Shown one piece after another: positions 1-63,743 of a stretch of DNA of 63,743 nt. Origin of the DNA: Alphaproteobacteria bacterium (GTDB lineage: Bacteria > Pseudomonadota > Alphaproteobacteria > Rs-D84); assembly GCA_009783145.1 (NCBI GenBank), contig WRHR01000006.1:1-63743 (forward strand). The letters run 5' to 3'. Numbering within the stretch: position 1 is the stretch's first letter; each line of letters begins with the position of its first letter. Below the pieces are notes generated by a model, which saw only the letters and a list, made by a program, of their open reading frames with translations, made no database searches and was not told the DNA's origin. The position numbers and the translations under genes are program-made.

Positions 1-439
1 GCAAACGCAGGCATGGCGAACAATGCGCCAATTATACACAAACCTGAAAAGATGCGTTTCCGCAAAATCAAAACTCCCCCGCGTGCAAGAAAAACCGCCA
101 AAAGATTGGCGGTCGGGTGAGTTGATTAATCATGTTAAAGGTTATGACTCCACTGCCTTCGTTTGTCGCGCTTGCGCACGCCAGGACTATTTTATAGCAA
201 GTGACTCCCCGACCAAAGTCAGGGATATAACGGCGCAGAAGCACCATTACACCAGATAATCAGTGCAACTGCACCGCCTTTAACAAGGACTAATCACAGT
301 CCCGAACCCGCATATCTCTATGGGATTCAGGGTATATTATATCAAAATCTACGTCATAAAACAATAGCCGACAAACAAATATATACTGTTTGGAAAGTTA
401 GTCCGATAAAGGATTCGTTACATACGCGTTCAATTACGT
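1..439. other. left edge, no supported gene
   Basis: No gene can be supported here. A 78-codon open frame at 23-259 on the plus strand has no ribosome binding site and a peptide without recognisable features. The stretch is probably part of the accessory segment that ends with the recombinase at 705-2234. Confidence 0.4.
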
Positions 440-679
440 ATGAACCACGATTATGAATCTTTGAAGGCTGACGTTAAGTCTTGGTATCCCGACCGGAACT
501 TCACCGATGACGAGCTGAACGAAATGACCGACCGGCTGATAGAGTTTTTCGCCATCGGCGCCGAGGCCATGCAACTTCTTTCCGTGACGGAAACAAGTTT
601 CCAAAATGCGCCAAAACACCCAGAAAACAGCCGCTCCGTCAAAAATAGTCGCTTACAAGTCCAACCCAAAGGCGTATAA
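440..679 (+). CDS. small hypothetical protein (79 aa)
   Basis: I do not recognise this family. The first ~45 residues are acidic and look helical (a DDELNEMTDRLIEFF stretch), as in a genuine small protein. The last ~30 residues become basic and overlap the promoter of the recombinase downstream, so the frame may be frayed at its 3' end. There is no clear Shine-Dalgarno before the ATG. It sits directly upstream of a serine recombinase and may belong to the same mobile segment. Existence as a protein is uncertain. Confidence 0.35.
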   Translation: MNHDYESLKADVKSWYPDRNFTDDELNEMTDRLIEFFAIGAEAMQLLSVTETSFQNAPKHPENSRSVKNSRLQVQPKGV

Positions 680-680
680 T
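653..680 (+). promoter_or_regulatory. sigma70 promoter of the recombinase
   Basis: TTACAA at 653-658 and a perfect TATAAT at 675-680 are separated by 16 bp. The expected transcript start is about 18 nt before the ATG at 705, leaving just enough room for the AGGAG at 693-697. Confidence 0.6.
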
Positions 681-704
681 CGTATTAACAACAGGAGCAA
701 AATC

Positions 705-2234
705 ATGAAACAGCAGAAAATAGACTTTTCCGGCCCGTGCGAACAAGCGATTATCTGGGCCCGTGTATCGAAAAAAGAACAAAAAGAAGGCGTGTCCACC
801 GACGCGCAAATCAAAGACACGACAAGCTATTGCAATGCAAAGAAGTTTGTAATAATCAAAACCTTTGACGTTGCCGAAAGTTCGACCAGGGGCAAGCGGC
901 CAGAGTTCAACCAGATGCTCGACCTGGTTCGGGCGCAGCCGTGCAGAACCGCCATTGTCGTTCATTGCATCGACAGATTCCAAAGACGATTTAACGAATG
1001 CGCGGAAATCGAAACCCTGATGCGCGAAGGTCGTCTTGAAGTCCATTTTTACAAAGAGGGCTTGGTCCTCGACAAAAACAGCGCGTATTCCGACATCATG
1101 CGTTGGGACATGGGGATACTTGCCGCCAAGATGTATGTCGGCGCGCTGCGCGAAAACGTAAAGCGCAGCATGAACTATAACTGGGAGCGCGGCATCTGGC
1201 AGGGCAAAGCACCTGTCGGCTACGTCAATATCCCAAAGACGGAAAAGAGCAAGCCATTTATAGAGCTTGACCCGGAACGCGCACCGCTTGTGAAGCGAAT
1301 GTTCGAGGAATACGCCAAAGGCGGCCACACGTTAAAGACAATGGGCAAACTTGTAAGGGAAATGAATCTGTGCGTAAGGGGTTCCAAAGTCCCTATGAAA
1401 AAGAACCAGATTCACCGCACGTTAACGAACCCATTTTACTATGGCATCATGCGCATCAATGGCAAACTGATACCGCACGTCTATGAAAAACTGATTGATA
1501 AACCCCTATGGGACAGAGTTCAGGAAGTCCTGGAAGGCAGAGCACGGCCGCCGTTCAACGGCGGCTATGGCAAATTGCCGTATTCTCTCAGGGGCTTGGT
1601 TCGCTGTTCTACCTGTGGTTATCTTATGACGCCGGAAACCAAAACCAAAAAGAGCGGCAAGCAATACACCTATTTGAAATGCAATCACAGCGATGGTGTT
1701 TGCAGGCAGAAGCCCGTGAATGAAAAACTCATATTCGAGCAGCTGGATGTCGAGGTTTTCGACCGAATCCGCATTCCAGAGACCACTTTGGGAAAGCTTA
1801 AAAAGAACGTCAGCGAATATATCAAAAAGAGAACCGAGCTGGACGAAAGTACCAAAAGAAGCCTGAACCTTCGCATTATCGCCAATAAGGACATGAAGGA
1901 CAAGTTGCTGGACTTTTATCTCAAAGGCAAGATTGACGAGAATACTTACAACGTCAGGGAAGCTGAGATTGCGGCGGAAAAGGCAGAGTTGAATGACATG
2001 CTTGCGAAGTATAAGGAAATAGACGGCAACATAATCGTAAAGGTTGAAAAGGTGCTCGATTTTGCCGCAAACATAGGAAAACTTATAAAGAGTCCGAACT
2101 GCGAGGTCAGACGCCAGCTTTTGGGATTGATTTTATCGGACTGCTTTTTGGAAGGCAAAAAGCTTAGATTTACAATACTTTCGCCCATATCAGCACTAGT
2201 AAAAGAGCCCCAAAAGGAAAAATGGTGCGGGTAG
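705..2234 (+). CDS. large serine recombinase / site-specific integrase
   Basis: A DNA-cutting serine recombinase that would integrate or excise a mobile element. From the chosen ATG the protein has 509 residues. The N-terminal resolvase domain (about residues 12-160) holds the ARVS motif with the likely nucleophile Ser22. A recombinase domain follows (about 165-270, with the GKAPVGY motif), then a zinc ribbon with two CxxC-like pairs (about 300-335) and a charged coiled coil. The start at 705 is preferred over an upstream in-frame ATG at 606 because AGGAG lies 7 nt before it and a TATAAT box lies between the two. The last codons (W-C-G-stop) lie inside the convergent tRNA-Gly gene, so the gene ends within the tRNA 3' end. 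This suggests the element is or was inserted at that tRNA and extends left beyond the window. Confidence 0.9.
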   Translation: MKQQKIDFSGPCEQAIIWARVSKKEQKEGVSTDAQIKDTTSYCNAKKFVIIKTFDVAESSTRGKRPEFNQMLDLVRAQPCRTAIVVHCIDRFQRRFNECAEIETLMREGRLEVHFYKEGLVLDKNSAYSDIMRWDMGILAAKMYVGALRENVKRSMNYNWERGIWQGKAPVGYVNIPKTEKSKPFIELDPERAPLVKRMFEEYAKGGHTLKTMGKLVREMNLCVRGSKVPMKKNQIHRTLTNPFYYGIMRINGKLIPHVYEKLIDKPLWDRVQEVLEGRARPPFNGGYGKLPYSLRGLVRCSTCGYLMTPETKTKKSGKQYTYLKCNHSDGVCRQKPVNEKLIFEQLDVEVFDRIRIPETTLGKLKKNVSEYIKKRTELDESTKRSLNLRIIANKDMKDKLLDFYLKGKIDENTYNVREAEIAAEKAELNDMLAKYKEIDGNIIVKVEKVLDFAANIGKLIKSPNCEVRRQLLGLILSDCFLEGKKLRFTILSPISALVKEPQKEKWCG

Positions 2235-2297
2235 CGGGACTCGAACCCGCATTTCCAGCTTGGAAGGCTGGCATTCTAGCCTTTGAACTATACCCGC
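2223..2297 (-). tRNA. tRNA-Gly(TCC)
   Basis: The reverse complement folds as a cloverleaf with acceptor GCGGGTA/TACCCGC, anticodon loop CTTCCAA (TCC), T loop TTCGAGT and an encoded CCA (2223-2225). Its 3' end overlaps the last 12 bases of the convergent serine recombinase gene. Confidence 0.95.
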
Positions 2298-2299
2298 GA

Positions 2300-2408
2300 T
2301 ATTTTCATGGCCATAGTCCCCCTTCGCTAAAAGCTACGGGCGACACTCCTTCGCCTTAGCTGCTCGGCTTAGGTGGCTTGCCACCCGTAGCCTCGCAGAG
2401 GCGAAGGG
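2300..2408. repeat. cluster of short palindromes between tRNA genes
   Basis: This spacer between tRNA-Gly and tRNA-Tyr contains at least two degenerate copies of the palindromic element that also invades coding regions (arms such as CCACCC/GGGTGG around a GCC-GGC centre). No gene is visible. Confidence 0.6.
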
Positions 2409-2495
2409 TGGTGGGAGCGGGTGGATTCGAACCACCTCAGTCGTACGACAACAGATTTACAGTCTGCCCCGGCTCTCCAACTCCGGCGCGCGCCC
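2409..2495 (-). tRNA. tRNA-Tyr(GTA)
   Basis: A class II tRNA with a long variable arm, anticodon loop CTGTAAA (GTA), T loop TTCGAAT and an encoded CCA at 2409-2411. One acceptor pair appears mismatched (position 4) and position 8 is C, both slightly unusual. Confidence 0.9.
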
Positions 2496-2522
2496 TTGAA
2501 AAGTTTTGTTTAAGAATATTTT

Positions 2523-2598
2523 TGGCAGCCCCAACCGGATTCGAACCGGTGTTCTCGCCTTGAAAGGGCGGTGTCCTAGGCCTCTAGACGATGGGGCC
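2523..2598 (-). tRNA. tRNA-Glu(TTC), intact copy
   Basis: Anticodon loop CTTTCAA (TTC) in a GC-rich stem, T loop TTCGAAT, encoded CCA at 2523-2525. A second, interrupted copy follows at 2620-2827. Confidence 0.95.
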
Positions 2599-2619
2599 AG
2601 AAATATTCTTCGGTTGGGA

Positions 2620-2827
2620 CAGCCCCAACCGGATGGCTGCTCGCGGCATGTCCCACCCAACAAAATCTATGATTTTGTCGGGGCCCGGGTGCCGCTCACT
2701 AGCACTCGTTGTCGCGAACTTCGTTCGCTGCACTCGACCTGCGCTTTGCTTGCCCTCGCTCACTCGTAAGCGAACCGGTGTTCTCGCCTTGAAAGGGCGG
2801 TGTCCTAGGCCTCTAGACGATGGGGCC
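2620..2827 (-). pseudogene. tRNA-Glu(TTC) copy split by a 136-bp insertion in the T loop
   Basis: Bases 2771-2827 are identical to the 5' part of the intact tRNA-Glu (acceptor 5' strand through T stem), and 2620-2634 match its 3' acceptor and T-stem strand. Between them (2635-2770) lie 136 bp not found in the intact copy, with one T-loop base missing and no encoded CCA. The insert contains an AT-rich hairpin (CAAAATC...GATTTTG, about 2660-2680). It is a dead tRNA carrying an insertion, or much less likely one with an intron. Confidence 0.7.
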
Positions 2828-2829
2828 AT

Positions 2830-2975
2830 TAATTCCCCTCCTCGGGAGGGGTGGCAATTTCGCACTAGCGAAATTGACGGGGTGGGTTTTACCCCGATTT
2901 TGACCAGTCCGCCTACGCCAAGGCTACGGCGGACACTCAATTTTCTCAAATTCGCGCTGCGCGCTCATTAGCGAA
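2830..2975. repeat. palindromic repeat cluster
   Basis: The stretch contains a CCCCTCC...GGAGGGG type hairpin (from about 2836) and a copy of the 26-bp palindrome at 2908-2933 with arms TCCGCC/GGCGGA. No gene is visible. Confidence 0.6.
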
Positions 2976-2981
2976 AATTGG

Positions 2982-3058
2982 TGGCGGGATTGACGGGACT
3001 CGAACCCGCGGCCTTCTGCGTGACAGGCAGACGCTCTAACCAGCTGAGCTACAACCCC
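2982..3058 (-). tRNA. tRNA-Asp(GTC)
   Basis: Reverse-complement cloverleaf with anticodon loop CTGTCAC (GTC), acceptor GGGGTTG/CAATCCC, discriminator G and an encoded CCA at 2982-2984. Confidence 0.95.
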
Positions 3059-3213
3059 AACTTGTCACCCAAAGCCCAAAGGGCGACGGGTGAAGCCCGC
3101 CCAGTTTATACTCTTATTCAACAAAAATCAAGGAGTTTTTTCACCATCCTTCGCCCGCTGGGCTTCGGGTGGCAAGCCACCCAAACGGGCGGTTTTCACT
3201 TCGCAAGTTATAG
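3059..3213. repeat. spacer with degenerate palindromes
   Basis: GGGTGG/CCACCC-type arms recur (for example about 3150-3200, around GGCTTCGGGTGGCAAGCC). No gene or promoter stands out. Confidence 0.4.
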
Positions 3214-4890
3214 CTATTGCTGGCACTGCGCGACGATAAGGCTTTGCTCTGTTTTAAGTTTAGATATCAGTAGGCCGTACGACAAGAAATCTTCATCAGA
3301 AAGTGGGTTCGGAACAACAGGGTTAATTGGATTATTAGGATTGTTTGGGTCTTCAACCACTTCCGAAACAGGGATACATTTATTATCACTTTTTACATAA
3401 CCTTTCCCTTCGTCGCACTTCCAAAAAACGCATACATCTGCATCTCTTTGACCATTTTTGCCTTGTTTCGGCTTCAACGCGCCATCATACAATACCCCAC
3501 CTTCAGCATCGGGTTTTGTAAAGCCAGGACACCACATTTTAGGGTCTTCAATGCAGGGGCCCCAATGGTCGTCGCGAAGCGCTTGCTGAATACGATTGCC
3601 TACTTTTTCAGTGTATTGTCCTTGCATACAAAACTTTATTTTTGGAACTTCATCACAGAACATAAACCCACCGATATCGACATACCGTTCGCCCTTGTTG
3701 AACTGCGTGTGGCAACAAGTATACACACCAACACGTGGGTCATGTTCGCAATCGGTTTCCGAGAATAATTGACTGCCGCCCATCAAGCCTCCACCAACCG
3801 CGCCGATAGCTGCACCCACTGCTGTGGTAATCCCGATCGGTACGACACTGGCGACAGCTCCTCCAACCATAGCGCCCCCAGCGGCACCTTCAAGCACACT
3901 ACCCCATGTATGCGGACCTGCTCCTTTGACAGAATCCGCCACCATCAATGCACCACCAAGTGCAGCCAAACCTGTGGCCCATTTCGCGCCACGAGACATC
4001 CCTTGCCAATTCGCTTTTGTCCCTTGGGCGATACCCTTGAGACCACCAGCGCCGCCCGCTGCGCCTCCAGCTGCACCGGCCAAAGGAGCACCCGTATTCG
4101 ACGATGTAAAACCTGGGCTATTCGCAGTAGTAGAAACCGTACCACCTCCAACGCTGCCGCCTGCACCTCCACCGCCAGATGTATAATTAACATTTCCGCC
4201 GGACGGAGTGCTGAAATATCCACCTGTTGCCGCCCCTGCGCCAGCGGCTGCCCCGCCAGCCGGAGCAATACCCGCAGCCGACAGCACGTTTGCATTCGAT
4301 ACCCCTTGTCCGCCAACTTTCAGCCCGTTAATAGTATGTCCTGCGGCATATTGAAATCCTCCGGCCTTATTTTGGGCAATACCGGCTTGCTGCAATCTAT
4401 TTAACTGCTCTGGAGTAAAACTGCTCGGCAAAGCAGGGGCAGTGACTCTTCCCGCATTGGCCGCAACTTGTTGAACCACAGGAGCGCTTACATTGCTTGC
4501 AACACTGGGCGCTGCTCCGCTGGATGTGCTGCTATATGAATAGCCGCCGCCAGTGCCCCCGCTGGATGAACCGCTGTATGAATACCCGCCGACGCTACTA
4601 GTAGTAGTGCTGCTTGCCACACCTCCCATGCCACCGGCAACATTGTAACCTGCCGCCCTTGTATTAGTATCAAAAATCGACTGCGTAATAGGATTGCCAG
4701 CCCCTGGTTGCCCTGCGCCCCATACAAGATTTCCGGCAGTGTTTCTTTCCCAGCCCAATGCCGCCACTTGCGCGGTGTTCAGATTATCGCCAACAAGGGC
4801 TGCCGTTGCCGGCGCAAAAACCAATCCGTTGACGGAACAGAAGAATATAATAAAGAACAAACCTAAAAAAGATCTGAATATTTTACTCAT
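3214..4890 (-). CDS. exported glycine/serine-rich protein with cysteine-rich C-terminal half
   Basis: I do not recognise a family. The start at 4890 gives a 558-residue protein opening with a signal peptide (FRSFLGLFFIIFFCSVNGL). Residues ~60-330 are low-complexity Gly/Ala/Ser repeats (GGYSYSG, GGAAGGAGG). A hydrophobic Gly-rich segment (VGAAIGAVGGGLMGG) and a C-terminal region with about a dozen cysteines follow. The next upstream gene in the same direction also encodes an exported Cys-containing protein, and a prepilin peptidase starts the row. The three likely form one operon for surface or envelope structures. A longer start at 4929 would overlap the upstream gene and weaken the signal peptide. 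Confidence 0.75.
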   Translation of the reverse strand: MSKIFRSFLGLFFIIFFCSVNGLVFAPATAALVGDNLNTAQVAALGWERNTAGNLVWGAGQPGAGNPITQSIFDTNTRAAGYNVAGGMGGVASSTTTSSVGGYSYSGSSSGGTGGGYSYSSTSSGAAPSVASNVSAPVVQQVAANAGRVTAPALPSSFTPEQLNRLQQAGIAQNKAGGFQYAAGHTINGLKVGGQGVSNANVLSAAGIAPAGGAAAGAGAATGGYFSTPSGGNVNYTSGGGGAGGSVGGGTVSTTANSPGFTSSNTGAPLAGAAGGAAGGAGGLKGIAQGTKANWQGMSRGAKWATGLAALGGALMVADSVKGAGPHTWGSVLEGAAGGAMVGGAVASVVPIGITTAVGAAIGAVGGGLMGGSQLFSETDCEHDPRVGVYTCCHTQFNKGERYVDIGGFMFCDEVPKIKFCMQGQYTEKVGNRIQQALRDDHWGPCIEDPKMWCPGFTKPDAEGGVLYDGALKPKQGKNGQRDADVCVFWKCDEGKGYVKSDNKCIPVSEVVEDPNNPNNPINPVVPNPLSDEDFLSYGLLISKLKTEQSLIVAQCQQ

Positions 4891-4898
4891 ACTTTTAT

Positions 4899-5810
4899 TT
4901 AATAGTTCCCCCGCATCAGCTTTTTGCAATCTTCAAATTTTATTTGCTTTGTCTGGCATTCAGCCAATATCTTCAAATCTGCTTCTATCGCTATATACTG
5001 CGGGTTTATTTTTACCTGTTCCGCACATTTTGCCGCTTTTAACTCCGCTATTTCCTTTTCACGCTCATACCTGGCCTTGTCATCTTCAACCCGTATCGGC
5101 TTGTAGGCTTTCGCGTCTTTCCAAGGCTCGTACCCGGCTTTGTTGTTTTCCATGCGTTCGGTAAAACTCAAATCCGCATAAGTCGTCGGGAACTGCGTCG
5201 CGCTCAATTGCACATCGTCGCTGCCGTTCTCGCGCTGAAGCGCGCGCATCTCTTTCTGGCGTCCGATGCGGTCTTTCAGCCATTGCGGGTCTTCTCTTTC
5301 AAACGGATTTTCCATCGCTAACTGACTTGTCGGCTGCGCCGCGCCGCCGCCTGCAGCCGGGAAACTTATGGTCCCGGCCTGCGCCGGGATGACGCCGCCG
5401 CCTAAAACATTCGCGTTCTTTTTATAATCGTCGAACGCCGCGTTGATATAGCCTCCGCATGCTGTCACGTAATTATGCCCGCTCATATTCGACATCTGGA
5501 TCATCACCGCCGGGCGGATATCCGAAAGCTGCAGACCCGCGCAATTATTCCGCGCAGCGCACTGCTGCGCCACCAGTGTGGAAGCAACCGACCGGCAATC
5601 CCCCGCGTTCAATTCCGTCCCCTGGGCGTAAATAGGCTGGGGCAGGCGCTGGTTATACGGGCTGTTGGGATTATAATATGGATTGCTGGAATAAGACTGA
5701 ACATTTTGAATCTGACCCCAGTTCGACAATGGAAAATCAGCCGCGTATGAAACACCGGCAGCACACAGCGCCAGCACTAATAGCGAATAACAAATTACGA
5801 ATTTTCTCAT
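4899..5810 (-). CDS. exported hypothetical protein (303 aa)
   Basis: Family unknown. The start at 5810 follows a GGAGA ribosome binding site and opens a signal peptide ending near SYAAD. The middle holds paired cysteines (CRS...QQC...NNC...TACGG) and the C-terminal third is charged and helical. At 5372-5389 the gene contains a CCCGGCCTGCGCCGGG palindrome translated as VIPAQAGT, a peptide typical of short repeats inserted in frame. It sits between the prepilin peptidase gene and the glycine-rich protein gene with short spacers (15 and 8 nt), so co-transcription is likely. Confidence 0.75.
   Translation of the reverse strand: MRKFVICYSLLVLALCAAGVSYAADFPLSNWGQIQNVQSYSSNPYYNPNSPYNQRLPQPIYAQGTELNAGDCRSVASTLVAQQCAARNNCAGLQLSDIRPAVMIQMSNMSGHNYVTACGGYINAAFDDYKKNANVLGGGVIPAQAGTISFPAAGGGAAQPTSQLAMENPFEREDPQWLKDRIGRQKEMRALQRENGSDDVQLSATQFPTTYADLSFTERMENNKAGYEPWKDAKAYKPIRVEDDKARYEREKEIAELKAAKCAEQVKINPQYIAIEADLKILAECQTKQIKFEDCKKLMRGNY
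5372..5389. repeat. CCCGGC..GCCGGG palindrome inside a gene
   Basis: An 18-bp palindrome inside the exported protein gene at 4899-5810, read in frame as part of VIPAQAGT. A relative occurs at about 39602-39622 upstream of enolase. Confidence 0.7.
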
Positions 5811-5825
5811 TTTCTCTCCGAACAA

Positions 5826-6278
5826 TTATATCAGAAAGAGCAGGGCAATCAAAGCACAAATCATTCCTGCGAAAAAGAACGGCGCGAACGGAATGAACTT
5901 TTGCTTCGCGCGCAGCCCCCAGATTCCGCCGAGCAGGGTGGACACTACCAACGCTATCGCCAACCCGGTCACCCCCAGCCACACTCCGCCCGCCGCAAGT
6001 AATTTCACATCTCCAAGCCCAACGGGGGAGTTCTTGGTTTTTTTTATTTTCTCGAAAACAATCCCCATCCCAAAGCTCAGCACATACCCGACCGCCGCGG
6101 CGATTATCGCTTCGCTCGTATCAAAGAACCAAGGGAAAAAGCCGACCACCAACAGCCCTATCAGCAAAAACGGAAACAGCCACACATCCGGAATTATTCG
6201 GGCGCGCCAGTCATGGATGCTCATCATCACCGCGCAGAACGCCGCACACAATAATAAGAGTATAAATATTATGTTCAT
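5826..6278 (-). CDS. prepilin peptidase (A24 family, CpaA/TadV-like)
   Basis: A small inner-membrane aspartyl protease that cleaves type IV/Flp prepilin leaders. The 150 residues contain about five membrane segments. The first catalytic Asp probably lies in DWRARIIPD (near residue 23) and the second in the hallmark GLGDVKL (about residue 92). The size matches CpaA/TadV proteins, which lack the N-terminal methylase domain of PilD. No pilin or Tad genes are visible nearby. It heads a row with two exported proteins of unknown function, which might be its clients, though neither shows an obvious prepilin leader. Confidence 0.85.
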   Translation of the reverse strand: MNIIFILLLLCAAFCAVMMSIHDWRARIIPDVWLFPFLLIGLLVVGFFPWFFDTSEAIIAAAVGYVLSFGMGIVFEKIKKTKNSPVGLGDVKLLAAGGVWLGVTGLAIALVVSTLLGGIWGLRAKQKFIPFAPFFFAGMICALIALLFLI

Positions 6279-6299
6279 TTTTGTTTTCCTTTTTTATTT

Positions 6300-6416
6300 A
6301 CTGGATTGCTTCGCTGCGCTCGCAATGACAATTCGGTGTTTGTTTCAGACTGTATACCCCATTTTGCCCGTAATTGTCATTGCGAGGAGCCTGAAGGGCG
6401 ACGCGGCAATCCAGTC
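6300..6416. repeat. TTGTCATTGCGAG-type palindromic repeat pair
   Basis: Two inverted copies face each other: CTGGATTGCTTCG...CGCAATGACA and TGTCATTGCGAGG...GGCAATCCAG. The same family occurs at 25147-25241, 30650-30755 and 54389-54467. Confidence 0.85.
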
Positions 6417-6484
6417 AAATAATCTCTTGTCTTTCTTTTTCCAATTATGCTACAATCCATAAGTTATTAAAAGGAAATTATGAC

Positions 6485-7006
6485 ATGGCGCAAGTCGGCT
6501 GGACGCCCAGTATCTTAAACAAAATGAAAACCCTGCTGGAACGCGGCATGAGCACCGCGGAAATCGGGAAGAAAATCGGCATGTCAAAGAATGCCGTGGT
6601 CGGAAAGCTGAACCGGCTGGGCTGGAACAGCAAGGCCAAGGAATCTCCCGTCAAGAAGACCCCTGCGAAAAAAGAAATCGTGATAAAGGTAAAGCCGCCG
6701 AAAAAATCCGCGCAAAAGAAAACTCCGGCCCAGATAGCGCAAGAGAAAAAATCCCCCTCCGCCAAGGCTACGGGGGACAGGGCCGCAGGCAAAAACCAAA
6801 AGAAAAACCTGGTCGCGCACCAGCATATGATTCAGCACGCAATAGAGCTGGCGCTTTTACGCCCCGATCAATGCCGCTGGCCCATCGGCAACCCCGATTC
6901 GGACAAGTTTCATTTTTGCGGCGAAAAAGCGTTCCCCGGCAAGCCTTATTGTTACGAGCATTGCCGCGCAGCTTATCAGATGCCACCGCCAAAGAAGCAG
7001 GGATGA
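6485..7006 (+). CDS. gcrA: GcrA cell cycle regulator
   Basis: An alphaproteobacterial sigma70-associated transcription regulator that binds methylated GAnTC promoters. The N-terminal domain is diagnostic: GWTPSILNKMKTLLERGMS followed by IGKKIGMSKNAVVGKLNRLG (helix-turn-helix, residues ~5-45). The C-terminal domain CRWPIGNPDSDKFHFCG...YCYEHC (about 127-165) is the sigma-binding part. The linker is Lys/Ala rich and contains an in-frame palindromic repeat (6752-6777) read as SPSAKATGDR. Its ATG follows AAAGGA. A large membrane protein gene starts 3 nt after the stop, so the two are likely one transcript. Confidence 0.95.
   Translation: MAQVGWTPSILNKMKTLLERGMSTAEIGKKIGMSKNAVVGKLNRLGWNSKAKESPVKKTPAKKEIVIKVKPPKKSAQKKTPAQIAQEKKSPSAKATGDRAAGKNQKKNLVAHQHMIQHAIELALLRPDQCRWPIGNPDSDKFHFCGEKAFPGKPYCYEHCRAAYQMPPPKKQG
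6752..6777. repeat. in-frame 26-bp palindrome in gcrA
   Basis: Arms TCCCCC/GGGGGA around the GCCAAGGC centre, translated as part of SPSAKATGDR (about residues 90-98) in the GcrA linker. Confidence 0.85.
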
Positions 7007-7009
7007 CGG

Positions 7010-9163
7010 ATGACGGACGAGAGAGAACCCATTTCCAAAACAGAACTAGCCGCGGCGCCGGATTCCGGCATGCCCGTGTTTTCTTTCTCCGCGACCGATG
7101 ACAACGCGGGCCTCGCTCCCGAATATTTCGAGATAGAGGGGAACAAGTTCGCGGGATTTTACGACGGGGCGCACCGCCTGATTTTCGTTCTGGACGAAAC
7201 GCATACGGAAAACACTCCGAACGCATTGCTGGTCATCGGGGCGCAGGGCGGCCGCAAGTGGGACGATATCCTGGGCAACGATTACAAGCTTGATCTTGAA
7301 GAAATCCGGCCCAAGAAAAACAACAAGTATCAAAAGCTGGACATCGATTACGAAGGGTTGGGGATTTACGGGCAGCTTATCGCCGATTACAGAACCGGCG
7401 GCGATACTGGGGCATCTTTGCAAGCGCTGGGCGATTTTCGCGCCCTTGTCGGGAAAAAGCTGGCGGAGGCGCGTCTGTTGGCGGCAACGCGGGAAATCGA
7501 AATCGCAAGCGCGACGATGGAAAAAGCCGTTGCCGCCATCGCAAAGCTGCGCGCGCAATTGAAGTCTTTGAAAACAAAGCTGGCCGAGGCAAAGGCCGGC
7601 ATCGGGAAAAAGCCTACCAAGGAATCCGCCGCCAAGATTTTGAAAATCCAATCGCAGGCGGACAAGGCGGATGAAAAGGAAAAGCGCGCCGAGCAGCGCA
7701 TGCGCCGCGCGAAAAAACGGCAGGAAGACGCAATGCGCGACGCGGAAACCGCGCGCAAAATTCTGAATGCCGCAGCGCCCGTCCGGGAAGAACGCGTCGT
7801 GCAGCCGGTCGGGGCGCACAAAGAGACAAAACACAAGGAGCCGGAAATGGCAGACAAAAATAATCATGAAGAACCAAAGCCTTTGTTCGATCGAGATCCG
7901 GAGATAATCGATGATAAAATCGCTTTCCAGCCGATAGGGTTTGAAACAACGGGCTCATTTGACGCAGGCGCCGCGCAGCCGGCTGCCGCCGATACGGTAT
8001 TCCCGACTCCTCAGCCGGCGGAAGAACCCGCCTACGCTGAAGCTCCGGCGGACAGGCCAATAACGGTCGCGCCGGTTATGAATACGGCGACCCCGATAAA
8101 CATGACTACGCCCGCATTTTCCGAAACTCCGACGACCCAGCCCGCCGGAGCTTACTCGCCGACGATGCAAATGGCGCCACCCTTCGCCGAGGCTTCGGGT
8201 GGCAGGCCGGTGCATCCTGGGGGCGGCGGAATGATGCCTTTGTCGCCCGGAACGCATGGCGCGAACAATAAAAAACCGACCGCGATTTATTATATTATGC
8301 TGATACTGCTGATCGGCTTGTCGATATTGACTCTTTGGTTGTATCAGACACGTATGGATAACGCAGCGGCGCCGGAATTGGCGTCAGCCTCAAATCAGCC
8401 GGAATTGATAACCGCTCCGAAGATATCAAAAACCGCGCCGCGGCCCCAAGCGACCGACAGATATATATATGTGCCGGCCCCCGGCGGAACCGCAGCAAAG
8501 ACCGAGCCCGCGCCGCAACCTCAGCCGTTTCTTGAACAGCCCGCGTCAAAACCGGAGTATAGAATAGTATCGCAGCCGTACTTCGAAGCCGAAGAAGAAG
8601 AGGCTGTAACGGTCAATAAGCCGGAATACTCGCTGTTGGGCCCGTCAAGGTACGAGCCGGAGGCCGCGCCAGAGCCGGTCATAGAGCAGCAATACTTTGC
8701 GGAAGAATCCGAGTATATGAGAACGAGCCAAGCCGAAGGCGGGCGAAGTTCGAATAACTACGAGGATACGCGCAGCGAAGCGAGCGAATCTGATGTCTAT
8801 GAGATAGCGGCAGGCGGAAGCTTATCAGGCAACTTGTCCGAAATGGCGGCCGAGGAAGATTTTTACGAAGCTCCGTATGAAGCGCCAATGGCCGCACCCG
8901 AACCCGAGGTTTTCTATAACCCCAGCACGGATAACAGCACATATGCGGATTTCTCGGACGAATCCCCCTTCGCCGAGGCTATGGGGGACAGGCTGCCCGC
9001 GCAGGAAGCTATGGAAGAACCCCAGCAGCAATACTGCAGCAGCGGCACCGAACCGGACGAGGACGGCTGCTGCCCGGGCGAGAATCTGCAATGGGTGGAA
9101 AGCTTTAACGGGTACGGCTGCTGCTCGGCCGAAGATGGTGAATGCTATCCGCCGATGAGGTAA
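7010..9163 (+). CDS. large single-pass membrane protein with coiled coil and Cys-rich tail
   Basis: Not a family I recognise. Of 717 residues, ~1-140 form a soluble N-terminal domain, ~150-260 a Lys/Ala/Glu coiled coil, then a Pro-rich linker, one membrane helix (about 425-446, IYYIMLILLIGLSILTLWLYQ-like), a second Pro/Glu-rich region and a short cysteine-rich C-terminus (CCPGE, YGCCSAEDGECYPP). With the N-terminus inside, the Cys-rich tail would be periplasmic. Three in-frame palindromes (8028-8055, 8177-8202, 8963-8988) add PAYAEAPADR, PPFAEASGGR and SPFAEAMGDR. It starts 3 nt after gcrA and ends at a strong terminator, so gcrA and this gene form a two-gene operon. Confidence 0.85.
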   Translation: MTDEREPISKTELAAAPDSGMPVFSFSATDDNAGLAPEYFEIEGNKFAGFYDGAHRLIFVLDETHTENTPNALLVIGAQGGRKWDDILGNDYKLDLEEIRPKKNNKYQKLDIDYEGLGIYGQLIADYRTGGDTGASLQALGDFRALVGKKLAEARLLAATREIEIASATMEKAVAAIAKLRAQLKSLKTKLAEAKAGIGKKPTKESAAKILKIQSQADKADEKEKRAEQRMRRAKKRQEDAMRDAETARKILNAAAPVREERVVQPVGAHKETKHKEPEMADKNNHEEPKPLFDRDPEIIDDKIAFQPIGFETTGSFDAGAAQPAAADTVFPTPQPAEEPAYAEAPADRPITVAPVMNTATPINMTTPAFSETPTTQPAGAYSPTMQMAPPFAEASGGRPVHPGGGGMMPLSPGTHGANNKKPTAIYYIMLILLIGLSILTLWLYQTRMDNAAAPELASASNQPELITAPKISKTAPRPQATDRYIYVPAPGGTAAKTEPAPQPQPFLEQPASKPEYRIVSQPYFEAEEEEAVTVNKPEYSLLGPSRYEPEAAPEPVIEQQYFAEESEYMRTSQAEGGRSSNNYEDTRSEASESDVYEIAAGGSLSGNLSEMAAEEDFYEAPYEAPMAAPEPEVFYNPSTDNSTYADFSDESPFAEAMGDRLPAQEAMEEPQQQYCSSGTEPDEDGCCPGENLQWVESFNGYGCCSAEDGECYPPMR
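8028..8055. repeat. in-frame palindrome in the 717-aa protein gene, copy 1
   Basis: A degenerate copy (CCGCC...GGCGG arms) read as AYAEAPADR. Confidence 0.7.
8177..8202. repeat. in-frame palindrome in the 717-aa protein gene, copy 2
   Basis: A near-consensus copy with arms CCACCC/GGGTGG around GCCGAGGC, read as PPFAEASGGR. Confidence 0.85.
8963..8988. repeat. in-frame palindrome in the 717-aa protein gene, copy 3
   Basis: Arms TCCCCC/GGGGGA around GCCGAGGC, read as SPFAEAMGDR. Different arms, same fold and frame as copy 2. Confidence 0.85.
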
Positions 9164-9164
9164 A

Positions 9165-9190
9165 AAAACGCGGGCAAGCCCGCGTTTTTT
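9165..9190 (+). terminator. intrinsic terminator after the gcrA operon
   Basis: An ACGCGGG/CCCGCGT hairpin with an AA-containing loop, flanked by A and T runs, directly after the stop codon. Confidence 0.9.
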
Positions 9191-9325
9191 AATGACTAAT
9201 TACTAATGACTAATGTTTAATGTTTAATGATTAATGTATGACATATACGATGTCCTTTATAAAGGACAAGTATGAATTTTATTCACTGGTATTAGTAATT
9301 AGTAATTAGTCATTGGTCATTAAAA
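9191..9325. repeat. heptamer-arm hairpin element with GTCCTTTATAAAGGAC core
   Basis: The left arm (9191-9240) is tandem 7-mers of the TAATGAC/TAATGTT type. The right arm (9290-9325) is their complement (ATTAGTA/GTCATT type). The core palindrome GTCCTTTATAAAGGAC is at 9252-9267. The right arm supplies the last codons and stop of lpxB (MTND). Confidence 0.85.
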
Positions 9326-10508
9326 TGTCTCCCGCAATAATTTCCGCGGCGGGGCGCGTCCGGTGCCAGAGTTTATCCGCGCTTGCCAATTGGGAAATCA
9401 TCTTTTCGCGTGCCTCTGGATTTTCCAATTTGCAGACTTCGCGCATTATGTTTTCCACAGTCGCATGCTTGCCCAATAATTCCGGATAGACCGTTTTCTT
9501 TAGCAGAATATTCACCAGCGATACCCATTTTATTTTTAAGAACAAGCGCGCCAGGAATTCTGTAAATGGATTCATTCTATAAACAACAATCGCAGGAATA
9601 TGCATGATGGCAAGCTCTGCCGAAACTGTGCCGCTGGCCGCAATCGCAATGTCCGTTTTTGCGAACAAATCATATCGTTTTGCAGCTGGAATAAGCTCTG
9701 GTTTAAAACAATAATTTGCAGTTTGTTCGCGAATATATTTTTCAGTAGTCTCAACAACCGGGATATAAAAATTCCACCAAACATTTGGATTTTGATAACA
9801 AATCTGCTCGGCCGCGCATCGCAGCAACGGCAATAATTTCTTTACCTCTGACATTCGCGAACCGGGAATAAGAGCAATATTTTTTTGAGGGCGTAAGCCC
9901 GCATTTCCATCGGCAATAAAACATTCGCGCGGAGAATTTTTTAATGTATGTTCCGTTTCCTTTTTTACTTTTGCCATTTGCCATTTGCCATTTGCCATTA
10001 TCCCATCCGCAATCGGATGCCCTACGGGAATTGTGTTCAGGCCATGCTGAGTAAAATAGGGAACCTCGAAATCAAAAAACGCATACAGGCGGTCAAAGAT
10101 TTTCGCAAACTCTTTTGCGCGCCCGGGCCTCCACGCCCAGACTTGCGGCGCAACAACATGATAAAATTTTGACGGGCGTGATTCTTTTTCCTTTACTTTT
10201 TTTATAACGCGTTTTACAAATCCGGGACTATCAATAGTCAGAACTATATCCGGCTGAAATTTTATAATAGCATTTACGGTCTCGCGAATTCTGCGCGTCA
10301 AAGTCCGCGCGCGCGCCAGGACTTCAAAGAATCCCATCACCGCCAGATCCGAAATCGGAAACAGAGATTGCAGGCCCGCGGCGCGCATATGCTCGCCCCC
10401 GATGCCTGCGAACACAGTGTCACGGGGCAGCGCGCGCATGATTTTCTCGCCCAGAACATCGCCGGATACTTCGCCTGCGATTATAAAAATCTTGAGGGGT
10501 TTGCTCAC
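9306..10508 (-). CDS. lpxB: lipid-A-disaccharide synthase
   Basis: A glycosyltransferase (GT19) joining UDP-2,3-diacylglucosamine and lipid X to make the lipid A disaccharide at the inner membrane. The N-terminus IFIIAGEVSGD and the central VWAWRPGRA, LIPGSR and AASGTVSAELA motifs are typical, and 400 residues is close to the usual length. Two repeat-derived segments stand out: an insert before LIPGSR encoded by four GCCATTT heptamers (9973-10000, read NGKWQMA) and the C-terminal MTND from the neighbouring heptamer hairpin. The start overlaps the lpxA stop by ATGA, so the two are translationally coupled. Confidence 0.95.
   Translation of the reverse strand: MSKPLKIFIIAGEVSGDVLGEKIMRALPRDTVFAGIGGEHMRAAGLQSLFPISDLAVMGFFEVLARARTLTRRIRETVNAIIKFQPDIVLTIDSPGFVKRVIKKVKEKESRPSKFYHVVAPQVWAWRPGRAKEFAKIFDRLYAFFDFEVPYFTQHGLNTIPVGHPIADGIMANGKWQMAKVKKETEHTLKNSPRECFIADGNAGLRPQKNIALIPGSRMSEVKKLLPLLRCAAEQICYQNPNVWWNFYIPVVETTEKYIREQTANYCFKPELIPAAKRYDLFAKTDIAIAASGTVSAELAIMHIPAIVVYRMNPFTEFLARLFLKIKWVSLVNILLKKTVYPELLGKHATVENIMREVCKLENPEAREKMISQLASADKLWHRTRPAAEIIAGDILMTND
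9973..10000. repeat. four heptamers (GCCATTT) inside lpxB
   Basis: Three exact GCCATTT units and one GCCATTA, encoding part of a non-conserved insertion between the catalytic halves of LpxB. Confidence 0.85.
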
Positions 10509-11296
10509 TGTTTCGCCGAAACGCCGCGCTGCGACCGGTTTTCTATAAAGTCAATCGCATCCATAGCGTATTTGTTATTCTTTACTTCCTTACGAACATT
10601 CTTCAGCCTGTCCGCCGCAGTCGTGCCGTCTTCTTCTTTGGAAAAGAACGCGGTGTAAACCGCATGGATCGCATGAATGTCTTCGGTCGTAAAGCCGTGG
10701 CGCATCAATCCGACCTTGTTGATCGTGCGGTAAACGCCATGGCGCCCTTCGAATATGGAATAGGGAAGAACGTCCGTCGCGATTCCGGTCATCCCGCCGA
10801 CAAAAGCGTTGCGCCCGATGCGGCAGAATTGAACGATGCCGCTGGCCGCCGATATAATCGCATTATCTTCTATCTCTACGTGCCCGGCAACCTGAACCAA
10901 GTTTGACATGACGACGCCATTGCCTATCTTGCAGTCATGCCCGATATGAGCATTCACCATAATTTGGCAGTCGTCGCCGATTTCGGTGCCGGTGCTGGCC
11001 GGAGTTCCGGAATGAATCGTCACATATTCGCGAATACGATTGCGCTTGCCGATAGAGAGACCGGTCATCGTGTCATGGTCTTGAAATTTCAAGTCTTGGC
11101 TCATAACCCCCAGCACCGCAAAAGGATAGACGATCGTGTCGTCGCCGATTTCCGTATGGCCGTCTATTACCACGCTGGATACCAATTCCACGCGGTCGCC
11201 CAAGGTGACGTTTTCGCCGACCGTGCAAAACGGCCCGATTTTCACGTCCGCGCCGATCTTGGCGTTTTTATGAACTATTGCGGTTGGATGAATCAT
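10505..11296 (-). CDS. lpxA: acyl-ACP--UDP-N-acetylglucosamine O-acyltransferase
   Basis: The first enzyme of lipid A synthesis, transferring a 3-hydroxyacyl chain to UDP-GlcNAc in the cytoplasm. The 263 residues match the family. It begins IHPTAIVHKNAKIGADVKIGPF and shows left-handed beta-helix hexapeptide repeats throughout the first ~190 residues. The catalytic His lies in the NAHIGHDC segment (about residues 117-124), and the C-terminal helical domain is complete. The gene order lpxA-lpxB with ATGA overlap is the common arrangement; lpxD and fabZ are not in the window. Confidence 0.96.
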   Translation of the reverse strand: MIHPTAIVHKNAKIGADVKIGPFCTVGENVTLGDRVELVSSVVIDGHTEIGDDTIVYPFAVLGVMSQDLKFQDHDTMTGLSIGKRNRIREYVTIHSGTPASTGTEIGDDCQIMVNAHIGHDCKIGNGVVMSNLVQVAGHVEIEDNAIISAASGIVQFCRIGRNAFVGGMTGIATDVLPYSIFEGRHGVYRTINKVGLMRHGFTTEDIHAIHAVYTAFFSKEEDGTTAADRLKNVRKEVKNNKYAMDAIDFIENRSQRGVSAKQ

Positions 11297-11357
11297 AACG
11301 CTGGATTATATCCGCAGCGCATGAGAATCTGTATTAAATTAATATAACGAATTATAA

Positions 11358-11383
11358 CAACCCTTCGCCAAGGCTTCGGGTTG
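11358..11383. repeat. intergenic copy of the 26-bp palindrome
   Basis: Arms CAACCC/GGGTTG around GCCAAGGC between lpxA and the membrane protein gene. The altered arms remain complementary. Confidence 0.8.
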
Positions 11384-11393
11384 CAAGCAATCA

Positions 11394-12455
11394 CTAAATA
11401 AGACTACGGATTGCGCCCGCCGCGTCAAACTTCGGTTTTTCTCGCATCAATATAATCGCCGCGCAGACCAGCACGGGCATAGCGGTCAAAATCCCGAACA
11501 GGCAAAGCGACAGAACCCAAAGGTCTTCGGACGCGGACTTCAACATTGGCGCGTCCTTCGCCGCATGATGACGCACGGCAAGAAACGACGTCGCCGCAAA
11601 AACCAGCCCCAAGCAAAGGAACGCCAGCGCGCTTTCCGTCAGAATGAACAGGACGAATACCATTACCGCGATTGCCCGCGCAAGCCACATGAGCTTCTTA
11701 TACCAGGATTCTTTCAGCCAGCCGGACGGACGGACGACGCGCGTCATAATGCTGCCGATAATCGCAAGCGCCGCCGCCATCAGAAACAGAATGTGAATTA
11801 CCGTCAGATGCCCCAATTGGCCGAATCGGAAGAACTCCGGCTGCATAATCAGCCCGAATGTCAGCGCCGCCGTCAGGGCTATGACTATGAAATCCAGATC
11901 GAATTCCGCGCGGTTGTTTCGAATCATCCAGCGCCCAGCGCCGAATCCGAACAAGACCGCGGCGAATTGAACCAGCGCCGCATGCCAATTGCCGAACGCG
12001 CAAAGCCCGACCACGACGGCGACAACGAACGGAGCGGCGACATCGGTCCTTTTCTTCCACCTTGTCCACCGGAGCCTTGGCGAAGGCGGATTTTCCTTTG
12101 TCTTTATAAGACTTCCGACGGATTCGACGCGCCAGCCCGCGAACAGAGAAATAACGAAAATACATGCCGCCGTAACGGTTAAAAGCCCCATCGATACTCC
12201 GTCGCGCAAAGCGTCGAAATTCTGGTGAGTCAGCAGCCAGACCGCGATGAACAAAACCGACCAGCCGGCAAGGGTCTGACGCTTGGCTTTGAAATCTCCG
12301 GGCAGGAATCGCTTTGAAATTTCCGGCGCGAAAATCCAGAAAATCGCGAATATGGGCAGGCACAGCAAAGCGCTCCAAAAGAAATCCGGACCGCGCAGCG
12401 CGATATTGTTAAAGCTGCTGACTGCAGATTGAACCACAAGCGATGGGTCAAACAT
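11394..12455 (-). CDS. multi-pass membrane protein of unknown function
   Basis: Not recognised. 353 residues with roughly nine or ten hydrophobic segments and short polar loops. Two short basic loops carry Trp and Arg (TRWKKRTD, GWLKESWYKKLMW). The first basic loop coincides with a palindromic repeat (12065-12090) read as ENPPSPRLRWTRW, so it probably varies between strains. The start codon lies 43 bp from that of the divergent methyltransferase gene. Nothing in the sequence indicates a substrate. Confidence 0.75.
   Translation of the reverse strand: MFDPSLVVQSAVSSFNNIALRGPDFFWSALLCLPIFAIFWIFAPEISKRFLPGDFKAKRQTLAGWSVLFIAVWLLTHQNFDALRDGVSMGLLTVTAACIFVISLFAGWRVESVGSLIKTKENPPSPRLRWTRWKKRTDVAAPFVVAVVVGLCAFGNWHAALVQFAAVLFGFGAGRWMIRNNRAEFDLDFIVIALTAALTFGLIMQPEFFRFGQLGHLTVIHILFLMAAALAIIGSIMTRVVRPSGWLKESWYKKLMWLARAIAVMVFVLFILTESALAFLCLGLVFAATSFLAVRHHAAKDAPMLKSASEDLWVLSLCLFGILTAMPVLVCAAIILMREKPKFDAAGAIRSLI
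12065..12090. repeat. in-frame palindrome in a membrane protein gene
   Basis: A TCCACC...GGCGGA version of the element (one arm mismatch) around GCCTTGGC, encoding part of a cytoplasmic loop. Confidence 0.7.
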
Positions 12456-12498
12456 TATAATTTGCCTTTCTAGTAAGAAGTCCTTATTATAAGAGCGT

Positions 12499-13176
12499 AT
12501 GAATCAAAAACAAGACTTTTTTACAGCGCTGGGCGGGCGAGTGAAATTTCGCCATGGAAACTACAACCTAACCAGCGACGCCGTATGGCTGGCAGCATTC
12601 GCGGCGGGCAAAAAAGCAAAAACGATTTTGGATGTGGGCATAGGAACAGGGGGCGCGGCGCTTTGTCTGCTGGCGCATAATTCGAATCTGCAAGCCACAG
12701 GAATTGATATTTCCGAATCAATGCTGGCCGAATGCGCGGAAAATGCCAAGCTTAACGGCCGCGAATTAGAGCTGATTCGCGTGGACATTTTCAAATGGAA
12801 GACGAACAGGACTTTCGACGCCGTCATAACCAACCCCCCGTATTTCAAGGGCAGCGCGGCAAGGCACAATGCTCATCACAACGCGGATATATACGAATGG
12901 ACGCAGAAATGCCTGAAGCGCGTGCGCCCGCGCGGATACTTTTTTACTATAGTCGATAGCGCGGTCGCCGACCAAATCATCGCGGCGCTGCATGCGGGCA
13001 GGGCGGGCGAGATAGAAATCCGGCCCCTGTTCGGCGCGAAGAATATTGCGGAGCGGGTTCTGATAAGCGCGCGTTTGGGCGTCAAAACCGGCACGAAAAT
13101 ATTCGCCGGCCGACAGATGAATGATGAAATGGTATTAAGGGATGGCTTGACTTTTGGTGAAAATGTATTATATTAA
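12499..13176 (+). CDS. tRNA1(Val) (adenine37-N6)-methyltransferase-like protein
   Basis: An SAM-dependent N6-adenine methyltransferase of the TrmN6/YfiC type. SAM-binding motif I is ILDVGIGTGGAALCLLA (about residues 42-58), motif IV is the catalytic NPPY (about 112-115, VITNPPYFKGSA), and the opening FRHGNYNLTSDAVWLAAF resembles the family. TATTAT at 12485-12490 lies 8 nt before the ATG and there is no Shine-Dalgarno, so the mRNA is likely leaderless. The promoter of the following SRP RNA lies inside the 3' end of this gene. The exact target base is inferred from family. Confidence 0.8.
   Translation: MNQKQDFFTALGGRVKFRHGNYNLTSDAVWLAAFAAGKKAKTILDVGIGTGGAALCLLAHNSNLQATGIDISESMLAECAENAKLNGRELELIRVDIFKWKTNRTFDAVITNPPYFKGSAARHNAHHNADIYEWTQKCLKRVRPRGYFFTIVDSAVADQIIAALHAGRAGEIEIRPLFGAKNIAERVLISARLGVKTGTKIFAGRQMNDEMVLRDGLTFGENVLY
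13147..13174 (+). promoter_or_regulatory. promoter of the SRP RNA gene
   Basis: TTGACT at 13147-13152 and TATATT at 13169-13174 with 16 bp between them, embedded in the end of the upstream methyltransferase gene. The expected start is about 13181. Confidence 0.6.
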
Positions 13177-13179
13177 AAG

Positions 13180-13254
13180 CTCGGGCGGACGAAGCAAGAA
13201 GCCAGCGGGTCAGGGGGAAACCAGCAGCCCAGCGTCCCATATCGGGTCGCCCAC
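13180..13254 (+). ncRNA. ffs: signal recognition particle 4.5S RNA
   Basis: Domain IV of the bacterial small SRP RNA is recognisable: GGGTCAGG, a GGGAAAC tetraloop region, then CAGCAGCCC (about 13207-13230), giving the symmetric loop that binds Ffh. The outer helix pairs GGGCGGAC (13183-13190) with GTCGCCC (13246-13252), with one bulged base. It is shorter than the E. coli 4.5S RNA. The stretch is preceded by a promoter and followed by a strong hairpin. Confidence 0.8.
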
Positions 13255-13273
13255 TTATTTTTATTAATCGTAA

Positions 13274-13303
13274 TACAAGGGCGGAATGTTTTCCGCCCTT
13301 GTA
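13274..13303 (+). terminator. perfect hairpin after the SRP RNA
   Basis: A 13-bp stem (TACAAGGGCGGAA and its complement) with a short loop. The T tract is interrupted, and the hairpin ends just before the -35 box of the next unit, so it insulates the two transcripts. Confidence 0.75.
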
Positions 13304-13304
13304 T

Positions 13305-13333
13305 TTGCATTTTCTTATTTTACGATGTATAAT
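13305..13333 (+). promoter_or_regulatory. promoter of structured leader RNA, copy A
   Basis: TTGCAT at 13305-13310, 17 bp, TATAAT at 13328-13333. Exactly the same two boxes and spacing drive copy B at 30090-30118. Confidence 0.85.
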
Positions 13334-13339
13334 TGCGCT

Positions 13340-13512
13340 GACGCCAAGCGTTTTGGCGTTGAGGAATAAGAACCTCTTACGGTTGTCTTAAAAAGACGTA
13401 AAACTCCTGTCCAGGCAGGAGGCCGTCGAATAAGGCCTATGTCTAATAAGGCGGGCTATCCGTATAGTTCTTATCCTCCTGCCACTTTTTTTCTAAAAAA
13501 AAGTGGCTTTTT
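13340..13512 (+). ncRNA. structured leader RNA with attenuator, copy A
   Basis: A candidate riboswitch or attenuator not matching any class I know. In order: a hairpin ACGCCAA/TTGGCGT (13341-13359); GAGG...CCTC; a domain closed by GGCAGGAGG (13414-13422) pairing with CCTCCTGCC (13475-13483) and containing GGCCGTCGAATAAGGCC; then a terminator hairpin GCCAC.../...GTGGC (13481-13507) followed by Ts. The closing stem and the terminator share the bases GCC, so they compete. CCTCCT can also pair with the AGGAGG before the downstream ORF. Copy B at 29925-30083 is homologous, with compensatory changes in the first hairpin (ATGTCGG/CCGACAT). Confidence 0.75.
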
Positions 13513-13529
13513 AATTTAAGGAGGAAAAA

Positions 13530-13733
13530 ATGACAGAACCGCCGACCGACGAAGAAACAAAAACCTTCCAAACGATGATTACCCTGGCCATCGCGGAACT
13601 CTCCGAGTATCCTTCTATTATGGCCTTGTTATGCGGAGTGCAAAGAATCAAATCCGAATACGAAAAAATTCTTAGCCGGCCGCCTATTTTTTTGGGGTTT
13701 ATACTGATAACTCAGCAAAATTATTATAAATGA
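13530..13733 (+). CDS. small acidic protein behind leader RNA A (C-terminus altered by insertion)
   Basis: Not recognised. 67 residues with an acidic, helical N-terminal part (TEPPTDEETKTFQTMITLAIAEL). It starts after a strong AAGGAGG ribosome binding site immediately downstream of the leader terminator, so its expression should depend on read-through. The last ~14 residues (FLGFILITQQNYYK) are encoded by the 87-bp inverted repeat of the adjoining island, which implies that the original C-terminus was replaced when the island inserted. The second leader RNA precedes an unrelated small basic protein. Confidence 0.7.
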   Translation: MTEPPTDEETKTFQTMITLAIAELSEYPSIMALLCGVQRIKSEYEKILSRPPIFLGFILITQQNYYK

Positions 13734-13780
13734 GAATTATAACGCTATATATAGCAGAATCTACGGGAAAATCAAGATAT
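13694..13780. repeat. left 87-bp inverted repeat of a ~1.17-kb island
   Basis: Perfect inverted match to 14773-14859. It starts inside the small ORF at 13530-13733, whose end it replaces. Confidence 0.95.
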
Positions 13781-14006
13781 CTTTGACCGCAAGAATACGC
13801 TGTATATCTCCAATCTGAAATTCGTGCAGATTAACCTTTCTCTGTATAGGTTTGACTTTAATAGGTATTTGGACGGCACACGACCGCGTCCGCATTTTAT
13901 GGACGCTGATTATGCGAAAGAACTAACGCAAACTACGCCATCTGTCCGTATCAACTTTGAAGGCGGGCAGATTACTGACGATTTGGACGATAATCTGTTA
14001 TAGAAA
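13781..14006 (+). pseudogene. coding-like remnant inside the island
   Basis: An open frame without a start codon runs from the left inverted repeat to a TAG at about 14000. Its translation has protein-like composition (NTLYISNLKFVQINLSLY, then RINFEGGQITDDLDDNLL). It looks like the C-terminal part of a gene cut off by the repeat. No family recognised. Confidence 0.45.
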
Positions 14007-14654
14007 TTAAAGTTCAGGATTATTTTTTGTTGCAACCCAAGATTGCATCCATTTATCCGCCTGTTCTCTTTCTGGATTTCTGTATGAATGTTGATTCTTT
14101 ACTTTCGGCGTATGTGGAATCTCGTTATTTTTCATCATTTGAAATAGGGTAGATTTATCGGACAGTTCGGCAAACTGGTATCCATTATCAAACTTTAATA
14201 TAAATGTCTTTAATAATTTGTTGTTTGCTACGTTTGTCTCAAAATGTTCTTTTTCATTAAACTGGCTTACATCTGTCGCAGCAATTCCAGGGTTATCATC
14301 ATAACCATAGAATACGTCTTCCAACGTCTCGTCGTGATAAAAAGCATTATCTTGGTTACCAGCATAAACATTTACCAAACAACATGGAATTTGCGGAAAA
14401 AGTTTTATGGCTCGTGATAATTTTATTCGTGAAAATTTGTTCCACATAACAAACGCGGATCCATGAACCAATCCACTTGTCTGAGTTTCATCGGTGAGAT
14501 GTCCATATACACGAAACAGATAATATGGCGGATTGTCCGTCCAAACTGGACTTTTGTAATATGTATCTTGAAAATCTTGAATACCCATCCAGGATTGCTG
14601 TTCCAGTGCTTTTGATATGTCTTCGGTGGAAAATTCAACAGCGTTATTTTTCAT
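14007..14654 (-). CDS. hypothetical cargo protein of the inverted-repeat island (215 aa)
   Basis: No family recognised. A soluble protein rich in aromatic residues (GIQDFQDTYYKSPVW, PPYYLFRVYGHLTDE, NVYAGNQDNAFYHDE) without signal peptide or membrane segment. It is the only complete gene between the 87-bp repeats and is read leftwards. Its AT content is higher than that of the surrounding housekeeping genes, consistent with transfer. An extended -10 (TGATATAAT) stands 6 nt before the ATG with no Shine-Dalgarno, so translation is probably leaderless. No transposase or recombinase domain can be seen in it. Confidence 0.7.
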   Translation of the reverse strand: MKNNAVEFSTEDISKALEQQSWMGIQDFQDTYYKSPVWTDNPPYYLFRVYGHLTDETQTSGLVHGSAFVMWNKFSRIKLSRAIKLFPQIPCCLVNVYAGNQDNAFYHDETLEDVFYGYDDNPGIAATDVSQFNEKEHFETNVANNKLLKTFILKFDNGYQFAELSDKSTLFQMMKNNEIPHTPKVKNQHSYRNPEREQADKWMQSWVATKNNPEL

Positions 14655-14660
14655 GTTCGT

Positions 14661-14669
14661 ATTATATCA
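14661..14669 (-). promoter_or_regulatory. extended -10 promoter, leaderless start
   Basis: TGATATAAT on the minus strand, 6 nt before the start codon at 14654. The transcript would begin at or next to the ATG. Confidence 0.6.
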
Positions 14670-14772
14670 CAAATAATGTATTTAGAAACTTAAAAAGTTG
14701 AAAATCCGCCATTGTTGGCGGATTTTCCTTGCTTTTACCCAAAATCAGCCCGATTTATTAAAAATTCATAAA

Positions 14773-14859
14773 ATATCTTGATTTTCCCGTAGATTCTGCT
14801 ATATATAGCGTTATAATTCTCATTTATAATAATTTTGCTGAGTTATCAGTATAAACCCC
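14773..14859. repeat. right 87-bp inverted repeat of the island
   Basis: Perfect inverted match to 13694-13780. It ends just upstream of the XRE regulator promoter region. Confidence 0.95.
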
Positions 14860-14905
14860 ATTTTTTTGCTTGAATCCTATTGAAAAATTTCCTATATAAC
14901 GAATC

Positions 14906-15340
14906 ATGGCAATGAACAAAAAGACAGTAGCTCCGAATATGGTCGACGCTTACATAGGTCAGCGCATTCGTCTGCGTCGCAATATTATGGCGATAACTCA
15001 AAAAGATCTGGCCGGAAAATGCGGCATCACTTTCCAGCAAATACAGAAATACGAGACCTCTGGAAACAGAATCTCCGCAAGCCGTCTGTTCCAAATCGCG
15101 GCGGCGCTGGAAACTCCGGTTGCGTTCTTTTTTGCAGGACTTACCCCCAGCCAGGCAAGCCCGATCGGAGATGCGGACTCGCCCTATGCGGCTTCAAAAA
15201 GATTCAAGGTCGCAGAACCGTCGGAAAACGATCCGATGGCCAGCAACGAAACGCTGAAGCTGATAAATCTTTATTGGAAATTGCCCAACGACGAAATGCG
15301 AAAGCATATCATGGCCTTGCTGGAAACTATGGGGAGCTAG
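14906..15340 (+). CDS. XRE-family transcriptional regulator
   Basis: A cytoplasmic DNA-binding regulator of 144 residues. Residues ~15-75 form a Cro/C1-type helix-turn-helix: GQRIRLRRNIMAITQKDLAGKCGITFQQIQKYETSGNRIS, followed by SRLFQIAAALETPVAFFF. The C-terminal half is polar and ends in a helical DEMRKHIMALLETM. This architecture is common in alphaproteobacteria. A TATATAAC box ends 5 nt before the ATG and no ribosome binding site is present, suggesting a very short leader. It lies next to the inverted-repeat island; whether it controls it is not shown. Confidence 0.9.
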   Translation: MAMNKKTVAPNMVDAYIGQRIRLRRNIMAITQKDLAGKCGITFQQIQKYETSGNRISASRLFQIAAALETPVAFFFAGLTPSQASPIGDADSPYAASKRFKVAEPSENDPMASNETLKLINLYWKLPNDEMRKHIMALLETMGS

Positions 15341-15341
15341 C

Positions 15342-15451
15342 GTGAAGGTGAAGGTGAAAGGTGGATTAGAGAATATGAATAACATTGTCCTTTATAAAGG
15401 ACAACATATATTGTTGCGCTGACTCACATGCACTTTCACTTGCACTTGCAC
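15342..15451. repeat. hexamer-arm hairpin element with GTCCTTTATAAAGGAC core
   Basis: Left arm GTGAAG units (15342-15364), core palindrome at 15387-15402, then TTGTTGCGCTGACT, and a right arm of CTTTCAC/CTTGCA units (15429-15451) complementary to the left. Nearly the same layout as 45301-45412. Confidence 0.85.
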
Positions 15452-16158
15452 AATAATTTAAACATCGCCAAATACTCGATATTCCCGCTGCCGCCCTTCA
15501 CGGGCGATTCGATTGTTCCGATATGTTCGTAACCCAGCCGCGTGAAAGATTCCACGGCTTTTTTTATGCTCGTCTCGCGATCTTTTTCCGATTTTATAAC
15601 GCCATTATGCTTGGCCGCAACCGCGCGCGGAACCTCGAACTGGGGCTTTATAAGCGCGATAATATGTGCGGGGTGCCAGTTTGCGACATTTTGCGCGATA
15701 TTGGACAAGGAAATAAACGAGACATCGATAACCGCCAAATCAATCGGCGCGATCGGGAGCAGGGCGCGGATATCGGTATTTTCAAGAGATACGACGCGCG
15801 GATTGTTTTTCAACTCCGAAATCATCTGGCCGGTGCCGACTTCGACCGCGAAAACTTTCGCGGCGCCGCGATTTAATAAAACCTCGGTAAAGCCGCCGGT
15901 GCTGGCGCCGACATCCAGGCAGGCAAGGCCGGCCGGATTAACACCGAAATAATCCAAAGCATGTATAAGCTTCAAACTTCCGCGTCCGGATTTATAGGGA
16001 AGATAAATTACTTTAACTTTATCTGATTGTTTTATGATTTGACTAGGCTTTTTGCGCGCAATGCCATTTATAAAAACGAGACCTAAATCGATCGCGGCGG
16101 CAGCTTTAGCACGCGTTGGATATAAATTTTGTTGAACAAGATGAACATCCAATCGCAT
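15436..16158 (-). CDS. tlyA: TlyA-family rRNA 2'-O-methyltransferase
   Basis: Predicted ribose methyltransferase acting on 16S/23S rRNA. An S4 RNA-binding domain (residues 1-60: RLDVHLVQQNLYPTRAKAAAAI) is followed by an FtsJ-type domain with the SAM motif CLDVGASTGGFTEVLLNRGA (about 80-100) and the later DLAVIDVSFISL. The start at 16158 is chosen because its ATG overlaps the stop of the upstream hydrolase as TAATG, the usual sign of coupling; the open frame extends 10 codons further up but no site supports that. Length (240 aa) matches the family. Confidence 0.93.
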   Translation of the reverse strand: MRLDVHLVQQNLYPTRAKAAAAIDLGLVFINGIARKKPSQIIKQSDKVKVIYLPYKSGRGSLKLIHALDYFGVNPAGLACLDVGASTGGFTEVLLNRGAAKVFAVEVGTGQMISELKNNPRVVSLENTDIRALLPIAPIDLAVIDVSFISLSNIAQNVANWHPAHIIALIKPQFEVPRAVAAKHNGVIKSEKDRETSIKKAVESFTRLGYEHIGTIESPVKGGSGNIEYLAMFKLLCKCK

Positions 16159-16784
16159 TAATATTGCCCACGATCTTTTTTTACCCATTCCATAATCATT
16201 TTCTTAAAATTCGGGGTCCATTTGCCGTGCAGGCTATCGAAATCGCAAATATAGTCAAGGTGAGCCTCCATCGATCTTATATATTTCCAAGTATCGGCCA
16301 CATTGGGCGGAATTTCGATATCTTTGCCTGCGGCCGCCCATAAAATCGGAGTCGTTTTATTCATTCCGGCATGTAGAAATTCGCGCGAGTAAAAGGGCAC
16401 TATCGCGACGGCTTTTTCGGGTTTTATTATGTCGTTCAAAACCAGCCAAAGCGCCATAAATCCGCCTTGGGACGCCCCGCAAAGTATAAATTTCTTCAGT
16501 TTGCGCCGGCTGATTTCTTTCTTGATAAATTCGGCGCTTTGTTGGATTTCCGCCATTACCAACCTTGGGTCGCGGTCTTTATACTTTCCAACCGGGTTCT
16601 GGAACCAAGAAAATTTGCCGGGATGGTCGAGGCTGGAGTGGGGCGCATTAAAAGAAATGACGTTTTCCTTGCCCCCGGCAAGCCGCCGAATAAACTTAAC
16701 CCGATCTGCGGCATCTTTATCAATAATAAGATCTTCCTGCCCGACGCTTGAGTCAGCCCCTTGAAGATATATAAGTTTAGTCAT
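16158..16784 (-). CDS. alpha/beta hydrolase, phospholipase/carboxylesterase type
   Basis: A soluble esterase-like protein of 208 residues. The nucleophile elbow GASQGG is at about residues 102-107, the acid is likely in AAGKDIEIP (about 155) and the catalytic His in DSLHGKW (about 186), giving the Ser-Asp-His triad of the Abhydrolase_2 family. It has no signal peptide. Its stop overlaps the tlyA start. The substrate cannot be told from the sequence. Confidence 0.85.
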   Translation of the reverse strand: MTKLIYLQGADSSVGQEDLIIDKDAADRVKFIRRLAGGKENVISFNAPHSSLDHPGKFSWFQNPVGKYKDRDPRLVMAEIQQSAEFIKKEISRRKLKKFILCGASQGGFMALWLVLNDIIKPEKAVAIVPFYSREFLHAGMNKTTPILWAAAGKDIEIPPNVADTWKYIRSMEAHLDYICDFDSLHGKWTPNFKKMIMEWVKKDRGQY

Positions 16785-16990
16785 AAAAACTCCGTGCTAC
16801 TGCGAAACAAAAAAACTCCTGATATTATGTATTGTTGCGGCTTGGGGCCCCGTGTCCCAAACGCGACTATACATAATATCCATTATGCGCCTTTGTGATA
16901 TAATATATCTTGTCACCCTGCAAAAGAAAATTTGGGGTGCGATTTTCTCTCTCATCGCGCCCCACCACTACTAAAATTGCCACTACCGAA
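16785..16990. other. intergenic stretch with an orphan promoter-like box
   Basis: No gene is visible. A TGTGATATAAT box at about 16892-16903 points right into ~90 bp without an ORF, so a small RNA is possible. GATATTATGT and ACATAATATC form an inverted pair around 16820-16880, and TTGTTGCGGC recalls the tail of the heptamer-hairpin elements. Confidence 0.3.
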
Positions 16991-17380
16991 CTATCCCAAA
17001 ATCTTTTTCTTTTCAGCGTCGAATTCTTTCTGGCTGATGATTCCCTTTTGCTTTAACTTATGCAGCTTTTCCAACTTATCCGCGATGTCCACCTCCGCCA
17101 AGGCTCCGGCGGACAAGTCGCCCGCGTAACCCCTGCACTGACCCGGCTGCCTGCCCACCGGAGCCTCGGCGGAGGTGGGCCATACCAGCGCCAGAACCAG
17201 CGCAACCAGCCAGGTTATCCCCAAGAATATCCCGCACCAGGAAAGTACCGTGATTGTCGTCAGCTCGGCCCCGGAAATCCCGCGTCCGCGCGCGATAAGT
17301 ATCGGTATCTGAATCACAAACACCAGCGCAACTATACATAATACCGCTATCGCAAACATTAAAAACCAAGCCATTGCCAT
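16991..17380 (-). CDS. small membrane protein with C-terminal SHOCT domain
   Basis: 129 residues. Two or three membrane segments occupy the first ~70 residues, a variable linker follows, and the end is a clear SHOCT motif (ADKLEKLHKLKQKGIISQKEFDAEKKKIL). SHOCT tails are found on many small membrane proteins and are thought to mediate oligomerisation. The linker is made of two palindromic repeat copies (17094-17113 and 17153-17180) read in frame (TSAEAPVGRQP, GDLSAGALAEVD), so membrane part and tail are held apart by repeat-derived residues. Confidence 0.8.
   Translation of the reverse strand: MAMAWFLMFAIAVLCIVALVFVIQIPILIARGRGISGAELTTITVLSWCGIFLGITWLVALVLALVWPTSAEAPVGRQPGQCRGYAGDLSAGALAEVDIADKLEKLHKLKQKGIISQKEFDAEKKKILG
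17094..17113. repeat. in-frame palindrome in the SHOCT protein gene, copy 1
   Basis: TCCGCC/GGCGGA arms around AAGGCTCC, in the linker before the SHOCT domain. Confidence 0.8.
17153..17180. repeat. in-frame palindrome in the SHOCT protein gene, copy 2
   Basis: GCCCACC/GGTGGGC arms around the GCCTCGGC centre, 40 bp from copy 1. Confidence 0.8.
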
Positions 17381-17395
17381 TTGTGCCCCCTTTTC

Positions 17396-17833
17396 TTAAC
17401 TGATTTCTTTAATCCTGCGAATCCGGCGCTCTATCGCGTCGAACGGAGCGTCCAGGAACTCCTGCACGCAAAGCATCGCGATTTCCGGGTCGATTTCTTC
17501 CGAAGAAAGCGCAAGCACATTTATATCGTCATGGAATCTGTCCTCGCGCGCTTGTTCCGGCCTTTCACACCTCGTCGCGCGGATATGACGGAATCTGTTG
17601 GCCGCTATCTGCGCGCCGCCTCCGAAACCGCATATCACTATCCCGCGCCCGTCCGGATCGTTCAGCATAGCATCCGTCACGCGTTTTGTAATCTCAGGAA
17701 AATCCACCATCGTCTTTGGGTCGTCCGTGCCAAGATTCACAACCTTGTGCCCCGCCGCGTTCAACATCTCTATCAAATAAAGCTTCAGCCCCACGCCCCG
17801 ATGGTCGGCCGATATATAGATATTATTCGACAT
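17396..17833 (-). CDS. rpiB: ribose-5-phosphate isomerase B
   Basis: Interconverts ribose-5-phosphate and ribulose-5-phosphate in the pentose phosphate pathway. The 145 residues match RpiB: N-terminal YISADHRGVGLKLYL, the catalytic Cys in IVICGFGGGAQIAANRF (about residue 66), and the C-terminal FLDAPFDAIERRIRRI. The family usually has CGTGIG where this one has CGFGGG, a visible deviation. Its start overlaps the end of the bactofilin gene by 11 nt. Confidence 0.85.
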   Translation of the reverse strand: MSNNIYISADHRGVGLKLYLIEMLNAAGHKVVNLGTDDPKTMVDFPEITKRVTDAMLNDPDGRGIVICGFGGGAQIAANRFRHIRATRCERPEQAREDRFHDDINVLALSSEEIDPEIAMLCVQEFLDAPFDAIERRIRRIKEIS

Positions 17834-18182
17834 CGCACGCGCCTCCTTTTCTGCAGACCAGCCTGCACTCCAGCTTATTATTATTCGTGATATTCAATTT
17901 CTTATAAGACAAGACGCCCGTCATCTCCGCGTCCGAGAATATATTCGCCACGTCCACGGTCGCAGGCCCGTCCATAAATCCATGCAGAAAAAGATTCTTC
18001 GCGACCAGCTTGCCGATTACCCTGCCTCCGCGCCCGATCACCACGGTATCCGCCAAGACCTTGCCGTTCACCGTTCCGTGAATCTGGACTATGTCGTTGT
18101 TCTTTATATCGCCGGTGACCTTGGCGCCCGCGCCGATTATCGTTGGGCTGGTTTTTTCTTTAGAGTTGGTAAATGCGAACAT
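17823..18182 (-). CDS. bactofilin
   Basis: A cytoskeletal beta-helical polymer protein of 119 residues. The core (TIIGAGAKVTGDIKNNDIVQIHGTVNGKVLADTVVIGRGGRVIGKLVAKNLFLHG) shows the ~20-residue repeats of the DUF583/bactofilin fold. A Cys-containing tail (RLVCRKGGACDVE) is unusual and may bind metal or be a repeat artefact. It starts 2 nt after the M23 peptidase stop, the arrangement seen where bactofilins position a peptidoglycan endopeptidase. Confidence 0.9.
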   Translation of the reverse strand: MFAFTNSKEKTSPTIIGAGAKVTGDIKNNDIVQIHGTVNGKVLADTVVIGRGGRVIGKLVAKNLFLHGFMDGPATVDVANIFSDAEMTGVLSYKKLNITNNNKLECRLVCRKGGACDVE

Positions 18183-18184
18183 AT

Positions 18185-19462
18185 TTATTCTCCCTTTACA
18201 AACGAATAAGGATTAAACGGGTTGTCGTTATATCGGATTTCATAGTGCAGATGCGGGCCCGTCGTGCGGCCGGAGTTTCCGCCCAACCCTATGATATCCT
18301 TGGCGCGCACGATGTCGCCGCGCTGGACGCTGAACTTCGACAGGTGCGCGTAAAGCGTCGTGAAGCCCAGCCCGTGCTCTACCTCCACCACCTTGCCATA
18401 TCCGACTTTCTCGCCCACGAATACCACCCTGCCCGGCGCCACGGCGAATAAGGGCGTGCCCGCGACTCCGGCGAAATCAATTCCTTTGTGCGGAACGGTC
18501 TTGCCGTCCAATGGGTGCTCGCGCTCGCCGTATTTTGACGTAATAGTCGGCTTTTTGACCGGCGCGCCCAGCGGCAAGATAGAAATCGCGCGGGACAAGC
18601 CATGCCACATGTCTATCTTCTCGGCAAGCTCCTTGTACTTTTGATCTATATCCTTGTCCAAATCGAAAGGCGTTATCGCGCCGCCGACGATATTGTTGCT
18701 GAATGACAGCGCCTGCTGTGCCAAAGCCTTGTCGTTCAGGCCCAGACTTGCCAGCGTTCCGCGGATTTTGCCCACGTTCTTATTCACCGAATCCAGGTTT
18801 TCCCTGGTAAGCTTCGCCACGCGCTCGTAAATCTGCACCGAAGCGTCCCCGACCGTAACCATTGACTTTTCCAGGTTTTTGTTGGCTTCGCGCAGTTGGC
18901 GGTTTTCTTCGCGCGTAAGCTCGTATTCGACCGATATCTCTGATACCTTGGTAATTTCCGGCGCATAGTCCGCGTCCGTCATCATATTTCCGATGCGCGT
19001 CCCCAGCATTTCTATCTGCGCCCAGGTATTGACCCGGCGCTTCAAAAGGTCTTCCAACGCGTCTTTTTTCAGATTCTTGCCGTTTATAATCTTGTCGTCT
19101 ATGTTGTTCATTTCCTTGTGCAGATCGGCGTATCCTTTATAGAAAGCGCCCAAATCCGACATATGCTGAGCGTGCTGGGCGCGGGCTTCCTCTAATTGAC
19201 GAGTGCGCTTTTGCAGCAATGGGCGGTGATATACGAAAACATAGGTGGACCACGCCGCCCAGATGACCAGGACGACTTTGCCCATAGTCCTTGCGAACCG
19301 CCAGAAAGAGGTTTGATGGAACGATTTGATGTCTCCGTTCAAAGTGGTGATAACAAAATCGCGCGGCGGAAAGATGCGTGCGACAAGGCGCCAGACCGCG
19401 CGAAACGGCGCGGTCAAAAGAGACACCAGGGAAGAATAATAACGTGCTATCCAGTTTAACAT
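18185..19462 (-). CDS. M23 (LytM) peptidoglycan endopeptidase, membrane anchored
   Basis: 425 residues. One membrane helix near residues 60-82 (VVLVIWAAWSTYVFVYH) is followed by a long periplasmic coiled coil (about 90-230) and the C-terminal LytM domain. Zinc ligands are intact: HKGIDFAG and HLHYE, plus YAHLS. It would cut peptide cross-links in the wall. Its position directly before the bactofilin gene suggests that the two shape the cell together, as known for bactofilin-M23 pairs; that link is inferred from context. Confidence 0.92.
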   Translation of the reverse strand: MLNWIARYYSSLVSLLTAPFRAVWRLVARIFPPRDFVITTLNGDIKSFHQTSFWRFARTMGKVVLVIWAAWSTYVFVYHRPLLQKRTRQLEEARAQHAQHMSDLGAFYKGYADLHKEMNNIDDKIINGKNLKKDALEDLLKRRVNTWAQIEMLGTRIGNMMTDADYAPEITKVSEISVEYELTREENRQLREANKNLEKSMVTVGDASVQIYERVAKLTRENLDSVNKNVGKIRGTLASLGLNDKALAQQALSFSNNIVGGAITPFDLDKDIDQKYKELAEKIDMWHGLSRAISILPLGAPVKKPTITSKYGEREHPLDGKTVPHKGIDFAGVAGTPLFAVAPGRVVFVGEKVGYGKVVEVEHGLGFTTLYAHLSKFSVQRGDIVRAKDIIGLGGNSGRTTGPHLHYEIRYNDNPFNPYSFVKGE

Positions 19463-19504
19463 GCTTGGGATACTATACTACCCAAGGAAACGGGTGTCAA
19501 GAGG

Positions 19505-19580
19505 CCCATTAATGACTAATGACAAATGACTAATTGGGCGCTTATATTGGTCATTCGTAATTAGTCATTAGTCATTAAAA
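19505..19580. repeat. heptamer-arm hairpin element without core palindrome
   Basis: TAATGAC-type units on the left and their complement ATTAGTC on the right flank a short spacer (TTGGGCGCTTATATTGG). Confidence 0.75.
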
Positions 19581-19600
19581 AACCCGCGCTTTGCGCGGGA
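19577..19600 (-). terminator. terminator of mscL
   Basis: CCCGCGC/GCGCGGG hairpin with a T run on the minus strand, 4 nt after the mscL stop. Confidence 0.85.
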
Positions 19601-19603
19601 TTT

Positions 19604-20107
19604 TTACTTCACAATCTTCTTTATTTTCTTTCTTATAACGCCCAGCTTTTTAATGGGATTTATATCTTTTATCAACTTATCGATCCCGGCTTCGGGCGCC
19701 AAAGGCGCATCCACGGGAACCACATCCGCGCAGCAATTCGGGCACTTGGTCGCCTTGACCGATATATTAGTAAAGCAATAAGGGCATTCGCGCGTGGTCG
19801 CGGACTTGGCCGTCCTGAAATTATTTACCATCTTTATGAATAAGAATACCGCGAACATTGTCAGGATAAAACTGACCAGCGAATTCATAAACAGCCCTAT
19901 TCCGATTTTCGTATTCCCCAGCGAAATCGCAATATCGGACATGTCCGTATTGCCCAGCAGCAGTCCGATCGGCGGCATGATGACGTCTTTGACCAGCGAA
20001 TTCACGACGCTGTTCATAGCCGCTCCGGCAATAACGCCGACCGCCATGTCTATCGCACTGCCACGCTCCGCGAATTCGCGGAATTCTTTCAGGAATTTTC
20101 CAATCAT
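19604..20107 (-). CDS. mscL: large-conductance mechanosensitive channel with zinc-ribbon tail
   Basis: An inner-membrane pore that opens under osmotic downshock. The N-terminus FLKEFREFAERGSAIDMAVGVIAGAAMNSVVNSLVKDVIMPPIG is canonical (TM1 and its cytoplasmic helix), and TM2 is at about 70-92 (GLFMNSLVSFILTMFAVFLFIKM). After TM2 the usual helical bundle is preceded by a CxxC...CxxC zinc ribbon (CPYCFTNISVKATKCPNCC, about 110-130), making it 167 residues instead of ~140. The zinc-ribbon insertion is the unusual feature. Confidence 0.95.
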   Translation of the reverse strand: MIGKFLKEFREFAERGSAIDMAVGVIAGAAMNSVVNSLVKDVIMPPIGLLLGNTDMSDIAISLGNTKIGIGLFMNSLVSFILTMFAVFLFIKMVNNFRTAKSATTRECPYCFTNISVKATKCPNCCADVVPVDAPLAPEAGIDKLIKDINPIKKLGVIRKKIKKIVK

Positions 20108-20137
20108 ATTAACCCTCCATCAATAATTAAACCGGCC

Positions 20138-20719
20138 TTATGTCTTTTTCTGATGCTTCTTTATAGCGGCGACGGTCTTGGCCAGAGTTTTGGACAGATG
20201 CTCGTCATTCGTTTCAACAACGATATCCGCCTCGGCATAAATTTTGTATCTTTCGGCAATCAAAGTGGAAAGGATTTTCTTTGAATCGGCATTCAGCAAT
20301 TGGGGCCGCGTATCGCGGAAATTCGTGCGCTTTACCAATAAATCGAGGTCCGCCTTCAGCCATATCGTCAGGGCTTTTTCCAGCGCCAGCTTTCGCACGG
20401 CGGGAGTGATGAAGGCGCCCTCGCCCGTCGAGATTACTTTCAGATAAGGCGGCGAGGACAGCAATCGGGCCAGCACGCGCTCTTCCACCCGGCGGAATTC
20501 CTCTTCCCCATAAAGCGAGAAGATATCGACGACGGAACATCCAGCGGCGGCTTCTATCTCCTTGTCGGAATCGACGAAAGGAATATCCAGGCGCCGCGCA
20601 AGCATCCGGCCGACCGATGTCTTTCCCGCGCCCATCAGGCCCACCATAACGATCGGCCTGTCCAAGTTTATATTAGTGTTGCTGGTCATGCCGGAAATGA
20701 TACAAGTCCCTTGAGCCAT
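20138..20719 (-). CDS. aroK: shikimate kinase
   Basis: Phosphorylates shikimate with ATP in aromatic amino acid synthesis. The Walker A is GLMGAGKTS (near residue 30 from this start), followed by DSDKEIE, and the lid region has RDTRPQLL. The usual GGG that contacts shikimate reads GEG here (STGEGAFI), a deviation to note. Neither ATG (20719 or 20689) has a Shine-Dalgarno; 20689 would start closer to the conserved core. The gene begins 13 nt after a small DUF6496-like gene. Confidence 0.92.
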   Translation of the reverse strand: MAQGTCIISGMTSNTNINLDRPIVMVGLMGAGKTSVGRMLARRLDIPFVDSDKEIEAAAGCSVVDIFSLYGEEEFRRVEERVLARLLSSPPYLKVISTGEGAFITPAVRKLALEKALTIWLKADLDLLVKRTNFRDTRPQLLNADSKKILSTLIAERYKIYAEADIVVETNDEHLSKTLAKTVAAIKKHQKKT

Positions 20720-20732
20720 GCGCAAGAGTTTT

Positions 20733-20885
20733 TTATTTCCTTTTCTTTCCTGCGCACTTGTATGAATTTTTGTCGGCGACCGACAAAGCGATCGCGACTG
20801 CCTGCCTATGCGGACGCCCTTGCTTCACTTCGGTGCGGATGTTTTCCGAGATGGCTTTGCGCGAACAGCCTTTTACTAGTGGCAT
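20733..20885 (-). CDS. small DUF6496-like protein (50 aa)
   Basis: A short basic protein, MPLVKGCSRKAISENIRTEV then KQGRPHRQAVAIALSVA. This is the pattern of the conserved small MPLVKGKS...NIKTE...GKPQKQAVAIA family seen in phages and bacteria; its function is unknown. A perfect AAAGGAGGAG ribosome binding site precedes the ATG. It sits just upstream of aroK in the same direction. Confidence 0.8.
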   Translation of the reverse strand: MPLVKGCSRKAISENIRTEVKQGRPHRQAVAIALSVADKNSYKCAGKKRK

Positions 20886-20955
20886 TATCTCCTCCTTTTG
20901 CGTGCAAAGAAGAATACCATTTTCACGATTTAAAAAACATAGGATTAAAGACTTA

Positions 20956-21783
20956 TTACATACACAGCAGTCTTATCATTTCCGATACCGGTATGCGCTC
21001 TTGGACCCAGGTGTCCGTGTTGTATCCCTTCCAGCTCATACTGGTGACAGACGAGGGACCCGTTCTGGTTTCCGTCGCCACGGCCACGGTGTTTTTCTCG
21101 GTGCCTCTTATATTGGAGTTATAAAACATTATTTCGTCTATGATTCTCGACAGGTATTCGTCGACTTTGGAATTATCCAGCATTCGGTTTTTGCTTGCGC
21201 AGAACTCCTGATAGGTAAAGCATTTATTTCCCATATTGACGCGCGCATGATCGCTGAAATCTCTCAACGCATAGGCATATCCCAGCGCGAAGCACCAATG
21301 GGCGTAACCAAGAAAGTCGCATATCGTATCCAGCCTTCCGCTTGCGGGGCCGGTCTCGCGGGCGGAAATCTGCCCGGACAAGGTCGGATCATGATGGAAA
21401 AAACTGTTATATTTTGCATATCTGTCCAAGCACTCGTCCTTGCTCCCGACAAAGGAGCCTTTCAGATAATTTATATACTGGGATTTCGTACTGATAATCA
21501 CGTAATCTTGCGACGGAGCGGGAGGCGGCGTTCCGGTCTGCGCGGCCGGAACATTAAGGCGCGGCGATCCTTTGCCGCCCATCGGGCCGGCGCGCGGCGT
21601 TATCAACGCGCGTACCAAAGTCGACATATCCGAATAAATCTCGGAATAAACGGAAGACAGCAATGGGATTGAATCGGCATTATCGTATGAGGGGCGCGAA
21701 GGCTGCGAACCTTCCGACCGCGGCGACGGTATCGCCGCAAGCGGAACAAGCGATAAAAGCGTAAAAACACAAAGCCCGCGCAA
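20956..21783 (-). CDS. exported hypothetical protein (275 aa)
   Basis: Family unknown. A signal peptide (LCVFTLLSLVPLAAIPS) is followed by a Pro-rich low-complexity segment and a folded-looking domain from about residue 95 with several Cys (DECLDRY, DTICDFLGYAHWCFALGYAYAL, KCFTYQEFC) that could pair as disulfides in the periplasm. It ends in a hydrophobic MIRLLCM. It stands alone between the DUF6496-like gene and a methyltransferase-like gene. Confidence 0.75.
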   Translation of the reverse strand: MRGLCVFTLLSLVPLAAIPSPRSEGSQPSRPSYDNADSIPLLSSVYSEIYSDMSTLVRALITPRAGPMGGKGSPRLNVPAAQTGTPPPAPSQDYVIISTKSQYINYLKGSFVGSKDECLDRYAKYNSFFHHDPTLSGQISARETGPASGRLDTICDFLGYAHWCFALGYAYALRDFSDHARVNMGNKCFTYQEFCASKNRMLDNSKVDEYLSRIIDEIMFYNSNIRGTEKNTVAVATETRTGPSSVTSMSWKGYNTDTWVQERIPVSEMIRLLCM

Positions 21784-21841
21784 TTTAGCCCTCTCCCCTA
21801 ATATTAGGCTAATTTTAACAGAAACATTCGCTTTTTTGAAG

Positions 21842-22441
21842 TTATAAAATCAGGTGCTTTATATAACTCACGATTTCAATTATAGGAAACAGGAAAAGCA
21901 CCAGCGAGCCGTCCAGAATAGTTCTCTTCACCAACCGCAGGTTGATTTCCGCCACTTCTCGCGCTTTCCATTTCGAGAAATTCGGGAACAGCATCGGAAC
22001 TTGTTTTTGATAGTCCGCATACTCCTTGCCGAATTTCTTCAAAAGAAATTTTTCCTCGTTCAAAATCATTGGGAAAAAACAAGCCCAATAAAACACCATT
22101 AAATATAAAAGCAGCTCCGCGCGGCCGATCAGCAATCCGATTCCTATTATCATAAAGAACGAGAAAAAATACAGGGGATGCCGGACGACGGAATACATCT
22201 CCGTTTTCACGACCTCTTTGTTTTTATGCGATGCGATGGTCAAAGACGAATAAATACGTCCGATAACGCCCGCAACCAGAAACAAGCTGCCAAAGCCTTC
22301 CGATAACTCGAAAATATAAGGAGAAAATGACCATAACGGGTCGGTGAATAGCCAAAGCCCGACGAATATCAGGCCGGTCACCCATAAAAACGGTTTTCTG
22401 TAATGGTTAATCCATCCTTCTTTTTGCGGTATCAGCTTCAT
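21842..22441 (-). CDS. isoprenylcysteine/phospholipid methyltransferase-like membrane protein
   Basis: 199 residues with four or five membrane helices. The segment VVRHPLYFFSFFMIIGIGLL and the C-terminal NEEKFLLKKFGKEYADYQKQVPMLFPNF are hallmarks of the ICMT/PEMT-like family of membrane SAM-dependent methyltransferases. The substrate is unknown. The start at 22441 follows AGGA; the open frame runs further upstream only through a tRNA-derived repeat region. Confidence 0.85.
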   Translation of the reverse strand: MKLIPQKEGWINHYRKPFLWVTGLIFVGLWLFTDPLWSFSPYIFELSEGFGSLFLVAGVIGRIYSSLTIASHKNKEVVKTEMYSVVRHPLYFFSFFMIIGIGLLIGRAELLLYLMVFYWACFFPMILNEEKFLLKKFGKEYADYQKQVPMLFPNFSKWKAREVAEINLRLVKRTILDGSLVLFLFPIIEIVSYIKHLIL

Positions 22442-22462
22442 TTTTCCTATCCTTTTTTTGGC

Positions 22463-22492
22463 GTAAGCCACCCGAAGCCTTGGCGTAGGGGT
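22463..22492. repeat. intergenic palindrome copy
   Basis: CCACCC...GGGTGG arms around GCCTTGGC, directly before the duplicated 3' end of tRNA-Arg. Confidence 0.7.
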
Positions 22493-22514
22493 GGCGACCC
22501 CACCAGGAGTCGAA
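22492..22514. repeat. 23-bp direct repeat of the tRNA-Arg 3' end
   Basis: Identical to 22607-22629, covering CCA, acceptor strand and T loop of tRNA-Arg. The spacer of ~92 bp contains an AAAAATTTTC...GAAAATTTTT hairpin. It resembles an att duplication left by a small insertion. Confidence 0.85.
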
Positions 22515-22606
22515 TCCGAGCGTATAAGCATACAAAAATTTTCGTTATTAGAAAATTTTTGATGTACGCGTCGCAAGGATGCAGCGGTGGCGTTGCACAG
22601 TGTTCT

Positions 22607-22682
22607 TGGCGACCCCACCAGGAGTCGAACCTGGATCTAATTCTTAGGAGGAACTTGTTCTATCCTATTGAACTATGGGGTC
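22607..22682 (-). tRNA. tRNA-Arg(CCT)
   Basis: Reverse-complement cloverleaf with acceptor GACCCCA/TGGGGTC, anticodon loop CTCCTAA (CCT), T loop TTCGACT and an encoded CCA (22607-22609). The upstream hydrolase gene ends inside its 5' part. Confidence 0.93.
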
Positions 22683-23513
22683 ATCGGGCGCCATTTTAAC
22701 CCCATCTTCGCTAAATTGCAAGCGGCTTTCAATCCATCTGATAATATACGGTATTGATTTATCTTTGGCATCGTTCTGGACTATTCTGTGCTTTGCGTTT
22801 TCGTATATCATCAGCGTTTTATCCAAGCTGCCGAACTTCTCTAACATCGCGCCTAATTTCCCCGAATTCACAAAGACATCGAACCGCCCGCCAAGCATCA
22901 GCACAGGAATGCGGATATTTTTGAACCCGCGCGCGGCGCGGCGAACCCCGTCTATAAATGCGGCCTTTAACAACCTCAATGTATAAGACCGGCATGACAG
23001 CGGATCGCGGCGGCTGTATTTCAACATGTCCTTGCTTTCGCTGACCCGCTTTTTGATTGCGATTTTTCCAAATATTCTTGTCGGGCATAAACGCAAAACC
23101 TGCACGGGCCTGGGCGTTTCTAACGAAGGGCTGGAAAGAATCAGCACATCCGCCGCACCGCCGTTTGCCGCATATACGGAAGCGACCAGCCCGCCCATCG
23201 AATGCCCGAAAATCGCAAGCTTCAAATCCGGATGTCGGCTTTTTATATGGCGGACGAACAGATCAAGGTCCGACAGGAAACCATCAAAATTTTCCGCGTC
23301 TCCGCGCCGTCCCCCGCTTTCCCCGTGCCCCCGCAAATCAACGGCAAATACCGAAATGCCGGACGCGGCCAAGCTATTTATAAACTCTTCATACCGGCCT
23401 TTGTGTTCGGCCAGGCCATGCAGAATAATCACTCCAAGTTTCGAATTCTTTACATACCGGTCAAAATACGCCAGTTTTGTGCCGTCGCCGCTGACGAGAA
23501 AATTCGTTTTCAT
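22665..23513 (-). CDS. alpha/beta hydrolase, monoacylglycerol-lipase-like
   Basis: 282 residues of the S33/Hydrolase_4 type. LHGLAEHKGRYEEF and AVDLRGHGESGG (about residues 32-68) and the nucleophile GHSMGG (about 104-109) are typical of lysophospholipase/MGL enzymes; the His is likely in NAKHRIV near the end. The final codons (DPIVQ-stop) are read through the first 18 bases of the co-oriented tRNA-Arg gene, so mRNA and tRNA overlap. The start overlaps the pgsA stop by ATGA. Confidence 0.9.
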   Translation of the reverse strand: MKTNFLVSGDGTKLAYFDRYVKNSKLGVIILHGLAEHKGRYEEFINSLAASGISVFAVDLRGHGESGGRRGDAENFDGFLSDLDLFVRHIKSRHPDLKLAIFGHSMGGLVASVYAANGGAADVLILSSPSLETPRPVQVLRLCPTRIFGKIAIKKRVSESKDMLKYSRRDPLSCRSYTLRLLKAAFIDGVRRAARGFKNIRIPVLMLGGRFDVFVNSGKLGAMLEKFGSLDKTLMIYENAKHRIVQNDAKDKSIPYIIRWIESRLQFSEDGVKMAPDDPIVQ

Positions 23514-24019
23514 AACAGCCCCCGACTTCTCATCTTCATCAGGTTTTCAGCGGTGGATATTACAGTCAAAATTACGACTATATAAACCAGAATTGTGACA
23601 ATAATATCCGGAACGCCGACCAGGATTGCCATTATCAGGAACATCTGGAATGCGGTATTCGCCTTGCCGGTAATAACGGCGCCAAGCACGGCGCCTTTGC
23701 CCGCAGCCATCAGGCGTAATCCGGTTATTATAAAATCCCGCGCGACAATCAGTATCGCCAGCCAAGCGGCAACCGCACCCGCACTCACCAGCGCGATAAG
23801 GGCCGAACATATCAACAATTTATCCGCCAAAGGATCCATGATTTTCACGAAATCGGTCATCTGCCCGCGTGCCCGCGCAATAATACCATCGAATAAGTCC
23901 GTAATTGCGGCCAAGGCAAACACCGCCAGCGCGTAAATCTGCAGCCCGCTGAAAAACAATGCCAAAAACACCGGAATCAGCAGAATTCGGAGTAAAATCA
24001 ATTTAGCCGGTACAGTCAT
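23510..24019 (-). CDS. pgsA: CDP-diacylglycerol--glycerol-3-phosphate 3-phosphatidyltransferase
   Basis: Makes phosphatidylglycerol-phosphate at the inner membrane. The CDP-alcohol phosphotransferase motif is clear: DLFDGIIARARGQMTDFVKIMDPLADKL, with DG..AR.......G...D...D spacing. It has about five membrane helices in 169 residues. The start at 24019 is chosen because the protein then begins with the usual PAKLILLRILLIPVF. Its stop overlaps the next gene as ATGA. Confidence 0.95.
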   Translation of the reverse strand: MTVPAKLILLRILLIPVFLALFFSGLQIYALAVFALAAITDLFDGIIARARGQMTDFVKIMDPLADKLLICSALIALVSAGAVAAWLAILIVARDFIITGLRLMAAGKGAVLGAVITGKANTAFQMFLIMAILVGVPDIIVTILVYIVVILTVISTAENLMKMRSRGLL

Positions 24020-24059
24020 AAACTTATTATACCATAAAAAAGAAAAATCCATAAAAACT

Positions 24060-25133
24060 TCACTTCTCGCCCAAACTGGCAAGGCGCTCAAGCTGGTCGG
24101 CGGCGGTTAATGCGTCAATCATCTCGTCCAAGCCTTCACCGCCCGCAAGAATGTCTTCAAGTTTATAAAGGGTCAATTTTATGCGGTGATCCGTAACCCT
24201 TTGTTCAGGAAAATTATACGTCCTGATCTTCTCGGAGCGGTCGCCGGAACCAACCATGGACTTTCTTGAAGCATTACTTGAAGATTCTTGTTCAACCCTT
24301 TGTTTTTTATACAATTTAGAGCGTAGCATTGCCATACAAAAAACACGATTTTGTATCTGCGAGCGCTCAGATTGGCTGCTTACGACTATCCCGCTGGGCA
24401 AGTGCGTGATGCGAACCGCGGAATCGGTCTTGTTAACATGCTGGCCGCCTGCCCCTTGCGCCCGAAAAGTATCGATCCGCAAATCTTTTTCTTCTATTGT
24501 CACATCAATTTCTTCGGCTTCGGGCATGACCGCGACCGATACCGCGCTGGTATGGATGCGCCCACTGGCTTCCGTTTCCGGAACACGCTGAACTCGGTGA
24601 ATTCCGGACTCAAATTTCAACCGCGCATAGGCGCCCAGACCGTCTATTTTAAATATGATTTCCTTATAGCCGCGCAAGCTGGTCGCGTTTTCTTCAATTA
24701 TTTCTATCTTCCACCCCGAACGCAAAGCATAAGAGTTGTATTGCTGGAACAAATCGAATGCGAATAAAGCAGACTCTTCGCCGCCGACGCCGGCGCGAAT
24801 TTCCATAATCACGCTTCGGTCATCCGCATCGTCTTTGGGCAACAAAGCAATTTGAAGTTTGTGTTCAACTTCCGGTAATAACTTTTTGAATTCGATTAAT
24901 TGTTCTTCGGCCAAAGATTTTAGCTCCGGCTCCTTTATCATAGCATTTGCGTCCGAAATTCCGGCTTGGATTTGAAAATATTCGGCAGCGATCGGCAAAA
25001 TTTCCGACAGCTGAGAATACTCCTTTGACAGCTTTGATAATTCGGCGCCAGATATCATCCCAGAGTTCATCTGGGATTCTATCTGCGCTGCGCGATTTTG
25101 AATATCTTTTAGCTTCTGTTCCATATCATTCAC
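24060..25133 (-). CDS. prfA: peptide chain release factor 1
   Basis: Terminates translation at UAA and UAG. The 357 residues contain the GGQ peptidyl-hydrolysis motif ([20 protein letters not shown], about 230-250) and the PxT codon-recognition motif, here PET ([15 protein letters not shown]). This identifies RF1 rather than RF2. The usual partner prmC is not next to it. A palindromic repeat pair follows upstream at 25147-25241. Confidence 0.96.
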
Positions 25134-25146
25134 ACAATTTTATTTT

Positions 25147-25241
25147 TCTGGATTGCCGCGTCGCTTGCGCTCCTCGCAATGACAAGTGAGAGTATATTAA
25201 ACACCGAATTGTCATTGCGAGCAAAGCGACGCAATCCAGTC
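25147..25241. repeat. TTGTCATTGCGAG-type palindromic repeat pair
   Basis: Facing copies CTGGATTGCCGCG...CGCAATGACA and TGTCATTGCGAGC...GCAATCCAG. The second copy encodes the last residues and stop codon of hisS. Confidence 0.85.
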
Positions 25242-26510
25242 ATTAAGATCGGTTTTTACCTGTTCTCCCGTTGCCATATTCTTGACTGTCAGCATTCCGG
25301 ATTTTACTTCATCTTCGCCGATTATTATGCTGAATCTACTCTTTATTTTATCAGCATACTCCATTTGATTTTTGAACTTTCTATCGGCATCCAAGTATGG
25401 CACAGCAACGATTCCGGCTTCTCGCAACGCCGTCAAAACCGACATTGCGAACGCTACCTGCGCCTGCCCCATAACCAGCACCGAAACATCGACCGGATTT
25501 TCAAACCTGGTTAAATCAATCCTATTATCATCCATCAAAGCGACCAACATTCTGGAAATCCCGATCGCAGCCCCTGCCCCTATTATCGAAGTTTTCGAAA
25601 ATTTCGATGCCAGTTCGCCGTATCTGCCGCCACCACACACCGATCCAAAGTCTGGATAGTTATTCAAATAAGTTTCATAAACCAAACCGGTATAATATGC
25701 CAATCCGCGCATTATTGAAAGATCAATTTTTGCGTTTTTTACACCCATTGCGGTTAATAAAGATTCAAATTCCATTATTTCTGAAATGGCCGAATCCAAG
25801 TTTGCAGATTGGTTTAAGAATGATTTGTAACCGGTTGTAAATACTTTTAAAATTTCAATTGTATCTTTTTCGCCGACAATGTCTTTAAGGCCTATTTCAA
25901 AGTCTTTTTCATCCATTTTTGCGCGTTTATCTATCCAGATAAATAATTGATTTCGGACACATGTATCCAGACCTAATATGTCAGACAACGCATTCCAAAA
26001 AGGACGCGATCCGATGCAAATTGTAACGGGACCGATAAATTCTTTCACAGATTCAAACGTCCGACTGATGGTTGATATAATTTCGGCATCATAGTTGTTT
26101 GAAAGACCGCCAATGCCCAAAATATCCAAATCCATCTGGTAAAGTTCGCGATAGCGGCCTTTTTGCGGACGTTCGCCGCGATATACCCGGTTTAATTGGG
26201 TTGCCCGGAATGGAAAAACCAGGTCACTCAGATGACCGCTGACATAACGCGCCAGCCCGACCGTGCCGTCATAGCGCAGTCCCATTTTCGTATCGCCTTT
26301 TTGAAACAGAAACATCTGTGTTTCTATTTCGTCCCAATTGTCCTTGTCGGTTAAGACTTCGGCGCGTTCTATTGCCGGCAGGTCTAACCGCGTAAAACCG
26401 GCGGTTTTCAGCACTTCCTGCATACGGCGCGCGCACTCGTCAAAGCACCGCTGCTGAACGGGCAGCAGCTCTATAAATCCTGATAAAGGTTTTGTCGGTT
26501 TAAGATCCAT
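25212..26510 (-). CDS. hisS: histidyl-tRNA synthetase
   Basis: Charges tRNA-His. Class II motif 2 (FRATQLNRVYRGERPQKGRYRE), the HisA motif (RGLAYYTGLVYE) and CGGGRYG are present in 432 residues, and the C-terminal anticodon-binding domain is complete (VLVMGQAQVAFAMSVLTALR, KFKNQMEYADK). The final DWIASLCSQ-stop is encoded by a TTGTCATTGCGAG-type repeat, so the native C-terminus was replaced or extended. tRNA-His lies ~440 bp upstream in the same direction. Confidence 0.95.
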   Translation of the reverse strand: MDLKPTKPLSGFIELLPVQQRCFDECARRMQEVLKTAGFTRLDLPAIERAEVLTDKDNWDEIETQMFLFQKGDTKMGLRYDGTVGLARYVSGHLSDLVFPFRATQLNRVYRGERPQKGRYRELYQMDLDILGIGGLSNNYDAEIISTISRTFESVKEFIGPVTICIGSRPFWNALSDILGLDTCVRNQLFIWIDKRAKMDEKDFEIGLKDIVGEKDTIEILKVFTTGYKSFLNQSANLDSAISEIMEFESLLTAMGVKNAKIDLSIMRGLAYYTGLVYETYLNNYPDFGSVCGGGRYGELASKFSKTSIIGAGAAIGISRMLVALMDDNRIDLTRFENPVDVSVLVMGQAQVAFAMSVLTALREAGIVAVPYLDADRKFKNQMEYADKIKSRFSIIIGEDEVKSGMLTVKNMATGEQVKTDLNDWIASLCSQ

Positions 26511-26697
26511 TTTCTTATCCTTTGTATTTCTTATTATTTAGCAAAACTATGCCGAACTCGGCAAGCATTTAGTTACATAGGTATGGAATAGCTACAAATT
26601 CACGCCCGCAGAGGCGTGGTTAAAGAAAACGGAGAAAGAAATCGTACGGTTTTTCATAGCTTTTTGATTATACGACTATAATTTCTGATTTCAACTA
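26511..26697. other. intergenic stretch before hisS
   Basis: No gene is visible. AT-rich sequence with no clear promoter on either strand. Confidence 0.4.
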
Positions 26698-26913
26698 TTA
26701 TTTTTCAGATTGTTCCGCTGTTACTAATTGGAATTTTCTCGCTATATAACAGCTGGCTTTCTCCCAAGTTACATACAATTCTAAAATTCGCCCAAAATCA
26801 TATCTTTTCAAATTTTCCCCGGATGCGATCATACTGAGAATAATACCCCATTCTTCATAGGTTTTAACACTGGCCTTTCCGGCATTTTGGGCTTCCCATT
26901 TTTTTATTATCAT
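26698..26913 (-). CDS. small hypothetical protein (71 aa)
   Basis: Not recognised. Contains a KTYEEWGIILSMIASGENLKRYDFGRILELYVTWEKA core that looks helical, without signal peptide or membrane segment. The ATG follows only a weak AAAAG. It lies between tRNA-His and hisS on the same strand and could be carried on the same transcript. Moderate confidence that it is translated. Confidence 0.45.
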   Translation of the reverse strand: MIIKKWEAQNAGKASVKTYEEWGIILSMIASGENLKRYDFGRILELYVTWEKASCYIARKFQLVTAEQSEK

Positions 26914-26945
26914 CTTTTTACTTTTCTGTATCTATTTATTAAAGG

Positions 26946-27023
26946 TGGGGCGGATAACGGGATTCGAACCCGCGACATTTGGCACCACAAGCCAACGCTC
27001 TAACCGGCTGAGCTATATCCGCC
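26946..27023 (-). tRNA. tRNA-His(GTG)
   Basis: Anticodon loop TTGTGGT (GTG) with the extra 5' G opposite discriminator C73 that marks tRNA-His, T loop TTCGAAT and an encoded CCA (26946-26948). Its promoter region (27063-27092) overlaps a TrpR-type operator. Confidence 0.95.
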
Positions 27024-27062
27024 ATGGCCGAGTTTGAATTTTCTGATGAAACCTGCATGTAA

Positions 27063-27092
27063 ATTATATTTGCCATTCTAGTATACTAGAAT
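27063..27092 (-). promoter_or_regulatory. promoter of tRNA-His overlapped by a CTAG palindrome operator
   Basis: TATAAT (minus strand, 27068-27063) lies 40 nt before tRNA-His, and the palindrome ATTCTAGTATACTAGAAT (27075-27092) covers its spacer and -35 region. The same 18 bp occur in front of the TrpR-like repressor gene. Confidence 0.7.
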
Positions 27093-27162
27093 GATAAACA
27101 TAAATAACAAGCGGTATCATTCTTAAAACCCTAACTCTAAAAAATTGGAAGTTTTATATATT

Positions 27163-27513
27163 CTACGCCGCACGGGCGTGATGGACGCCGGATTTTCCAA
27201 TAACGCTTCTATATCCGTTGTCTTTGTTTTCAAACAAGCATTTGGATACTCGGCTGATAGTGTTCAATCCGATGCCGGTCTGCTGGGATATATCTTTCTG
27301 CGACAAGCCTATTTTAGAATTTTTAATGCGCTTTTTATTGCCGCCATCGGGAATCGCTTTGATCTTTTCACGATTCGCACTCCATAACAGTTGAGCGATT
27401 CGCCAGCGGGCGTTCAATTCCCTCATTTCCGTCGGGGTCAGCAAATCCGTCAGAAACGCGCGGAATTCCTGCTCGTTTTTAATAAGTGAAAAAGCCTGGT
27501 ATAAACTTATCAT
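27163..27513 (-). CDS. TrpR/YerC-like transcriptional repressor
   Basis: 116 residues of the Trp-repressor superfamily: SLIKNEQEFRAFLTDLLTPTEMRELNARWRIAQLLW, then SQKDISQQTGIGLNTISRVSKCL as the helix-turn-helix (about 72-94). This resembles YerC/YecD proteins, whose ligands are mostly unknown. A 22-bp palindrome containing CTAG-TATA-CTAG sits inside its own promoter and again before tRNA-His, matching the CTAG-4-CTAG layout of the E. coli trp operator. Autoregulation is therefore likely. The transcript appears leaderless. A basic tail (SGVHHARAA) follows. Confidence 0.85.
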   Translation of the reverse strand: MISLYQAFSLIKNEQEFRAFLTDLLTPTEMRELNARWRIAQLLWSANREKIKAIPDGGNKKRIKNSKIGLSQKDISQQTGIGLNTISRVSKCLFENKDNGYRSVIGKSGVHHARAA

Positions 27514-27518
27514 ATTGG

Positions 27519-27549
27519 CTATTCTAGTATACTAGAATAGCAAAGTCAA
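27519..27549 (-). promoter_or_regulatory. autoregulatory promoter/operator of the TrpR-like gene
   Basis: TTGACT (27549-27544), 17 bp, TAGAAT (27526-27521) on the minus strand. The 22-bp perfect palindrome at 27519-27540 covers the spacer and -10, so bound repressor would block polymerase. The ATG begins 7 nt after the -10 box. Confidence 0.8.
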
Positions 27550-27664
27550 ATAAAAAAATATGAAACCGCAAAACCTTTGATCACAGGGTCTGATACAAGC
27601 CATAATTATACTCTGGATTTATCCGCGCGCAATGTTCTATAATGCCATTAAAAGGAAGGACAAA

Positions 27665-28582
27665 ATGCCAGCAAAATCAATTAAAAAATCCGCCTCCGCC
27701 AAGGCTCTGGCGGACAAGCCGACAAAAGCCTCTATCAAAAAAAAGCCTGTAAATGTACCAAAACCCGCCCCTGCCAAGGTATTGGCGGACGAAGTTTCAG
27801 CGAAGCGCGCCAGCGCGAAGGCTGATAAAAAACCGGAATTGAACGTCGTTTGCATGGCGTGGTTGCGCGAAGACGGCACCAAGAAATTTAGCGAAGAATA
27901 CGTAAACCGCCTTTATCGCATGGTGCAAAAGAACCTTACTCTGCCGCATCGGTTCGTGTGTTTTACCGACTATCCGGACAAGTTCGACGACGGAATTGAA
28001 ACATTTCCTGTGCCAAAAGTGAGGTTTCCAAAGGGATGCCCCGAACGCGGATGGAAGAAACTTGGCCTGCTTCTGTCGGGCAAGGTGGAAGATTTGAAAG
28101 GGACCGCCCTCTTCCTGGACTTGGACACCGTAATTGTCGACAATATTGATGATTTGTTCAAGGTGCCGGGAAAATTCCTTATCGCGCGCGACAAAGCGAA
28201 CAATGACAAGGAAGGCAATTCATCCGTGGTGCGCTTTGAAATCGGAAAACATCAAGACGTATTGGATTATTTCGAAAAGAATTTTGACCGCGTGCGGCAC
28301 GAAGTCCGGCGCGAGCAGCAATTCTTATCCAATGAAATGCAGAAAAAGGGTATTTTTCAGTTCTGGCCGAATGAAAACTGGTGCGCAAGCTTTAAATATA
28401 AAAGCCTGCTGCGGTTTCCGCTGAATTGGTTCATTGCCCCGAAAATACCGAAAGGCGCGAAAGTCGTAATCTTTCACGGAAGACCGAATAACGAGCAAGC
28501 CATGAAAGGCTATACGGCGAAGTTCGGGCTACGCCATGTTAAGCCCACAAAATGGATAAGGAAATACTGGATTGATGCGTAG
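27665..28582 (+). CDS. glycosyltransferase-like protein with repeat-derived N-terminus
   Basis: From the ATG at 27665 (after AAGGAAGGA) the protein has 305 residues. The first ~60 are Ala/Lys-rich and built from palindromic repeats (ASAKALADKP, APAKVLADEV). The rest resembles a GT-A glycosyltransferase: NVVCMAWLREDGTKKFS at the start, then GTALFLDLDTVIVDNIDDLF, a DxD-like metal site (about residues 160-165), and a C-terminal IFHGRPNNEQAMKGY. A capsule/LPS or glycan role is possible but not shown. The next gene starts inside its stop region. Confidence 0.75.
   Translation: MPAKSIKKSASAKALADKPTKASIKKKPVNVPKPAPAKVLADEVSAKRASAKADKKPELNVVCMAWLREDGTKKFSEEYVNRLYRMVQKNLTLPHRFVCFTDYPDKFDDGIETFPVPKVRFPKGCPERGWKKLGLLLSGKVEDLKGTALFLDLDTVIVDNIDDLFKVPGKFLIARDKANNDKEGNSSVVRFEIGKHQDVLDYFEKNFDRVRHEVRREQQFLSNEMQKKGIFQFWPNENWCASFKYKSLLRFPLNWFIAPKIPKGAKVVIFHGRPNNEQAMKGYTAKFGLRHVKPTKWIRKYWIDA
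27695..27714. repeat. in-frame palindrome in the glycosyltransferase-like gene
   Basis: TCCGCC/GGCGGA arms around AAGGCTCT, read as SAKALADK. A degenerate second copy lies at about 27774-27792. Confidence 0.8.
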
Positions 28583-29714
28583 ATTCATTCTTTATTCTTT
28601 ATGCTTTATTCTTTGCGGCGGCGGGGCATTTGCCGCCTCTACCGGACAGAATGCGCGCGATTTCATGTCGCCGGTGGCTTTCAATACGATGGAGCCCTTT
28701 ATGAATCAACAGATGGCGAACGGGCTGCGGCCGGATGCCGCGAACCGTGCGTTCAATCCTTCGTCGGCATTCTCCCGCAATGCGGTGGGGTCGGGAAATA
28801 CGCCTATATCCGGGCTTGTGCGCGAAAAGTCAGTAAATACCGTTTTACCGGCCGAACCGGTGTCAGACGGCCAGGCGGCACAAGGGGTTGTATTGCGCAA
28901 AACGCCAAAGGGTACTCCCGATGCGCCTTACTCTTATACTCAATTTACGCCTGGCAATCTGGTGGCTCCGCAATTGACGGCGCGAAGCGGCCTGCCACCC
29001 GTAGCCCAGAATGGGCAAAGGGTGGTCGTGCCAAGAAGCAGCGGCGGAGCAAACGCAGCGCGCAGCGCTACGACTGCGGGCAGCGGTGCGGCAGCGGTCG
29101 CGGCAGGGCAACGCAGAGTCGTACCGCGCGCAACCCGCGAAGATTCGGCTTCGCAGGCGTCAAATCGCGGCCAGGCTGCCCCAGCCATGACAACCGTGCC
29201 TATGAATTCGGTTTCCGCATCGCAATGCCTGGCGGATTACAAGGCTTGCATGAACGGATATTGCCAGCGCAAAAACACTCTGTACAACCGATGCTCGTGC
29301 AGCCCGCAATTGGCGCGTATCGATGCCGAGTTCAAGCCCGCCATCGAAGAAATTCTGCGCCAGATCGTGATATTCAAAAACGGGGGAAAACCGGGCGAGC
29401 TGATGTCAAATGATGAATTGAACGAGTTTTGGGAAGATACTTTCGCCGAATTCACAGGCGGTAATGATATGATGTCGCTGACCGATGCGCTGAATATAGA
29501 CTGGGCGGACAGCGAAAATAGGATGCAAGGGGAGAAGTCGTTCGTGATGGGACACGAGTATTGCGTGCAGCATCTGCGCGGCTGCTTTTATATGGCGTCG
29601 AATCTGCGCGATGCATACCGCAGCGAGATTGCGCGAGATTGCGCGACTTATGAAAAGCACCTTGGCAATATCAAGCTCGCCGGCGAATCGGTCTTGGCGC
29701 AGATTGGGGAATGA
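28575..29714 (+). CDS. exported hypothetical protein (379 aa)
   Basis: Unknown family. The signal peptide RRFILYSLCFILCGGGAFAA is encoded by four ATTCTTT-type heptamers (28587-28614). A Pro/Ala/Ser/Arg-rich middle carries another palindromic repeat (28995-29025), followed by a folded C-terminal region from about residue 215 with Cys clusters (CLADYKACMNGYCQRKNTLYNRCSC) and later MGHEYCVQHLRGCFY. The Cys pattern suggests a disulfide-rich periplasmic domain. The ATG lies within the last codons of the upstream gene. Confidence 0.8.
   Translation: MRRFILYSLCFILCGGGAFAASTGQNARDFMSPVAFNTMEPFMNQQMANGLRPDAANRAFNPSSAFSRNAVGSGNTPISGLVREKSVNTVLPAEPVSDGQAAQGVVLRKTPKGTPDAPYSYTQFTPGNLVAPQLTARSGLPPVAQNGQRVVVPRSSGGANAARSATTAGSGAAAVAAGQRRVVPRATREDSASQASNRGQAAPAMTTVPMNSVSASQCLADYKACMNGYCQRKNTLYNRCSCSPQLARIDAEFKPAIEEILRQIVIFKNGGKPGELMSNDELNEFWEDTFAEFTGGNDMMSLTDALNIDWADSENRMQGEKSFVMGHEYCVQHLRGCFYMASNLRDAYRSEIARDCATYEKHLGNIKLAGESVLAQIGE
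28587..28614. repeat. heptamer array encoding a signal peptide core
   Basis: Four units ATTCTTT, ATTCTTT, ATGCTTT, ATTCTTT encode the hydrophobic core of the following exported protein. Confidence 0.85.
28995..29025. repeat. in-frame palindrome in an exported protein gene
   Basis: CCACCC...GGGTGG arms with a variant centre, read as LPPVAQNGQRVV. Confidence 0.7.
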
Positions 29715-29724
29715 TTTTAGCTCT

Positions 29725-29904
29725 TTATATCTCTTCTCTAACAATATACACGCCTTTGTAACGCTTCTCCAAGTCTTTGAGTCTTCGGTTTCGTTTTGTG
29801 CATTCGAAGAGATATTTCTTTATGAAATTTAATGCGCGTTTGTTTTGAAGCTCGTCGTCCATGATTGCCTGCATGTCTTTTCTTGAATATAATTTCAAAT
29901 TCAT
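29725..29904 (-). CDS. small basic protein behind leader RNA B (59 aa)
   Basis: Not recognised. Highly charged and helical (LYSRKDMQAIMDDELQNKRA, then NFIKKYLFECTKRNRRLKDLEKRY), without signal peptide. It starts after GGAGG, 21 nt downstream of the leader terminator hairpin, the same layout as the small ORF behind leader RNA A, although the two peptides are unrelated. The chosen ATG at 29904 fits the ribosome binding site; a longer frame would run into the terminator. Confidence 0.75.
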   Translation of the reverse strand: MNLKLYSRKDMQAIMDDELQNKRALNFIKKYLFECTKRNRRLKDLEKRYKGVYIVREEI

Positions 29905-29924
29905 TTCTGCCTCCGTTTGGTTAT

Positions 29925-30083
29925 AAAAAACCACCTTTAATTTTAAAGGTGGCAGGAGGTGAAAAACTACTACAAGAGATAGCCCGTCTTATTAGGCCGA
30001 GGCCCTATTCGACGGCCTCCTGCCTAGACAGAAGGCTTTCTTGCAAGAGGTTTTTCAGCCTCAATGTCGGAATGCCCGACATC
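29925..30083 (-). ncRNA. structured leader RNA with attenuator, copy B
   Basis: Homologue of the RNA at 13340-13512. First hairpin ATGTCGG/CCGACAT (30082-30064) directly after the start site; GAGG...CCTC; GGCAGGAGG (30024-30016) pairing with CCTCCTGCC (29959-29951); an internal GGCCGTCGAATA segment; and a terminator hairpin CCACCTTTAA/TTAAAGGTGG (29952-29931) followed by six Ts. The first hairpin differs from copy A at most positions yet stays paired. CCTCC is complementary to the GGAGG of the downstream gene. Confidence 0.75.
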
Positions 30084-30089
30084 AAGGCA

Positions 30090-30118
30090 ATTATACAATG
30101 AAATATGAAAAAATGCAA
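30090..30118 (-). promoter_or_regulatory. promoter of structured leader RNA, copy B
   Basis: TTGCAT (30118-30113), 17 bp, TATAAT (30095-30090), identical boxes and spacing to the copy A promoter. The start is expected at about 30083, just at the first hairpin. Confidence 0.85.
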
Positions 30119-30144
30119 ATGTAGGGGCGGAAAGTCTTCCGCAA

Positions 30145-30375
30145 TTATTTTTGCGCATGAGCAATTTCAGCACACATACGGTTATGGCGGTATATGTTGC
30201 GCGCAAGGTCGTCAGAAATTACATCCCAATCGGAATCGCGCCCGTATATGGGCTCGCAGACTTGGCGGATTACTACGCGCGTCGCCGCCGGGGTGGCCGG
30301 CTCAGTCTTTGATGGTCCAGTACTTGCGCAGCCTGTCGCGAATATCAGCAGCGCCGGTATTAAAAACTTCCGCAT
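30145..30375 (-). CDS. small lipoprotein, o-spanin-like (Rz1-like)
   Basis: 76 residues with a lipoprotein signal peptide (LIPALLIFATGC, lipobox Cys at about residue 16), then a Pro/Thr-rich stretch and QVCEPIYGRDSDWDVISDDLARNIYRHNRMC. It overlaps the 3' end of the upstream gene by 74 bp in another frame, the arrangement of phage Rz/Rz1 spanin pairs that fuse inner and outer membranes at lysis. No other lysis or phage gene is nearby, so the pair may be a domesticated remnant. Assignment rests on architecture only. Confidence 0.6.
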   Translation of the reverse strand: MRKFLIPALLIFATGCASTGPSKTEPATPAATRVVIRQVCEPIYGRDSDWDVISDDLARNIYRHNRMCAEIAHAQK

Positions 30376-30544
30376 TGATTTGTCCTTTGGTTTCTGTGAT
30401 TTCTTCCTGCATGGCGGTTGTCGACGCGCTGGAAATTTCCGAGATTTCCGCCCGGCATTTTTCAGCGCCCACGCGCCCGCCCGACCAATATGCGCCCAGT
30501 GCGACCAATACCGCCGCCAACAAAGCGATTACTATTGATTTCAT
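30302..30544 (-). CDS. i-spanin-like protein (Rz-like)
   Basis: From the ATG at 30544 the protein has 80 residues: an N-terminal membrane helix (SIVIALLAAVLVALGAYWSGGRVG) and a periplasmic helical part (CRAEISEISSASTTAMQEEI then ETKGQINAEVF). This is the layout of inner-membrane spanins, and the overlapping small lipoprotein gene strengthens the call. An upstream in-frame ATG at 30583 would add 13 residues without a better ribosome binding site. Sequence identity to known spanins cannot be judged here. Confidence 0.6.
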   Translation of the reverse strand: MKSIVIALLAAVLVALGAYWSGGRVGAEKCRAEISEISSASTTAMQEEITETKGQINAEVFNTGAADIRDRLRKYWTIKD

Positions 30545-30649
30545 TGTGATTATTCTCTTTTTGCATTCCGCCATTTTTTCCATCCGTTTGCATCGCGACT
30601 ATTTTATCACGAATGACATGATGAAAAAATGGGAGTGATTTCTTAATAG

Positions 30650-30755
30650 GGCGGGCCGAGCTTCGCTCGCAATGACAATAAAGAGTTTATTGGGCCACAA
30701 AGCTTAAAACAAACACCGAATTGTCATTGCGAGCCCGCAGGGCGAAGCAATCCAG
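30650..30755. repeat. TTGTCATTGCGAG-type palindromic repeat pair
   Basis: CTTCGCTCGCAATGACA and TTGTCATTGCGAGCC...GCAATCCAG face each other between the spanin-like genes and rho. Confidence 0.85.
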
Positions 30756-30765
30756 TTATAATAAG

Positions 30766-30790
30766 AAAATCCCGCATTCGCGGGATTTTT
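30766..30790 (-). terminator. terminator of rho
   Basis: AATCCCGCGAATGCGGGATT-type hairpin just after the rho stop codon, followed by TTTTC on the minus strand. Confidence 0.75.
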
Positions 30791-32058
30791 TAGGCATTCA
30801 TTGAAGAGAAAAAATCTCCGTTAGTCTTTGTTGTTCTCAGCTTATCCAGCAGGAACTCCATCGCTTCCAGCGTTCCCATCGGATTGATAATGCGACGCAG
30901 GATATACATCTTGGACAGGATATCCTTGCCCACCAGCAAGTCTTCCTTGCGAGTGCCGCTGCGCGTTATATCAATTGCAGGATAGACGCGTTTGTCCGAA
31001 AGCTTGCGGTCCAGAATGATTTCACTGTTTCCGGTGCCTTTGAACTCTTCAAAAATAACTTCGTCCATCTTAGAGCCCGTATCCACCAAGGCCGTTGCGA
31101 TAATCGTAAGGCTGCCGCCCTCTTCTATATTACGCGCCGCGCCAAAGAATCTTTTCGGGCGCTGCAGGGCGTACGCGTCCACGCCGCCGGTTAGGACTTT
31201 CCCAGATGACGGCACGACCGTATTATAAGCGCGACCGAGCCTGGTTATGGAGTCCAGCAGAATCACGACATCCTTCCCGCCTTCGACCAAACGCTTCGCT
31301 TTCTCGATCACCATTTCGGCGACTTGGATATGGCGCGCTGCGGGTTCGTCGAACGTGCTGGAAATTACCTCGCCCTTAACACTGCGCTTCATGTCCGTGA
31401 CTTCTTCGGGACGCTCGTCAATCAAAAGCACTATCAATGTAACATCGGGGTAGTTAGTCGCAACGCTGTTTGCTATATTCTGCAGCATCACCGTCTTTCC
31501 TGTGCGCGGCGGCGCGACAATCAGCGAGCGCTGACCCTTGCCCGTCGGAGATATCAGGTCTATGACGCGCGCGGACAATGCCCGCCCCTTATCCTTGTCG
31601 GTTTCCACTTCCATCTTTAACATTTCATCCGGGTACAGCGGCGTCATGTCGTCAAACGACACGCGATGCTTTAACTTTTCTGGTTCGTCGCGATTGACCT
31701 TCTCTATGGTTTCCAGCGCGAAATAGCGTTCCGACTCGTTCTGAGGCGCATCTATCTTGCCTTCAACATAATCGCCGGTTTTCAGCCCGTATTTTTTAAT
31801 AAGGGTCGGCGAGACATACAAATCGTCCGGACCGGCCAGATAGTTAGATTCGGGCGCGCGCAGGAATCCGAATCCATCCTGCATGCGTTCCAGAACTCCG
31901 TCGCCGACCAGAGTCGTCTTCTTGTCCATGGAAATCACGCGCAAAACTGCAAAGCGCAGTTGCTGCACATTCAGTTGCGACGGATTTTCTATGCCCAGAT
32001 CCTCGGCCATTTTCAATAGTTGCTGGGGCGACTTCGCCTTTAATTCATTAACATGCAT
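30790..32058 (-). CDS. rho: transcription termination factor Rho
   Basis: Hexameric RNA helicase that ends transcription. The 422 residues include the RNA-binding cold-shock-like domain ([21 protein letters not shown], about 55-75), Walker A APPRTGKT (about 182-189), Walker [12 protein letters not shown] and the Q/R-loop [11 protein letters not shown]. The helical N-terminus ([20 protein letters not shown]) is intact. Nothing unusual was seen. Confidence 0.98.
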
Positions 32059-32147
32059 GATTGTTCCTTTTGGGAGTTCGGCGCGGAACCGCGTCGTTTC
32101 ATAATTATATTATAGTGGAAATGAGTGAAAAAGTCAAGTGTTGGTGT

Positions 32148-32172
32148 TCCCCTCCTGTGGAGGGGAACACCC
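32148..32172. repeat. CCCCTCC hairpin repeat
   Basis: A palindrome GTGTTCCCCTCC...GGAGGGGAACAC, also at 40938-40967 and as a larger paired form at 37770-37890. Confidence 0.8.
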
Positions 32173-32175
32173 CAC

Positions 32176-32200
32176 AAAAAAACCGCGCAAAGCGCGGTTT
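32176..32200 (-). terminator. terminator of the 44-aa gene
   Basis: ACCGCGC/GCGCGGT hairpin with a run of Ts on the minus strand, just downstream of the small ORF at 32209-32343. Confidence 0.8.
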
Positions 32201-32208
32201 CGTATCTT

Positions 32209-32343
32209 TTAATGCTGCTTCTCTGGCAATAAGTCCTCACTGACGTCAAAAGCGCCTTTGTTTATCTCGTGTCGTGTAAGAGCAGCAACGACATCAATAG
32301 CCAAATCATAGCCTTTTTTGTTGCCAGGAATTTTTTTCATCAT
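32209..32343 (-). CDS. small hypothetical protein (44 aa)
   Basis: KKIPGNKKGYDLAIDVVAAL then TRHEINKGAFDVSEDLLPEK: a soluble, helical little protein with no recognised family. Support comes from a good GAGG ribosome binding site 8 nt before the ATG and a strong terminator directly after the stop, framing a monocistronic unit between ompA-like and rho. Confidence 0.65.
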   Translation of the reverse strand: MMKKIPGNKKGYDLAIDVVAALTRHEINKGAFDVSEDLLPEKQH

Positions 32344-32403
32344 ATCATATACCTCTTGCTTTTATAGGTTATACACCAAAAATACTCGTTCGTCAAGTAT
32401 TTT

Positions 32404-33882
32404 TTAATATTCCGAATACATCTCGTATTCCAGCCCGCCTTCCGGATCACCCGGTTGCGATTGTTCTATATATCTTTGCTCTTTTATAACCCTGACGCGG
32501 CGGTTTTCGGCATTTTTAACCTGATCGCCTGTCTGGACTTTCAGATCATTTTTTCCGGACGATACTATCACTATCTGATCCGCCGGAATGCCGTATTGGA
32601 CCAGCATGTCGCGCACCGCTTTCGCCCGTCTGCCGCCCAGAGCAAAGTTATAATCCGAAGAGCCGACCGTATCGGTATGCCCGATGACAGAGATTTTCAT
32701 ATTGCGGTTTTCCTGGCATGCCTGCACCAGTTTCCGGATTACATCTTCATATTCTGGCTTTATCTTATACTTATCAAAGTCAAAGCGCACTTCGAATATT
32801 TCTTCCATTATGTGCTGCTTTGGCTCCAACGGAATCTGCTGAACTTTCAGCACCGCCATATCTGACGACTTGCCATCCAGGCGGCGGTTGATTGCCGCGA
32901 TTTCTTCGCGCATCATCAGCATCATTTCGATAAATTCCGCCCTGGAAACCATATTCGGGTTATTCATGACATCCGTATTGTTGCGGTTGTCCACCTCGGT
33001 CAGAGCCAAATCGTTATTATGGCTGTTGCTGGGGCTGGTGCTGGTCATAGTCCTTTCTTCGGAGATGGTGTTGTTGCTGTTCTTGGTCTTTTCTATGCTC
33101 TTGTCGCCGCCGTAGATATTTTGGTTGAATACTATCGGCTGAGGAGGTTCCGGCATTATTATCGGTCTCACCGGTTCCGGCCTTATCAGATTTCTCGGAA
33201 TGTTTACATTATTCACGATCACTACGCCTTCCCTCGCGCGCATCTGTGCAGGCACAACTGTTTCAGGATAATAGACTATCGCCGGTTCCGGCGCGGGAGC
33301 GGGCTGGGGCGCGGGAGCCGGAGCCGGCTCGGGCTTCTTTACGCCACATCCGATGTTCGGGCCGCCTGCACGCAGAATATCCATCACGCGCAGGAACCGA
33401 GTGCGGCACTCGTTCGCGGTAGCGGTCTGCCCGGTGGCGCTGGCGGTCAGCCAGCAGTCGAACTTCGCCTGAGCTTCGGCTGTTTCGATCGGACAGTAAT
33501 CCGACATGTCTCTCTTCAGCATATCGGTCAGATCCATGCATGCGGCCTTCAGCTCGAACCCAAGGTCGTTATCCTGGATATCCCAGTTTTCTATAGACTC
33601 GGGAAACGGGGTTTCGCCTGAAAACGCGACGACCGATTTCTGCGCGAATACTTCGCCCAGTTCCGGCTGTCCGGCTTTGCGCGCGTTATGTATCGCGAAG
33701 GACCGATAGTTCATCGCCAATTGGTTAAGGAAAGAATCCTTTTGCGGCGCGGAATAGACGTCCAAGCGCTCTACATAATCCACGGTCGGCGTAGCCGAAT
33801 AATAAGCTTCGCGCGGGGCGCCGCTGTCGGACGCGCATGCGCCCAAAGCTATCAGCCCGACTAGTGCTAAGAATTTCTTCAT
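32404..33882 (-). CDS. OmpA-family lipoprotein
   Basis: 492 residues. The N-terminal signal peptide ends in a lipobox (LIALGACAS, Cys about 16). The middle contains a PAPAPQPAPAPEPA linker and Asn-rich stretches. The C-terminal ~110 residues are the OmpA peptidoglycan-binding domain (FEVRFDFDKYKIKPEYEDVI, ISVIGHTDTVGSSDYNFALGGRRAKAVRDML, ENRRVRV). It probably tethers the outer membrane to the wall. The N-terminal domain (about 30-170, with paired Cys) is not recognised. Confidence 0.88.
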   Translation of the reverse strand: MKKFLALVGLIALGACASDSGAPREAYYSATPTVDYVERLDVYSAPQKDSFLNQLAMNYRSFAIHNARKAGQPELGEVFAQKSVVAFSGETPFPESIENWDIQDNDLGFELKAACMDLTDMLKRDMSDYCPIETAEAQAKFDCWLTASATGQTATANECRTRFLRVMDILRAGGPNIGCGVKKPEPAPAPAPQPAPAPEPAIVYYPETVVPAQMRAREGVVIVNNVNIPRNLIRPEPVRPIIMPEPPQPIVFNQNIYGGDKSIEKTKNSNNTISEERTMTSTSPSNSHNNDLALTEVDNRNNTDVMNNPNMVSRAEFIEMMLMMREEIAAINRRLDGKSSDMAVLKVQQIPLEPKQHIMEEIFEVRFDFDKYKIKPEYEDVIRKLVQACQENRNMKISVIGHTDTVGSSDYNFALGGRRAKAVRDMLVQYGIPADQIVIVSSGKNDLKVQTGDQVKNAENRRVRVIKEQRYIEQSQPGDPEGGLEYEMYSEY

Positions 33883-33947
33883 TTTATCTTCCTATTAATA
33901 TTTGCTTAATTATACAAAATTTCCGCCTCCCGCGCAAGGGCAAAAGT

Positions 33948-34075
33948 CGCTAGTCGTTAGTAGCTAGTCGCTAGTCGCTAGTAGGTATGTGCCGATATGA
34001 ACATTGTCCATTATAAAGGACAATGCTATTTGTTGCGCCGACCCGCTAGCGACTAACGACTAGCTACTAGCGACT
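33948..34075. repeat. heptamer-arm hairpin element with GTCC...GGAC core
   Basis: Left arm of AGTCGCT-type 7-mers (33948-33985), core GTCCATTATAAAGGAC at 34006-34021, tail TTGTTGCGCCGACC, right arm of TAGCGAC-type 7-mers (34044-34075) complementary to the left. Confidence 0.9.
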
Positions 34076-34096
34076 ATTCGTGCTATAATATAGGCT

Positions 34097-35638
34097 ATGA
34101 AAACTCCACTTGTACTTTGCATATTGGACGGCGTCGGGATCAGCGCCGACAAAAAGCATAATGCGGTGGCAACCGCAAAGATGCCTTTCTATCAAAGGCT
34201 GCTGCGCGAATATCCGCACACGCGGTTAACTGCGCACGGACCGACGGTCGGCCTGCTGCCCGGAGCTATGGGAAACTCCGAAGTCGGGCATATCACGATC
34301 GGCAGCGGCCGCGTGGTGAATCAATTCCAGCGCAGATTTCAGATTGAAAACGAATCGGGGCGAATTGCCGCCAATCCGCGCCTGGTTAAATTCATCCGCG
34401 ACGTGAAAAAAGATGGCGGGATAGTGCACCTTTTGGGCTTGACGTCCGACATAGGCGTTCATTCGGATATTAACGAAGCGATTACGGTCGCGCGAATCGT
34501 TATGGCAGCGGGCCCGCGAATCTGTTTTCATTTTGTCGCTGATGGGCGCGACACTCCGCAAAAGGCCGCGGAAAAATATATACTGAAATTAAACCGCGCG
34601 TTTGCCAAAGAAATAAAAAGCGGGCAGCTTTTCTTCGGCACTTTGTCCGGACGGTATTACACGATGGACAGAAATCAGAATTGGGACAGGACGCAGCGCT
34701 CTTTTGACGCAATCGCGCTGGGACGCGCTGAATTTTCCGCGCCGGATATCACATCAGCATTGCGCGCCGCATACGCGCGCGGCGAAACTGATGAGTTTAT
34801 AAAGCCGACAATAATAAAAAACGACCTGTCCCCCGTAGCCTTGGCGAAGGGGGACGGATTGCTATTCACTAATTACCGCTCGGACCGCGCAAGGCAAATT
34901 CTGCAAGCCTTTTCCACCTGCTCCGTAATAAGCAATGTAAAGCGCCCTGCGAATTACGTTTCGCCGCATGTGCTCAGCTTTTCCGAGTATGGCGGAGAAA
35001 CGGACAACTGCGTCCCCGCCCTGCTGGCGGATATCCCGATTAAAAACACTCTGGGCGATGTGCTGGCCGCGCACGGTCTGCGCCAGCTGCGAATTTCCGA
35101 GACGGAAAAATATACTCATGCCACCTATTACTTCGACGGCGAGCGGACCATAGATTATCCGGGCGAAGAAAAGATTTTAATCCCCAGCGCGGACGTTTCC
35201 ACATTCGATTTAAAGCCCGAGATGTCGGCGGCCGAGATTACGGATAATGTCATGCGAAGGCTGGCGAAATACGATGTCATAATAATAAACTATCCCAACG
35301 GCGATATGATAGGGCATACGGGAATAATGTCCGCGGCAATAAAAGCAATGGAAACGCTGGACGCGCAGCTGGCGCGGCTGGTGCCCGCGGTTCTGAAGCT
35401 GGGCGGGACTATGCTTATAACGGCGGATCACGGAAGCGTTGAGAAAATGTGGGATGAAAAGCTGAATGTGGCCTGGACCGCGCATACCACGAATAAAGTT
35501 CCGTTTATTGTTGTTAGCGGCCTGCCACCCGTAGCCTTGGCGAAGGGTGGAGGTCTTTCCGACATCGCGCCGACGATACTGAAAATTCTGGGCTTAAAAC
35601 AGCCGAAAGAAATGACGGGGAAAAGTCTTATAAATTAA
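34097..35638 (+). CDS. gpmI: 2,3-bisphosphoglycerate-independent phosphoglycerate mutase
   Basis: Interconverts 3- and 2-phosphoglycerate in glycolysis. The 513 residues show the N-terminal metal site LCILDGVG, the phospho-Ser motif MGNSEVGH (about residues 58-65), ADGRDTPQ, and the C-terminal TADHGSVEKM with SDIAPTIL. Two in-frame palindromes (34829-34854 and 35525-35550) add LSPVALAKGDG and LPPVALAKGGG at loop positions. TATAAT at 34084-34089 ends 7 nt before the ATG and there is no Shine-Dalgarno, suggesting a leaderless message. Confidence 0.96.
   Translation: MKTPLVLCILDGVGISADKKHNAVATAKMPFYQRLLREYPHTRLTAHGPTVGLLPGAMGNSEVGHITIGSGRVVNQFQRRFQIENESGRIAANPRLVKFIRDVKKDGGIVHLLGLTSDIGVHSDINEAITVARIVMAAGPRICFHFVADGRDTPQKAAEKYILKLNRAFAKEIKSGQLFFGTLSGRYYTMDRNQNWDRTQRSFDAIALGRAEFSAPDITSALRAAYARGETDEFIKPTIIKNDLSPVALAKGDGLLFTNYRSDRARQILQAFSTCSVISNVKRPANYVSPHVLSFSEYGGETDNCVPALLADIPIKNTLGDVLAAHGLRQLRISETEKYTHATYYFDGERTIDYPGEEKILIPSADVSTFDLKPEMSAAEITDNVMRRLAKYDVIIINYPNGDMIGHTGIMSAAIKAMETLDAQLARLVPAVLKLGGTMLITADHGSVEKMWDEKLNVAWTAHTTNKVPFIVVSGLPPVALAKGGGLSDIAPTILKILGLKQPKEMTGKSLIN
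34829..34854. repeat. in-frame palindrome in gpmI, copy 1
   Basis: TCCCCC/GGGGGA arms around GCCTTGGC, read as SPVALAKGD at about residues 244-253. Confidence 0.9.
35525..35550. repeat. in-frame palindrome in gpmI, copy 2
   Basis: CCACCC/GGGTGG arms around GCCTTGGC, read as PPVALAKGG at about residues 477-485, just before SDIAPT. Confidence 0.9.
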
Positions 35639-35753
35639 CAATTAACAGATAACAATTAACAGTTATAGAGATAAATTAACCGTTGTCCATTATAAAGGAC
35701 AATGGCTTACATTGCTCTTCAATTGTTAATTGTTATCTGTTAATTGTTAATTT
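35636..35753. repeat. heptamer-arm hairpin element with GTCC...GGAC core
   Basis: Left arm TAACAAT/TAACAGA-type 7-mers, core GTCCATTATAAAGGAC at 35685-35700, right arm of complementary TTGTTAA/TCTGTTA-type 7-mers. It lies between gpmI and tadA. Confidence 0.9.
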
Positions 35754-36196
35754 ATTCTTCGTTTCCTAAAAAACTCCCGCAGCAACTCCGCCGATTCGGC
35801 GGCGAATTCCGGGACCTCTGCCACCTCCGGCTTCCACAGGTTTTTCTGAGTCTCATAAACCCGCGCGTTATGCAGTATTCCGCCGCCTTTCTCGTCCCGC
35901 GCGGCAAAGATGATTTTCTTTATTCGCGCGAATGAAATCGCCGTCGCGCACATTGCGCAAGGCTCCAAGCTTATATAAATCTCAGCATCGTCCAGGAATT
36001 TAGCGCCCAATTTTTTCGCGGCGCGGCGAATCGCGACTATCTCGGCATGCGCGGTGACATCGCGTTTCAATTGAACTTGATTCTCGCCGCGCGAAATGAT
36101 TTTCCCGCCCCGCACGATAACCGCGCCGACCGGCACGTCGCCATGCGACGCCGCTTTTTTCGCCAGCTTCAAAGTTTCTTTGATATATTGTTTCAT
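35747..36196 (-). CDS. tadA: tRNA-specific adenosine deaminase
   Basis: Converts A34 of tRNA-Arg(ACG) to inosine. The deaminase signature is complete: HAEIVAI (His and catalytic Glu, about residues 52-58) and EPCAMC (zinc Cys, about 82-87) in 149 residues. The start codon is only 19 bp from that of the divergent rsmD. The last codons abut a heptamer hairpin element. Confidence 0.95.
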   Translation of the reverse strand: MKQYIKETLKLAKKAASHGDVPVGAVIVRGGKIISRGENQVQLKRDVTAHAEIVAIRRAAKKLGAKFLDDAEIYISLEPCAMCATAISFARIKKIIFAARDEKGGGILHNARVYETQKNLWKPEVAEVPEFAAESAELLREFFRKRRIN

Positions 36197-36208
36197 CTGG
36201 GTTATACT
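36180..36208 (+). promoter_or_regulatory. promoter of rsmD, inside tadA
   Basis: TTGATA (36180-36185), 17 bp, TATACT (36203-36208). The -35 lies within the tadA coding region and the ATG starts 7 nt after the -10, so the rsmD mRNA should be leaderless. Confidence 0.75.
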
Positions 36209-36215
36209 TTATAGC

Positions 36216-36770
36216 ATGAATTCCAATTTGCAAATTATTTCGGGGAAATGGCGCGGCAAGAAATTGCACCTTCCCCCCAACGCCCGCCCGACGCAGAACA
36301 AAGCGCGCATAGCCTTATTTAATATGCTTGATGGTATTCTAGCGACTAGCGACTGCCGACTAGCGACTATTTGGGATGCGTTCGCGGGCAGCGGAGCGTT
36401 CGGAATCGAATTTTTATCGCGCGGCGCGCAAAAAGCGATTTTCACAGACACCGACGCAGAATCGATAAAAACAATTAAAAAGAATCTGGCGGGTTTGGAT
36501 GCGGCGCGCGCAGCCGTCGCACTGACGGACGCCACAGGCGCGATAAAAAAATACGGCGCGGATGCGGATATAATCTTCATCGATCCGCCTTATGCGCATC
36601 CTGAACTTGGCGCGCGATTCATAGAAAAACTGAGCGCCGCCGCAAAACCCGGCGCGATTATAGTTTGGGAAATGGAAAAAGATTTCGCCCCTGCCCCACT
36701 GCCGGAAAACTTGAAAATTTTGAAAGATAAAACTTACGGAAGAGCAAGGTTTTTAATAATTAGCAATTAG
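36216..36770 (+). CDS. rsmD: 16S rRNA (guanine966-N2)-methyltransferase
   Basis: Methylates G966 of 16S rRNA in the 30S subunit. 184 residues: N-terminal QIISGKWRGKKL and RPTQNKARIALFNML, SAM motif AFAGSGAFGIEFLSRGA, catalytic DPPY (IIFIDPPYAHPEL, about 125-137). Between residues 42 and 51 lies ATSDCRLATI, encoded by four TAGCGAC-type heptamers (36340-36367), a segment absent from typical RsmD. Confidence 0.93.
   Translation: MNSNLQIISGKWRGKKLHLPPNARPTQNKARIALFNMLDGILATSDCRLATIWDAFAGSGAFGIEFLSRGAQKAIFTDTDAESIKTIKKNLAGLDAARAAVALTDATGAIKKYGADADIIFIDPPYAHPELGARFIEKLSAAAKPGAIIVWEMEKDFAPAPLPENLKILKDKTYGRARFLIISN
36340..36367. repeat. four heptamers (TAGCGAC) inside rsmD
   Basis: Units TAGCGAC, TAGCGAC, TGCCGAC, TAGCGAC are in frame with the gene. 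The same 7-mer forms the hairpin arms at 34044-34075 and lies after the nifJ stop at 45885-45910. Confidence 0.9.
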
Positions 36771-36880
36771 CAATTATCAATTAGCGGTCTTGGTGGCGTT
36801 AATAGCATTGTCCAATATATTGGACATTTCATATCGTTGCATTTTTAATTGCTAATCGCTAATTGATAATTGCTAATTAA
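36757..36880. repeat. heptamer-arm hairpin element with GTCCAATATATTGGAC core
   Basis: CAATTAG-type 7-mers on the left and complementary AATTGCTA-type units on the right flank a perfect but sequence-different core palindrome (36810-36825) followed by CGTTGCA. Confidence 0.9.
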
Positions 36881-36900
36881 AAATCGCGAATTCGCGATTT

Positions 36901-37716
36901 TTACTGACCGCCGAAAAGCGAGCCCGACAATACCGGCAATGCGCCCATCATAGAGTTCAGCGGGCTTCCGCCGCCTTGCTGCAATACCGAGCCGACCTGT
37001 CCCATCGTCGCGCCCGCGTTTTGTTTTTGTCCCAGCCCCCCAACCGTCTGCGTCAACATGGCGCCCCACAGCTCGCGCTGTTTCGCGCTCAGCACCGCCG
37101 GCGCGCAGGTCAGCGATTTTTCTTTCAGCCGCGCCATCATCGCGACCTCATTCGGCATAAAGTCCGCGTCTTCAAAACCGATTCCGCCAAGCATTTGATA
37201 AATATCCGACATCGCCGCGCGGTTCTTATCGTTATTCGGCCCGGCCGGGTCTTTCAATCTATAGCCCTTGCTGGGATACGGATAATTCGCGTAAATCTGG
37301 TAGGAGTCCATTGTTCCGTCGAATACCTGATAGCAGGGCTCTATCCCTTCCGCAAGAATCCGCACGCTGTCCGCATAAGTCCTGCCGACGCATTTGGGCC
37401 TGGCGCCCAGATTCGGCATAGCTCCGCCCGCTTTGGCCCATTCCTGCATCAATGTCTTCACGAAAGCGACTTCCCCGTCCGTCGGCTCGCACTCCGCGCT
37501 TAACGCCGCTTGCGCCTGAGACATCGCCATCACGTTCCCGACCAAGCCCAACGCCGTTGGAATCAGGCTGTTCCCGGACATCAGTCCGGCCATGCCTTTT
37601 TCCTGCTGCTGGGTCGACACGGGAGCGGCCTTTGTAATCTGCACGGCCGCATGCGCCACGCTGGTGGCACAAAGAGCAAAGAGCAAAGAGCAAAGAGCAA
37701 AAGTGGATTTTTTCAT
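36901..37716 (-). CDS. exported hypothetical protein (271 aa)
   Basis: Family unknown. The signal peptide STFALCSLLFALCATSVAHA is encoded by four AAAGAGC heptamers (37671-37698). The mature part has four or more Cys (SAECEPTDGEV, ARPKCVGRTY, IEPCYQVFDG, LTCAPAVL), low-complexity Gln/Gly regions at both ends and an MGALPVLSGSLFGGQ end. Probably periplasmic or surface-associated. It stands alone between rsmD and lptC. Confidence 0.78.
   Translation of the reverse strand: MKKSTFALCSLLFALCATSVAHAAVQITKAAPVSTQQQEKGMAGLMSGNSLIPTALGLVGNVMAMSQAQAALSAECEPTDGEVAFVKTLMQEWAKAGGAMPNLGARPKCVGRTYADSVRILAEGIEPCYQVFDGTMDSYQIYANYPYPSKGYRLKDPAGPNNDKNRAAMSDIYQMLGGIGFEDADFMPNEVAMMARLKEKSLTCAPAVLSAKQRELWGAMLTQTVGGLGQKQNAGATMGQVGSVLQQGGGSPLNSMMGALPVLSGSLFGGQ
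37671..37698. repeat. heptamer array encoding a signal peptide core
   Basis: Four exact AAAGAGC units (minus-strand GCTCTTT) code for the Leu/Ala/Cys-rich hydrophobic core of the protein at 36901-37716. Confidence 0.9.
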
Positions 37717-37769
37717 CTCTCAATGCGGATTATATCATAATCAAGGCGTTGCGACAATATAATTGTGTG

Positions 37770-37890
37770 GTATTCCCCTCCTGCGGAGGGGTGCCCACGG
37801 AGTGGGCGGGGTGGTTTGGGTAATGCAAGAATATTAAACGAACCACCCCGTCGGCTACGCCGACACCCCTCCACAGGAGGGGAACACCAG
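37770..37890. repeat. paired CCCCTCC palindrome element
   Basis: Two facing copies (TTCCCCTCCTGCGGAGGGG ... CCCCTCCACAGGAGGGGAAC) enclose GGGGTGGTT...AACCACCCC, forming one large hairpin. No gene inside. Confidence 0.85.
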
Positions 37891-37943
37891 CACGACCATT
37901 TTGCCATTGCAAATCAAACAATTTTGCAATAATATTGGGGCTG

Positions 37944-38423
37944 ATGGATCTTACCAACCGCAATTTTCTGATTTCCAGCAACCACAGGCGCATCCAGCGC
38001 TTGTGGCAGTTCGTATTCACCGGATGGGGCCTGGTCCTGATTGCCGCGCTTATCGCGGGCTCCATAATCACCAAGAACCTCAGTTGGATACCCATTTCCG
38101 GAATCAGCATTTCGGACATAACGCAGAACCAGTTCAAGATGACCAACCCCGCATTTTCCGGCCTGGACAAGGACGGGAATCCTTTCGTCATAAAGGCGGA
38201 TATCGCGCGCCAGGAATACGACGCCCCGGATTTCGTGTTCTTGGACAACATCCGCGCAAAAATATCGCGCATTGACAAGGGCCGCAAAATCACGGACAAT
38301 ATAACCGCGAAAACGGGAAAATATAACAAGGTCAAAAAAGATATAACCCTGGTTGGGAACGTCCGCGTGGATTCGTCCAACGGGGATAAACTACTGACGG
38401 ACCAGTTGGTGATAAAATTATGA
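37944..38423 (+). CDS. lptC: LPS export protein LptC
   Basis: Inner-membrane component of the Lpt bridge that passes LPS to the outer membrane. One N-terminal membrane helix (about residues 24-44, FVFTGWGLVLIAALIAGSII) is followed by the periplasmic beta-jellyroll (NPAFSGLDKDGNPFVIKADIARQ, DNITAKTGKYNKVKKDITLVGNV) in 159 residues. lptB follows after a heptamer hairpin, and no lptA lies between them, unlike the common lptC-lptA-lptB order. A -10 box ends 8 nt before the ATG. Confidence 0.88.
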   Translation: MDLTNRNFLISSNHRRIQRLWQFVFTGWGLVLIAALIAGSIITKNLSWIPISGISISDITQNQFKMTNPAFSGLDKDGNPFVIKADIARQEYDAPDFVFLDNIRAKISRIDKGRKITDNITAKTGKYNKVKKDITLVGNVRVDSSNGDKLLTDQLVIKL

Positions 38424-38545
38424 TGGATGAGGGATGACGGATGATGGATGATGTAAAGTGATATAAGAATTATTTCTGAAAATTAAAAGAAAAAACTCTT
38501 ATTGTCCTTACATCATCCCTCATCAATCATCCGTCATCCATTGCG
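38424..38545. repeat. heptamer-arm hairpin element between lptC and lptB
   Basis: GATGGAT/GACGGAT-type 7-mers on the left (38424-38455) and complementary CATCC units on the right (38511-38543). The centre keeps only ATTGTCC of the usual core. Confidence 0.85.
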
Positions 38546-38559
38546 AGGCAAAGTGAGCA

Positions 38560-39288
38560 ATGAAACAAAGTGTCTTAAAAATAGAGCATCTTTCCAAGAA
38601 CTACGGCCGGCGCACGGTGCTGCGCGATATCAGCCTTGAAGTCTGGCAAGGCGAATCGGTCGGCCTGCTGGGACCGAACGGCGCCGGAAAGACAACGGCC
38701 TTTTACTGCATAACCGGACAGATAAAGGCGACCGGCGGACAGATATTTTTAAACAGCCAGAACATAACCCACCTTCCGTTCTATCAGCGGGCCAGATTGC
38801 ATATAGGATACTTGCCCCAGGAGAACAGCGTCTTTCATGGGCTTTCGGTCGAGCAGAATATAATGGCCATACTGGAAGTGGTCGAACCCAGCCGCGCAAG
38901 GCGCAAAAGAAAGCTTGACGATTTGCTGAATGAGTTTTCCATAGAACATCTGCGCCATTCGCCGTCCACATCGCTTTCTGGGGGCGAGCGCCGCCGCGTG
39001 GAAATCGCGCGCGCATTGGCAAATGATCCGAAATTCATCCTGCTGGACGAGCCGTTCGCAGGCATAGATCCAATTGCGGTGAACGAAATCCGCACCTTGG
39101 TGTCGCAGTTGAAGAACCGCGGGCTGGGAGTGATAATAACCGACCATAACGTGCGCGAAACTCTGGGCGTCACAGACCGGTCTTACGTGCTGCACGACGG
39201 ACAGATTTTAATACACGGCACGACGGAGAAAATAGTAAACGATCCCATGGTGCGAAAGGTATATCTGGGCGAGAACTTCAAAATGTGA
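38560..39288 (+). CDS. lptB: LPS export ABC transporter ATPase LptB
   Basis: The ATPase powering LPS extraction by LptFG. Walker A LLGPNGAGKTTAFY (about 37-50), Q-loop YLPQENSVF, signature LSGGERRRVEIARAL, Walker B FILLDEPFAGIDP and the H-loop DHNV are all present in 242 residues. The closeness to lptC confirms the LptB assignment. A small membrane protein gene starts 1 nt after its stop. Confidence 0.95.
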   Translation: MKQSVLKIEHLSKNYGRRTVLRDISLEVWQGESVGLLGPNGAGKTTAFYCITGQIKATGGQIFLNSQNITHLPFYQRARLHIGYLPQENSVFHGLSVEQNIMAILEVVEPSRARRKRKLDDLLNEFSIEHLRHSPSTSLSGGERRRVEIARALANDPKFILLDEPFAGIDPIAVNEIRTLVSQLKNRGLGVIITDHNVRETLGVTDRSYVLHDGQILIHGTTEKIVNDPMVRKVYLGENFKM

Positions 39289-39289
39289 T

Positions 39290-39568
39290 ATGAGGAAAGC
39301 AGCGGCTATTTCACTGATTGCGTTGTGCGGGTCGCACCTGTTCTGCTGCGTGCTGCCGGCGGTGCTGGCTATTTTCGGAATCTTCGGCACGGGCGCGGCG
39401 GACTTCTTTCACGGCTGGGTCGGAACCGCCTTGCTGATATTCGGAGCGCTTGCGTTAATCGTGTCGTTTTTGTTATATTTACGATGCCGCGAGAAAATAA
39501 ATATCTGGATTATCATCGCGGCGGCGGCGCTTTATGCTTTCTCGCTGACTATGCATTTCTTGCATTGA
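39290..39568 (+). CDS. small membrane protein (92 aa)
   Basis: Three membrane helices with an early Cys cluster (ALCGSHLFCCVLPAVLAIFG, then later CREK). The Cys pair within the first helix recalls small heavy-metal transport proteins of the MerC/MerT type, but the resemblance is weak and no function is claimed. It is tightly coupled to lptB. Confidence 0.65.
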   Translation: MRKAAAISLIALCGSHLFCCVLPAVLAIFGIFGTGAADFFHGWVGTALLIFGALALIVSFLLYLRCREKINIWIIIAAAALYAFSLTMHFLH

Positions 39569-39590
39569 TATAAAAAGGAAGGAAAGGAAT

Positions 39591-39662
39591 ATGTACGATT
39601 TTCCGGCCTGCGCCGGAATGACAACGGCAGAAGGAGCCGATGAAAAGGAAAGGAGAAAATAA
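39591..39662 (+). CDS. possible leader peptide before enolase (23 aa)
   Basis: A 23-codon frame (MYDFPACAGMTTAEGADEKE...) starts after AAGGAAAGGA and ends 4 nt before the enolase ATG. It contains a CCGGC...GCCGG palindrome. The strong ribosome binding site is the only support; it may simply be repeat-derived. Confidence 0.3.
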   Translation: MYDFPACAGMTTAEGADEKERRK

Positions 39663-40937
<1,275 letters not shown>

Positions 40938-40967
40938 GTGTTCCCCTCCTGTGGAGGGGAACACCAG
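40938..40967. repeat. CCCCTCC hairpin repeat after eno
   Basis: GTGTTCCCCTCC...GGAGGGGAACAC directly after the enolase stop. It may also serve as a 3' stem. Confidence 0.8.
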
Positions 40968-40984
40968 TATGAATATAACACCAA

Positions 40985-41176
40985 ATGACTATCATCGCCT
41001 TAAAATACATCTTCGCCGCTTTGCTTATAATCGTCATAATAATGGCGCCGGCATATCTGGCGCGCCAGATGAAAAAGGGCACGGTCGATATGGGCATAGT
41101 GCGATGCGGCAGTTGGCTGCTTGGCTGGACGGGCGTCGGGTGGCTGTTCGCTTTATGGTGGGCCGTGAAAAAATAA
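40985..41176 (+). CDS. superinfection-immunity-like small membrane protein
   Basis: 63 residues with two membrane helices: ALKYIFAALLIIVIIMAPAYLA and GSWLLGWTGVGWLFALWWAV. The WTGVGWLFALWWA end is the pattern of the Imm_superinfect family, named from phage T4 Imm but widespread in bacterial chromosomes with unclear roles. A strong terminator follows. Confidence 0.75.
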   Translation: MTIIALKYIFAALLIIVIIMAPAYLARQMKKGTVDMGIVRCGSWLLGWTGVGWLFALWWAVKK

Positions 41177-41203
41177 ACGCGGGCAAGCCCGCGTTTATTT
41201 TTT
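41175..41203 (+). terminator. intrinsic terminator
   Basis: AAACGCGGG/CCCGCGTTT hairpin followed by TATTTTTT at the end of the small membrane protein gene. Confidence 0.9.
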
Positions 41204-41298
41204 AATTAGCAATGCGCAAATAGCAATTAGCAAATGTGGCCGCGCGGCTACGCCGCGCACATTATTTGCTCTTTGCTCTTTGCTATTTGCTAATTTTT
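41204..41298. repeat. heptamer-arm hairpin element before ssb
   Basis: AATTAGC/AAATAGC-type 7-mers on the left and complementary TTTGCTC/TTTGCTA units on the right flank a GC-rich hairpin (GTGGCCGCGCGG...CCGCGCAC). The core is not the usual GTCC type. Confidence 0.8.
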
Positions 41299-41358
41299 CC
41301 CTTGCTTTCCCGTTATTTATTCGCTTTAATTTCCCTATGTAAAACAAAGGAAATAAAA

Positions 41359-41823
41359 ATGGCAGGAAGTTTGAATAGAGTGATATTAATCGGAAATATC
41401 GGCGGCGATCCCCAGGTTCGCGCCACGGGCAACGGACAAAAGGTGGTAAATTTCTCGCTTGCCACATCCGAACGCTGGAAAGACCGTCAAACTGGAGAGA
41501 TGAAAGAGCAGACCGAATGGCACCGCATCGTGATTTTCAATCCTAACCTTGCCGAAGTTGCGGAACGCATGCTGCAGAAAGGAACCAAGCTTTATATCGA
41601 AGGCCAATTGAAAACCCGCAAATGGCAGAACCAACAGGGCCAGGATGTTTACACGACCGAGGTTGTCTTGAATCAATTCTCAGGGCAATTGATAATCCTG
41701 GGCGGCGCCAAGGCTATGGAAGGCGGCGCAGGCGGCGATTACGGCGCGCCGTCCCAGCCGATGCCGAACGCCCCGCGCGAGGAAATAAACATCGCCCAGA
41801 TCGGGGATGACATTCCATTTTAA
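41359..41823 (+). CDS. ssb: single-stranded DNA-binding protein
   Basis: Coats ssDNA in replication and repair. The OB-fold (residues ~1-112) begins AGSLNRVILIGNIGGDPQVR and includes WHRIVIFNPNLAEVAERML, KGTKLYIEGQLKTRKWQ. A short Gly-rich linker leads to the acidic tip that binds partners, here DDIPF. 154 residues. The ATG at 41359 follows AAAGGAAA; upstream in-frame codons come from a repeat. Confidence 0.97.
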   Translation: MAGSLNRVILIGNIGGDPQVRATGNGQKVVNFSLATSERWKDRQTGEMKEQTEWHRIVIFNPNLAEVAERMLQKGTKLYIEGQLKTRKWQNQQGQDVYTTEVVLNQFSGQLIILGGAKAMEGGAGGDYGAPSQPMPNAPREEINIAQIGDDIPF

Positions 41824-41842
41824 AAATATTTAAATATATTCG

Positions 41843-41867
41843 AAAACGCCCCTTGGGGCGTTTTTTG
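41843..41867 (+). terminator. terminator of ssb
   Basis: AACGCCCC/GGGGCGTT hairpin with six Ts. Confidence 0.92.
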
Positions 41868-41884
41868 TTGCCCTGATTAATTTA

Positions 41885-41913
41885 TTGACAAATAGACTTT
41901 GGTGTTATATGCT
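41885..41913 (+). promoter_or_regulatory. promoter of the 163-aa protein gene
   Basis: A perfect TTGACA at 41885-41890 and TATGCT at 41908-41913, 17 bp apart. Similar ATTGACA-led promoters precede two other unrecognised genes (49524 and 55887). Confidence 0.65.
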
Positions 41914-41934
41914 TGAATAAAACCGAGACATAAA

Positions 41935-42426
41935 ATGAATTCAGGGACGACATCTTTTTCAGACGCTCTTCTTACCTTATTCGAGATAGACGACCAAAGA
42001 CAAGAGGAATGGGAGGCCGTACAAAGGCAAAAGCAAGAAACCACCCCCGGGGCGGTAACTTATTCCAACTATGCGAGCTATAAATTCCAACCAGGCCCGG
42101 AACCTGGAACTTTTCAGTATAATGTAAAAGACCGACTGGAAGACTTATTCAAATTATCGGGTAAGCCCTGGACATTGATAGAACTTTTCGCATGTGAAAA
42201 ACCGGGCGCCGATCCCGACGACAAGTCCATCTATGGATGGGCGACCGTTAAGAATAAAAGCGGCGCCATTATAGAAATGGGGCCCGATAATAGCATCCTG
42301 GTCGAAGAAACCCGGCAGCCCGGAGGGCATGGCCTTGCCCTGCTAGTTTTCATGGGGCGTCTGAACGGCAAAGAAAATTTCCGAATCCGATTTTATAAAG
42401 AATTGCTTAAAACCCGTAATAAATAA
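41935..42426 (+). CDS. hypothetical protein (163 aa)
   Basis: Not recognised. An acidic, helical start (FSDALLTLFEIDDQRQEEW) is followed by a compact-looking domain (NYASYKFQPGPEPGTFQYNV, then KDRLEDLFKLSGKPWTLIELF, YGWATVKNKSGAIIEMG). No signal peptide or membrane segment. A near-consensus promoter stands before it, but no Shine-Dalgarno. It sits alone between ssb and an exported repeat protein. Confidence 0.65.
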   Translation: MNSGTTSFSDALLTLFEIDDQRQEEWEAVQRQKQETTPGAVTYSNYASYKFQPGPEPGTFQYNVKDRLEDLFKLSGKPWTLIELFACEKPGADPDDKSIYGWATVKNKSGAIIEMGPDNSILVEETRQPGGHGLALLVFMGRLNGKENFRIRFYKELLKTRNK

Positions 42427-42474
42427 TAAAATCGCGGCAGTTTCGTCATTACGGCGCAAGCCGGGCGCAACATA

Positions 42475-43866
42475 TTATCTCCATTCCAGCGGAATGCATG
42501 GCGGCGTGCTGGTCGGATTATTCGGCCCACCGCAGTAATCATCCAGCTTGGTCGCGCCGCGATAGCAATTTTGGCCCTCCGATGGTACCATACCCGATGC
42601 TAGGGTCGACGGCCATTTCTGATATAAATATTGCCCGTCGCTTGTCGCCGACGGTCCGGTCAGCGATGAACTTTTATCAAATGTCCAATTGAACATCTGT
42701 GATTGCGCAACACCGGATATGCCATCGAACAATCCTTCGCCGATACCGGTCAAGTCGGTGCATTCGTAAAATGTGCTCCGGAACATAGAGTGTTGCGGTG
42801 CGCCACTGATGCCGACTCCGTCGAAGTGATTCGGGCCATGGAACAAATTCCCCGGAATTTTACCTGTCAGTCTTAGGCATCCGCCGAATGTGGCGACAAA
42901 CATATTGCCCGCCGGGGCGCCGTATATGCCGGCGAACAAATTTTCCGGAATGGGACCGGTAAGCCTTCGGCAATAATAGAACGTGGTAGCGAACAGCGAG
43001 TTTTTAGGCGCCCCGCGAATACCGGCAAACAGATTTTCTGGAATCGGGCCGATCAAAAACTGGCAATTATAGAATGTGCCTGAGAACATGCTATCTACCG
43101 GCGGACCATTTATGCCATCAAATAAATCCGCCGGAATGTTGCTAATCCAGGAGCCTGAGAATGTAGAAACGAATCGCGGAGTATGAAAAGTCCCGGCGAC
43201 GGGGTTATCCAATATTGGAAATATCCGCCCCAAACTGCCGACAATTCTGGTCATTTTGGTTTTGTTCAAGGTGTTTGCAAAGCTTATCGCCGCTGTTGAG
43301 TTGTTGGAATTATACCCCGTCGCCAAGCCGGTCAGTTTCACAATATAGGTTCCGGCGGCAGAGTAACTATGAGAATAAGCATCCAATGTTGTGCCGGTTC
43401 GGTTTTTTGTTTCAACGGTTCCATCGCCCCAATCTATTGTGAAACTCCCCTGCGCCGATATTTGAAAACTAAATGTTTTTTGCACCGGCCAGTCGGTAGA
43501 AAGGTCAAATATCACGCAAAACCCATCATCACAAAGCTTTTTTATCAACCCATCCACCGCCTGTATCACGCCGACCTTGTTGATTGCCTCGGGCGTCGCC
43601 AGAGTATGATTGCAATAGTTCGTCGTGCTGAACCCGTTCAATATCCTGTTTGCCACATCCACCGCGCACAGCATATACTTCACGTTCGCCGCCCAATGTT
43701 TCTCCGCAGGATTGGCAATCTTCACGTCCACTTTATGCTTTTGCTTGATGTATTCGTGAATGAACTCTATGTTCGCGACTTGATAATCATCGGTCGAAGC
43801 GGCCCATGCGCCTTGACCGCAAAGGAAGAATGAAAGAACACAAAACAGAGAAAGAAACTTTTTCAT
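42475..43866 (-). CDS. exported repeat protein with PKD-like domain
   Basis: 463 residues with a signal peptide (FLSLFCVLSFFLCGQGAWAA). An N-terminal Cys-containing region is followed by a PKD-like domain (SFTIDWGDGTVETKNRTGTT ... YIVKLTG, about 150-190) and then 4-5 imperfect ~33-residue repeats (GPIPENLFAGIRGAPKNSLF, ATTFYYCRRLT) that recall surface LRR/BspA-like proteins of gut and mucosal bacteria. Probably a surface or adhesion protein. It stands alone. Confidence 0.8.
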   Translation of the reverse strand: MKKFLSLFCVLSFFLCGQGAWAASTDDYQVANIEFIHEYIKQKHKVDVKIANPAEKHWAANVKYMLCAVDVANRILNGFSTTNYCNHTLATPEAINKVGVIQAVDGLIKKLCDDGFCVIFDLSTDWPVQKTFSFQISAQGSFTIDWGDGTVETKNRTGTTLDAYSHSYSAAGTYIVKLTGLATGYNSNNSTAAISFANTLNKTKMTRIVGSLGRIFPILDNPVAGTFHTPRFVSTFSGSWISNIPADLFDGINGPPVDSMFSGTFYNCQFLIGPIPENLFAGIRGAPKNSLFATTFYYCRRLTGPIPENLFAGIYGAPAGNMFVATFGGCLRLTGKIPGNLFHGPNHFDGVGISGAPQHSMFRSTFYECTDLTGIGEGLFDGISGVAQSQMFNWTFDKSSSLTGPSATSDGQYLYQKWPSTLASGMVPSEGQNCYRGATKLDDYCGGPNNPTSTPPCIPLEWR

Positions 43867-43976
43867 CGCTTCGGACAGATATTGACTGTTGAAAGTAGTA
43901 TATCAAAATACACCTGTGCAAAAAAGCAGAAATTAATCGATAATTGAGAATCAATAATTAGGGTCAGGATTCAATT

Positions 43977-43999
43977 AAAAAATCGCGCATCGCGCGATT
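43977..43999 (-). terminator. terminator of the CarD-family gene
   Basis: ATCGCGCG/CGCGCGAT-type hairpin with a T run on the minus strand, touching the stop codon. Confidence 0.85.
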
Positions 44000-44000
44000 T

Positions 44001-44561
44001 TTATGTCTCTTCTTCCGGCTCCTCTATATCGTCCTCGTCCGCGGCATTCAAATCTATTTCCTTTGGCACGCCGATGATTTCTTCTATCTTTTCAGAAGCT
44101 TCGTCCAGGTCCAGCTTGTGCAATACCGCGTATTCCTGAGCCATGCGCTCCAACGCGCGCAGGTAAAGTCCCCGCGCCGAGAACGTCATCTGGTCAGTCG
44201 CCACGCGGCGCTGCAAGTCGCGCACCACTTCCGCTACTTTCATCACGTCGCCGGAGTTTATATTATCTTCGTATATCGCGGCGCGGCGCGACCAGATCAT
44301 GCGTTTGACGCCGGCCTTGCCTTTGGCGCTCTCGATCGCTTCGCTCATTCTCCTTGTCGATACCAGCGGGCGCAGGCCCGAAAGCTCGGCCCGGTCCAGC
44401 GGCACGCGCAGGGTCATCTTATTACGTTCGAAATCAATCACCAGCAGCGAGATTTTCTGCCCGCCTATGGTCTGTTCTTCCACGCGTACGACCTTGCCGA
44501 CGCCCTGGGTCGGATAAACGACGAACTGCCCGTTCTTGAACTCTATTTTCTTTGACGCCAT
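44001..44561 (-). CDS. CarD-family transcriptional regulator
   Basis: An RNA-polymerase-binding regulator of the CarD/CdnL group that stabilises open complexes. The N-terminal Tudor-like domain is FKNGQFVVYPTQGVGKVVRVEEQ...LLVIDFERNKMTLRVPLDRA (residues ~8-60), followed by a helical DNA-binding part with WSRRAAIYEDNINSGD and LRALERMAQEYAVL. A long acidic tail (AADEDDIEEPEEE) ends it. 186 residues. Monocistronic with its own terminator. Confidence 0.95.
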   Translation of the reverse strand: MASKKIEFKNGQFVVYPTQGVGKVVRVEEQTIGGQKISLLVIDFERNKMTLRVPLDRAELSGLRPLVSTRRMSEAIESAKGKAGVKRMIWSRRAAIYEDNINSGDVMKVAEVVRDLQRRVATDQMTFSARGLYLRALERMAQEYAVLHKLDLDEASEKIEEIIGVPKEIDLNAADEDDIEEPEEET

Positions 44562-44629
44562 AAGCCCGCCTCTTGTGTAGGCATCCTCTCTTCAGAGCAT
44601 TATATCATAAAAAATCGGGATTTCAAAAA

Positions 44630-44652
44630 AAACTGGGGCCCCGGCCCCAAAG
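44630..44652 (-). terminator. terminator of the exported protein gene
   Basis: TGGGGCC/GGCCCCA hairpin with eight Ts on the minus strand. Confidence 0.85.
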
Positions 44653-44663
44653 TTCAAAGCCGA

Positions 44664-45257
44664 TTACTTTTTTATCACTGTCGGAGCCTTGATGCTGGCC
44701 CCGCCGCGGCGGATGCCGCCGCCGGTAGTGGTTATTCTTCTCAAGTCGGTTGCCGCGCCGGTTTCCGTTGCCCCGCATGCCCACTTGCCATTGGCGAATA
44801 TCGGTATCTGCCCCGGGGCGCAGCCCAGACCGTTGGCCGTTATGGACTGCCACGCAAAGCAATCGCCTTTCTGCGATGATAGGAACGAGACGCTGTCCTC
44901 GCCGCGGCGGGTATAAGCGCCGAATTCCGGGTTCCAGCGGCCGGCGACTTCGCCCGTGCACCATTTGCGATCGCCGAAGCACTCTATAGAATATCCGCCC
45001 GCGGCTTCCAAAAGGACGGGCCGGGTGGTCGCGACATAGCCCGACGCGGGAGTATTACCGCTGCCCATCGACCTGCCGTTTTCAAGGTCGCGGCACCAAA
45101 GCTTTTCGCACTTTTGGCTGGTGACACCTTCCAGCGTGCCGTTGCTTATCAAAACATACCCGGGGCCGCAGTTCGCGAATTTTTCCCCGGTGGGGAAAGC
45201 GTCGCCCGCAAAGCCGACGCATAAAATAAGGAAAAAAAGACCCGCAAGCTTCTTCAT
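44664..45257 (-). CDS. exported Cys-rich hypothetical protein (197 aa)
   Basis: Not recognised. Signal peptide LAGLFFLILCVGFAGDAF, then a domain with eight cysteines (FANCGPGY, QKCEKLWCRDL, IECFGDRKWCTG, GDCFAWQS, LGCAPGQ, WACGATE) that probably forms disulfides in the periplasm, and a basic tail. The start at 45257 gives the best signal peptide. It lies alone between carD and the BamE-like lipoprotein. Confidence 0.75.
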   Translation of the reverse strand: MKKLAGLFFLILCVGFAGDAFPTGEKFANCGPGYVLISNGTLEGVTSQKCEKLWCRDLENGRSMGSGNTPASGYVATTRPVLLEAAGGYSIECFGDRKWCTGEVAGRWNPEFGAYTRRGEDSVSFLSSQKGDCFAWQSITANGLGCAPGQIPIFANGKWACGATETGAATDLRRITTTGGGIRRGGASIKAPTVIKK

Positions 45258-45300
45258 GATTTGCATGTTATCATTTTTTTATTTGACAGCGCAAGGGTTA

Positions 45301-45415
45301 ATATGTGCAGGTGCAGGTAAAAAGTGAATGTGGATTAGAGAATATTAATAAGATTGTCCTTTATAAAGGACAATGCATATTGTTGCACTGACTTACCTGC
45401 ACTTGCACGAATTAC
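45301..45415. repeat. hexamer-arm hairpin element with GTCCTTTATAAAGGAC core
   Basis: GTGCAG units left, core palindrome at 45356-45371, TTGTTGCACTGACT, then complementary CTGCACTTGCAC right. The flanking GGATTAGAGAATAT is shared with 15361-15376. Confidence 0.9.
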
Positions 45416-45846
45416 TGTCCCAGTCCCGCCGGCGAGAACCTGCCGATGTTATTTATCAGCTCTTCAAACGCATTCAGCTCTATGGCGGCGGGAATTTCGG
45501 TTTCGCCGCTTGCGATGCTTATATCCGGCAAGTCGGCGTCGCGCAGGATTTTCGTTCTCAAAACCGCGCCGCCGTTCACCCATGCCAGCAATACGGTCTT
45601 GTTGTCATATTTCAGAGGAAGCGGGCCGCGATAGTTTTCATCCGCGCCATAGAAAATCCAAACTTTGTCGCCGTTGATGGTCTTGGCCTGAGGACTGCCG
45701 AACTTCTCTTCCAGCTGAGCGGTGGTTTTTATGTTTGACACCTGCGCATCCAAATCTTCGGGGAAAACATACCCGCGATGCTTGGTCTGGAAAGTGCAGG
45801 CACAGAGCATAGAGCATAGAGCAAAGAGCATAGATATTTTCTTCAT
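45412..45846 (-). CDS. SmpA/BamE-like outer-membrane lipoprotein
   Basis: 144 residues. A lipoprotein signal peptide (ISMLFALCSMLCACTF, lipobox Cys near residue 16) encoded by four AGAGCAT-type heptamers (45804-45831) is followed by a domain with the BamE-like pattern LEEKFGSPQAKTINGDKVWIFYG. BamE helps the BAM complex insert outer-membrane proteins; whether this is the true BamE or a paralogue cannot be settled here. Confidence 0.75.
   Translation of the reverse strand: MKKISMLFALCSMLCACTFQTKHRGYVFPEDLDAQVSNIKTTAQLEEKFGSPQAKTINGDKVWIFYGADENYRGPLPLKYDNKTVLLAWVNGGAVLRTKILRDADLPDISIASGETEIPAAIELNAFEELINNIGRFSPAGLGQ
45804..45831. repeat. heptamer array encoding a lipoprotein signal peptide core
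   Basis: AGAGCAT, AGAGCAT, AGAGCAA, AGAGCAT on the plus strand code in reverse for LFALCSMLCA. Confidence 0.9.
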
Positions 45847-45911
45847 AACGAATATTCTACATTTTATTTTAAGTCTTGTCTAGCGACTAACGACTAGCTA
45901 CTAGCGACTAA

Positions 45912-48900
45912 TTATCCCTGCAAAGCCTTGGCCGTTTTGCGCAGCAGAGCGAACGAGGCGATGTGCTTTTTCAGCTCGCGCCTGTATTCGTTGTCGCTAA
46001 TCGCGCGCTCTACTAACCTGGCGAATCGCGTCGGGTTCGCGTCTTTCGCGATTTTGAACCTGCCCTCTTGCATTAAAAATTCTTCCAAGCTGACAATTTC
46101 TCCGGCGCCGCTGTCCATAATCAGAGGGTTTTTGCCCTGCTCTATCAAATCAGGATTGAACCGGTACAGCGGCCAAGCGCCCGAATCCACCAGCATCCGC
46201 TGGTGCGCCGGCCCGTTCTGCATATCAAACCCATGCGATATGCAAGGGCTGTATGCCAAGATTATCGATGGACCTTGATACGCTTCGGCCTCGCGCACGG
46301 CACGGATTGCCTGAATCTGATCCGCGCCCATTGCAATCTGCGCGACATAAGCGCCGCTCATCATCGCAATCAGCCCCAAGTCTTTTTTATGCTGGTCCTT
46401 GCCTCCGACCGCGAATTTCATAGACGCGCCGTATGGGGTCGCCTTGGACTGTTGTCCGCCGGTGTTGGAATAGCCTTCGGTATCCAAAACCAGAATATTC
46501 ACATTCTGCCCGCTGTGCAGGATATGGTCCAGCCCGCCGTATCCGATATCGAATGCCCACCCGTCTCCGCCGATAATCCAGACGGATTTTTCAACCAAAG
46601 CATCGGCCAGCGATATAGCCTCGGCCGCGCGCGGGTGTTTCGATTTATCCAGCCATTTGCGCACTTGCGCTTCATTTTCGCGCTGCTTTTTAACATCCAT
46701 TTCCACAAATAATTTTTCCACGTCGGGATATTCCAGCTCGAACAGCAACGCGCGCAGCGCGTTTGCGCGCTGGTTCAGCGCCAATCGCATACCCAAGCCA
46801 TACTCCGCGTTGTCTTCGAACAAAGAATTGGACCAAGCCGGCCCGCGCCCCGCCACATTTTTTGTATAAGGAGTAGTCGGCAGATTTCCGCCATAAATTG
46901 ACGAGCACCCGGTGGCGTTCGCAACAATCATCCGATCGCCGAACAGCTGCGTCACAAGCTTTATATAAGGCGTTTCGCCGCATCCCGCGCAGGCGCCGGG
47001 GAATTCGAACATATGCTCGCACAACTCTATATGCTTTGGAATATTCAGGTTCAGCTTTTCGCGAGGGAATGGCCTGTCACCCGTAGCCTCGGCGAAGGGT
47101 GAGGGCAGTTCGGCGGCAGCGTTAAATGCTTCCTGGGCCCCGGCGGCATCGGCAATCGGGATCATCTTCAATGCATTCACCGGGCAGATTTTGGTGCACA
47201 CCTGGCAGCCCGTGCAATCAGCGGGAGAAATGGAAAGCCCGAACATAAGGTCCGCGCCCAGCTCCGGCGTTTTCATCGGAACGAAATTCGCAAGACCCTT
47301 TGCTTTATCCTTCGGCAAAGCACTCTGACGTATCGCCGAATGGGGGCACAGCATGCTGCATTTTCCGCATTGTATGCATTTGTTCAAATCACAGGTCGCG
47401 ACGCGCTCGGCTATATTGCGTTTCTCATATTTGCTGGTGCCGACGGGAAACTGCCCATACGCAAAATCATCCCCGCCCTTTTCCGCGAATGCGGAAACGG
47501 GGAGTGAATCGCCGCGCATCGCTGCCATTTCGCCCAAAACCCCCGCTATCTTGGCCGGCGCATCCGCGGTCATCGCGGGAGTCCAATTCGGCGCGAACCC
47601 GGAAGGCGACGACGGCAGAGCATATTCATGCAAAAACTCGGCCGCGCGGTCGACCGCCGCCCAATTGGCCGCGACTATGTCCGCGCCTTTTTTTCGGTAT
47701 GACTTTTCAATCGCATCTTTTGCATTCCGCGCGACGATTTCCGGGTCGATGATTTTCGTAAGGTTAAAGAAGTTCAGCAATATGAAAGTATTGATTCTGC
47801 GGCCCAGGCCAAGTTCTTCGGCACCGCGATTCGCATCCAAAAAATATACGCGTCCGCGCAGACGAATCAGATGCTCCTGAACCTCACGCGGCAGATTTGC
47901 GAACGCGTCGTCAGGATCGCGCGATGTGTTAATCATGACCGTGCCGCCGGGTTTAAGGCCCTTGAACACATCAAACCTCTGCGCGATTATGAACTCGGAA
48001 ACGCCGATGAAATCCGCGTACTCCACCAAGTACTGAGAGCGAATTGGCGTTGACGCAAAGCGCAAGTGCGACGCCGTAAGCCCGCCGGATTTTTTGGAAT
48101 CGTAAACCGCATAGCTCTGCGGATATAAGTCAGAATTCTCGCCGATTATTTTGACTATGTTTTTCACTGCGCCGACCGTGCCGTCCGAGCCTATGCCGTA
48201 AAGAATCGCCGATTTGTACCCTTCGTCGTCGTTGGCGAAAGAGGGATCGGTTTTCAATGAAAGATTAGTCACATCGTCTTCGATTCCGACGGTAAAGTTA
48301 TGACGCAAAGTCCCCAGCATCATGTTTTCCACGATTGCCTTTACATCGCGGGGCTTGAATTCTTTGGACCCCAAACCATACCGCCCGCCAAAGATTTTTA
48401 AGTTTCGACTTTGCAACGCAGTGACGACATCTTGATAAAGCGGTTCGCCGATTGCGCCGGGTTCTTTCGTGCGGTCCAGCACTGCAATGTTTTTTGCGGT
48501 TTTCGGTAACGCTTCCAAGAATGCCGCCGTCGGAAATGGCCTATATAAATGAACCGCGATTACGCCGACTCCTTTCGGCAAATGCGCCAGAGTTTCCGCT
48601 ATCGTTTCCGCCGCCGACCCCATGACCACGATTATATTTTTTGCATTTTTGGGGCCGATGTAATCCACCAAGCCATACCGGCGTCCCGTCAATTTCGCGA
48701 ATTCACCCATCACGCCCTGCACTATTTCAGGCACCTCATCGTATAGTTTATTCGCAGCCTCTCGTCCTTGGAAGAATACGTCCGGGTTTTGCGCGGTGCC
48801 GCGGATTGTCGGCGAGTCCGGCGTCATGCCTCGATTTCGCGCAGCCAGCATCAGCTCTGTCGGAATCAGCGCGCGCAGCATGTCGTCGTCGATATATTCC

Positions 48901-49442
48901 AGCCGCGATTCTTCGTGGGATGTGCGAAACCCATCAAAGAAGTGCAGGAACGGAACCCGGGAACGCAGCGTCGCCGCATGCGCGATCGCCGCCATATCGT
49001 GCGCTTGCTGAACACTGTGACTGGACAGCATCGCAAAGCCCGTCTGCCGCACCGCCATCACATCAGAATGGTCGCCGAAAATGCTCAGCGCGTGCGTCGC
49101 GATTGCGCGCGCGGCGACATGCATTACGAACGGAGTCTGCTCGCCCGCGATCTTATACATGTTCGGAATCATCAGCAAAAGGCCCTGGCTGGCCGTGAAA
49201 GTCGTCGCCATCGCGCCAATGGCCAGCGCGCCATGCAAAGCGCCCGCTGCGCCGCCTTCGGATTGCATTTCCACCACTCCCGGAATCGCGCCCCAGATAT
49301 TTTTCTTGTGCTGATACGCCCATTCATCGGCCAGTTCGCCCATAGTGCTGCTTGGGGTTATGGGATAAATCGCGGAAAATTCGCTGCATCGATAAGCCAC
49401 GTCCGCCGCCGCCCAATTGCCGTCCACTATCATCTTGGTCAT
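45912..49442 (-). CDS. nifJ: pyruvate:ferredoxin (flavodoxin) oxidoreductase
   Basis: Oxidises pyruvate to acetyl-CoA and CO2, reducing ferredoxin or flavodoxin; an anaerobe's alternative to pyruvate dehydrogenase. The 1176 residues carry all domains in order: alpha-domain start GNWAAADVAYRCSEFSAIYPITPSS, gamma domain, two 4Fe-4S clusters (CIQCGKCSMLCPHSAI and CTGCQVCTKICPVNAL, about 680-760), and the TPP-binding domain with CAGCGE and GGDGWAFDIGYGG. A palindromic repeat (47077-47102) is inserted between the ferredoxin and TPP domains, read as PSPFAEATGDRPF. TAGCGAC heptamers follow the stop. Confidence 0.97.
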   Translation of the reverse strand: MTKMIVDGNWAAADVAYRCSEFSAIYPITPSSTMGELADEWAYQHKKNIWGAIPGVVEMQSEGGAAGALHGALAIGAMATTFTASQGLLLMIPNMYKIAGEQTPFVMHVAARAIATHALSIFGDHSDVMAVRQTGFAMLSSHSVQQAHDMAAIAHAATLRSRVPFLHFFDGFRTSHEESRLEYIDDDMLRALIPTELMLAARNRGMTPDSPTIRGTAQNPDVFFQGREAANKLYDEVPEIVQGVMGEFAKLTGRRYGLVDYIGPKNAKNIIVVMGSAAETIAETLAHLPKGVGVIAVHLYRPFPTAAFLEALPKTAKNIAVLDRTKEPGAIGEPLYQDVVTALQSRNLKIFGGRYGLGSKEFKPRDVKAIVENMMLGTLRHNFTVGIEDDVTNLSLKTDPSFANDDEGYKSAILYGIGSDGTVGAVKNIVKIIGENSDLYPQSYAVYDSKKSGGLTASHLRFASTPIRSQYLVEYADFIGVSEFIIAQRFDVFKGLKPGGTVMINTSRDPDDAFANLPREVQEHLIRLRGRVYFLDANRGAEELGLGRRINTFILLNFFNLTKIIDPEIVARNAKDAIEKSYRKKGADIVAANWAAVDRAAEFLHEYALPSSPSGFAPNWTPAMTADAPAKIAGVLGEMAAMRGDSLPVSAFAEKGGDDFAYGQFPVGTSKYEKRNIAERVATCDLNKCIQCGKCSMLCPHSAIRQSALPKDKAKGLANFVPMKTPELGADLMFGLSISPADCTGCQVCTKICPVNALKMIPIADAAGAQEAFNAAAELPSPFAEATGDRPFPREKLNLNIPKHIELCEHMFEFPGACAGCGETPYIKLVTQLFGDRMIVANATGCSSIYGGNLPTTPYTKNVAGRGPAWSNSLFEDNAEYGLGMRLALNQRANALRALLFELEYPDVEKLFVEMDVKKQRENEAQVRKWLDKSKHPRAAEAISLADALVEKSVWIIGGDGWAFDIGYGGLDHILHSGQNVNILVLDTEGYSNTGGQQSKATPYGASMKFAVGGKDQHKKDLGLIAMMSGAYVAQIAMGADQIQAIRAVREAEAYQGPSIILAYSPCISHGFDMQNGPAHQRMLVDSGAWPLYRFNPDLIEQGKNPLIMDSGAGEIVSLEEFLMQEGRFKIAKDANPTRFARLVERAISDNEYRRELKKHIASFALLRKTAKALQG
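47077..47102. repeat. in-frame palindrome in nifJ
   Basis: TCACCC/GGGTGA arms around GCCTCGGC, read on the minus strand as SPFAEATGD at about residues 780-789, in the linker before the TPP domain. Confidence 0.9.
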
Positions 49443-49523
49443 GTCTATAATTCCTTAATTTAGCGACGCGAATTATAGCCCAAACGCCATATCACCGCAA
49501 GACATTATACTTTTACTAAAACA

Positions 49524-49551
49524 TTGACAAAACGCACTTTTATGTTATATT
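49524..49551 (+). promoter_or_regulatory. promoter of the zinc-ribbon protein gene
   Basis: TTGACA at 49524-49529 and TATATT at 49546-49551 with 16 bp spacing. Confidence 0.6.
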
Positions 49552-49576
49552 CCCCGCATAACAAGGCGAATATAAA

Positions 49577-50581
49577 ATGATGTGCGTAAAATGCGGTGCT
49601 GACAATTGCAAAAAGTACGGTCGCCCCGGCGGACGGCAAAGGTTCATGTGCAAAACCTGCGGGCGCTCGTTCTATATGCCGCCGGAAAACATCCGCGGAC
49701 TGAATCATCTCTTGGCCAAGGTCGGACTGACAGCGAGAAATGTCCAAAAATCCAACAAGCTTCAAGAAGACAATATCTATGACACGGCCGGGCTTCTTAT
49801 CAGGTGGCATTCGACATACCTGAAAAAATTTCCCAGAATAACCCTTAGGCAATTCCTGCAATATGAAATGCTGTCCCCCGCCCTGACCGAGGATGATTTT
49901 TTGTCGCTTTGCAAGCACGGCGAAGCATATATGTCCGAAACATTATGCGAATTCATTCAGTTACGGTGCCCTTATGAGATATCGCTTTCGCAAATTACCA
50001 AAATGAACAGGGAAAGCCGCAGACAATGGTCGCGCAAAGTCAACATGCCGGCGGATTTTGCTTCAAGATTCAAAATCGCGGTTGCAGCCTCTGACAAGGA
50101 CAGAAAAAAAATCAGACGCAATGTAAGGTCCGACGGCGAAAAACAGCAATTTCTGGAAGAGCAACACGCAAAATTCAACGACTGGTTCGGAAGGCTGTCC
50201 CCACAAGAACAGAATAATTTTCTGGAAGCCCGAAAGAAATACAAACGCGAAGAAAGCGCCAAGAGAAGACGAAGGAATTCGGCGGGCGCAAGCTGGGCAA
50301 ATTGCAATAGAAACCACTATCATAACTTGCGCCTCCGCGTCTGCAAGTTTTGCGCCGACCATGAAACCTGCGAAGCCCGAATGCCGGAAAAAAGAAAGGA
50401 AGACAAGAAAACGCGACTGAAAGAATGGCGCGCCAATCCGACAAATTGGAAGATGTCGCTGGCGGCGGACAGAAAACGCTATGCCGATAACAAAGTCAAC
50501 CCAAAGCAAAACGTATCGGTCCTTTGGGGCTTTATCACGGCAGCGGCGGCAATTAACGAAGCGAAAAAACTTCAGCGCTAA
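49577..50581 (+). CDS. hypothetical protein with InsA-like zinc ribbon
   Basis: 334 residues. The N-terminus CVKCGADNCKKYGRPGGRQR then FMCKTCGRSFY is the zinc ribbon found at the start of IS1-type InsA and related transposase-associated proteins. The rest is very basic and helical, with a second cluster CKFCADHETCEAR (about 267-280) and an end KMSLAADRKRYADNKVNPKQN. No catalytic DDE or HUH motif is visible, so it is not an obvious transposase; a DNA- or RNA-binding role is plausible. Own promoter and own terminator. Confidence 0.65.
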   Translation: MMCVKCGADNCKKYGRPGGRQRFMCKTCGRSFYMPPENIRGLNHLLAKVGLTARNVQKSNKLQEDNIYDTAGLLIRWHSTYLKKFPRITLRQFLQYEMLSPALTEDDFLSLCKHGEAYMSETLCEFIQLRCPYEISLSQITKMNRESRRQWSRKVNMPADFASRFKIAVAASDKDRKKIRRNVRSDGEKQQFLEEQHAKFNDWFGRLSPQEQNNFLEARKKYKREESAKRRRRNSAGASWANCNRNHYHNLRLRVCKFCADHETCEARMPEKRKEDKKTRLKEWRANPTNWKMSLAADRKRYADNKVNPKQNVSVLWGFITAAAAINEAKKLQR

Positions 50582-50584
50582 AAA

Positions 50585-50606
50585 AACCGGGCGCGCCCGG
50601 TTTTTA
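50585..50606. terminator. bidirectional terminator
   Basis: ACCGGGCGCGCCCGGT hairpin with A and T runs on either side, serving the zinc-ribbon gene and nagZ, which converge here. Confidence 0.9.
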
Positions 50607-51761
50607 TTCTAATATTTCCTTCATCTTCATAACTCTGTAATAACTCTCTTTGATTCGCGCACGCGGGATTTTTCCGCTCCGAACCATTTTCATCACTTCC
50701 TTGTGCGCCAAACGCCCCAGGTTTTCCGTATATTGCAAGTTATTGCCCAGCAACAGAATATCGTTGCCCGCCATTATCGCCATTCGCAAGGTCTCCGTCA
50801 GACCGTAATGCTCGTAAATCGCGCCCATCTGCAAGTCGTCGGAAATAACAACTCCTCGGAACCCAAGCTGGCCGCGCAATACTCCGTCAATCGTTTTATG
50901 CGACAAGCTGGCCGGATAATCCGGATCTATTTTTCCGTTCACCACATGCGCGACCATCACCATAGTGTACGCAGGCACATCCCCGTATGGTTCCAGCTCG
51001 TACGGCTGCCAGGTATTCGTGATATCGGTCAAACCGTCATGAGTATCCGCGCCCGCGCTGCCGTGGCCCGGAAAATGCTTGAAACTGGACAGCACTCCCG
51101 CAGCGCTAAGGCCCTGCGCCGCCGAGCGGCCGTATTCAGAAACACGTTCGGGGTCCGCGGAAAAAGCCCGTCCTCGCGCGCCGATTGCCGGGGACGCCGG
51201 ATTGACATCCACATCCACCACGGGCGCGAAATTCACGTTGAAGCCCAGTCCGCGCAACCTCTGCCCCAGCCCGTCATAAAGCGTCGCGATTTCCGCCATG
51301 GACAGCTTTGATTGCTCTTTCGCCGACGGCATTGGAAAATTCCAGCCGTGCTCCGACTTCAAGCGTTCCACCATCCCGCCTTCTTGATCAATGGAAACAA
51401 ACAGCGGCGGGCGCCCATTATTCCGCGCCGCATCCGACAAGAATTCATTCAGTTTTTTAACTTGTCCAACATCGATGATATTGCGCGATTTTATTTGCGC
51501 GCGCAGCTCATCGCCGGAAAAACCCGCCGCGCGGCCTTGCTCAACATCCACGCTGAATAAAATCACTCCGCCGATTTTGCCGGCTTTGATGTCGGCCGCC
51601 AAGCCTTTCACTGCGGCGTCATCGGGCGAGGTGCCGCGGAATCCGACAAGAATCATCTGGCCGACCATGTTGGAAAGCTGATGCTGGCGCCAGCAACGAA
51701 TCCCAGCGGCAATGCCGACCGCAACCGCAATAATGATTAAAAATTTTATCCATTTGTTCAT
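50604..51761 (-). CDS. nagZ: beta-N-acetylhexosaminidase (GH3, NagZ-like), membrane anchored
   Basis: Removes N-acetylglucosamine from muropeptides in peptidoglycan recycling. GH3 motifs: FVSIDQEGGMVERL, APVVDVD, the KHFPGHGSAGADTHDG loop with the catalytic His, and the nucleophile Asp in VISDDLQMGA. An N-terminal membrane helix (FLIIIAVAVGIAAGI, about 7-22) is an addition to the classic cytosolic NagZ and suggests a periplasm-facing enzyme. 385 residues. It overlaps the ctpA stop by ATGA. Confidence 0.9.
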   Translation of the reverse strand: MNKWIKFLIIIAVAVGIAAGIRCWRQHQLSNMVGQMILVGFRGTSPDDAAVKGLAADIKAGKIGGVILFSVDVEQGRAAGFSGDELRAQIKSRNIIDVGQVKKLNEFLSDAARNNGRPPLFVSIDQEGGMVERLKSEHGWNFPMPSAKEQSKLSMAEIATLYDGLGQRLRGLGFNVNFAPVVDVDVNPASPAIGARGRAFSADPERVSEYGRSAAQGLSAAGVLSSFKHFPGHGSAGADTHDGLTDITNTWQPYELEPYGDVPAYTMVMVAHVVNGKIDPDYPASLSHKTIDGVLRGQLGFRGVVISDDLQMGAIYEHYGLTETLRMAIMAGNDILLLGNNLQYTENLGRLAHKEVMKMVRSGKIPRARIKESYYRVMKMKEILE

Positions 51762-53116
51762 TTCGTTTCCTTTTTCTCGTCTTTCTTCGGCACATCAGAT
51801 TCAATCTTGCTTTCCATCTTCGCCATTGCGCGGACCATATCCATCGCGCGCTGCAGCTGATAATCGCGCGCTTCTTTCTCTTCGTCCGTCAGCTTGGAAT
51901 TATCCTCGTCATCCTTATCGGCCTTCGCCTTTTTCCCTTTCGTTTCGCCCTCGTTCTTCAAAGCGTTTTTAAACGAAGCCTCACTGAAAATATCTTTTTT
52001 CTTTTCAATCACTTCCACTTTGGATTGCAGGACTTCCACGTCCGGAGTGATTCCCTCGCCCTGGATGGACTTGCCCGACGGGGTGTAATACCGCGCGATA
52101 GTCAGGTGAATCGCCGTGCCGTCGCCGAAAGGTTTCTGCTGCTGCACGCTGCCTTTGCCAAAGGATTGCGAACCCATAATCAGCCCGCGCTTGTTATCCT
52201 GCAGAGCGCCCGCGACGATTTCCGCCGCGCTGGCCGAGCCGTGATTAATCAAGACTACGATTGGTTTGCCACCCGTCAGGTCGCCGGGCTTTGCCATGCT
52301 GCGGTCGATGTCTTCCTTGCCGCGACCCCTGGTACTGACAATCTCGCCGCTGTCCAGGAAAGTATCCGAAACGTCTATGGCCGCGGTCAGGTACCCGCCC
52401 GGATTGTTGCGCATATCCAGCACATAGCCGATGACTTTTTTCTTTTCCAGCTTTTCAATCGCTTCGCGCAAGTCCTTTGCGGTCTTCGCGCCGAAGTCCG
52501 AAATGCGGACATAGCCGATTTTTTTATCTTCGCCCTTGGTGTCGGACTTTATGGATTGCACTTTGATAATGTCGCGGGTCAGAGTGATTACCTTGGGTTC
52601 TCCGCGGTCCTGCACGACGGTCAGCTTCACTTTCGTGCCGGGGCGGCCTTTCATTTTTTTGACGGCCTGGTTAAGTGTGATATCGAAAACCTGCTCGCCG
52701 TCGATGTGAGTAATATAGTCGCCGGCCTTTATCCCCGCACGGTAAGCGGGAGTGTCGTCGATCGGGGAAATGACTTTTACCGCGCCTTTGTCGGACGTGA
52801 TTTGAATTCCGATGCCGCCGAAGCTGCCCGAGGACTTGTCGTCAAAGTCCTTTAAATCGTCGGCGTTCAGGTATGACGAGTGCGGGTCCAGCTCCGCCAG
52901 CATGCCGTTCATCGCGGCCTCCAGCATTTTCTTTTCGTCCGCTTCTTCGACGAAATTCTCGCGCGCGGCTTCGAACACCAGCGCGAATTTTTTCAACTGC
53001 TGATAAATCTGCTCGTCCGTTAAGCGCACCACGGGCTCTTTCTTTTTCGCATCCGCAGCAAAGGCGTTGCAAAACAGCAACCCACAAAGACCGAAAACTA
53101 AAAATAATTTCTTCAT
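51758..53116 (-). CDS. ctpA: carboxyl-terminal processing protease
   Basis: A periplasmic S41 serine protease. Signal peptide LFLVFGLCGLLFCNAFAA, PDZ domain (about 95-175, GGIGIQITSDKGAVKVISPI, AYRAGIKAGDYITHIDG) and S41 domain with the catalytic Ser in NHGSASAAEIVAGAL (about 300) and Lys in QSFGKGSVQ (about 327). The C-terminus is a charged tail rich in Lys/Asp/Glu. It follows envC, as commonly seen in alphaproteobacteria. Confidence 0.96.
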   Translation of the reverse strand: MKKLFLVFGLCGLLFCNAFAADAKKKEPVVRLTDEQIYQQLKKFALVFEAARENFVEEADEKKMLEAAMNGMLAELDPHSSYLNADDLKDFDDKSSGSFGGIGIQITSDKGAVKVISPIDDTPAYRAGIKAGDYITHIDGEQVFDITLNQAVKKMKGRPGTKVKLTVVQDRGEPKVITLTRDIIKVQSIKSDTKGEDKKIGYVRISDFGAKTAKDLREAIEKLEKKKVIGYVLDMRNNPGGYLTAAIDVSDTFLDSGEIVSTRGRGKEDIDRSMAKPGDLTGGKPIVVLINHGSASAAEIVAGALQDNKRGLIMGSQSFGKGSVQQQKPFGDGTAIHLTIARYYTPSGKSIQGEGITPDVEVLQSKVEVIEKKKDIFSEASFKNALKNEGETKGKKAKADKDDEDNSKLTDEEKEARDYQLQRAMDMVRAMAKMESKIESDVPKKDEKKETK

Positions 53117-53164
53117 AAATATCCCCTTTTAATGCCGATTGAAATTAGCAGAAAAAAACGCTGC

Positions 53165-53270
53165 ACGCAAGAGAGAAAAAATCAAATCATTCTTATCCAT
53201 TGTGCCGACTGCGCGCAAAAAAAGACCCGACGTGTACAAGAGGTACACGAGGGTCCTTTTTTACGCGCAC
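53165..53270. repeat. element with AAATCATT...TTGTGCCGACTGCGCG and GTAC hairpin, copy 1
   Basis: Shares ~40 bp with 56925-56960, then GACCCGACGTGTAC-loop-GTACACGAGGGTC, a hairpin that could terminate transcription in both directions. Second copy at 56925-57075. Confidence 0.75.
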
Positions 53271-53290
53271 CGCGGAACCCGATGGGAAAA

Positions 53291-54376
53291 TCACGGCTCA
53301 TTGAATATGCGGGCGGGGTCTACGGCCTTTGTTCCGCGGCGGAGCTCCAGATACATTTCCGCGCGCTCGTCCGGCATGCGGCCCACAGGCTCGCCTGCCA
53401 ATACCTCCTGACCCACCAGCACGTCTGAACTTCCCAATCCCGTCAAGACCGAGTAATAAGAATTCTTGTGCGACATTATCAGCACCCGCCCGTTCTTGCG
53501 GAAGTCATCCGCGAATTCCACACGCCCGTCCGCCGGCGCAGACACCAAAGCATTGCTGCGCGTCTTTATCAGCCAGCCGTCCGACACCAGCCCCAGCGGC
53601 GACTTTTCGCCAAAGCGGCGCAGCATCAGCCCGCTTACCGGCGCCTTCAATTTGCGCCAGCTGAATGATTCGTCCGCGGAAACCCGCGTCCCGGCCAGCC
53701 CCGCCGTCAGCTCTGACAAGTCTTTTGCCCTTGCCGACAGGTCGCGCAATTTCTTTTGCAATTCGTACTGCTGGGATTTCAATTTTTCATTCTGCGCCGA
53801 CCTGGTCCGCATCAGCTTATCCAAATGGCTTTTGTCTTCCGCGTATTTTTGCGCGGTTTTATCCAGCTTTGCTTGTTGGGCCTTGCGCTCTTCAAGAATC
53901 TTTTCCAGCTCTTCGATTTTCTTTAGTGCGGATTTCATTTCCGCATCGAACTGGCCCGAAACGCCGGTCAGCAGCGCCGAAGTCAGAATATATTCGCGCG
54001 TGTCGGCCGCAGAAAAGCTGGGGTTCCCGGATATGATTGCCAGGCCCGCGGCCGCGTCGGCAAGTCGTCCCTTGTTCGCGCGGATCGAAGACAGCAGTTC
54101 GTCGCGCCGTTTATCCAAGTCCGAAATTTTATCCTTTATCGCGCCGCGCTTGGCTTCCAGCTTGCTAAGCTTATCCGCCGCCGACACAAGTTGCTTTTGA
54201 GTGCTCGCCACCTCGCGATCTGACGTCTTTACCTGCTGCTCTATCTGTTTATTCTGCTGTTCGGTTTGTTTTATCTGAGACTGAATCTTCGCCAAATCGC
54301 CGGACGCGGCGAAGCAGGTAGCAGGTAGCAGGTAGCAGGTAGCAGTTATTGAAAAAATAAAAAATAATTTCTTCAT
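53291..54376 (-). CDS. envC: EnvC-like murein hydrolase activator
   Basis: A periplasmic coiled-coil protein that activates amidases at the division septum. From 54376: signal peptide KLFFIFSITATCYLLPATCF, its core encoded by five AGCAGGT-type heptamers; a long coiled coil (about 25-225); and a C-terminal LytM-like domain (RRFGEKSPLGLVSDGWLIKT ... YYSVLTGLG, EMYLELRRG). The HxxxD and HxH zinc ligands are missing, as in EnvC, so it should be non-catalytic. ctpA follows. Confidence 0.88.
   Translation of the reverse strand: MKKLFFIFSITATCYLLPATCFAASGDLAKIQSQIKQTEQQNKQIEQQVKTSDREVASTQKQLVSAADKLSKLEAKRGAIKDKISDLDKRRDELLSSIRANKGRLADAAAGLAIISGNPSFSAADTREYILTSALLTGVSGQFDAEMKSALKKIEELEKILEERKAQQAKLDKTAQKYAEDKSHLDKLMRTRSAQNEKLKSQQYELQKKLRDLSARAKDLSELTAGLAGTRVSADESFSWRKLKAPVSGLMLRRFGEKSPLGLVSDGWLIKTRSNALVSAPADGRVEFADDFRKNGRVLIMSHKNSYYSVLTGLGSSDVLVGQEVLAGEPVGRMPDERAEMYLELRRGTKAVDPARIFNEP
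54313..54347. repeat. heptamer array encoding the EnvC signal peptide core
   Basis: Four AGCAGGT units and one AGCAGTT; on the minus strand they read CYLLPATCYLLPA-like, a 7-residue repeat made from 7-base units. Confidence 0.9.
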
Positions 54377-54388
54377 ATTTTTATTTGC

Positions 54389-54467
54389 TGGATTGCTTCG
54401 CCCGTTGGGCTCGCAATGACAAATCGGCATAAATTGTCATTGCGAGCCCGAAGGGCGCGGCAATCCA
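54389..54467. repeat. TTGTCATTGCGAG-type palindromic repeat pair
   Basis: CTGGATTGCTTCGCCC...CGCAATGACA faces TTGTCATTGCGAGCC...GCAATCCAGC between envC and tyrS. Confidence 0.9.
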
Positions 54468-54470
54468 GCA

Positions 54471-55679
54471 TTATTTAATCACTACTTTCAAAAAAGTCTT
54501 CTTTCCCTTTTGCAGCAGGATTGATTCAGCCGGCTTAACCATTGCTTTTGGATCGGTAATTTTTTCGCCCGAAACTATCAGCCCGCCCTGCTCTATGGCG
54601 CGGCGCACTTCGGATTTGCTAGGGAGCAGCCCGCTGGCCACGACAAAGTCGACGACGTTCATCTCGCCTTTCATTTTTAATTCCGCGCTGGGGATTGCGC
54701 CCGCGTTCGGGCCGCCGTTGAACAAAGCCATCGCCGCAGCGACCGCTTCCATCGCAAGTTCTTCGCCGTGAATCAATTTCGTGACCTCGTACGCCATGCG
54801 CTTCTTTGCCGCGACTATATCGGTCGCGCACATCGCCACGATTTCCGGCATCGGAATATCGGTGAAAAGCGACAGCAGCAGTCCCGTATTCTCGTCCGGC
54901 ATATTGTAGAAATACTGATAAAAATCAAACGGCGTGGTCTTTTCGCGCGCGACCCACAGCGTGCCCTTTTCCGTCTTGCCCATCTTTTGGCCGTCGACCG
55001 TCATCAGCAGAGGCGCCGTCAAACCCAATATATCCGGGACATTTTCGCCGATATGCATTTTGCGATAAAGCTCGGTCCCGGCGACTATGTTCCCCCATTG
55101 GTCGCTTCCGCCGATTTGCAGAGTGCACCCATGCGTTTCATTCAAATGCACGAAGTCATGCGCCTGCATCGGCATATATCCCATTTCCAGGAACGTGAGC
55201 CCGCCGGTTTCGCGTCGCTGTTTATATGCTTCCGCCGCAAGCATCGTATTAACGTTAAAGTGCACGCAAACCAGCCGCATGAAATCGACGTAAGTAAATT
55301 TATTCAGCCAATCGGCATTATCGGCAATCGTCGTTTCCGGCAGAACGAATCGCCGCGCAAGAGTCTTGACTTCCTCTATGTTATGCGCGATTTGTTCTTT
55401 GGAAAGCATTTGGCGCATGTCGGATTTTCCGGTCGGGTCGCCGATCATCGCGGTTGCCCCGCCGATGACCAGGATTCCGTTATGCCCCGCATCCTGCAAG
55501 TGCCGGAACATGCGCAGCGCGAAGAAGTGCCCGATATGCAGGCTGTCCGCCGTCGGGTCTATCCCCAGATAAAAAGTTATTTTCTTAGCGCCGTTCAGCG
55601 CGTTCTTTATTTGCTCCGGATGAGTCATATCTTTGACGAATCCGCGCTCTTGCAGCATGTCGAAAAGTTTCTGTGTCAT
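54471..55679 (-). CDS. tyrS: tyrosyl-tRNA synthetase
   Basis: Charges tRNA-Tyr. HIGH motif in SLHIGHFFALRM (about 43-52), tyrosine-binding LQIGGSDQWGNI and KMSKS-like KMGKTEKG (about 228-235), and a C-terminal S4 domain (SGLLPSKSEVRRAIEQGGLIVSGEKI). The start at 55679 follows AAAGGAAA. 402 residues, usual size. Nothing unusual. Confidence 0.97.
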   Translation of the reverse strand: MTQKLFDMLQERGFVKDMTHPEQIKNALNGAKKITFYLGIDPTADSLHIGHFFALRMFRHLQDAGHNGILVIGGATAMIGDPTGKSDMRQMLSKEQIAHNIEEVKTLARRFVLPETTIADNADWLNKFTYVDFMRLVCVHFNVNTMLAAEAYKQRRETGGLTFLEMGYMPMQAHDFVHLNETHGCTLQIGGSDQWGNIVAGTELYRKMHIGENVPDILGLTAPLLMTVDGQKMGKTEKGTLWVAREKTTPFDFYQYFYNMPDENTGLLLSLFTDIPMPEIVAMCATDIVAAKKRMAYEVTKLIHGEELAMEAVAAAMALFNGGPNAGAIPSAELKMKGEMNVVDFVVASGLLPSKSEVRRAIEQGGLIVSGEKITDPKAMVKPAESILLQKGKKTFLKVVIK

Positions 55680-55700
55680 TGTTATTTTCCTTTTATTCAA

Positions 55701-55886
55701 TCATAGCAAAAAATACTCATTTTGCATAATGATTTTATATTTTTATTCATGAAATTTATTTGCCCGTTCGGGCGTGCGAAGTTAGTACGGCCGGCGGCCG
55801 TAGTTGGAATAATAAAAGAATCCAAAGACTTTTGTCATATTGCCTACCTTATCACCTCGGCCCGCAAATTGTCAAGATAATATACA
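55701..55886. other. intergenic stretch after tyrS
   Basis: About 190 bp without an ORF. AT-rich, with a small GGCCGGCGGCC palindrome near 55789. No feature supported. Confidence 0.35.
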
Positions 55887-55914
55887 TTGACAAACCCGGA
55901 CGATGTGTAATAAT
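55887..55914 (+). promoter_or_regulatory. promoter with leaderless start
   Basis: TTGACA at 55887-55892 and a TAATAAT region at 55908-55914, followed 6 nt later by the ATG at 55921. Confidence 0.6.
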
Positions 55915-55920
55915 CGCACT

Positions 55921-56901
55921 ATGAATCCGGAAGATAAAAACTTAGCCGAAAAATTGCAGATGCGCGACCTGTCGCGCGCCATTGCCGAAATCGCGCGGCT
56001 TTTCGCGCCCCTGTGCATGCATTTCATAGATTGGATTATTGCCCGAAACCCCGGGTTGCCAGTACGGTTTATGCTCCGCGATGCGGAAACCTTCTTTTGC
56101 GCGGCGAAAACGCTGGCCGCCGTATCGCCCAAATATCAAGTCTGCGCCGACTGGACCGCGGATTATCTGACCTATAATATGATAGATAATATTCCGACGG
56201 AATATCTGAGAAAATACCTGTCTAAAAACTGGAATCAGTCATTAGTCCTGGCAGATATAGGATTCCAAGGCGGATTTGTCGATGTACTGCGGCGTTTTTT
56301 CCCAGACAATAATTATCAACCCCTGCTGTTCGCGTCCGAAAACCCGAACATTCCCGGCTTTCTGAATGGAATTGCCGAAATCAAGGGGACGGGTATTAAT
56401 TTTAAAAAATTCTTAATGAAGAAAAACTTCGTGACTTATCAAAGGGGAACTTCCGCGCTCGCCCTTTTGCTGGAACAATTCCCAAAGAAAGAACATTGCC
56501 CGCATACTCTCTATCACAGGGAGGCCGACGGAACACTGTACATAAAAAACGACTTCCATCAGTTCGTGCGATGCCCGGACGAATCGAAGCCCTACCTTTA
56601 TCTGCAGAATCCCGGTTTGCCGCAGATCGAGCCGGCGGATCCCGAATTGCATATCAGGCCGGGGAACAAATGGTCGCGCGCTCTGCATCATATATTCTTC
56701 GAAAGCTTGCGCGCTCAAGTGACGGAATATGCCTGCAATGCCGGATTGCCATCCGTCAAAGACGCGATTTTAAAACTTTACGACATAGCGCCCAGCATGT
56801 TCAGCATGCGTAATTTTCTGGTCCCGTTTTATGAGGACGGATTTGATAATTATGAAAAAGCCTATAAGAAAGACATCTCGCGGATATTAAAAATGAAATA
56901 A
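55921..56901 (+). CDS. HAD-like hypothetical protein (326 aa)
   Basis: The N-terminal part resembles the HAD-type domain seen in surface-polysaccharide proteins: RFMLRDAETFFCAAKTL (an RDxE variant of the LxRDG motif) and LVLADIGFQGGFVDVLRRFF (like the DiGwxGS motif of that group). No signal peptide or membrane segment. The C-terminal half is not recognised. The ATG at 55921 is chosen over 55903 because it lies at the expected transcript start. Function unproven. Confidence 0.65.
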   Translation: MNPEDKNLAEKLQMRDLSRAIAEIARLFAPLCMHFIDWIIARNPGLPVRFMLRDAETFFCAAKTLAAVSPKYQVCADWTADYLTYNMIDNIPTEYLRKYLSKNWNQSLVLADIGFQGGFVDVLRRFFPDNNYQPLLFASENPNIPGFLNGIAEIKGTGINFKKFLMKKNFVTYQRGTSALALLLEQFPKKEHCPHTLYHREADGTLYIKNDFHQFVRCPDESKPYLYLQNPGLPQIEPADPELHIRPGNKWSRALHHIFFESLRAQVTEYACNAGLPSVKDAILKLYDIAPSMFSMRNFLVPFYEDGFDNYEKAYKKDISRILKMK

Positions 56902-56924
56902 AAATCCCGCCTAAGCGAGATTAA

Positions 56925-57075
56925 AAAATCAAATCATTTTTCTATGTTGTGCCGACTGCGCGTGGTTTGGCGGGGGCGTAGTGTGTCAGTAATCAATTTA
57001 TATGAGGCAGATGCGCTGGGTTCGGAAACCCGGCGCGTACAAAGACGTACGCGAGGGTTTGCGAACACAAGCAGA
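56925..57075. repeat. element with AAATCATT...TTGTGCCGACTGCGCG and GTAC hairpin, copy 2
   Basis: Homologue of 53165-53270. It adds GGGTTCGGAAACCC and a CGCGTAC-loop-GTACGCG hairpin. It lies between the HAD-like gene and tsf, which converge here. Confidence 0.75.
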
Positions 57076-57091
57076 TGTCCATAGAAATTGA

Positions 57092-58033
57092 TTAGCCCAG
57101 CATTTTGGCCACTTCGTCGGCCAGATTGTCGTCGCGCTTTTGAAGCCCTTCACCCAGCAGATAATACGCAAAACCGGACAAGGTAACGCCTGCATCAGCC
57201 AAGACTTGTTTGACCGTTTTCGACGGATCCATGACGAACGGCTGCTCTTCCAGCACGCTTTCGCCATAGTATTTCTGAACGCGCCCGGCAATCATTTTTT
57301 CCGCAATCTGCTCCGGCTTTCCCGCCGTCGCGCCGGACTCGATAAAGATTTTCTTTTCACGTTCCACCGCCGCCGGATCCACGTCCGCAATCGTCATGAA
57401 CTCCGGCTTGTTCGCCGCGATATGCATGGCGATTTTCGGCCCGACTTCATCCGCGCCACCCTTCGCCAAGGCTTCGGGTGGCAGGCCCGCCACATCATTC
57501 AACGCAACAACAACACCAATCTGCCCCATTCCGAGCACCAGCGCGTTATGCACATAAGTATAAATATGCTCGCCGCCCACAGCCGAAATACGGCGGATAT
57601 TCATATTCTCGCCAATCGTCGCGATAAGATTTTTCACCTCATCGGACATCGCGTCATTTACTTTGGCGAAACATTTTTCGGCGCAATCGCAAGCGGTTTC
57701 GCACTTGCATCCGCATCCGCTGTAAACTTCAAGCGCTTTGGCCGCAACGTCCGCGACCAATTTTTGGAACTTGTCATTCTTCGCAACAAAGTCCGTTTCC
57801 ACATTCAATTCCACAACGCAGCCCATCCCGTCGCATTTGACGACCGTGACCAAACCGCTGGTCGCCGCGCGGCCTGATTTCGATGCGGCCTTTACTATGC
57901 CCTTTTGGCGCAGCCAGTCCGCCGCCGCCTGAACATCGCCGTCGTTTTCAACCAATGCTTTCTTGCAGTCCATCATTCCCGCGGATGTTTTCTCACGCAG
58001 TTCCTGAACCAGTTTTGCTGTAATTTCTGCCAT
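57092..58033 (-). CDS. tsf: elongation factor Ts with cysteine-rich insertion
   Basis: The nucleotide exchange factor of EF-Tu. The N-terminus (ITAKLVQELREKTSAGMMDCKKALVEN) and TDFVAKND are canonical. Two insertions stand out: residues ~106-121 read SGCGCKCETACDCAEKC, six cysteines in 15 residues, not part of ordinary EF-Ts; and residues ~183-193 read GLPPEALAKGG from a palindromic repeat (57456-57481). 313 residues. A hypothetical gene separates it from rpsB. Confidence 0.95.
   Translation of the reverse strand: MAEITAKLVQELREKTSAGMMDCKKALVENDGDVQAAADWLRQKGIVKAASKSGRAATSGLVTVVKCDGMGCVVELNVETDFVAKNDKFQKLVADVAAKALEVYSGCGCKCETACDCAEKCFAKVNDAMSDEVKNLIATIGENMNIRRISAVGGEHIYTYVHNALVLGMGQIGVVVALNDVAGLPPEALAKGGADEVGPKIAMHIAANKPEFMTIADVDPAAVEREKKIFIESGATAGKPEQIAEKMIAGRVQKYYGESVLEEQPFVMDPSKTVKQVLADAGVTLSGFAYYLLGEGLQKRDDNLADEVAKMLG
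57456..57481. repeat. in-frame palindrome in tsf
   Basis: Consensus copy with CCACCC/GGGTGG arms around GCCAAGGC; on the coding strand read as LPPEALAKGG. Confidence 0.92.
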
Positions 58034-58045
58034 TGTTTTCTCCTT

Positions 58046-58684
58046 TTATTTCTGTTTCTTTTTCGGTGCCAGCATAAACGGATTGACCGCATATTCCGGA
58101 ACAAATTTTCTTAATAGAGCATCGTTTTTCTTATCATCCCTCAAGAACTCCGCTATCGCCTGCATGGGCGTGCCGGAATAATTTTGACTGGGCGCGAACC
58201 TGCCGTTATGCATGCAGATATAAAGCTTCTTGCCCTCATCGCTTTCGGCGCAATAAACGTTTCCGGGTTCTTTCTGAAACGAAAACACATCCAGTCCGTT
58301 TATCGAGCCCTCATACTTCTCATCACAAATCGGCATGAAAAAGATTTTATCCAAATCGACGCGATCCCCCGGTTTCAAAGTCTTATCATTTAATGCCTTG
58401 ACCTCTGCAACTTGCTTGCTATCTTTTTCTGCCGCAGCCCTGATGTCCTTTATCATTTGTTCCTTGCCGACATAGTTTTTGCTGAACTTTCCATAGCTTG
58501 GCTTTGTCTTGTCCGTGTTGTTCACAAAACAAGACTTCACCGGAATCCGCGTCAATATTTCTCCGTCTTTCGTGGTGAATACTTCAAAAATGCTGAACCC
58601 CATATAAGTCTTCCCGAAGCTGACCCTTACTTGATTGGCGTTCGTTTTTTGGACTTTCCTGACCGGCGATGCTTCTCCTGACAT
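58046..58684 (-). CDS. hypothetical protein inserted between rpsB and tsf (212 aa)
   Basis: Not recognised. A soluble mixed alpha/beta protein: VRVSFGKTYMGFSIFEVFTT at the start, KPGDRVDLDKIFFMPICDEK in the middle and a Lys-rich end. No signal peptide or membrane segment. It stands on the same strand between rpsB (44 nt upstream) and tsf (12 nt downstream), so it is probably part of their operon. That position is normally empty, which makes its role worth testing. Confidence 0.8.
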   Translation of the reverse strand: MSGEASPVRKVQKTNANQVRVSFGKTYMGFSIFEVFTTKDGEILTRIPVKSCFVNNTDKTKPSYGKFSKNYVGKEQMIKDIRAAAEKDSKQVAEVKALNDKTLKPGDRVDLDKIFFMPICDEKYEGSINGLDVFSFQKEPGNVYCAESDEGKKLYICMHNGRFAPSQNYSGTPMQAIAEFLRDDKKNDALLRKFVPEYAVNPFMLAPKKKQK

Positions 58685-58728
58685 TTTCTATGCCTTGTAT
58701 TTTGTATCTCTCGCTTCGCCCTCTTGTA

Positions 58729-59589
58729 TTATTCGGCGCCTTCTATCTTCTCGGCCAGTTTTTCGCGGCGGATTTCGCGAGCCTCGGACGTTCTGGATTT
58801 CTGCTTCAGCTCTTTTTCCTTTGCGGCTTCCTCTATTTTTTCGCCGTCGTCCGGCATCATTTCGCTGGATACAACTTTCTTGCCTTGCGCGCCGCCCAAG
58901 CGTTTTTCAATTCCCGACAGAATAGAATCCACGAACAAGTCGCAATACAATTGAATCGCGCGGGATGCGTCGTCGTTGCCCGGTATCGGATAGTCCGCCA
59001 GTTCCGGATTGGCATTGGTATCCGCGATCGCGATCGTCGGGATATCCAGATTGCGAGCCTCCAGCACCGCGTTCATTTCGCGCGGGATGTCGATTATGAC
59101 GACCGCCTGGGGCGTTCCGTGCATATCAAGAATTCCGCCGAATATATCGCGCAGCTTGGTCGCGTCTTTCTGCATCAAGCCGATTTCTTTCTTGGTCAGG
59201 CCCAGCTTTTCCGCGTTCTCGATGTCGGCTTCCATTTTCTTCAAGCGCCGTATAGACTGCGAAACCGTAGTCCAGTTGGTCATCATTCCGCCCAGCCACC
59301 GGTTGTTCACATAGAACTGGCCGCAGCGTTCGGCGGCGTCCTTTACGATATCCTTGGCCTGATGCTTGGTCGCGACGAACAGGACTTTCCCGCCCGCGGC
59401 GGTAATCTTTTCCAACGCGTCCAGCGCCCGATACAACAGCGGCGCGGTCTTGTTAAGATTGATGATGTGAATTTTGTCTTTGACGCCGTAAACATAAGCG
59501 CCCATAAGGGGATTCCAGCGGCGGGTATGATGCCCGAAATGAACGCCGGCTTCCATGAGTTGCTTCATGGTAAATTGTGGCAGTGCCAT
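58729..59589 (-). CDS. rpsB: ribosomal protein S2
   Basis: A small-subunit ribosomal protein. LPQFTMKQLMEAGVHFGHHTRRWNP and NNRWLGGMMTNW are invariant S2 motifs, and the C-terminal half has IADTNANPELADYPIPGNDDA. A charged tail (~40 residues beyond the core) is longer than in E. coli. 286 residues. It is led by a strong promoter and a ~150-nt leader. Confidence 0.98.
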   Translation of the reverse strand: MALPQFTMKQLMEAGVHFGHHTRRWNPLMGAYVYGVKDKIHIINLNKTAPLLYRALDALEKITAAGGKVLFVATKHQAKDIVKDAAERCGQFYVNNRWLGGMMTNWTTVSQSIRRLKKMEADIENAEKLGLTKKEIGLMQKDATKLRDIFGGILDMHGTPQAVVIIDIPREMNAVLEARNLDIPTIAIADTNANPELADYPIPGNDDASRAIQLYCDLFVDSILSGIEKRLGGAQGKKVVSSEMMPDDGEKIEEAAKEKELKQKSRTSEAREIRREKLAEKIEGAE

Positions 59590-59743
59590 AGTTTGCTCCT
59601 TTGCCGCAAACAGAGACTAGCGATTAAAGACTAGAATTTGTGTGCGTTTCTGTTAATCCTCGCTATTCTCCATCAGACCCCGCGGGGACAGAAACTTGAA
59701 AAATAGCTGTGTTGTTCGCGAGGCCCCGGCCGCGCGTAGCCCG
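59590..59743 (-). promoter_or_regulatory. leader of the rpsB operon
   Basis: About 150 nt between the promoter and AAAGGAG. It contains GACCCCGCGGGGACAG and a TAGTCTTTAATCGCTAGTCTC heptamer-like pair near the start codon. Ribosomal leaders often bind their own product, but no known rpsB leader motif was recognised. Confidence 0.4.
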
Positions 59744-59772
59744 AGTATAGAAGATTTTATTTCCAAATGCAA
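59744..59772 (-). promoter_or_regulatory. promoter of rpsB
   Basis: TTGCAT (59772-59767), 17 bp, TATACT (59749-59744) on the minus strand. Confidence 0.8.
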
Positions 59773-59780
59773 GCTTTGAT

Positions 59781-61559
59781 TTAAATCTGCCCCGGCTCTT
59801 CCGTTTCGACTTCGGGCTGATGTATTTCCACGTCGCGGGTCATCGCAAAGAATTTCTCCGCGCGGCGCTGCGGCAGCTCAGCCGCAGGAATTTCTTGCAG
59901 CTCTTTCACGTTCTTTACGACCGCAGATGCAATCAATTCCATCGTCGTCTGCCAATCGGTATGCGCGCCGCGGCTGGGCTCTTTTATAATCTCGTCGATC
60001 GCGCCGACGGCCGCAAGGTCTTTTGCCGTCAGCTTCATAGCCGTTGCCGCTTCTTCTTTGAACTTGTTATCTCTCCAAAGAATCGTTGCGCAAGATTCCG
60101 GCGCGATGACCGAATAAATCGCGTTCTCCATCATCAGAACCCGGTCGCCGGTCGCGATCGCAATCGCGCCTCCGCTGCCGCCTTCGCCGACATTTACCGC
60201 AACGAACGGAGTCGCGAGTCTCAGGCCCGTTTCGATCGTGGCGGCGACGGCTTGGGATTGGCCGCGCTCTTCCCCTTCCCTGCCCGCGAACGCTCCGGAT
60301 GTATCGAACAGCGAAATCAGCGGCAAGGTGAATTTTTCCGCCAAACGCATCAAGCGCTGGGCCTTGCGGTATCCTTCCGGGGTGGCCATTCCAAAGCGGT
60401 ATTTCTGGCGCGTCGCGATATCGCGGCCTTTTTCCTGACCTATGATGACTGATGGAATTCCGCGAAAATATCCGATTCCTCCCTGCATCGCCGGGTCTTC
60501 GCCGAACAGCCTGTCGCCCGCCAAAGGCGTCCAATCCGCAACCAGCACGCGGATATAATCCAAAAAGTGCGGACGGTTTTCGTTGCGCGCCAGCAAGACT
60601 TTTTCATAAGCCTCTGCCTTTGCCGCCGCGGCCGTTTTCGTTTTCGTTTTGCTTTTCGTCGTGTGGATAAGCGCCTTTGGGGTATCCGCGGAAATCGGCG
60701 CGGGCTCGGCCGTCGGCCGCCGGGTCAAGACTTTTAATATCTTCTCCAGATTAGCTTTCATCTCGCCGCGCCCCGACACCATATCCACCATGCCATGGTC
60801 GTACATATAGTCCGCAGTCTGGAAATTCGAGGGCAATTTCTCGCGCATATTCTGCTCGATAACGCGCCGGCCCGCAAAGCCGATCCGCGCGCCTTTTTCC
60901 GCGATATGAATATCCCCAAGCATCGCAAACGACGCCGTGACGCCGCCGAATGTCGGATCCGCAAGAATTACTATATAAGGAATTTTTGCCGCATGCAGCT
61001 TATTCACCGCCGCGGTCGTGCGCGCCATCTGCATCAGCGACAAGATATTTTCCTGCATGCGCGCGCCGCCACTGGTGGTTATCATAATATACGGCTGCTT
61101 TTTTTCTATGGAGTGCTCTATGCTCGCGATGATTCCGTCGCCCACAGAGCGCCCCATGGACCCCAGCATAAAGTCCGGATTCAATACCGCGATTGTGACC
61201 GGAATTCCGCCGACTTTACCAATTGCCGCGCCCAGCGCATCGGGGCGGCCCGTATCTTCGCGCGCTTCGGCCAAGCGTTCCTTGTACGGCATCCGGTCGC
61301 AGAAGTTCAAAGGATCGTCGGACGCGACGGGCAGCTCTATGCGCTCCCACGCGTTGTCGTCGAACAGCAGGTCGAAACGTTGTTTCGGCGTCATCGAGAA
61401 AGCATGCCCGCATTTCGGGCAAATATAAAGGTTGGTCTTATAGTCTTTATAATAGACCAGCTTGCCGCAGGCTTCGCATTTTATCCACATCAGTTTTTTG
61501 ACGCGCTCGTACTTTTCACGCTTGTGGCTTTTGATGCCGGGCGCTTTGAGTTTCCACAT
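59781..61559 (-). CDS. accDA: fused acetyl-CoA carboxylase carboxyltransferase (beta + alpha)
   Basis: Transfers carboxyl from biotin to acetyl-CoA, the first step of fatty acid synthesis. Usually two proteins, AccD and AccA; here one chain of 592 residues. The beta part has the zinc finger (Cys 28, 31, 47, 50: CEACGK...CPKCGH) and TTSGGARMQEN, FGGVTASFAM. A repeat-like Lys/Thr/Ala linker (KSKTKTKTAAAAKAEA) follows, then the alpha part with RVLVADWTPLAGDRLFGEDPA, FDTSGAFAGREGEERGQ and VGEGGSGGAIAIA. The ATG at 61559 starts 2 nt after the IHF/HU gene. Confidence 0.95.
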   Translation of the reverse strand: MWKLKAPGIKSHKREKYERVKKLMWIKCEACGKLVYYKDYKTNLYICPKCGHAFSMTPKQRFDLLFDDNAWERIELPVASDDPLNFCDRMPYKERLAEAREDTGRPDALGAAIGKVGGIPVTIAVLNPDFMLGSMGRSVGDGIIASIEHSIEKKQPYIMITTSGGARMQENILSLMQMARTTAAVNKLHAAKIPYIVILADPTFGGVTASFAMLGDIHIAEKGARIGFAGRRVIEQNMREKLPSNFQTADYMYDHGMVDMVSGRGEMKANLEKILKVLTRRPTAEPAPISADTPKALIHTTKSKTKTKTAAAAKAEAYEKVLLARNENRPHFLDYIRVLVADWTPLAGDRLFGEDPAMQGGIGYFRGIPSVIIGQEKGRDIATRQKYRFGMATPEGYRKAQRLMRLAEKFTLPLISLFDTSGAFAGREGEERGQSQAVAATIETGLRLATPFVAVNVGEGGSGGAIAIATGDRVLMMENAIYSVIAPESCATILWRDNKFKEEAATAMKLTAKDLAAVGAIDEIIKEPSRGAHTDWQTTMELIASAVVKNVKELQEIPAAELPQRRAEKFFAMTRDVEIHQPEVETEEPGQI

Positions 61560-61561
61560 AA

Positions 61562-61846
61562 TCAATCTCCACCGTTCATTTTTTTTATCAGCTCTCTGCT
61601 GGGTCGAAACAGGACCGAACGCCGCGCAGGCAGGCGCATTTTGGCGCCGGTGCGCGGGTTGACGGTGGCCTTGGCCGCATGGACGCGCGTTTGAAAAGTG
61701 CCGAAACCGCGAATTTCAACGCGGTCGCCAGCGTGTGCGGCGTCACACAGGCGCTTGGAAACACAATCCACCATCGCGGCGGCATCCGCCGAGGAAAGGC
61801 GCCCGAACTTAACCTGCACTGAACGAACAATATCGGAACGTTTCAT
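61562..61846 (-). CDS. IHF/HU-family DNA-bending protein
   Basis: 94 residues: KRSDIVRSVQVKFGRLSSAD, VEIRGFGTFQTRVHAAKATVNPRTGAKMRLPARRSVLFRPSRELI. The GFGTF and NPRTG motifs mark the family, and the Arg-rich region fits the IHF beta subunit better than HU. GAGGA precedes the ATG. It is followed immediately by accDA, an unusual pairing. Confidence 0.9.
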   Translation of the reverse strand: MKRSDIVRSVQVKFGRLSSADAAAMVDCVSKRLCDAAHAGDRVEIRGFGTFQTRVHAAKATVNPRTGAKMRLPARRSVLFRPSRELIKKMNGGD

Positions 61847-62047
61847 GATAAATCCTCGTATTTATCCAATTACAACAACATCTCCTCCGCAGCTTACAAG
61901 AATACCTGACCAAAATCAAGCTTTCAGGGACCAAACAGGAATAAACCGTATTTTTGTGACTTTTGCGCCAAGAACCGCCAAAAAACAGGCTATGCGGCTT
62001 GATTTTAGGAATATTTGCTCTAAAATGACAAAATATGAGGTTGTACC
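61847..62047. other. divergent intergenic region
   Basis: Upstream of both the IHF/HU gene (minus) and the 87-aa gene (plus). AT-rich, no clear operator seen. Confidence 0.35.
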
Positions 62048-62311
62048 ATGACAAGATTCTTGAATGATAAAACTGGAAATTTCGGCATAAACAATGCGGA
62101 GACAGAGGCGTTATTCGCTTTCTTGCGGACAAAGTTTGATACCCGGGTTCACAGCCAAATATTGAAAAAAATCGAAATTATGGGGAAAAACGACAAAGAT
62201 TATGGGCTGTTGGAGATTTCTGATAATATAATCTCGTCCACATTCATATCTCAGAAAGGCGGAGGCGTAAAGCTTCATGTAGGATATAAAAAAGAAAATA
62301 GATTCAGATAA
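62048..62311 (+). CDS. hypothetical protein (87 aa)
   Basis: Not recognised. A soluble protein: TEALFAFLRTKFDTRVHSQI, LKKIEIMGKNDKDYGLLEIS, then ISSTFISQKGGGVKLHVGYK. Balanced composition supports a real gene, but the ribosome binding site is weak (GAGG 12 nt upstream). Confidence 0.55.
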   Translation: MTRFLNDKTGNFGINNAETEALFAFLRTKFDTRVHSQILKKIEIMGKNDKDYGLLEISDNIISSTFISQKGGGVKLHVGYKKENRFR

Positions 62312-62518
62312 AATAAAAAAGGTGGCCGATTAAATAATTCAACTATGGATTTTTCGCGGCGCTGTTATGAAAACGATCATTTAGCATCTCAATTAATTCA
62401 ACCCACAATAATTATCAAAAAACTCTTGAAAAGATTCCTATATTATTTTAGAGTAAAGGCCAAAGACATCCGAAATAACGAGATGGAAATGACCGCAAAT
62501 ATATTCAAACCCGCAGAA

Positions 62519-62572
<54 letters not shown>

Positions 62573-62617
62573 CCCTGCTTGGCAGATTTTTCGCCAGGGC
62601 CGCGATAGCTTCATAAA

Positions 62618-62650
62618 TGCCGTCTGAACCGATATGGTTCGGCGGCGTTT
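62618..62650 (+). terminator. hairpin in the leader of the surface protein gene
   Basis: GCCGTCTGAACC and GGTTCGGCGGC pair around a GATAT loop, followed by GTTTTGCTTT. Possible attenuator between the AG tract and the gene. Confidence 0.5.
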
Positions 62651-62710
62651 TGCTTTGCGGTCAGAAATTTTAACAACCAACCAAACTAACAAACCAAAAG
62701 GAAGAAAAAA

Positions 62711-63743
62711 ATGAAACTAACTTACATAACGCGGACAGTGACGTTGTGCTTGGCGATACCGCTGATGACATCCGCTGCTATGGCGGCGACCGTCACGATT
62801 GACGGCGTTACGCTCAGCACCTATGCTTACGGCAACGGCCCGGCGGATACTGTCGGCGCCATTACCGGAAACGGCGGCTGGCCTTTATCCGGTCTTGCGA
62901 GCGACCTGTTGTCCTCTAACGGCAACACGCTCAACTTCCTTAACGGCAATATGACCGGAAAAGAGATTTTTGGCGGATTTATGGAAGCCTCCGGTTCTAT
63001 TACCGGCAATATTACGGCCAGCAACAACACCGTGATCAAGGACAACAGCATCGGCGGAAACGTCTATGGCGGGTGGGCGGATGCTTACTTGACCGGCGGC
63101 ACCAATGCCACGGCCAATCAAAACAGCGTGACCCTGTCCGGCAATAGCGATTCGTATTATGTAAGCGGCGGATATGCTCAAAGCGAGGCCGACACCGCCA
63201 CAACCAACAGCAACATTGTCAACATTATCGAAAACAGCACAGTTGACACTGTTGTCGGCGGGCATGCTTACAGCGACTATGGCACAGCCATAGCCAGCAG
63301 CAACACCGTAAACATCACCGACGGCAGCACGATTACCAACGATGTTTATGGCGGGCATGCGAACAGCGATGATGGCAACTCCACGGCCAACAGCAACTCC
63401 GTGAGCATTGATGACAGCGCGGTTTCCGGCCGTGTTTTCGGCGGCTATGCCTATGTGTACTACGACGGCGATACCACGGCCAGTAACAACACCGTGAGCA
63501 TTAACGACAGCGCGATTTCCGCCCGTGTTCATGGCGGCTATGCCTATACGTACTACGATGGCAACGCCACGGCCAACAGCAATACTGTGAAAATTGACGG
63601 CGGCACGATTTCCGGTCGTGTTTACGGCGGGTATGCCTATGTGGACGAAGATGGCAACGCGACGGCCAGTAACAACAAGGTGAGCATTACCGACATCACG
63701 ACTTATAATAGTGTTTTCGGCGGCTATGCCTATGTGTACGGCG
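62711..63743 (+). CDS. exported repeat protein, autotransporter/adhesin-like (truncated by window end)
   Basis: The frame stays open from the ATG at 62711 to the window end (344 codons). A signal peptide (TVTLCLAIPLMTSAAMAA) is followed by tandem ~24-33-residue repeats of the type FGGYAYVYYDGDTTASNNTVSI then NDSAISARVHGGYA, rich in Asn, Ser, Gly and Thr. This is the composition of beta-helical passenger domains of surface autotransporters. GGAAGAAAAAA precedes the start. The AG tract and leader hairpin upstream suggest phase-variable expression. The C-terminal barrel, if any, lies outside. Confidence 0.85.
   Translation, partial: MKLTYITRTVTLCLAIPLMTSAAMAATVTIDGVTLSTYAYGNGPADTVGAITGNGGWPLSGLASDLLSSNGNTLNFLNGNMTGKEIFGGFMEASGSITGNITASNNTVIKDNSIGGNVYGGWADAYLTGGTNATANQNSVTLSGNSDSYYVSGGYAQSEADTATTNSNIVNIIENSTVDTVVGGHAYSDYGTAIASSNTVNITDGSTITNDVYGGHANSDDGNSTANSNSVSIDDSAVSGRVFGGYAYVYYDGDTTASNNTVSINDSAISARVHGGYAYTYYDGNATANSNTVKIDGGTISGRVYGGYAYVDEDGNATASNNKVSITDITTYNSVFGGYAYVYG

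Follow-up and report, generated by a model that had tools for sequence, protein, structure and literature searches.

Phase variation of HMW1 and HMW2 in Haemophilus influenzae is tied to 7-bp tandem repeats which lie upstream of the genes. The remaining systems are given here as described in excerpts of the cited sources. In Escherichia coli K1 the gene neuO is phase-variable through an AAGACTC repeat of 3 to 53 units, for which slippage has been shown (PMC13001214). TAACTGA repeats are found in Beggiatoaceae and cyanobacteria, where each genome uses a single unit sequence; they lie mostly ahead of a start codon and rarely in ORFs, and the excerpted text reports no signal-peptide role for them (PMC4679880). 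GGGAATC repeats in Xanthomonas and Nostoc are G-rich, quadruplex-forming and intergenic, and heptamer repeats are described as over-represented in bacteria without having been studied in detail (PMC4692102). Rickettsia palindromic elements (RPEs) form families of ~ 150 bp with a conserved peptide (PMC10969869, a MITE review). In the literature covered, which left most subscription journals outside its scope, we found no report of heptamer arrays serving as signal-peptide cores.

Here we describe such arrays in a window of 63,743 nucleotides, by which we mean the whole stretch of DNA analysed. The window is contig C6 of an alphaproteobacterial MAG (G000; 946,699 bp, 24 contigs).

Heptamer arrays in the signal peptides of the window

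The original prediction was that four exported proteins of the window have signal-peptide cores encoded by tandem 7-mers, and all four were confirmed by Tandem Repeats Finder (which supplied the copy numbers and percentages below) and by the sequences. In this list a mate is an inverted array with a matching unit.

28587-28614, plus strand: 7-mer array ATTCTTT, 4.0 copies, 90%; signal peptide of CDS 28575-29714; without a mate upstream
28575-29714, plus strand: CDS of an exported protein without Pfam match
36901-37716, minus strand: CDS of an exported protein without confident Pfam match
37670-37701, minus strand: 7-mer array, coding strand TTTGCTC, 4.6 copies, 100%; signal peptide of CDS 36901-37716; without a mate upstream
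45412-45846, minus strand: CDS encoding a small lipoprotein with an LCAC lipobox; Pfam and NCBIfam gave no match
45800-45834, minus strand: 7-mer array, coding strand TATGCTC/TTTGCTC/TGTGCTC, 5.0 copies, 89%; lipoprotein signal peptide
45880-45910, no strand: array of CTAGCGA units, on the upstream side of lipoprotein CDS 45412-45846
53291-54376, minus strand: CDS with EnvC-like coiled coil and Peptidase_M23 (PF01551, 4.7e-13); ATG at 54376 is the likely start
54313-54345, minus strand: 7-mer array AGCAGGT (coding strand ACCTGCT), 4.7 copies, 100%; signal-peptide core of the M23-peptidase protein; no upstream mate

The arrays at 28587, 37670, 45800 and 54313 encode, in that order, the N-terminal hydrophobic stretches MRRFILYSLCFILCGGGAFA, MKKSTFALCSLLFALCATSVAHA, MKKISMLFALCSMLCAC and MKKLFFIFSITATCYLLPATCFAASG, and the 7-residue cycle CYLLPAT had been read correctly. 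The CTAGCGA array is not a mate of the lipoprotein array because its unit differs. A "BamE-like" label was rejected for a lipoprotein with no Pfam or NCBIfam match.

The listed ORF of the EnvC-like gene extends to 54430, beyond the likely start, and this 5' extension consists of a second dispersed repeat (ATTGCGAGCCCGAAGGGCGCGGCAATCC-like), which is found at 54434-54470, 6291-6336 and 30716-30755 of the window and on other contigs, with many copies in G000 and in the related genomes G003, G011 and G023. The window also contains a perfect (AG)22 dinucleotide run at 62523-62566, unusual for G000, and a 93-bp repeat in four copies at 63371-63739, in an ORF which runs off the window end.

Abundance of period-7 arrays and enrichment in signal peptides

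All contigs of G000 were scanned. Exact period-7 runs with at least 14 matched bases numbered 94, every other period from 1 to 30 (multiples of 7 excluded) gave at most 5 runs, and three Markov shuffles gave no period-7 runs; tandem 7-mers are the sole abundant short tandem repeat of this genome. At a score of ≥ 9 there were 349 arrays with a sharp length mode of 30–33 bp, 4-unit arrays being the commonest class in signal peptides, genes and intergenic DNA alike, and several unit families have preferred start and end phases.

Gene starts and signal peptides were taken from a home-made simple gene caller (801 genes, 84% coding) and a home-made signal-peptide rule, and an array was counted if it lay within the first 75 nt of a signal-peptide-like gene. 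By this measure 28 of the 224 signal-peptide-like N-termini of G000 carry a period-7 array; similar arrays are thus present in other signal peptides of the genome, a point on which the original prediction had turned. The rule missed the window array at 54313, since the cleavage motif CFA lies outside it, and as true cases of this kind are missed the figure of 28 is a lower bound. The same regions of the same 224 genes contained 5, 2 and 1 arrays at periods 8, 6 and 9. Synonymous recoding of the same peptides produced a mean of 0.82 period-7 arrays (maximum 3, 200 rounds), and codon shuffling inside each signal peptide a mean of 0.025 (maximum 1, 200 sets). The five regions scoring as period-8 arrays also exceed a null of 0.025, and some of them may be drifted heptamers.

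By location, signal-peptide DNA (16.8 kb) contained 28 arrays, intergenic DNA 202 and the remaining coding DNA 91, which corresponds to densities of ~ 1.7, ~ 1.5 and ~ 0.13 per kb. The density in signal peptides is therefore ~ 13 times that of other coding DNA and about equal to that of intergenic DNA. Genes with such signal peptides include those for SurA-like, D-Ala-D-Ala carboxypeptidase, secretin and M23 peptidase proteins, which are housekeeping envelope genes; the label "ABC binding lipoprotein" was rejected for one protein, which is the secretin (PF00263). Cysteine makes up 12.5% of the hydrophobic cores of array-bearing signal peptides vs 2.8% of array-free ones, perhaps as a by-product of TGC-rich units.

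What the units encode

On the coding strand the signal-peptide units are mostly TTTGCTC, TATGCTC, TGTGCTC and TTTATTC; they are almost always stop-free and hydrophobic, and the resulting heptads include FALCSLL, SMLYALC, SVLCALC and FILYSLF. A cut-off for hydrophobicity (uncharged, stop-free heptad, KD ≥ 1.2) is passed by 8.1% of all 7-mers, by 22 of the 56 orientations of the 28 signal-peptide arrays (both strands counted) and by 19 of the 404 intergenic-array orientations, 266 of which contain a stop.

Internal stops are absent from all 91 arrays in other genes, whose mean KD is − 1.1 (5 of 91 above 1). They mostly encode hydrophilic heptads, such as ETRNAKR and QSIEHRA, many are inverted pairs, and by NCBIfam their hosts include MutL, UvrC, TopA, MurG, ThrS and FtsY. 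When intragenic arrays were compared with the G001 and G003 orthologues, 17 of 60 comparisons were clear insertions, including those in MutL and in the interior of UvrC, and in the remainder the array aligns, in whole or in part, with orthologous residues. The 696-aa UvrC ORF is probably too long at its upstream end, with the NCBIfam match beginning at about residue 193, and therefore only the second array pair (residues 514–556) was counted as inside UvrC. An (AACTGAT)n array at C8:5963-5994, encoding the peptide LSVISYQ, lies inside a 701-codon ORF of G000 and shares its unit with the TAACTGA repeats described from Beggiatoaceae and cyanobacteria.

Intergenic elements and inverted pairs

Among 125 pairs of neighbouring arrays at most 200 bp apart, 106 are inverted with a matching unit and 8 are direct. 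The window contains the following pairs, to which no strand applies:

9190-9322: inverted array pair TAATGAC ... ATTAGTA, intergenic
19510-19577: inverted array pair TAATGAC ... ATTAGTC with 11-bp spacer, intergenic
33945-34076: inverted array pair AGTCGCT ... CTAGCGA with core TTGTCCATTATAAAGGACAA, intergenic
35633-35752: inverted array pair AATTAAC ... AATTGTT, intergenic
36758-36878: inverted array pair AATTAGC ... TAATTGC with core TTGTCCAATATATTGGACA, intergenic
38420-38541: two mutually inverse arrays ATGATGG ... CATCATC (Tandem Repeats Finder)
41207-41291: two arrays, GAGCAAA-type ... TTTGCTC, between genes; the unit is common to several signal peptides

The element at 35633-35752 and one at C5:63951-64070 have identical arms, and their spacers are 90% identical over 50 bp. 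When all spacers of at least 25 bp were compared (a match covering ≥ 70% of spacer length), 20 of 66 matched another spacer, and none of the 10 spacers of signal-peptide type did. The signal-peptide pairs have no dispersed homologous interior and are not copies of whole mobile elements; therefore, intergenic insertions and signal-peptide arrays may differ in origin.

Intergenic lengths were compared between G000 and G001, a genome of the same genus, at 138 conserved gene pairs. The median excess in G000 was 116.5 bp where at least two arrays were present (20 sites), 76.5 bp with one array (14 sites) and 0 without arrays (104 sites), so the array-bearing intergenic regions have gained length relative to a genome lacking the arrays. 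Signal peptides have not changed in length, as the predicted cleavage position has a median of 20.5 with an array vs 20 without. Intergenic arrays are therefore insertion-like and signal-peptide arrays would replace the core in place, with promoter and start sequence remaining native.

A palindrome GTCC-W8-GGAC (TTGTCCATTATAATGGACAA) occurs in 33 copies in G000, for example at 33983-34045 and 36786-36845 of the window; 17 copies are flanked by arrays on both sides, with differing arm units, and none was found in those portions of G001 and G003 that were sampled. It looks like a MITE core or a protein site.

Of the 28 signal-peptide arrays of G000, 9 have a matching inverted mate no more than 150 bp upstream of the start, and none of the 28 has one downstream. 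The start codon is in the loop of these nine pairs, two of which have an exact TATAAT between mate and start codon, at − 15 and − 16. The other 19 arrays have no mate, and neither do the four signal-peptide arrays of the window. An array of any kind lies upstream of 34 of 196 array-free signal peptides.

In the pair at C2:28885-29018 the arms are complementary in register at 28 of 28 positions, including the rare unit GCTCATT (5 of the 142 units of its family), which keeps the coding arm free of a stop; the predicted fold has a 30-bp stem, − 53.2 kcal/mol and a z of − 9.5. Overall, arm mismatch is 4.8% within pairs vs 5.4% for the same unit family elsewhere, so inverted mates are not in general exact copies. 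As the arms of a pair are hardly more alike than arms of one unit family at other sites, co-copying of arms rests mainly on this one case.

Turnover between species

Orthologous signal peptides have different 7-mers, or none, at the same spot. The EnvC-like protein has ACCTGCT in G000 and TTCTTCC in G016; in G014 it has GTTGTTA, accompanied by an inverted mate, and the G001 orthologue is array-free. The secretin has TCTGTGC in G000, and its reciprocal-best orthologues have CTTTGGG in G001 and ATTTGCT, here with a mate, in G003. In SurA-like proteins we found TTTATTC (G000), CTTTATT (G003, with a mate), TGCCTTT (G013, with a mate), TTGTTAA-type (G014), CTTATGC (G044), TTTGCTC (G047) and ACTTTTT (G011). 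Including the D-Ala-D-Ala carboxypeptidase and two more, six proteins have differing 7-mers, and inverted mates of signal-peptide arrays occur in G003, G013, G014 and G047 as well as G000.

The secretin, the D-Ala-D-Ala carboxypeptidase and the SurA-like protein were sought in 30 chosen genomes. Of 83 loci tried, 80 were scored and 3 had no signal-peptide call; second fragments and paralogues (L231, L232, L261, L262 and L290) were left out. An array was present in 18 of 36 orthologous signal peptides from array-rich genomes and in 9 of 44 from array-poor ones, counts which include some arrays that are not hydrophobic cores, such as AAGAAAC in the charged N-terminus of G022 SurA and a T-rich run in G012 DacA. 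These differences imply that arrays arise or are replaced repeatedly. On sequence comparison, the variation in presence and unit among species is turnover and not demonstrated slippage. An assembly artefact is an unlikely origin of the arrays, because the same genes bear other-unit arrays in many separate genomes.

Distribution among relatives

The relatives compared are MAGs recorded as Alphaproteobacteria, Rickettsiales, Candidatus Enterousia and others; the array-bearing isolates may come from termite guts, as read from isolate prefixes. We counted the pattern ATTNNNN × 4 in 142 genomes of the family and 201 of the order, finding 229 in G000, 224 in G003 and 231 in G009. There were 10 in G001, which shares the genus of G000, 2 and 0 in G022 and G045, which share that of G009, and 0–5 in most genomes of a large genus (g10). 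Full scans gave 116 arrays at a score of ≥ 12 in 426 kb of G003, and three period-7 arrays in 389 kb of G001, two of them in signal peptides; one further signal-peptide array lies in the G001 carboxypeptidase gene. Since array-poor G001 has such arrays, they do not need a genome-wide burst. Arrays were present at 7 of 80 EnvC loci (1.31 Mb). In a phylum-wide sample of 398 genomes, the signal-peptide-type unit TGCTYTN matched four, namely G000 and three others, and no clear signal-peptide case was seen among four loci inspected from those three.

A reverse transcriptase was considered as the maker of the tracts and rejected, RVT_1 being present in array-poor G001 and absent from the moderately rich G011 and G014. 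A link to REP/RAYT systems was rejected likewise, as Y1_Tnp was not found in G000. The reverse transcriptase gene of G000 lies at C1:39297-40313 (L024), with a 100-codon partner upstream, and is conserved in G001 and G003; its RVT_1 protein presumably resembles the reverse transcriptases of diversity-generating retroelements, a guess from sequence.

Origin of the signal-peptide arrays

We consider it probable that 31-bp heptamer tracts from one genome-wide process recurrently replace signal-peptide cores, with selection acting as a filter, and that the intergenic elements are inserted. A process in this family would make or spread heptamer tracts of fixed length (~ 4.5 units, 31 bp), usually as a pair of inverted arms separated by a spacer. 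In intergenic DNA the complete elements, both arms with their spacer (~ 117 bp), would be inserted, some spacers being dispersed copies. In most coding DNA selection would remove the tracts unless a stop-free, mostly hydrophilic stretch is encoded. The core of a Sec signal peptide would be the exception, as ~ 10 hydrophobic residues of nearly any sequence suffice, and a T-rich heptamer tract of 31 bp, with all three frames read, would supply about that number. Hairpin arms may thus be retained in signal peptides, a hydrophobic tract of 31 bp being an adequate core. Hydrophobic tracts in the coding orientation would replace these cores repeatedly, with a different 7-mer per lineage and constant peptide length, and in about a third of cases the inverted mate is found upstream, beyond the start codon.

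The earlier suggestion that signal peptides tolerate or recruit the repeats which build the intergenic hairpins gains from the array density, the unit bias, the paired arms in 9 of 28 cases and the differing 7-mers of orthologues. That one process makes both kinds of array, with selection as filter, and the direction of change, are what we infer. A more specific version is rather unlikely, namely that a dedicated DNA-copying activity lays heptamer tracts of set length in paired inverted arms at many sites, coding DNA included, with a unit that depends on the site; signal peptides would then be a selectable read-out, and export signals would be continually re-invented.

The original prediction also proposed contingency loci, in which replication slippage changes the unit number, each 7-bp step shifts the frame and export becomes phase-variable. 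Seven is not a multiple of 3, the arrays lie in the 5' coding region as does the AAGACTC repeat of neuO in E. coli K1 (PMC13001214, excerpt), and both presence and unit differ among species. However, the arrays are short, with four units commonest against the 3–53 of neuO, many are impure, several unit families have preferred start and end phases, and the hosts are housekeeping envelope genes. Slippage alone leaves the inverted mates and the fixed length unexplained, and no clear frame-shifted (OFF) array was found among 41 other hydrophobic-compatible array/orientations in this one MAG. Contingency loci are unlikely, and phase variation of the G000 arrays, possible in principle, is unsupported by the sequences.

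It is slightly less likely again that the two arms flank promoter, RBS and start codon as a regulatory hairpin or invertible segment, with control through RNA or cruciform structure or through inversion. The mates which lie upstream in 9 of 28 cases and never downstream, the two TATAAT motifs and the 30-bp stem with its z of − 9.5 would fit this, but 19 arrays have no mate, the signal-peptide spacers have nothing in common, similar arms also occur where no start codon is present, and inversion would carry the start codon along with the promoter.

Insertion at gene starts of a palindromic mobile element of the RPE or MITE kind, which would supply the signal-peptide core, is distinctly improbable. 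In its favour are the intergenic length gain of ~ 117 bp, the GTCC-W8-GGAC palindrome with arrays on both sides of 17 of its 33 copies, the 20 of 66 spacers with a homologue elsewhere, and the in-frame copies in MutL and inside UvrC. A classical mobile element leaves the unrelated spacers at signal peptides (0 of 10) unexplained; moreover, these peptides are not lengthened (median 20.5 vs 20) and a Y1 transposase was not found in G000. Chance or amino-acid-level convergence, by which hydrophobic peptides of few codons appear periodic, is extremely improbable and was rejected by the recoding and shuffling tests, since signal peptides do draw on few residues and codons but 28 arrays were observed vs 0.82 and 0.025, with 0–5 at other periods.

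Comparison with known systems

Replacement of signal-peptide cores by 31-bp tracts, our preferred reading, would give heptamer repeats, which dominate among the short repeats of this clade, a clear and recurrent coding consequence; they are present in some species and nearly absent from a congener. It would also offer a natural experiment on the minimal sequence information that a signal peptide requires, and the contrast between array-rich G000 and array-poor G001 makes a hunt for the responsible factor feasible.

The HMW1/HMW2 repeats share the 7-bp tandem units with G000 but are not signal-peptide cores. As described in the excerpts cited above, neuO resembles G000 in having tandem heptanucleotide units in the 5' part of its coding sequence, where 7-bp steps shift the frame; however, it is a single gene, whereas G000 has ~ 30 genes, mostly with 4–5 units, a hydrophobic signal-peptide core and inverted mates. 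The same sources describe the TAACTGA repeats as 7-mer direct repeats of few units, between genes and near start codons, and the GGGAATC repeats as heptamers, mostly of four units in Xanthomonas and with some inverted pairs, in all of which they are like those of G000. RPEs, on the excerpted account, are palindromic repeats found between genes and in frame in unrelated genes of a small alphaproteobacterial genome, as in G000; unlike RPEs, the arms in G000 are tandem 7-mers with dozens of units (75 in our scan) and the signal-peptide cases are length-neutral. Here the 7-mer core is apparently one arm of a genome-spread repeat which has been built anew from another 7-mer in each species.
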